Origin: Faecalicoccus sp.
Lineage (GTDB): Bacteria > Bacillota_I > Bacilli_A > Erysipelotrichales > Erysipelotrichaceae
Reading direction: 5' to 3'
Assembly (NCBI GenBank): GCA_017941505.1
Contig: JAGAWH010000034.1
Location: 1 to 14,096 of the forward strand
Length of the DNA stretch: 14,096 nucleotides
Below are positions 1 to 14,096 of this stretch, piece by piece (the stretch's first letter is position 1; each line of letters begins with the position of its first letter). The translations under genes were made by a program, and so were the position numbers. The notes beneath the pieces are model-generated. The model was given only the letters and a program-made list of their open reading frames with translations. It was not told the origin of the DNA and made no database searches.

Positions 1-815
1 ACTTACATACACATTCTACCTATTGCGATGGAAAAGATACGATTACGGAAATGATTGAAACCGCCATTGAAAAAGGCTTCACAAAGCTTGGCTTTTCCGG
101 TCATATCCATGTCGGTATCGACGATGGATCGATGAGCGAAGAAGGTCAGAGACAGTATATTCAAGAAGTCCTTCAGAAAAAGGAAGAATATAAAGATAAA
201 ATTGAAATCTATTTAGGAATCGAACAGGATACGCTGGCTCGATTAAGTAAGAAAGAACCATTTGAGTATATTATCGGATCTGTTCATTTTTTAGAAAAAG
301 ACGGGCAATATATGCCGGTAGACTATGATGAGTCAACAAGTGTAAAAATGGTTGAACAGTGGTTTGACAATGATTTTCTTGCCTATGCCAAACAATACTA
401 TAAGACGGTGGCGGTGCAGGCCGATTGGGAAGAAGTGGATATTATTGGACATATCGATTTATTGACCAAATACAATGAATCCGAAAAATACATATCCTTT
501 ACAAACCCGGAATATATAAAAGCTGCCTGCGACTGTATCGATGCACTTGTTTCAAAAGGGAAGATGTTAGAAGTCAATACCGGAGCAATCGCCAGAGGAT
601 ATCGTAAGACTCCATATCCGGAAAGACATCTTCTACAGTACATCTATGAAAAAGGTGGAAAGATCATGCTCAACAGTGACTGCCATAACCGTTTTAAATT
701 AGATTGTGATTTTGAAAATTCTATGAATATGATCAAAGAGTGTGGCTTTAAGAACATGATGACATTTACGGATGAAGGCTTTAAGGAATTACCAATCGAA
801 GAATTTACTATATAG
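1..815 (+). CDS. PHP-domain phosphoesterase, histidinol-phosphatase (HisJ-like), 5' end missing
   Basis: The reading frame is open from the first full codon at position 3, so the true start lies outside the window; the ATG at 51 is internal. The visible 270 residues begin with L-H-T-H-S, the metal-binding signature of the PHP domain. Further PHP-like metal ligands follow in GHIHV, GIEQD, IIGSVHF, IIGHIDLL, LEVNTGA and the C-terminal NSDCHNRF. Known for the family: HisJ-type PHP enzymes hydrolyse L-histidinol phosphate in histidine synthesis, and relatives act on other phosphoesters. Length and motif order fit HisJ, but no his genes are visible nearby, so the substrate is inferred. The gene ends just before a bidirectional terminator shared with the convergent peptidase gene. 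Confidence 0.85.
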   Translation, partial: LHTHSTYCDGKDTITEMIETAIEKGFTKLGFSGHIHVGIDDGSMSEEGQRQYIQEVLQKKEEYKDKIEIYLGIEQDTLARLSKKEPFEYIIGSVHFLEKDGQYMPVDYDESTSVKMVEQWFDNDFLAYAKQYYKTVAVQADWEEVDIIGHIDLLTKYNESEKYISFTNPEYIKAACDCIDALVSKGKMLEVNTGAIARGYRKTPYPERHLLQYIYEKGGKIMLNSDCHNRFKLDCDFENSMNMIKECGFKNMMTFTDEGFKELPIEEFTI

Positions 816-822
816 AAAAACG

Positions 823-852
823 AAGAGGTTGATGTGAATTTCAACCTCTTTT
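823..852. terminator. Bidirectional intrinsic terminator between convergent genes
   Basis: A perfect 10-bp stem, AAGAGGTTGA (823-832) with TCAACCTCTT (841-850), encloses an 8-base loop. It is followed by T residues on the plus strand. On the minus strand it is followed by a T-run, the complement of the A-run at 816-820. It sits between the stop codons at 815 (+) and 857 (-), so it can end both transcripts. Confidence 0.85.
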
Positions 853-856
853 CAAT

Positions 857-1813
857 TTATTGAATGTCTTTAAAACTTGGGATGCCGTAAGCTCCTTCAT
901 TTAAGGTACATGCGTTCACGATTGCCTGCTCCATTGCCTTTACTGCCATAACACCTAATGCGTTTAAGTCCACATCCACTTCATTGGTTGACATCGCAAA
1001 GATGGTATCACCATCGCTGTAAGTATGAACCGGACGGATGCAGTGGGCATAACCGTTATGAGCAATGGATGCCAGTTTATTGGCTGCAGCCTTATCCATT
1101 TTGGCATTGGTGATAACGCATCCGATGGTTGTATTGGTATTAGGATCGGCATTGCCGGCCATTTCTAAGAAGGCATCTTCTGTAAAGTAACGCTTTTTCG
1201 CTTTTTGATCATAGATACCGGCAATCGGTTTTTCAGAATTTGGATAGAAGACATCTCCACACGCATTGACTGCTACAATGGCACCTACCTGAACGTTTCC
1301 GCATTGTACCGCTGCCATTCCTAATCCGGTTTTCATGGCCTTGTCAAAGCCTGTATATTTACCTACCGAAGCTCCGGTACCGGCACCGAAATTTCCCTGC
1401 TGAGGATTGTTCTTTTCTGCTTCTTCACATGCCTTATATCCCATTTCTTTATGTGGGTAGGCCTTCATATCCGCTACGGAGCAATCAAATAAAGAAGCTC
1501 CGCAAACGATCGGAATAAAGATTCCTTTTAGATCAAAGCCAATACCTCTTTCACTGAGATAGTCCATGGCTCCGCTTCCGGCTTCAAGTCCAAATGCGCT
1601 TCCGCCTGACAACATAACCGCATGAATCTGCTGCACCATATTTTTAGGATTTAATAAATCGGTTTCTCTTGTAGCCGGTCCGCCGCCCCGTACATCCACT
1701 CCGGCAACTGCACCTTTTTCACAGATGATCACGGTACATCCGGTTCCTTTTTCTACGTCTTCGGCACTACCGATTTTAAATCCTTTAATGTCTGAAATTG
1801 AAATATTCTTCAT
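857..1813 (-). CDS. P1 family (DmpA/BapA-like) self-processing aminopeptidase
   Basis: A 318-residue protein with the P1/DmpA (peptidase family S58) pattern. A glycine-rich N-terminal segment (VDVRGGGPATRET, about 40-51) is followed by LSGGSAFGLEA (about 68-78), NFGAGTGASVGK (about 141-152) and, near 225-234, NTNTTIGCVI. Known for the family: a single chain is cut before a Ser/Thr, which becomes the N-terminal nucleophile of aminopeptidases acting on N-terminal or beta-amino-acid residues. Here Thr228 after Asn227 is the expected processing and catalytic position. No signal peptide is visible, so it is probably cytoplasmic. The start is supported by an AGGAG ribosome-binding site just upstream. 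The gene is monocistronic, convergent with the PHP gene and divergent from mutY. The physiological substrate cannot be told. Confidence 0.9.
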   Translation of the reverse strand: MKNISISDIKGFKIGSAEDVEKGTGCTVIICEKGAVAGVDVRGGGPATRETDLLNPKNMVQQIHAVMLSGGSAFGLEAGSGAMDYLSERGIGFDLKGIFIPIVCGASLFDCSVADMKAYPHKEMGYKACEEAEKNNPQQGNFGAGTGASVGKYTGFDKAMKTGLGMAAVQCGNVQVGAIVAVNACGDVFYPNSEKPIAGIYDQKAKKRYFTEDAFLEMAGNADPNTNTTIGCVITNAKMDKAAANKLASIAHNGYAHCIRPVHTYSDGDTIFAMSTNEVDVDLNALGVMAVKAMEQAIVNACTLNEGAYGIPSFKDIQ

Positions 1814-1855
1814 ATCGCTTCTCCTTTTTTCATAGATATTAATTAGTTCGTTAGC

Positions 1856-1868
1856 TATAATAATTATA
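1856..1868. promoter_or_regulatory. Overlapping divergent -10 boxes for mutY (+) and the P1 peptidase (-)
   Basis: The near-palindrome TATAATAATTATA holds TATAAT at 1856-1861 on the plus strand. On the minus strand it holds TATAAT (1868-1863) inside a perfect extended -10, TGTTATAAT. For the plus strand, TAGATA at 1833-1838 matches 4 of 6 bases of TTGACA with a 17-base spacer. The minus start would fall near 1856, giving a leader of about 43 bases. The plus start would fall near 1868, only a few bases before the mutY ATG at 1871. Because the boxes overlap, the two promoters would be expected to compete. Confidence 0.5.
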
Positions 1869-1870
1869 AC

Positions 1871-2869
1871 ATGAGTTTACAGACAGATTTACTGGAATGG
1901 TATGACATAAATAAAAGGCCTTTGGTTTTTAGAGAACACAAGGATCCTTATGCGATATGGGTATCCGAAATCATGGCCCAGCAGACTCGGATTGAGGCAA
2001 TGTTGCCGTATTTTGAACGGTTTGTAGAAACCTATCCGGATATCGTTTCTTTATCCAAGGCGGATGATGAAAAGCTCAACCATCTATGGCAGGGGCTTGG
2101 ATATTACAGTCGTGTTCGCAACATGAAAAAGGCAGCTATTGTATGCGTGAATGAATATGGTGGCAAGATGCCCGATAATAAAAAAGACTTGGAAAAATTA
2201 CCGGGAATCGGTTCGTATACGGCAGGAGCAATCGCATCGATTGCCTTTGATGAAAATGTAAGTGCAGTGGACGGCAATGTGATCCGTGTCTTTTCCAGGT
2301 TATACAATATTGACGAGGATGTAAAAAAGACAAAGGTAAAAAAACAGATTGAAAGTCTTGTGGATGCTTCTTTACCGGGAAGTAAGTATATCAGTGATTA
2401 TAATCAGGCATTGATGGAATTAGGCGCTCTGATCTGTATTCCGAAAAATCCACGGTGTGAAATATGTCCGGTGAAAGAATACTGTATTTCTTTAAAGGAA
2501 GGGGATCCTGCATCCCTTCCAATCATGAAACAATCCAAGGCAAGACGTATCGAACATAAAACATTATATATTCAGGTACATGGAAATAAGATTCGCTTCA
2601 TCAAGCGTCCCGATACCGGATTATTGGCCGGTTTATATGGATTTGATGAAACCAAACCGAATCATATTATAAAAAGTATCGAGTTCAAACCGTATACGCA
2701 TATCTTCTCTCATGTCGAGTGGCATATGAAAGGGTATTTAGTTTGGGTGGATACGGAAGATGAATCATTTTATTCGATCGATGAAATCGAAGAAACCATT
2801 GCGATTCCTACGGCATTTCAGCCATTTTATAAACAGACAAAAGAAATCATAGAAAGGACAACATTATGA
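1871..2869 (+). CDS. mutY: A/G-specific adenine DNA glycosylase MutY
   Basis: A 332-residue protein with the full MutY layout. The catalytic Glu lies in VSEIMAQQT (E33). The helix-hairpin-helix is LPGIGSYTAG (about 110-119), and the catalytic Asp is in SAVDGNVIRV (D134). The [4Fe-4S] cluster cysteines are C189, C196, C199 and C205 (C-x6-C-x2-C-x5-C). A C-terminal NUDIX-like lesion-recognition domain runs from about 228 to 325 and includes FSHVEWHMKGY. MutY removes adenine opposite 8-oxoguanine in DNA. The usual LPWR before the catalytic helix reads PLVFR here. No Shine-Dalgarno sequence precedes the ATG, and a -10 box ends only 9 bases before it, so leaderless translation is possible. The stop overlaps the next start as ATGA, suggesting translational coupling. 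Confidence 0.95.
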   Translation: MSLQTDLLEWYDINKRPLVFREHKDPYAIWVSEIMAQQTRIEAMLPYFERFVETYPDIVSLSKADDEKLNHLWQGLGYYSRVRNMKKAAIVCVNEYGGKMPDNKKDLEKLPGIGSYTAGAIASIAFDENVSAVDGNVIRVFSRLYNIDEDVKKTKVKKQIESLVDASLPGSKYISDYNQALMELGALICIPKNPRCEICPVKEYCISLKEGDPASLPIMKQSKARRIEHKTLYIQVHGNKIRFIKRPDTGLLAGLYGFDETKPNHIIKSIEFKPYTHIFSHVEWHMKGYLVWVDTEDESFYSIDEIEETIAIPTAFQPFYKQTKEIIERTTL

Positions 2870-3693
2870 GTATTGTAGTATTGGCATCCTGCACATTGGA
2901 TGTAAATTTATATGTGGACCGTCTGCCGGAACGTCAGGGAGATTCATTTGTCAGACACAAAGAGATTAAGACCGGAGGATGTGGATATCACGTAGCCCGT
3001 GCCATATCCGATTGCACTCTTTGTTTCCCATTAGGAACCGGATTGTATTCCGATCTGGTGCAGAAAGATCTATTCAATGCGGATTTTGATTTATATCTGC
3101 CGCGAACCGAAGAGGAAAGCGGTGTATGTTACTGTTTAATTGAACCGGATGGGGAAAGAACCTTCTTAGGTAACCATGGTGCCGAATATCATTATCGTAA
3201 AGAATGGCTGGAAGATTTGGATGAATTTGATTGGGCATATGTATCCGGTATTGATATGGAAGAGAAGGGAAATACCTGTATCTTAGATTTCATCAAGGAA
3301 AGAAATATGAAATTCCTTTTTGCACCGGGTCCCCGCTTAAGAGCGATGGGAGATCTTTTGGATACCATTTTAAGTATGAAACCGGTACTTCATATGAATA
3401 CCAAGGAAATCAAAGACTGGACCGGAAAAGACAAAGAAGAAGGCATGAAAGAATTATTTGCGATTACCGGTATGCCGGTCATTGTGACCGATTCCAGCAA
3501 TGGGGCTTATTGTTTTGATGGACAGATGCACTTTATACCAACTACACCGATCAAGGTTAAAAATGCGACCGGAGCCGGAGATACCCATGCCGGTATGTGT
3601 TTAAAGGGACTCGATCTTGGATGGAGCATCGATAAAATGTTAGAAGAGGCAAATAAAAAAGCCGGAGAAAAAATGTTGGAGAATAATAAATAG
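2866..3693 (+). CDS. PfkB/ribokinase-family carbohydrate kinase
   Basis: A 275-residue protein with the PfkB fold signatures. The N-terminal strand leads to a sugar-binding region, with GGCGYHVA at 37-44 in place of the common GGKGANVA. The C-terminal motif NATGAGDTHAG (about 233-243) carries the anion hole and the catalytic base Asp239. Family enzymes transfer phosphate from ATP to a sugar, sugar phosphate or nucleoside; the residues seen do not settle which. At 275 residues it is somewhat short for the family. Its start overlaps the mutY stop by four bases, and the next gene begins 11 bases after its stop, so it is the middle gene of a three-gene operon. A role linked to DNA repair, such as nucleoside salvage, would be speculation. 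Confidence 0.85.
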   Translation: MSIVVLASCTLDVNLYVDRLPERQGDSFVRHKEIKTGGCGYHVARAISDCTLCFPLGTGLYSDLVQKDLFNADFDLYLPRTEEESGVCYCLIEPDGERTFLGNHGAEYHYRKEWLEDLDEFDWAYVSGIDMEEKGNTCILDFIKERNMKFLFAPGPRLRAMGDLLDTILSMKPVLHMNTKEIKDWTGKDKEEGMKELFAITGMPVIVTDSSNGAYCFDGQMHFIPTTPIKVKNATGAGDTHAGMCLKGLDLGWSIDKMLEEANKKAGEKMLENNK

Positions 3694-3704
3694 GGAGATT
3701 ATTT

Positions 3705-4622
3705 ATGATTACCGAAACTATATCATTAAATCCGGAAGGTACCGCAAAGCTATATACCTATATTTTGGATTCTGCGGTATCTTTTTCAAAACAGAAGAAA
3801 TGGCCGGCAGTTGTGATTCTGCCCGGCGGCAGTTATTTGACAACCAACATCAAAGAAGGAGAAGCTGCAGCTGTGCAGTTTCTGGCAGGGGGATTTAGCT
3901 GTTTTGTACTTCGCTATGCCACTTATATTCGTACTAAGGAAGAAGCAGGCGGAAGCATTGAACTGGATGAAAAAGCTCACTATCCTAATCAGGCGCTCCA
4001 ATTAATGGAAGCTTTACATTTGATTCATGAAAACGCGGATAGATGGAATATTGATACCGATCTTATTTTCACATTAGGTTTCTGCGCCGGGGCCCATATC
4101 TGCGGTACCGTAGCACAGCGCTACACAGAAGAGAAATTTGTGAAGAGATTGTCCTTTGTTCCGAAAAAGGATGAACTTCGCACGGCCGGAACGATTATGT
4201 GCTATCCGATGATTAACGGAAATTTAAGACCGTATCTTGCCAAGACAAAGAATGAACCGGGAAGCATCTATGGACAGATTAATTTGATTGAAGGCTGTCT
4301 GTTTGGATATGTCCATCCAACACAGCAGGATATCTTTGAAAGAAACTTAGTCCATTATGTGCATGAGAAAATGCCACCGGTATTTATTTGGCAGACCAAC
4401 GATGATAAGACAACCGATCCGGAAATCGCATCGGAGTTTGTGCGGGGCATGCAGCGCTTTGGTGTATCGTGTGAATATCATCTATTCTCGGATGGAGGAC
4501 ATGGTATTTCGCAAATGAGTGAATATTGGGCAGATGACAAGGAACTGGATGAAGATATTGCCATCTGGCTGCCGTTAGCCTTACATTGGATGCATAGAAT
4601 CATACAAAAAAAGAGGGTATAA
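3705..4622 (+). CDS. Alpha/beta hydrolase (acetyl-esterase/lipase-like) with a Cys nucleophile
   Basis: A 305-residue alpha/beta hydrolase with no signal peptide. An early oxyanion-hole loop reads VVILPGGSY. The nucleophile elbow, normally G-x-S-x-G, reads LGFCAGAH, placing Cys127 (codon TGC, 4083-4085) where esterases of the BD-FAE/Axe2-like group carry Ser. The remaining triad candidates are an acidic residue in TNDDKT (D233/D234) and the His of DGGHGIS (H266). Known for the fold: Cys nucleophiles occur in dienelactone hydrolase, so activity is possible, but the substrate range may differ from ordinary esterases. It is the last gene of the mutY operon, and its stop codon lies inside the terminator stem. 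The ATG is preceded by AGGGAG. Confidence 0.8.
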   Translation: MITETISLNPEGTAKLYTYILDSAVSFSKQKKWPAVVILPGGSYLTTNIKEGEAAAVQFLAGGFSCFVLRYATYIRTKEEAGGSIELDEKAHYPNQALQLMEALHLIHENADRWNIDTDLIFTLGFCAGAHICGTVAQRYTEEKFVKRLSFVPKKDELRTAGTIMCYPMINGNLRPYLAKTKNEPGSIYGQINLIEGCLFGYVHPTQQDIFERNLVHYVHEKMPPVFIWQTNDDKTTDPEIASEFVRGMQRFGVSCEYHLFSDGGHGISQMSEYWADDKELDEDIAIWLPLALHWMHRIIQKKRV

Positions 4623-4649
4623 CCATTGAGTTATATCCTCTTCGTTTGT
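4611..4649. terminator. Bidirectional terminator overlapping the hydrolase stop codon
   Basis: AAGAGGGTATAAC (4611-4623) pairs with GTTATATCCTCTT (4630-4642) over 13 positions, including one G-U pair, around a 6-base loop. A T-rich stretch (CGTTTGTTT) follows on the plus strand. On the minus strand a T-run follows, the complement of AAAAA at 4606-4610. It lies between the convergent hydrolase and permease genes, and the TAA stop (4620-4622) is in the 5' arm. Confidence 0.8.
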
Positions 4650-4653
4650 TTAG

Positions 4654-5358
4654 TTATTCCTTGATTTCACGCTGATTGGAAACGATGCAGGAAATTGCCA
4701 TAAAGATCAGCGTGCAGGCGATGATAACACCTTCCTGAATCATGGTATCCGTATTGAATAATTTTGGATCGTTAGATACAGCGCCTAAAATATACTGCCC
4801 TAAATCGATAGGAACTTTATATTGGTTACAAAGCAGCGTCGCAACAAGTGGGCCAAAGGTAACCCAGGAGAATGAAAGTATGATTGACCATACGCTCTTG
4901 ATAAACATATATCCAAGTGAGAATGAGAAAATCGCAATCAGGATATTCTCAACCAGCTGTAAACCTACGGTAATCGCAATCTGAGATACACTTAACTTAA
5001 TCGCAAAGCTGTTTAAGAAAATCATGGCAACGGAGACTACCGCTTCAATTAAGAAGTAGATTAATGAAGCATGGATTGCTGCAAACATTTTTCCAAAGAA
5101 TACAGCGGTGCGGGAATATCCGGCGGTTAAGTAATTCTTTGTGGTCTGTTCTAAATAGTCTCTGCGGGCAATACCTACAGCTTCAGAAATCGCGAAAATC
5201 ATTGTAAACATGGTAAGTCCGGTTAATAACTCCGTTGAGCTTTCCGGAGGAATAAAGAAACGGAACGCAATTGTGAGTGCCAATAAAGCAGCACATGTGA
5301 TCCAGAATGCCGGACGGTGTCTTAATTTATAAAGCTCAATTTTCAATATCTTCATCAT
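4654..5358 (-). CDS. ABC-2 type transporter permease
   Basis: A 234-residue protein with about six hydrophobic membrane segments (approximately 18-36, 45-63, 97-117, 127-150, 156-176 and 209-228). The short basic N-terminus (KILKIELYKLRHRP) is typical of permeases that partner BcrA-type ATPases. It should form the membrane channel of an exporter with the ATPase encoded just upstream. The two genes overlap by four bases (ATGA), and a GGAGG site lies 7 bases before the ATG, inside the ATPase gene. Related pairs are known in bacitracin and lantibiotic resistance and in lipid or peptide export; the cargo here is not identifiable. The gene ends 5 bases from the shared terminator region. Confidence 0.85.
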   Translation of the reverse strand: MMKILKIELYKLRHRPAFWITCAALLALTIAFRFFIPPESSTELLTGLTMFTMIFAISEAVGIARRDYLEQTTKNYLTAGYSRTAVFFGKMFAAIHASLIYFLIEAVVSVAMIFLNSFAIKLSVSQIAITVGLQLVENILIAIFSFSLGYMFIKSVWSIILSFSWVTFGPLVATLLCNQYKVPIDLGQYILGAVSNDPKLFNTDTMIQEGVIIACTLIFMAISCIVSNQREIKE

Positions 5359-6302
5359 AAGCCGGCCTCCGCAATCTTCAAGAATTCATCTTCAAGACTA
5401 ATCTGTTCTTCAACAATCTGCTTGGCAGTAAGTTCACGAACTAATTTTCCTTCGACCATCATACCGTAGTGTGTAGCTAACTTTTCTAATTCACTTAAGA
5501 TATGACTGGAAATTAGAATAGTCGTACCAAGACGGTTGAGATCCATAAGAATATTTCGAACGTTGGCGATCGCAGCCGGGTCAAGGCCATTGATCGGCTC
5601 ATCCAAAATTAAAAGCTGTGGACGGTTTAAGATGGCACAGGCAATTCCTAATGCCTGACGCATACCCAGAGACAAAGCTTTCACCTTTACGTTTGCCTTA
5701 TCGTCTAATCCAACAGAACGAAGCGCTCTGTCAATTTCTTCTTTTGGCTTATCCAGATTAATTAATTTAGCGCGGATCGTAATGTTTTGCATAACGGTAA
5801 GATCGTCATAGAACGTTGGTGATTCAATAATGCATCCAATTTGACGGCGTGCTTCTGAAATGTTCTGTTCACCTGATAACAGGGAAATCGAACCGCTGTT
5901 GGCATTTGTCAAACCCATTAAGATGCGCATTAAGGTTGTTTTACCGGCACCGTTTTTACCAATCAATCCATAAATAGCCCCATATGGAACATGGATGGAT
6001 ACATTATCGTTGGCAAAAAGCTTTCCATATTTTTTTGTGATTCCTTCGGTTTCGATGGCATTCCCCTCTTTTACTTCTCCATAGTTTATCTTAGAACGCT
6101 CTTCTAACATTTCAGAGATTGCCTGAACGCTGGATGTCTGATTTTTCTTTACATTCATCTGCAGATACGTTCTTGGAGACATCAGGATCATATCCTGTTT
6201 GCCATCTTTTGTGATAATGATCGGTTCATCGCTGGAATGACATACCTTTGATAAGGAGTCATAATTTCTCAGCAAATCCCGGTCGGTGTATACTTTTGGC
6301 AT
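5355..6302 (-). CDS. ABC transporter ATPase with an N-terminal Phd/YefM-like antitoxin domain
   Basis: A 315-residue protein in two parts. Residues 1 to about 50 resemble the DNA-binding fold of Phd/YefM antitoxins: a DLLRNYDSLSKV helix, then EPIIITKDGKQDMILMSPRT. Residues 55-80 (QAISEMLEERSKINYGEV) resemble the helical toxin-binding tail of such antitoxins. From about 83 a complete ABC ATPase follows: Walker A GKNGAGKT (115-122), signature LSLGMRQ (210-216, the BcrA-type variant), Walker B LLILDEP (230-236), D-loop region GLDP and H-loop SSH with His267. It should power the permease encoded downstream. The ATG has GAGGGGG 7 bases upstream, and no in-frame alternative start exists at the domain junction. 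No toxin gene adjoins it. Inference: the N-terminal domain may bind the operon's own promoter. Confidence 0.88.
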   Translation of the reverse strand: MPKVYTDRDLLRNYDSLSKVCHSSDEPIIITKDGKQDMILMSPRTYLQMNVKKNQTSSVQAISEMLEERSKINYGEVKEGNAIETEGITKKYGKLFANDNVSIHVPYGAIYGLIGKNGAGKTTLMRILMGLTNANSGSISLLSGEQNISEARRQIGCIIESPTFYDDLTVMQNITIRAKLINLDKPKEEIDRALRSVGLDDKANVKVKALSLGMRQALGIACAILNRPQLLILDEPINGLDPAAIANVRNILMDLNRLGTTILISSHILSELEKLATHYGMMVEGKLVRELTAKQIVEEQISLEDEFLKIAEAGL

Positions 6303-6313
6303 AATACTACCCC

Positions 6314-6324
6314 CTCACGATGAG
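6314..6324. promoter_or_regulatory. Short inverted repeat before the antitoxin-ABC fusion gene
   Basis: CTCA-CGA-TGAG, with 4-bp arms, lies directly upstream of and overlapping the ribosome-binding site of the minus-strand operon. Phd/YefM proteins bind short dyads in their own promoters, so this is a candidate operator, but arms this short can arise by chance. Confidence 0.2.
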
Positions 6325-6364
6325 AATAATATAAACAAAAGTAAAATTCAATAGAGAAAAAGGG

Positions 6365-6394
6365 TGGAATCCCCTATATAGTTTGTGCTATTAT
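6365..6394 (+). promoter_or_regulatory. Probable extended -10 promoter for secA-prfB
   Basis: TATTAT at 6389-6394 is preceded by TG and one base (TGCTATTAT), which fits an extended -10. TGGAAT at 6365-6370 is a weak -35 (3 of 6 bases) with an 18-base spacer. Transcription would start near 6401, giving a leader of about 27 bases that carries the GGAGG site at 6416-6420. Confidence 0.45.
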
Positions 6395-6427
6395 TTGAAA
6401 TGGCATATTGTCGAAGGAGGGATTTTA

Positions 6428-8821
6428 ATGTCCTTGTTTGGAAATTTGTTTTCGGAAGAAAAACGAGAACTCGCAGAACTGGAAAAAATCGCGGATCAAG
6501 TATTATCTTACGATGCCCAGATGCGAAAAATGAGCGATGATGAATTAAAAGCTCAAACTGAGAAATTCAGAGAGAGATTAAATAATGGGGAAACAGTAGA
6601 CAATCTTTTACCGGAAGCTTTCGCAACCGCAAGAGAAGCCGCATACCGTGTAATCAACGAAAAACCATATAAGGTTCAGGTTATGGGTTCTGTTGCCATG
6701 CATAAGGGCGATATCGCCGAGATGAAGACCGGTGAAGGTAAAACCTTGACCGCAACGATGGCAGTTTATTTGAATGCCTTATCCGGTCAGGGCGTTCACG
6801 TTATTACGGTCAATGAATATCTGGCCGGACGTGATGCTGCGTGGATGGGTGAAATCTACCGCTTCTTAGGATTGTCAGTTGGTGTTAATAAGCGTGAATT
6901 ATCTGCCAGACAGAAACGTGAAGCTTATGCATGTGATATTACTTATACAACCAACTCAGAGTTAGGTTTTGACTATCTTCGTGACAACATGGTTACCAAT
7001 GTAAAGGACCGTGTATTACGAGGACTCAACATTGCGATTGTCGATGAAGTTGACTCCGTATTAATCGATGAAAGTAGAACACCATTGATTATTTCCGGTG
7101 GTAAGAAACAGACCGCTAACTTATATATTCAGGCGGATAAATTTGTTAAGACATTAACAGCACCTACTTATACTACCGATAAGTTCAGCCATGAAAAGAC
7201 TTTATTAAGCGGTGACTACGATATCGATGAAAAGACCCGTCAGGTTATGTTAAGTGAAGATGGTGTACGTAAAGCCGAAGCATACTTCAATATCCCTAAC
7301 CTGTATGACTTAGACCATACACAGTTGGTACACCACATCAATCAGGCTTTAAAAGCGAACTATATCATGACCAACGAAATCGAATACGTTGTTTCTGAAG
7401 ATCAGGAAATCGTAATCGTTGACCAGTTTACCGGACGTTTGATGCCGGGTCGTGCTTATTCCGATGGTTTACATCAGGCTATTGAAGCCAAAGAAGGTGT
7501 TCCTATTAAGGAAGAAACTTCTACATTAGCTACAATCACATACCAGAACTTCTTCCGTTTATATGATCGATTAGCAGGTATGACCGGTACCGCAAAAACC
7601 GAGGAAGAAGAATTCTTATCAACCTACAACATGAAGGTTGTCGTAATTCCTACCAATAGACCGGTTATCCGTGAGGATCTTCCGGATGAAGTATATGCAC
7701 GTAAGGAAATTAAATATCGTGCATTAGTCAATGAAGTAAAACGCTTATATGAAAAGGGACAGCCGGTTCTGGTTGGTACCATTGCGGTAGAAACCAGTGA
7801 ACTGATCAGTAACTTATTGAAAAATGAAGGTATTCCGCATGAAGTATTGAATGCGAAAAACCATGCACGAGAAGCTGAGATTATTGCCAAGGCTGGTCGT
7901 CCTAAATCTGTTACCATTGCCACCAATATGGCAGGTCGTGGTACCGATATTAAGTTAACAGCAGAAAGCCGTGAATTAGGCGGTTTAGCCGTACTTGGTT
8001 CTGAACGTCATGAAGCTCGTCGTATCGATAACCAGCTGCGCGGTCGTTCCGGACGTCAGGGTGACCCTGGATTCTCCCGCTTCTATGTATCTTTGGAAGA
8101 CTCCTTAATGGTACGTTTCGGTGGCGATAAGATTCAGAAGCTCTTCGATAAGATGGGCGATGAAAAGATTGAATCCAAGGCAGTTACCAAATCAATTACT
8201 ATGGCACAGAAGCGTGTTGAAGGATATAACTTCGATATGCGTAAACAATTGTTGGACTACGATGATGTATTACGCCGTCAGCGTGAAATCATCTACGCAC
8301 AGAGAAACAGAATTCTTGAAAGCGATGAAGTCCATGAAATGGTTAAACTGATCTTTGAAAAGACATTGGAACAGACATTACAGGCAAACCTGATGGATAC
8401 TAAGAAACAGGCTGTTGATGCAGCCGGCATGGTTAAATCCTTAGAAATGATGGGATTAACCGATGAGAAGAGAGTCCATGTTTCCGATATCGACAACAAG
8501 TCTTACGATGAAATGAAATCGTATCTCATGGATCGTATGTGGACGGAATACGAAAAGGAAATTGAACCGGTAAAGGTACAGTTCCTGCCATTTGAAAAGA
8601 CAGTTGTATTACGTAACATCGACCGTAACTGGATTGCCCATATCGACCGTATGGATAAGTTAAGAAGTGGTATTTATCTGCGTTCTTATGCACAGAATAA
8701 CCCACTCCAGCAATACGTACAGGAAGGTTTCGATATGTTCGAAGAGATGAACCAGAGAATTGATAGAGAAATCACATTCTTCTTAATGAAAGTTCGTATC
8801 CGCAGGGAGACGAAGAAGTAA
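6428..8821 (+). CDS. secA: Protein translocase ATPase SecA
   Basis: A 797-residue SecA, the ATPase motor that pushes preproteins through SecYEG. Seen: VMGSVAMHKGDIAEM followed by Walker A KTGEGKT (about 100-106), Walker B DEVD (206-209) leading into the pre-protein-binding region, ARREIID-like helicase and scaffold segments, NMAGRGTDI (500-508) and QLRGRSGRQGDPG. The start at 6428 has GGAGG 7 bases upstream and gives the usual MSLFGNLF; an upstream TTG at 6383 was rejected because it has no ribosome-binding site. The protein stops at FFLMKVRIRRETKK and lacks the C-terminal zinc-binding Cys/His tail seen in SecA of Bacillus subtilis and Escherichia coli. Its stop codon shares one base with the prfB start (TAATG). 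Confidence 0.97.
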   Translation: MSLFGNLFSEEKRELAELEKIADQVLSYDAQMRKMSDDELKAQTEKFRERLNNGETVDNLLPEAFATAREAAYRVINEKPYKVQVMGSVAMHKGDIAEMKTGEGKTLTATMAVYLNALSGQGVHVITVNEYLAGRDAAWMGEIYRFLGLSVGVNKRELSARQKREAYACDITYTTNSELGFDYLRDNMVTNVKDRVLRGLNIAIVDEVDSVLIDESRTPLIISGGKKQTANLYIQADKFVKTLTAPTYTTDKFSHEKTLLSGDYDIDEKTRQVMLSEDGVRKAEAYFNIPNLYDLDHTQLVHHINQALKANYIMTNEIEYVVSEDQEIVIVDQFTGRLMPGRAYSDGLHQAIEAKEGVPIKEETSTLATITYQNFFRLYDRLAGMTGTAKTEEEEFLSTYNMKVVVIPTNRPVIREDLPDEVYARKEIKYRALVNEVKRLYEKGQPVLVGTIAVETSELISNLLKNEGIPHEVLNAKNHAREAEIIAKAGRPKSVTIATNMAGRGTDIKLTAESRELGGLAVLGSERHEARRIDNQLRGRSGRQGDPGFSRFYVSLEDSLMVRFGGDKIQKLFDKMGDEKIESKAVTKSITMAQKRVEGYNFDMRKQLLDYDDVLRRQREIIYAQRNRILESDEVHEMVKLIFEKTLEQTLQANLMDTKKQAVDAAGMVKSLEMMGLTDEKRVHVSDIDNKSYDEMKSYLMDRMWTEYEKEIEPVKVQFLPFEKTVVLRNIDRNWIAHIDRMDKLRSGIYLRSYAQNNPLQQYVQEGFDMFEEMNQRIDREITFFLMKVRIRRETKK

Positions 8822-9922
8822 TGGAACTGTATGAATTAAAACAAAACGTAGAAACTCACCTGGAGAAGTTGGACTCTCTGGGTGAGTCTCTTTGACTTAG
8901 AGGCAAAAAATAAGCAGATCGAAGATTACGATAACGAGACTCTAAAGCCGGATTTCTGGAGTGATCAGAAACATGCCCAGAATATCATTCGTTCCCGCAA
9001 CAGCTTAAAAAATATTGTAGATACCTATACAGCTTTACATGATCAGTTATCTTCTTTAAATGAGACAGCGGATGCTCTGAAGGAAGATTTTGATGAAGAG
9101 TTGATGGAGATGGCCGTAGAAGAATACGAAGAAGTGTCAAAGACATTTGAAAGCTTTGAGATTCAGATTCTTTTATCCCACGAATATGACAACAACAATG
9201 CCATTCTTGAACTGCATCCGGGAGCCGGCGGAACCGAATCCTGTGACTGGGCGAATATGTTGTATCGAATGTATACAAGATATGCCGAGAAAAAAGGCTG
9301 GAAGGTATCGGTGCTGGATTATCAGCCCGGTGATGAAGCCGGTATTAAAAGTGTTACCTTCTTAGTAGAAGGGGATAAAGCTTACGGATATCTAAAATCA
9401 GAAAAAGGTGTCCATAGATTGGTGCGTATTTCTCCATTTGATGCCGGGGCAAGAAGACATACTTCCTTTGCCTCACTCGATGTTATGCCGCAGTTTAATG
9501 ATGAAATCGAGATTGAAATCAAACCGGAAGATTTGATCATTGAAACAAAGCGTGCATCGGGAGCCGGCGGTCAGCATATCAATAAAACCGATTCGGCTGT
9601 TCGTATTGTACATAAGCCTACCGGTATTGTATCTACCTGTCAGAACGGACGTTCCCAGCACGATAACAGGGAAGAAGCTATGCGAATTTTAAAATCCCGC
9701 CTGTATCAATTAATGATTGAAGAACAGGAAAAGAAATTGGCAGAAATCAAAGGTGAACAGGCTGCCAATGAATGGGGATCACAGATTCGAAGCTATGTCA
9801 TGCATCCGTATTCCATGGTAAAGGATACCAGAACCGGACAGGAAACATCTCAAGTACAGAGTGTTATGGATGGCGATTTGGATGATTTCATCTTTGCCTA
9901 TTTAAAATCTCAGGTGCAGTAA
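8821..9922 (+). CDS. prfB: Peptide chain release factor 2 (RF2), made by +1 programmed frameshift
   Basis: Translation starts at ATG 8821 ([20 protein letters not shown]) and meets an in-frame TGA at 8893. Shifting +1 on CTT TGA C continues as [14 protein letters not shown] and on to TAA 9922, about 366 residues, the usual RF2 size. Seen: the stop-codon recognition tripeptide SPF in [18 protein letters not shown], and the GGQ motif in [17 protein letters not shown] that triggers peptide release. RF2 reads UGA and UAA, so low RF2 favours the shift and autoregulates synthesis. A GTG at 8882 in the second frame is not the start, because it would lose the N-terminal helix. The gene sits directly after secA, a common order in Bacillota, and ends in a terminator. 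Confidence 0.95.
8881..8896 (+). promoter_or_regulatory. prfB: Programmed +1 ribosomal frameshift site of prfB
   Basis: GGT GAG TCT CTT TGA C: the classical CTTTGAC slippery stop is at 8890-8896. A Shine-Dalgarno-like GGGTGAG lies upstream (8880-8886) and could pair with the 16S rRNA tail. Its GGTGA core sits about one codon farther from CTT than the AGGGGG element of Escherichia coli; alternatively GAG (8884-8886) pairs at the classical spacing. Confidence 0.93.
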
Positions 9923-9936
9923 TGCACCTTTTTTTT
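9912..9936 (+). terminator. Intrinsic terminator of secA-prfB, with the stop codon in its loop
   Basis: AGGTGCA (9912-9918) pairs with TGCACCT (9923-9929) around a GTAA loop that contains the prfB TAA stop. A run of eight T residues follows (9929-9936). Confidence 0.9.
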
Positions 9937-9947
9937 GTGAAAAGTGT

Positions 9948-9953
9948 ATAATT
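9948..9953 (+). promoter_or_regulatory. Possible -10 box before the DUF4430-like gene
   Basis: A perfect TATAAT preceded by GTG lies just after the prfB terminator. No good -35 is present (the expected position falls in the terminator), and the predicted start near 9960 would leave the AGGAGG site at 9959-9964 at the very 5' end, so the call is tentative. Confidence 0.3.
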
Positions 9954-9973
9954 CTTCTAGGAGGAAAATGATT

Positions 9974-10375
9974 ATGAAAAATAAAAAATGGATTCCTATT
10001 GTAGGATTGTTGATTCTGATTGCGGTTGCCTTTGGTATCTACTCTATGAATAAACCTGAGGTATCCGATAATTTGAAATCGGTGACTTTAGAGGTAGTTG
10101 ATTCGAAAGGTAAGAGTACCGATTATAAAATTGATACAGAAGCTCAGTATTTGATTGGTGTTATGGATGAGCTTGCCAAAAACCAGGATTTCACTTATAA
10201 AGCTGAAGATTCTGAATATGGAGCATTTATTACCGAAGTAAATGGAGAAGAGGCAAAATCAGAAGATTCTGCATATTGGGCCATTTATGTCAACGGGGAA
10301 TATGGCCAATATGGTGCCAGTGAACAGCCGGTAAATGACTCGGATGCATTTAAGCTGGCTTATGAAAAGTACTAA
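9974..10375 (+). CDS. Membrane-anchored DUF4430-like protein, ECF transporter partner
   Basis: A 133-residue protein with a basic N-terminus and one membrane or signal segment (about 6-24), then an extracellular domain. The final part (YWAIYVNGEYGQYGASEQ and onward) matches the DUF4430/transcobalamin-C-like pattern of Trp, Tyr and Gly residues ending in LAYEKY. There is no lipobox Cys. The start at 9974 is preferred because AGGAGG (9959-9964) is 9 bases upstream; the ATG at 9968 is too close. The gene overlaps the ECF S-subunit gene by 14 bases. Known context: DUF4430 proteins often accompany transporter genes and may present a ligand to the S subunit. The ligand is unknown. Confidence 0.75.
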   Translation: MKNKKWIPIVGLLILIAVAFGIYSMNKPEVSDNLKSVTLEVVDSKGKSTDYKIDTEAQYLIGVMDELAKNQDFTYKAEDSEYGAFITEVNGEEAKSEDSAYWAIYVNGEYGQYGASEQPVNDSDAFKLAYEKY

Positions 10376-10874
10376 GTTTAATATTCGTGAGATTGTACTG
10401 TTCGCATTTTTAACAGCTGTCATGGAAGCTGCGAAAATGGCGCTCAATCCTATTCCCAATGTAGAACTGGTCACACTGCTGGTGATTGTATATACGGTGT
10501 TTTTTGGCTGGAAAACCTATTATATTGTATTGGCCTTTATTTTGTTGGAAACATTAAATTTTGGGGTACATCTATGGGTCATCATGTATATGTATGTATG
10601 GTTGATTCTTATCGCAGGAACGATGTGGTTAAAAAGATTTGACAGTGTCATTTACTATGCCACATTTGCCGGTTTCTTTGGCTTATCCTTTGGATTTCTA
10701 TGTGCATTGGTATATCTTCCTATCGGTGGATGGAATATGATGATCACATGGTGGATTGCCGGATTGTGGTATGATATCCTGCATTGTATCTCGAATTTCA
10801 CAACAGTTTTGTTGTTGTATAAACCGTTAGTTCATATTATGGATAAGATGTTGAAGCGTTTTGGATTTCAATAG
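10362..10874 (+). CDS. ECF transporter S component (substrate-binding membrane subunit)
   Basis: A 170-residue, strongly hydrophobic protein with about five to six membrane segments and the typical S-component N-terminus (FNIREIVLFAFLTAVMEAAK). Its size matches the family. S components bind a vitamin or other micronutrient and dock to a shared energizing module (EcfA, EcfA', EcfT), which is not encoded here, so this is a group II-type stand-alone S subunit. The start at 10362 (MKSTKFNIRE) gives the natural N-terminus. ATGs at 10335 and 10344 are also in frame, but none has a strong ribosome-binding site, which fits coupling to the overlapping upstream gene. No riboswitch is visible upstream, so the substrate cannot be inferred. 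Confidence 0.8.
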   Translation: MKSTKFNIREIVLFAFLTAVMEAAKMALNPIPNVELVTLLVIVYTVFFGWKTYYIVLAFILLETLNFGVHLWVIMYMYVWLILIAGTMWLKRFDSVIYYATFAGFFGLSFGFLCALVYLPIGGWNMMITWWIAGLWYDILHCISNFTTVLLLYKPLVHIMDKMLKRFGFQ

Positions 10875-10883
10875 GGTGATTGT

Positions 10884-11942
10884 ATGCGGTTAGAAGAAGA
10901 TTTGTTTCAAAGAAAAGTACCTGTTATGGATACTTTGATTCCTTATGGCTTTATTCAAAAAGAAGATGGATATCATCTGTATAAATCGCTTTTAGATAAT
11001 CAATTTCAAATGGATGTACATATTGATTCTAAAGGGAAAATAAAGGCAATGTTGATGGATACAGAAACAGGGGATGAGTATATGCAGGTGCATATGCCGG
11101 CAAGTCAAGGTACTTATGTATTGATGGTAAGAGAAGCCTATCTGGAGGTGCTGGAAGATGTTGCCGGGCATTGTTTCAAAGAGACACGATTTCTTTTTCC
11201 GCAGACCAATCGCATCGATCAGATGATTGAAGAAAAGTATGGGGAGCATCCGGATTATCCTTTTAAAAAGCTGGAAAGCGCAGCTGTATATCGTTATCCT
11301 GCCAACCGTAAATGGTATGGCTTGGTGATGGATATTGAGAAGGGTCTTTTAACAAAAGAGGACGATAAAACTATTATTGAGGCATTGAATGTCAAGGTAG
11401 ATGCAGATAAAAGGAATCATTATCTAAGTGTGGATGGAATTTATCCGGCTTACCATATGAATCGTGAGAATTGGCTCAGTATAGTTTTAGATGAAGCGGT
11501 ATCGGATGAAATTGTGATGGAGCTAATTGATCAAAGCAGGCACTTTGCGATTTCAGCAGGAAGAAAAGGGGATACCCATGCCTGGATCATTCCGGCCAAT
11601 CCAAAGTATTATGATATCGATAAGGCATTTGAGAAGGAAAAGGATATTATCTGGAAACAGAGCGGAAAGATTGTTCCCGGTGATTTAGTTTTTATGTATA
11701 TTACTTCTCCGGTATCGGCGGTAAGATATCAGGGTGTTGTCACAGAAACAGATATTCCTTATGAATTTTCCAGTAAAGAGGTTTCCATGAAAAAGATCAT
11801 GAAACTGGATAAGACTCATGTATATCCGGATGATTTCTGTCCGCTTTCAAAATTGAAGGAACTTGGAATCAAATCAGTTCGGGGACAGAGGACAGTCACA
11901 AAGGAATTTCTGGAATATTTTAAGAATAATGAATCGGCTTAG
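10884..11942 (+). CDS. YjbR/MmcQ-like protein with a C-terminal EVE/PUA-like domain
   Basis: A 352-residue protein in three parts. Residues 1 to about 105 form an unnamed module (TLIPYGFIQKEDGYHLYKS, then an acidic beta-rich stretch). Residues about 108-222 fit the YjbR/MmcQ double-wing domain (AAVYRYPANRKWYGLVMD, NVKVDADKRNHYLSVDGIYP, HMNRENWLSIVLD). Residues about 230-345 look like an EVE/PUA-superfamily domain (HAWIIPANPKYYDIDKAF, then W257 and PGDLVFMYITSPVSAVRYQG). YjbR proteins are thought to bind DNA, and EVE/YTH-type domains bind modified bases, so recognition of modified nucleic acid is plausible inference. AGGGTGA lies 4 bases before the ATG, beginning inside the stop of the ECF gene 9 bases upstream, so the genes are probably co-transcribed. 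No catalytic motif is evident. Confidence 0.7.
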   Translation: MRLEEDLFQRKVPVMDTLIPYGFIQKEDGYHLYKSLLDNQFQMDVHIDSKGKIKAMLMDTETGDEYMQVHMPASQGTYVLMVREAYLEVLEDVAGHCFKETRFLFPQTNRIDQMIEEKYGEHPDYPFKKLESAAVYRYPANRKWYGLVMDIEKGLLTKEDDKTIIEALNVKVDADKRNHYLSVDGIYPAYHMNRENWLSIVLDEAVSDEIVMELIDQSRHFAISAGRKGDTHAWIIPANPKYYDIDKAFEKEKDIIWKQSGKIVPGDLVFMYITSPVSAVRYQGVVTETDIPYEFSSKEVSMKKIMKLDKTHVYPDDFCPLSKLKELGIKSVRGQRTVTKEFLEYFKNNESA

Positions 11943-11953
11943 GCCGATTTTTT
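11932..11953 (+). terminator. Intrinsic terminator with the stop codon in its loop
   Basis: AATCGGC (11932-11938) pairs with GCCGATT (11943-11949) around TTAG, which holds the TAG stop of the YjbR-EVE gene. A T-run follows to 11953. Confidence 0.9.
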
Positions 11954-12015
11954 AATTATATAAATTCTCCTTTTTTTCTAATCTTTCGTATAAGAAATTA
12001 AGGAGGAAATTGGAT

Positions 12016-12549
12016 ATGACTATTTATGATTCCTTAGAGAACGGAAACATCGAAGATATTATTAATTGTAATGAAATTATGTTGCCAAAGTATGATCCAT
12101 ATAAAAAAGATCTCCCCAAGAGAACAGATTACATTGGTGCTTTATCATGGCTCAGGGCAGTTTCTGAATGTATCGGGACAGATGTAGTATTTGCTTTGGA
12201 TGAAGCATTGATGGTACAGAATCTTTTTGGTGGACGGAGTGATGAGTATATCATATGGGTTTATGGAGATGATGAACTGACCAAATTTAATGGAATAGTT
12301 GTGCTTGGTAATAGTATAAGCCCGCTTTGTGTTAAAGAAAGGAATGGATTGAAGTATACCGAATTTAACAGAACTTTGTCCGATGCATTCTCTAACGAAG
12401 ATATTTTAGATATGCAGGGGATCACGGAAGCATTGAGCAATTATTACTATTCCCACAATGAAAGTTTTGATGGAATTATCGTTGAACCGCGATTTCAAAA
12501 AAGATTTGAAGAACTGGCAAGAGATGCGATAGATTATTACAACAATTAG
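12016..12549 (+). CDS. Putative AbiEi-like antitoxin partner (uncertain family)
   Basis: A 177-residue protein with no membrane segment or signal peptide. The start at 12016 is chosen because AGGAGG (12001-12006) lies 9 bases upstream; a TTG at 12010 is too close. I cannot name the family firmly. The order of a DVVFALDEALMVQNLFGG segment, a beta-rich IIWVYG segment and a TEFNRTLSDAF segment loosely resembles the middle and C-terminal parts of AbiEi-type antitoxins (A-L-x(n)-G followed by R-T-L-x-D). No clear N-terminal winged helix is seen. The strongest argument is context: an AbiEii-like nucleotidyltransferase, now broken, begins 7 bases downstream. The reading frame itself is intact. It could instead be an unrelated partner of that enzyme. 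Confidence 0.5.
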   Translation: MTIYDSLENGNIEDIINCNEIMLPKYDPYKKDLPKRTDYIGALSWLRAVSECIGTDVVFALDEALMVQNLFGGRSDEYIIWVYGDDELTKFNGIVVLGNSISPLCVKERNGLKYTEFNRTLSDAFSNEDILDMQGITEALSNYYYSHNESFDGIIVEPRFQKRFEELARDAIDYYNN

Positions 12550-12555
12550 ATTTGA

Positions 12556-13271
12556 ATGAATTTTACTGATGAAGAAGAATTGATGTACAAAGTGATGAAA
12601 GCTTATATGAAAGTGACATTCCAGTCGAATTTAAGGGATCAATGGTTTTGAAAGCATGTTTAGAAGAAGCAGGCTATATTGAGAACACCCGACATACTAT
12701 TGATATTGATGCAAATTGGTACTTAAATAGTTTTACTGATCGCAGAACAAATGGTTGATTCTATACAGAATGCTTTGAACAAGAGTGGAATTAATCTGAC
12801 AGTGCATTTGAGTAGGATGTGTAATCAAAATCGTTCAGCGGGATTCAAACTCTATAACAAAGAAATAGGGAAAACTCAGTTTACTATGGATGTTGATGTA
12901 AATCGTCCTATGTTACAAACAAAAATATACGAAATTACAGGTATTCGTTTTCGAGGTGTAATTCCAGTATGTATAATTGCTGATAAAGTATTTGTAATAT
13001 CTACCGATAAAGTTTTTAGAAGAATTAAGGACGTAATAGATCTCTTCTATCTGGTACATGTTATTCCTTATGATAAAGATGCAGTAAATGAAATCTTAGC
13101 ATCCTCTGGAAGGACGTTGGGGGATTTCAATAGCTTTTGAACCGTTTTGTTGAATTAACGCACGCATATGAGAAGTTTCGTTTTACCAGTGATGTTAACA
13201 AACCGACATTTGAAGATGTATATTATACGGTCAAAGATTACATCAAAGATGAGTTGTTGCGTCTGCGATGA
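12556..13271 (+). pseudogene. AbiEii-like nucleotidyltransferase toxin, broken by three frameshifts
   Basis: Reading across three frames rebuilds one protein of about 238 residues. ATG 12556 gives MNFTDEEELMYKVMKA. A one-base loss near 12603-12608 moves to YESDIPVEFKGSMVLKACL and RHTIDIDANWYLNSFTD (from 12609). An insertion (or two-base loss) near 12736-12742 moves to AEQMVDSIQNALNKSG. The frame then runs to TGA 13138, and the next frame continues LNRFVELTHAYEKFRF and on to TGA 13271. The last lesion is explained by losing one T from a T-run (13135-13138). The nucleotidyltransferase features survive: KGSMVLK, Asp residues in TIDID and TMDVDV, and IADK and KDVIDLFYL. AbiEii proteins are the toxin half of type IV AbiE phage-defence pairs. 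The longest intact piece, 12751-13140, would lack the active-site half. Confidence 0.8.
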
Positions 13272-13471
13272 AAAAATGTTTAAGTGGGAGGTTAATAGAA
13301 GGTAATACGCAAATTAGATTGGCTTAGGCCGTTTTTTTTGTTAGAAAATTGTAAAAAAATATGAACGTTTTAAATAAATGAGACGTCATATAAATAGAAG
13401 ACATATAAAAAATATATAGTGCATTTCAATCATAATTTAATTTGCACTGCATCTGAAAGGAGAGATTAGCA
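13272..13471 (+). other. 200-base AT-rich intergenic region
   Basis: Apart from the terminator-like repeat at 13319-13339 it holds AT-rich DNA with several TATAAA-like strings (for example at 13390-13420) but no clear -35/-10 pair. An inverted repeat, AGTGCA with TGCACT, lies about 20 bases before the lipoprotein ribosome-binding site, spanning roughly 13419-13449, and could be an operator. No RNA gene was recognised. Confidence 0.4.
13319..13339 (+). terminator. Terminator-like remnant repeating the 11.9-kb terminator core
   Basis: GGCTTAGGCCG at 13321-13331 is identical to 11936-11946 and is followed by eight T residues. The outer stem has decayed to GGC/GCC plus one T-G pair, so termination would be weak. 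Confidence 0.55.
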
Positions 13472-14096
13472 ATGATGAGAAAATTTTTTACTATGTTTAC
13501 AGCAATATTGACCTGTCTATGCATGACTGCATGCAGCTCTGGAGGAGGAACAAATACCGAGGAGTCAGAACAAGTTAAAACTGTAGAAGAGACAAAAGAG
13601 GAATACACAATCAATACAGATATTTGTCATGCAGGAACGGATTCGTATTACAGAGAGGGTGGGACCGGAGTACTTTATGGATGGGGGTTTCTGCCTGTAG
13701 ATGCTGATTCTGACAAGAAACCTGAAGATGGTATTGTAGTAGTGGCTAACTTCCTTAATCGTAGCGACAGCCCAACCGAATTTCAGCACTTTTTCTGGAT
13801 TAAAGCGTTCCAAAGTGGAGTTGAATTAGATGATATGTATGTTTATTCCGATATTGAGTTTAAACCTTTAGACAACTGGACAAAGTCGGTGATGGGTGGC
13901 GCAACAATACAAGTTGCGAAAGCGTTCGAATTAAATGATGACAGTCCTGTTACTGTCAGATTGTATGAACAATTGATGCCGGATAACTTTGTTGAGATTA
14001 TAATCGATCCAAGCAAAAAGGAGGAAGATAGTTCAACTGATAAAAAAGATGATAAGAAAGAAGATGGGAAGAAAGAAGAAAAGAAGAGTAAAACAG
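13472..14096 (+). CDS. DUF5067-like lipoprotein, 3' end outside the window
   Basis: The frame is open from ATG 13472 to the window end (208 residues visible), and GGAG lies 9 bases upstream. A lysine-containing N-terminus and hydrophobic stretch end in MTAC, a lipobox with Cys21 as the lipidated residue, followed by SSGGGTNTEE. The domain at about 65-180 has the DUF5067 pattern: IVVVANFLNRSDSPTEFQHF, then AFQSGVELDD, a Gly-rich turn (VMGGATIQVAKAF) and SPVTVRLYE. The tail is a Lys/Glu/Asp-rich low-complexity stretch that continues past the edge. It is likely anchored on the outer face of the membrane; its function is unknown. A second ATG at 13475 is an equally possible start. Confidence 0.85.
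   Translation, partial: MMRKFFTMFTAILTCLCMTACSSGGGTNTEESEQVKTVEETKEEYTINTDICHAGTDSYYREGGTGVLYGWGFLPVDADSDKKPEDGIVVVANFLNRSDSPTEFQHFFWIKAFQSGVELDDMYVYSDIEFKPLDNWTKSVMGGATIQVAKAFELNDDSPVTVRLYEQLMPDNFVEIIIDPSKKEEDSSTDKKDDKKEDGKKEEKKSKT

What the first reader, a model, noticed from the sequence alone, without database searches (positions are those of the whole stretch)
5355..6302. Phd/YefM-type antitoxin domain fused to an ABC exporter ATPase
Residues 1-80 look like a whole antitoxin (DNA-binding half plus helical tail), joined in frame to a complete BcrA-like ATPase, with a permease downstream and no toxin gene in sight. I do not recall a described system of this kind. It could be a self-regulating exporter whose ATPase binds its own promoter, or an exporter that neutralises or senses a toxin encoded elsewhere. 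A purine-rich AGAGGGG lies at the domain junction (minus strand, about 6069-6063), but the ATG after it is out of frame, hinting that two overlapping genes may have merged.
Basis: partly seen in the sequence, partly recalled or inferred. Interest (0 to 1): 0.8.

Follow-up and report, generated by a model that had tools for sequence, protein, structure and literature searches.

The report
Antitoxin-fold domain fused to exporter ATPase
In some uncultured bacteria the ATP-burning subunit of a membrane exporter carries, at its front end, a small domain with the shape of a bacterial antitoxin; the domain is preserved by selection but seems to have lost the usual signs of antitoxin work, so it looks like a borrowed part put to a new use.

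Summary
The fusion is real. ORF 5355-6302(-), 315 aa, joins a Phd/YefM-fold domain (residues 1-50) through a linker and a helix (58-70) to a complete BcrA/LanF-like ABC ATPase (81-315); a permease gene overlaps its stop. It is no sequencing error: the fusion also occurs in G001 (99% identity) and, at 48-50%, in Lachnospiraceae MAGs. On trees of the ATPase part alone the fused proteins form one clade (98/94), so one origin is favoured. The domain is under purifying selection (22 synonymous, 0 non-synonymous changes, window versus G001).
The position of YefM's DNA-contact Arg10 is basic in 18 of 18 standalone antitoxins examined but 1 of 11 fused proteins. Upstream palindromes beyond shuffled sequence were found for 10 of 18 standalone antitoxin genes, 0 of 4 fused genes. 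No toxin gene was recognised beside it, and one fusion-bearing genome has no match to four toxin families. The 'merged genes' hint is ordinary coding sequence.
Most likely an antitoxin fold reused as a dimerising or docking module of the exporter; the exact role is inferred. My literature searches listed no such system. New variant of a known kind.

The parts
5355..6302 (-). Fusion gene: Phd/YefM-fold domain + BcrA/LanF-like ABC ATPase, 315 aa
6153..6302 (-). Residues 1-50, Phd/YefM fold (beta-alpha-alpha-beta-beta-alpha start)
   Evidence: Pfam PF02604 E=8e-6 on the 80-aa piece; AF2 block pLDDT 90-95; nearest PDB folds are antitoxins
6132..6152 (-). Residues 51-57, linker; longer and alanine-rich in the Lachnospiraceae fusions
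   Evidence: alignments A1, A2; full-length model pLDDT under 50 at 52-54
6093..6131 (-). Residues 58-70, helix kept at a fixed distance from the ATPase domain in both fused clades
   Evidence: gap-free to AIET; helix 58-70 in the full-length model
6063..6069 (-). AGAGGGG at the domain junction; part of codons for K-E-G, followed by an out-of-frame ATG that opens 32 codons
5358..6062 (-). Residues 81-315, ABC ATPase domain
5934..5960 (-). Walker A, GKNGAGKTT (115-123)
   Evidence: sequence; mostly invariant columns of A1 and A6
5823..5825 (-). Glu160 at the Q-loop position (IIESPTFY), as recalled for LanF-type ATPases
   Evidence: invariant in A1 (17 rows) and A6 (30 rows); the LanF 'E-loop' is recalled, not read
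5655..5675 (-). ABC signature LSLGMRQ (210-216)
   Evidence: sequence
5598..5615 (-). Walker B LLILDE (230-235)
   Evidence: sequence
5502..5504 (-). H-loop His267
   Evidence: invariant in A1 and A6
4654..5358 (-). Permease, 234 aa, ABC2_membrane_4; ATG overlaps the ATPase stop (ATGA)
   Evidence: 26% identical to the permease beside the L033 fusion
6310..6316 (-). Shine-Dalgarno-like GAGGGGG before the fusion ATG
   Evidence: sequence
6303..6427 (.). Intergenic region divergent to secA; no inverted repeat or TGTACA found
4611..4642 (.). Terminator-like hairpin between the operon and the convergent + strand hydrolase gene
   Evidence: listed on the + strand; 3 such sites found, 1.5 expected by chance; T-run on the - strand by eye

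Best explanation
A two-gene exporter operon (ATPase + one permease). The ATPase carries an N-terminal Phd/YefM-fold domain captured, most likely once, from a toxin-antitoxin antitoxin and kept by selection for a use other than toxin neutralisation or operator binding. Shown: the fusion, the predicted fold, one clade on the ATPase trees, purifying selection, loss of the Arg10-equivalent and lack of promoter palindromes, no recognised toxin gene alongside. Inferred: because YefM-type N-domains form dimers and an exporter of this type needs two ATPase subunits, the paired domains most likely hold or position the two ATPases (assembly or regulation), with helix 58-70 as the arm at fixed distance from the ATPase; docking to another protein is the nearest alternative.
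For: Fusion in 11 full-length proteins (the window's own plus 10 database clusters; P0002 is a near-copy of the window protein) and 3 genomes. Fold. Fused ATPase domains are one clade: SH-aLRT 97 with 112 rows; ultrafast bootstrap 98 / SH-aLRT 94 with 42 rows; 8 fused rows in each. Selection: window versus G001, codons 1-80: 22 synonymous, 0 non-synonymous; L033 versus L032: omega 0.062 for residues 1-50, 0.188 for the linker, 0.061 for the ATPase. No in-frame start codon lies between ATG 65, inside helix 58-70, and TTG 113, inside the ATPase, so an unfused ATPase from this gene is unlikely. Position 11 (YefM Arg10): K/R in 18 of 18 standalone antitoxins, 1 of 11 fused. Palindromes. ATPase motifs intact.
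Against: Dimerisation was not tested; no complex could be predicted. In the window clade Arg12 sits next to the lost Arg10 position and could take its place; an ungapped alignment with ELKNTA-type antitoxins puts Arg12 on their Lys. Lys32 (YefM Arg31) is kept in all 11 fused proteins, though this column is basic in only 12 of 18 standalone ones. Only 4 upstream regions were compared, 2 of them near-copies, and 8 of 18 standalone genes also lacked a palindrome at this threshold. The fusion is rare (2 of 42 genomes of the Lachnospiraceae genus), so related bacteria do without it.
Confidence: 0.45

Rival explanations
1. Self-regulating exporter: the Phd/YefM domain still binds the operon's promoter, so that ATPase level or transport state sets expression, standing in for the separate regulator gene that such exporters often have beside them (recalled).
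For: Fold is that of a DNA-binding domain. Lys32 (YefM Arg31) kept in all 11 fused proteins; Arg12 in the window clade. No regulator family among the genes next to the window operon that were scanned, whereas unfused relative L002 has a TetR-like gene upstream (by eye). A 10-nt, 90% inverted repeat lies upstream of the L033 fusion.
Against: Arg10-equivalent lost in 10 of 11. Best upstream palindrome scores 4, 5, 4, 5 for the four fused genes, matched by 297, 227, 292 and 158 of 300 shuffles; 18 standalone antitoxin genes score 5-11, 10 of them reached by at most 30 of 300 shuffles (Mann-Whitney p=0.0015, 0.004 without near-copies). No TGTACA upstream.
Confidence: 0.2
2. The domain is still a working antitoxin: it holds or senses a RelE/YoeB/Doc/VapC-type toxin encoded elsewhere, coupling toxin release to exporter state.
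For: Relatives L035-L037 are antitoxins beside RelE/ParE-like genes (ParE matches for L035 and L037 genomes). G001 has a YefM-YoeB pair, a Phd-PIN pair, a ParE locus and 6 Fic matches.
Against: No match to ParE (E up to 1), YoeB, Fic or PIN (E up to 0.1) in G147, which has the fusion; G146 has only Fic matches over the cut-off. In G001 the YoeB, ParE and PIN matches lie beside small antitoxin-like genes of their own (by eye). The tail is short in the window and an alanine-rich, faster-changing linker in the other clade.
Confidence: 0.12
3. Passenger: a decayed antitoxin gene that fused by chance and has no function.
For: Rare and sporadic; antitoxin hallmarks weakened.
Against: 22 synonymous against 0 non-synonymous changes in codons 1-80, and omega 0.062 for the domain in a second pair; fold residues kept over about 50% divergence.
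Confidence: 0.06
4. The domain docks a different partner (another protein, RNA or a small ligand) rather than dimerising for assembly.
For: Selection on the domain with weakening of the known antitoxin features; the same domain type also sits on NAD synthetase, where no exporter is involved.
Against: No partner identified; apart from the permease no neighbour gene is shared between the window and L032 or L033, by eye.
Confidence: 0.17

Closest known systems
Phd/YefM antitoxins (PF02604; YefM of YefM-YoeB, PDB 2a6q; Phd of Phd-Doc)
   Different: Fused to an ATPase, no recognised partner toxin gene, Arg10-equivalent lost in 10 of 11, no upstream palindrome found, tail not recognisable
LanF / BcrA-type exporter ATPases (TIGR03740, lantibiotic protection)
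   Same: Best NCBIfam match, 212.7 bits over residues 84-310; ABC motifs; Glu at the Q-loop position (recalled LanF feature); ABC-2 type permease alongside
   Different: Below the TIGR03740 cut-off of 309.75 bits; one permease instead of LanE + LanG; no lantibiotic family among the window proteins scanned; N-terminal extra domain, which LanF lacks (recalled)
ABC ATPases with an added regulatory domain (OpuCA with CBS, MetN with its C-terminal domain, MalK; recalled)
   Same: A small extra domain on the ATPase subunit, thought to regulate
   Different: Those domains are C-terminal and of other folds; none is an antitoxin fold (recalled)
Multidomain antitoxins such as PanA (PMC10440598, passages read)
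   Same: Antitoxin modules joined to other domains
   Different: PanA antitoxins neutralise a partner toxin; the passages shown name no ABC ATPase fusion ('abc' occurs 0 times in the text)
Phd/YefM domain on NAD synthetase in uncultured Bacilli (L034/G148, L123/G514; found here)
   Same: Same domain type N-terminal to an ATP-using housekeeping enzyme
   Different: Different enzyme; LRDT keeps the Arg in both (by eye); antitoxin part about 50 residues

Membership tests
Phd/YefM antitoxin (PF02604) | N-terminal beta-alpha-alpha-beta-beta-alpha fold | tested here: met
   AF2 of residues 1-80; all 50 listed Foldseek rows and the 23 best VIA-align entries are antitoxin or toxin-antitoxin entries; Foldseek's best E-value is 3.4e-3, none below 0.001
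Phd/YefM antitoxin (PF02604) | Score over the curated Pfam cut-off | tested here: inconclusive
   Window piece 26.0 bits against 29.8, E=8e-6; L032 29.4, L033 24.7, P0003 19.8; 7 of the 8 Lachnospiraceae-type clusters and 0 of 3 window-type clusters carry a precomputed PF02604 label; the G146 fusion scores 32.2, over the cut-off,
Phd/YefM antitoxin (PF02604) | Basic DNA-contact residues at YefM Arg10 and Arg31 (essential for DNA binding by YefM2-YoeB, PMC4803016, passage) | tested here: not met
   Position 11 basic in 1 of 11 fused, 18 of 18 standalone; position 32 Lys in all 11 fused, basic in 12 of 18 standalone. Arg12 in the window clade may compensate
Phd/YefM antitoxin (PF02604) | Palindromic operator upstream, autoregulation | tested here: not met
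   0 of 4 fused genes with a palindrome better than shuffles, 10 of 18 standalone controls with one at 30 of 300 or fewer; binding itself untested
Phd/YefM antitoxin (PF02604) | Partner toxin gene adjacent | tested here: not met
   No type II toxin family among the window proteins scanned; none of the genome matches listed for ParE, YoeB, Fic or PIN lies on the fusion contig (G001 C180, G146 C122, G147 C72)
Phd/YefM antitoxin (PF02604) | C-terminal toxin-neutralising tail | tested here: inconclusive
   Residues 51-80 partly helical, not alignable with standalone tails with confidence
LanF / BcrA-type ABC exporter | Walker A, signature, Walker B, H-loop intact | tested here: met
   Conserved in A1 and A6
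LanF / BcrA-type ABC exporter | Glu in place of Gln at the Q-loop (recalled feature of LanF) | tested here: met
   E160 invariant in A1 and A6; one search listed no paper with both NukF and 'E-loop'
LanFEG lantibiotic immunity system | Two permeases (LanE, LanG; PMC5786555, passages) and TIGR03740 cut-off | tested here: not met
   One permease gene; 212.7 bits against 309.75
BcrAB / LanFEG | Export of bacitracin or a lantibiotic | not testable with these tools
   No substrate information in the sequence

The most novel reading that the evidence does not exclude
A transport-coupled reader: two Phd/YefM domains on the ATPase dimer are brought together or pulled apart by the ATP cycle, so the exporter's working state is read out by whatever the domain pair binds (DNA through Arg12/Lys32 in this clade, or a protein). 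The same fold on NAD synthetase would then be a parallel case of antitoxin folds recruited as state-reporting or dimerising modules of ATP-using housekeeping enzymes.
Probability: 0.15. Interest if true: 0.8.

Novelty: new variant of a known kind. Interest (0 to 1): 0.5.

Why it matters
Antitoxins are usually discussed together with a toxin. This is a case where the antitoxin fold has left the toxin-antitoxin setting, been joined to an exporter ATPase, most likely once, and been kept by selection after losing several signs of its old work. It gives a small, testable protein (residues 1-80) for asking what an antitoxin fold is good for without toxin and operator, and it warns against annotating Phd/YefM matches as antitoxins by default.

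Tried and rejected
Sequence error or single-genome artefact: rejected. Independent fusions in the two lineages: not favoured, as the fused ATPase domains are one clade. Ancestral split operon (Phd gene just upstream of unfused relatives): none seen by eye in L002-L004 (only these three were looked at). Merged overlapping genes at the junction: AGAGGGG is coding sequence for K-E-G; the ATG opens 32 codons. Internal start giving an unfused ATPase: in the window gene the nearest in-frame start codons are ATG 65 (17 codons before AIET) and TTG 113; the two Lachnospiraceae genes have an in-frame ATG about 10 codons before AIET, without a Shine-Dalgarno by eye. HepT-like N-domain on the related ATPase P0021: only E=0.011 and nothing relevant in the PDB by sequence; left open. 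Phmmer of residues 1-80 against the PDB found nothing. Adding antitoxins to the full-length alignment misplaced them on the ATPase, so that alignment was not used for a model. PADLOC matches of the fusion fall almost entirely on the ATPase part and were not taken as defence evidence. Literature: searches; passages read in PMC2701414, PMC5786555, PMC4803016 and PMC10440598; all other listed papers seen in the listing only; nothing seen described this fusion.

Rows left out before counts: trees used 8 of the 11 fused proteins (near-copies P0002, P0006, P0010 out) and 112 of 171 extracted rows, then 42. The 18 standalone antitoxins were chosen by me before those counts: L035 and L036, and 16 of the 39 loci given to the script, mostly those where it recovered an antitoxin frame on the plus strand (a few recovered ones, such as L046, L055, L056, L092, L094 and L101, were not used). 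Gene starts for one search were set by hand, to within about 6 bases; its shuffles were of single bases.

Full report
Observation. The frame at 5355-6302 on the minus strand is open for 315 codons, starts at an ATG behind GAGGGGG and ends by a 4-nt overlap with a permease gene at 4654-5358. Residues 1-80 match PF02604 with E=8e-6 at residues 16-68, below the curated cut-off (26.0 against 29.8 bits); residues 99-238 match ABC_tran with E=2.9e-31; the permease matches ABC2_membrane_4 with E=7e-10. The best NCBIfam match of the ATPase part is TIGR03740, a lantibiotic-protection ATPase, below its cut-off. A terminator-like hairpin follows the permease (3 such sites found in the region scanned, 1.5 expected by chance).

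Distribution. In the 5.8-billion-protein collection the fusion appears as two groups: the window type (P0002 98%, P0003 88%, fragment P0004) and P0005-P0011 at 48-50% identity, plus P0122 (the searches need shared 5-residue words, and one search scored a capped 7999 candidates and listed 120). Among 145 relatives of G001 a full-length match was listed only in G001; among 200 genomes of the family of G147 only in G147; in the genus of G147 in 2 of 42, G147 and G146. Public titles: RUG11795 labelled Erysipelothrix rhusiopathiae, RUG14896 and RUG12455 labelled Lachnospiraceae (that RUG stands for rumen genomes is recalled). PF02604 matches in 244 genomes of the order: of the 150 rows listed, counted by hand, 0 lie in a frame longer than 191 aa (listed rows are the best-scoring ones, and the window-type fusion scores too low to be among them). 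Neighbours differ: secA and a hydrolase gene flank the window operon, while in L032 and L033 the fusion follows a ribonuclease E/G-like gene (by eye); the permease is kept and homologous, 26%, E=8e-22 (window against L033).

Origin and selection. On trees of the ATPase columns only, the 8 fused rows form one clade: SH-aLRT 97 among 112 rows (quick tree, with long-branch warnings for some other rows) and 98/94 among 42 rows. Codons 1-80, window against G001: 22 synonymous and 0 non-synonymous changes; codons 81-315: 18 and 5. L033 against L032: omega 0.062 (1-50), 0.188 (51-96), 0.061 (97-331), with dS near 1 (counts by my own script). The domain is therefore kept by selection. Helix 58-70 stands at the same distance from AIET in both clades, while the stretch before it varies in length.

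Is it still an antitoxin or a repressor? In YefM Arg10 and Arg31 are essential for DNA binding of the YefM2-YoeB complex, which recognises palindromes with TGTACA (PMC4803016, passages). On alignment A5 the Arg10 column is K/R in 18 of 18 standalone antitoxins; in the 11 fused proteins it is Leu (3), Gln (7) or Lys (1). The Arg31 column is Lys in all 11 fused proteins and basic in 12 of 18 standalone ones (register of the standalone profile against 2a6q). Against this reading: Arg12 stands next to the lost position in the window clade, and an ungapped alignment with ELKNTA-type antitoxins would put it on their Lys; the other clade has Glu there in all 8. Upstream 120 bases: best palindrome scores are 4, 5, 4 and 5 for window, L031, L032 and L033, equalled by 297, 227, 292 and 158 of 300 shuffles; 18 standalone antitoxin genes score 5-11, and 10 of 18 are reached by at most 30 of 300 shuffles, 8 of 18 are not that strong (Mann-Whitney p=0.0015, and 0.004 after dropping L031 and L036). 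A separate repeat search found none in the window and L032 regions, one 7-nt pair in the L031 region that lies in the secA coding part, and two in L033, one of them 10 nt at 90%. TGTACA occurs 3 times in the window, none upstream of the fusion.

Toxins. ParE (E up to 1): G001 1, G146 0 over the cut-off (one at E=0.075), G147 0. YoeB (E up to 0.1): G001 1 over the cut-off and one at E=0.093, G146 0, G147 0. Fic: G001 6, G146 2, G147 0. PIN: G001 1, G146 0 over the cut-off (one at E=0.093), G147 0. In G001 the YoeB, PIN and ParE matches lie beside small antitoxin-like genes of their own (by eye). In G146 and G147 the fusion is the only PF02604 match with E below 0.2. G001 is given as 85% complete with 6% contamination; completeness of G146 and G147 is not told, and all are MAGs by their titles.

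Reading. The Phd/YefM fold was joined, most likely once, to this exporter ATPase and has been kept while several signs of antitoxin and repressor work faded. Reuse as a dimerising or docking module of the ATPase is the most economical account; it is inferred from the dimeric N-domain of YefM (PMC4803016, passages) and the need for two ATPase subunits (established knowledge of ABC transporters). The same domain type also stands in front of NAD synthetase in two genomes of one uncultured Bacilli family, 2 of 23 searched (in L123 the antitoxin part was recognised through the 40% match to L034, not by Pfam), and at the C-terminal end of an HATPase_c_4 protein in G001 (21.1 bits, below the cut-off). 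This suggests, without proving, that the fold is a reusable part.

Novelty. Searches of the held library listed no paper that I could recognise as describing a Phd/YefM-ABC ATPase fusion (two returned none at all; the others were seen as listings, with passages of two papers read); the library lacks most subscription papers. I file it as a new variant of a known kind: a LanF/BcrA-like exporter with an exapted antitoxin fold.

Noticed in passing
L034:1783-3876 (G148) and L123 (G514): A Phd/YefM-type domain sits N-terminal to a glutamine-dependent NAD synthetase in two uncultured Bacilli genomes, 2 of 23 searched; six other listed genomes of the family match only the synthetase part.
   Followed up: partly
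L051:34-774 (G001 contig C379): An HATPase_c_4 protein, cut by the contig end, with a Phd/YefM-like stretch at its C-terminal end (21.1 bits, below the cut-off).
   Followed up: no
window 12010-13140: Two neighbouring genes with weak AbiEi-like (E=0.0016) and AbiEii-like (E=0.038) matches; stops lie in the frame read before the second one, so this may be a broken type IV toxin-antitoxin pair. Described only.
   Followed up: no
window 8821-9922: prfB: a short leading frame from the ATG at 8821 reaches CTTTGAC, where the main frame continues in another register, as in the known prfB programmed frameshift (recalled).
   Followed up: no
window 10884-11942: One protein with a YjbR domain (E=1.9e-14) and a weak EVE match (E=0.0035).
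   Followed up: no
P0017, P0021: ATPases of the same subfamily carry a different N-terminal extension of about 105 residues; P0021 has a weak HepT-like match (E=0.011), without PDB support by sequence.
   Followed up: partly
window 5355-6302 against L031: Synonymous change is uneven: 22 in codons 1-80 against 18 in codons 81-315, perhaps a recombination breakpoint inside the gene.
   Followed up: no
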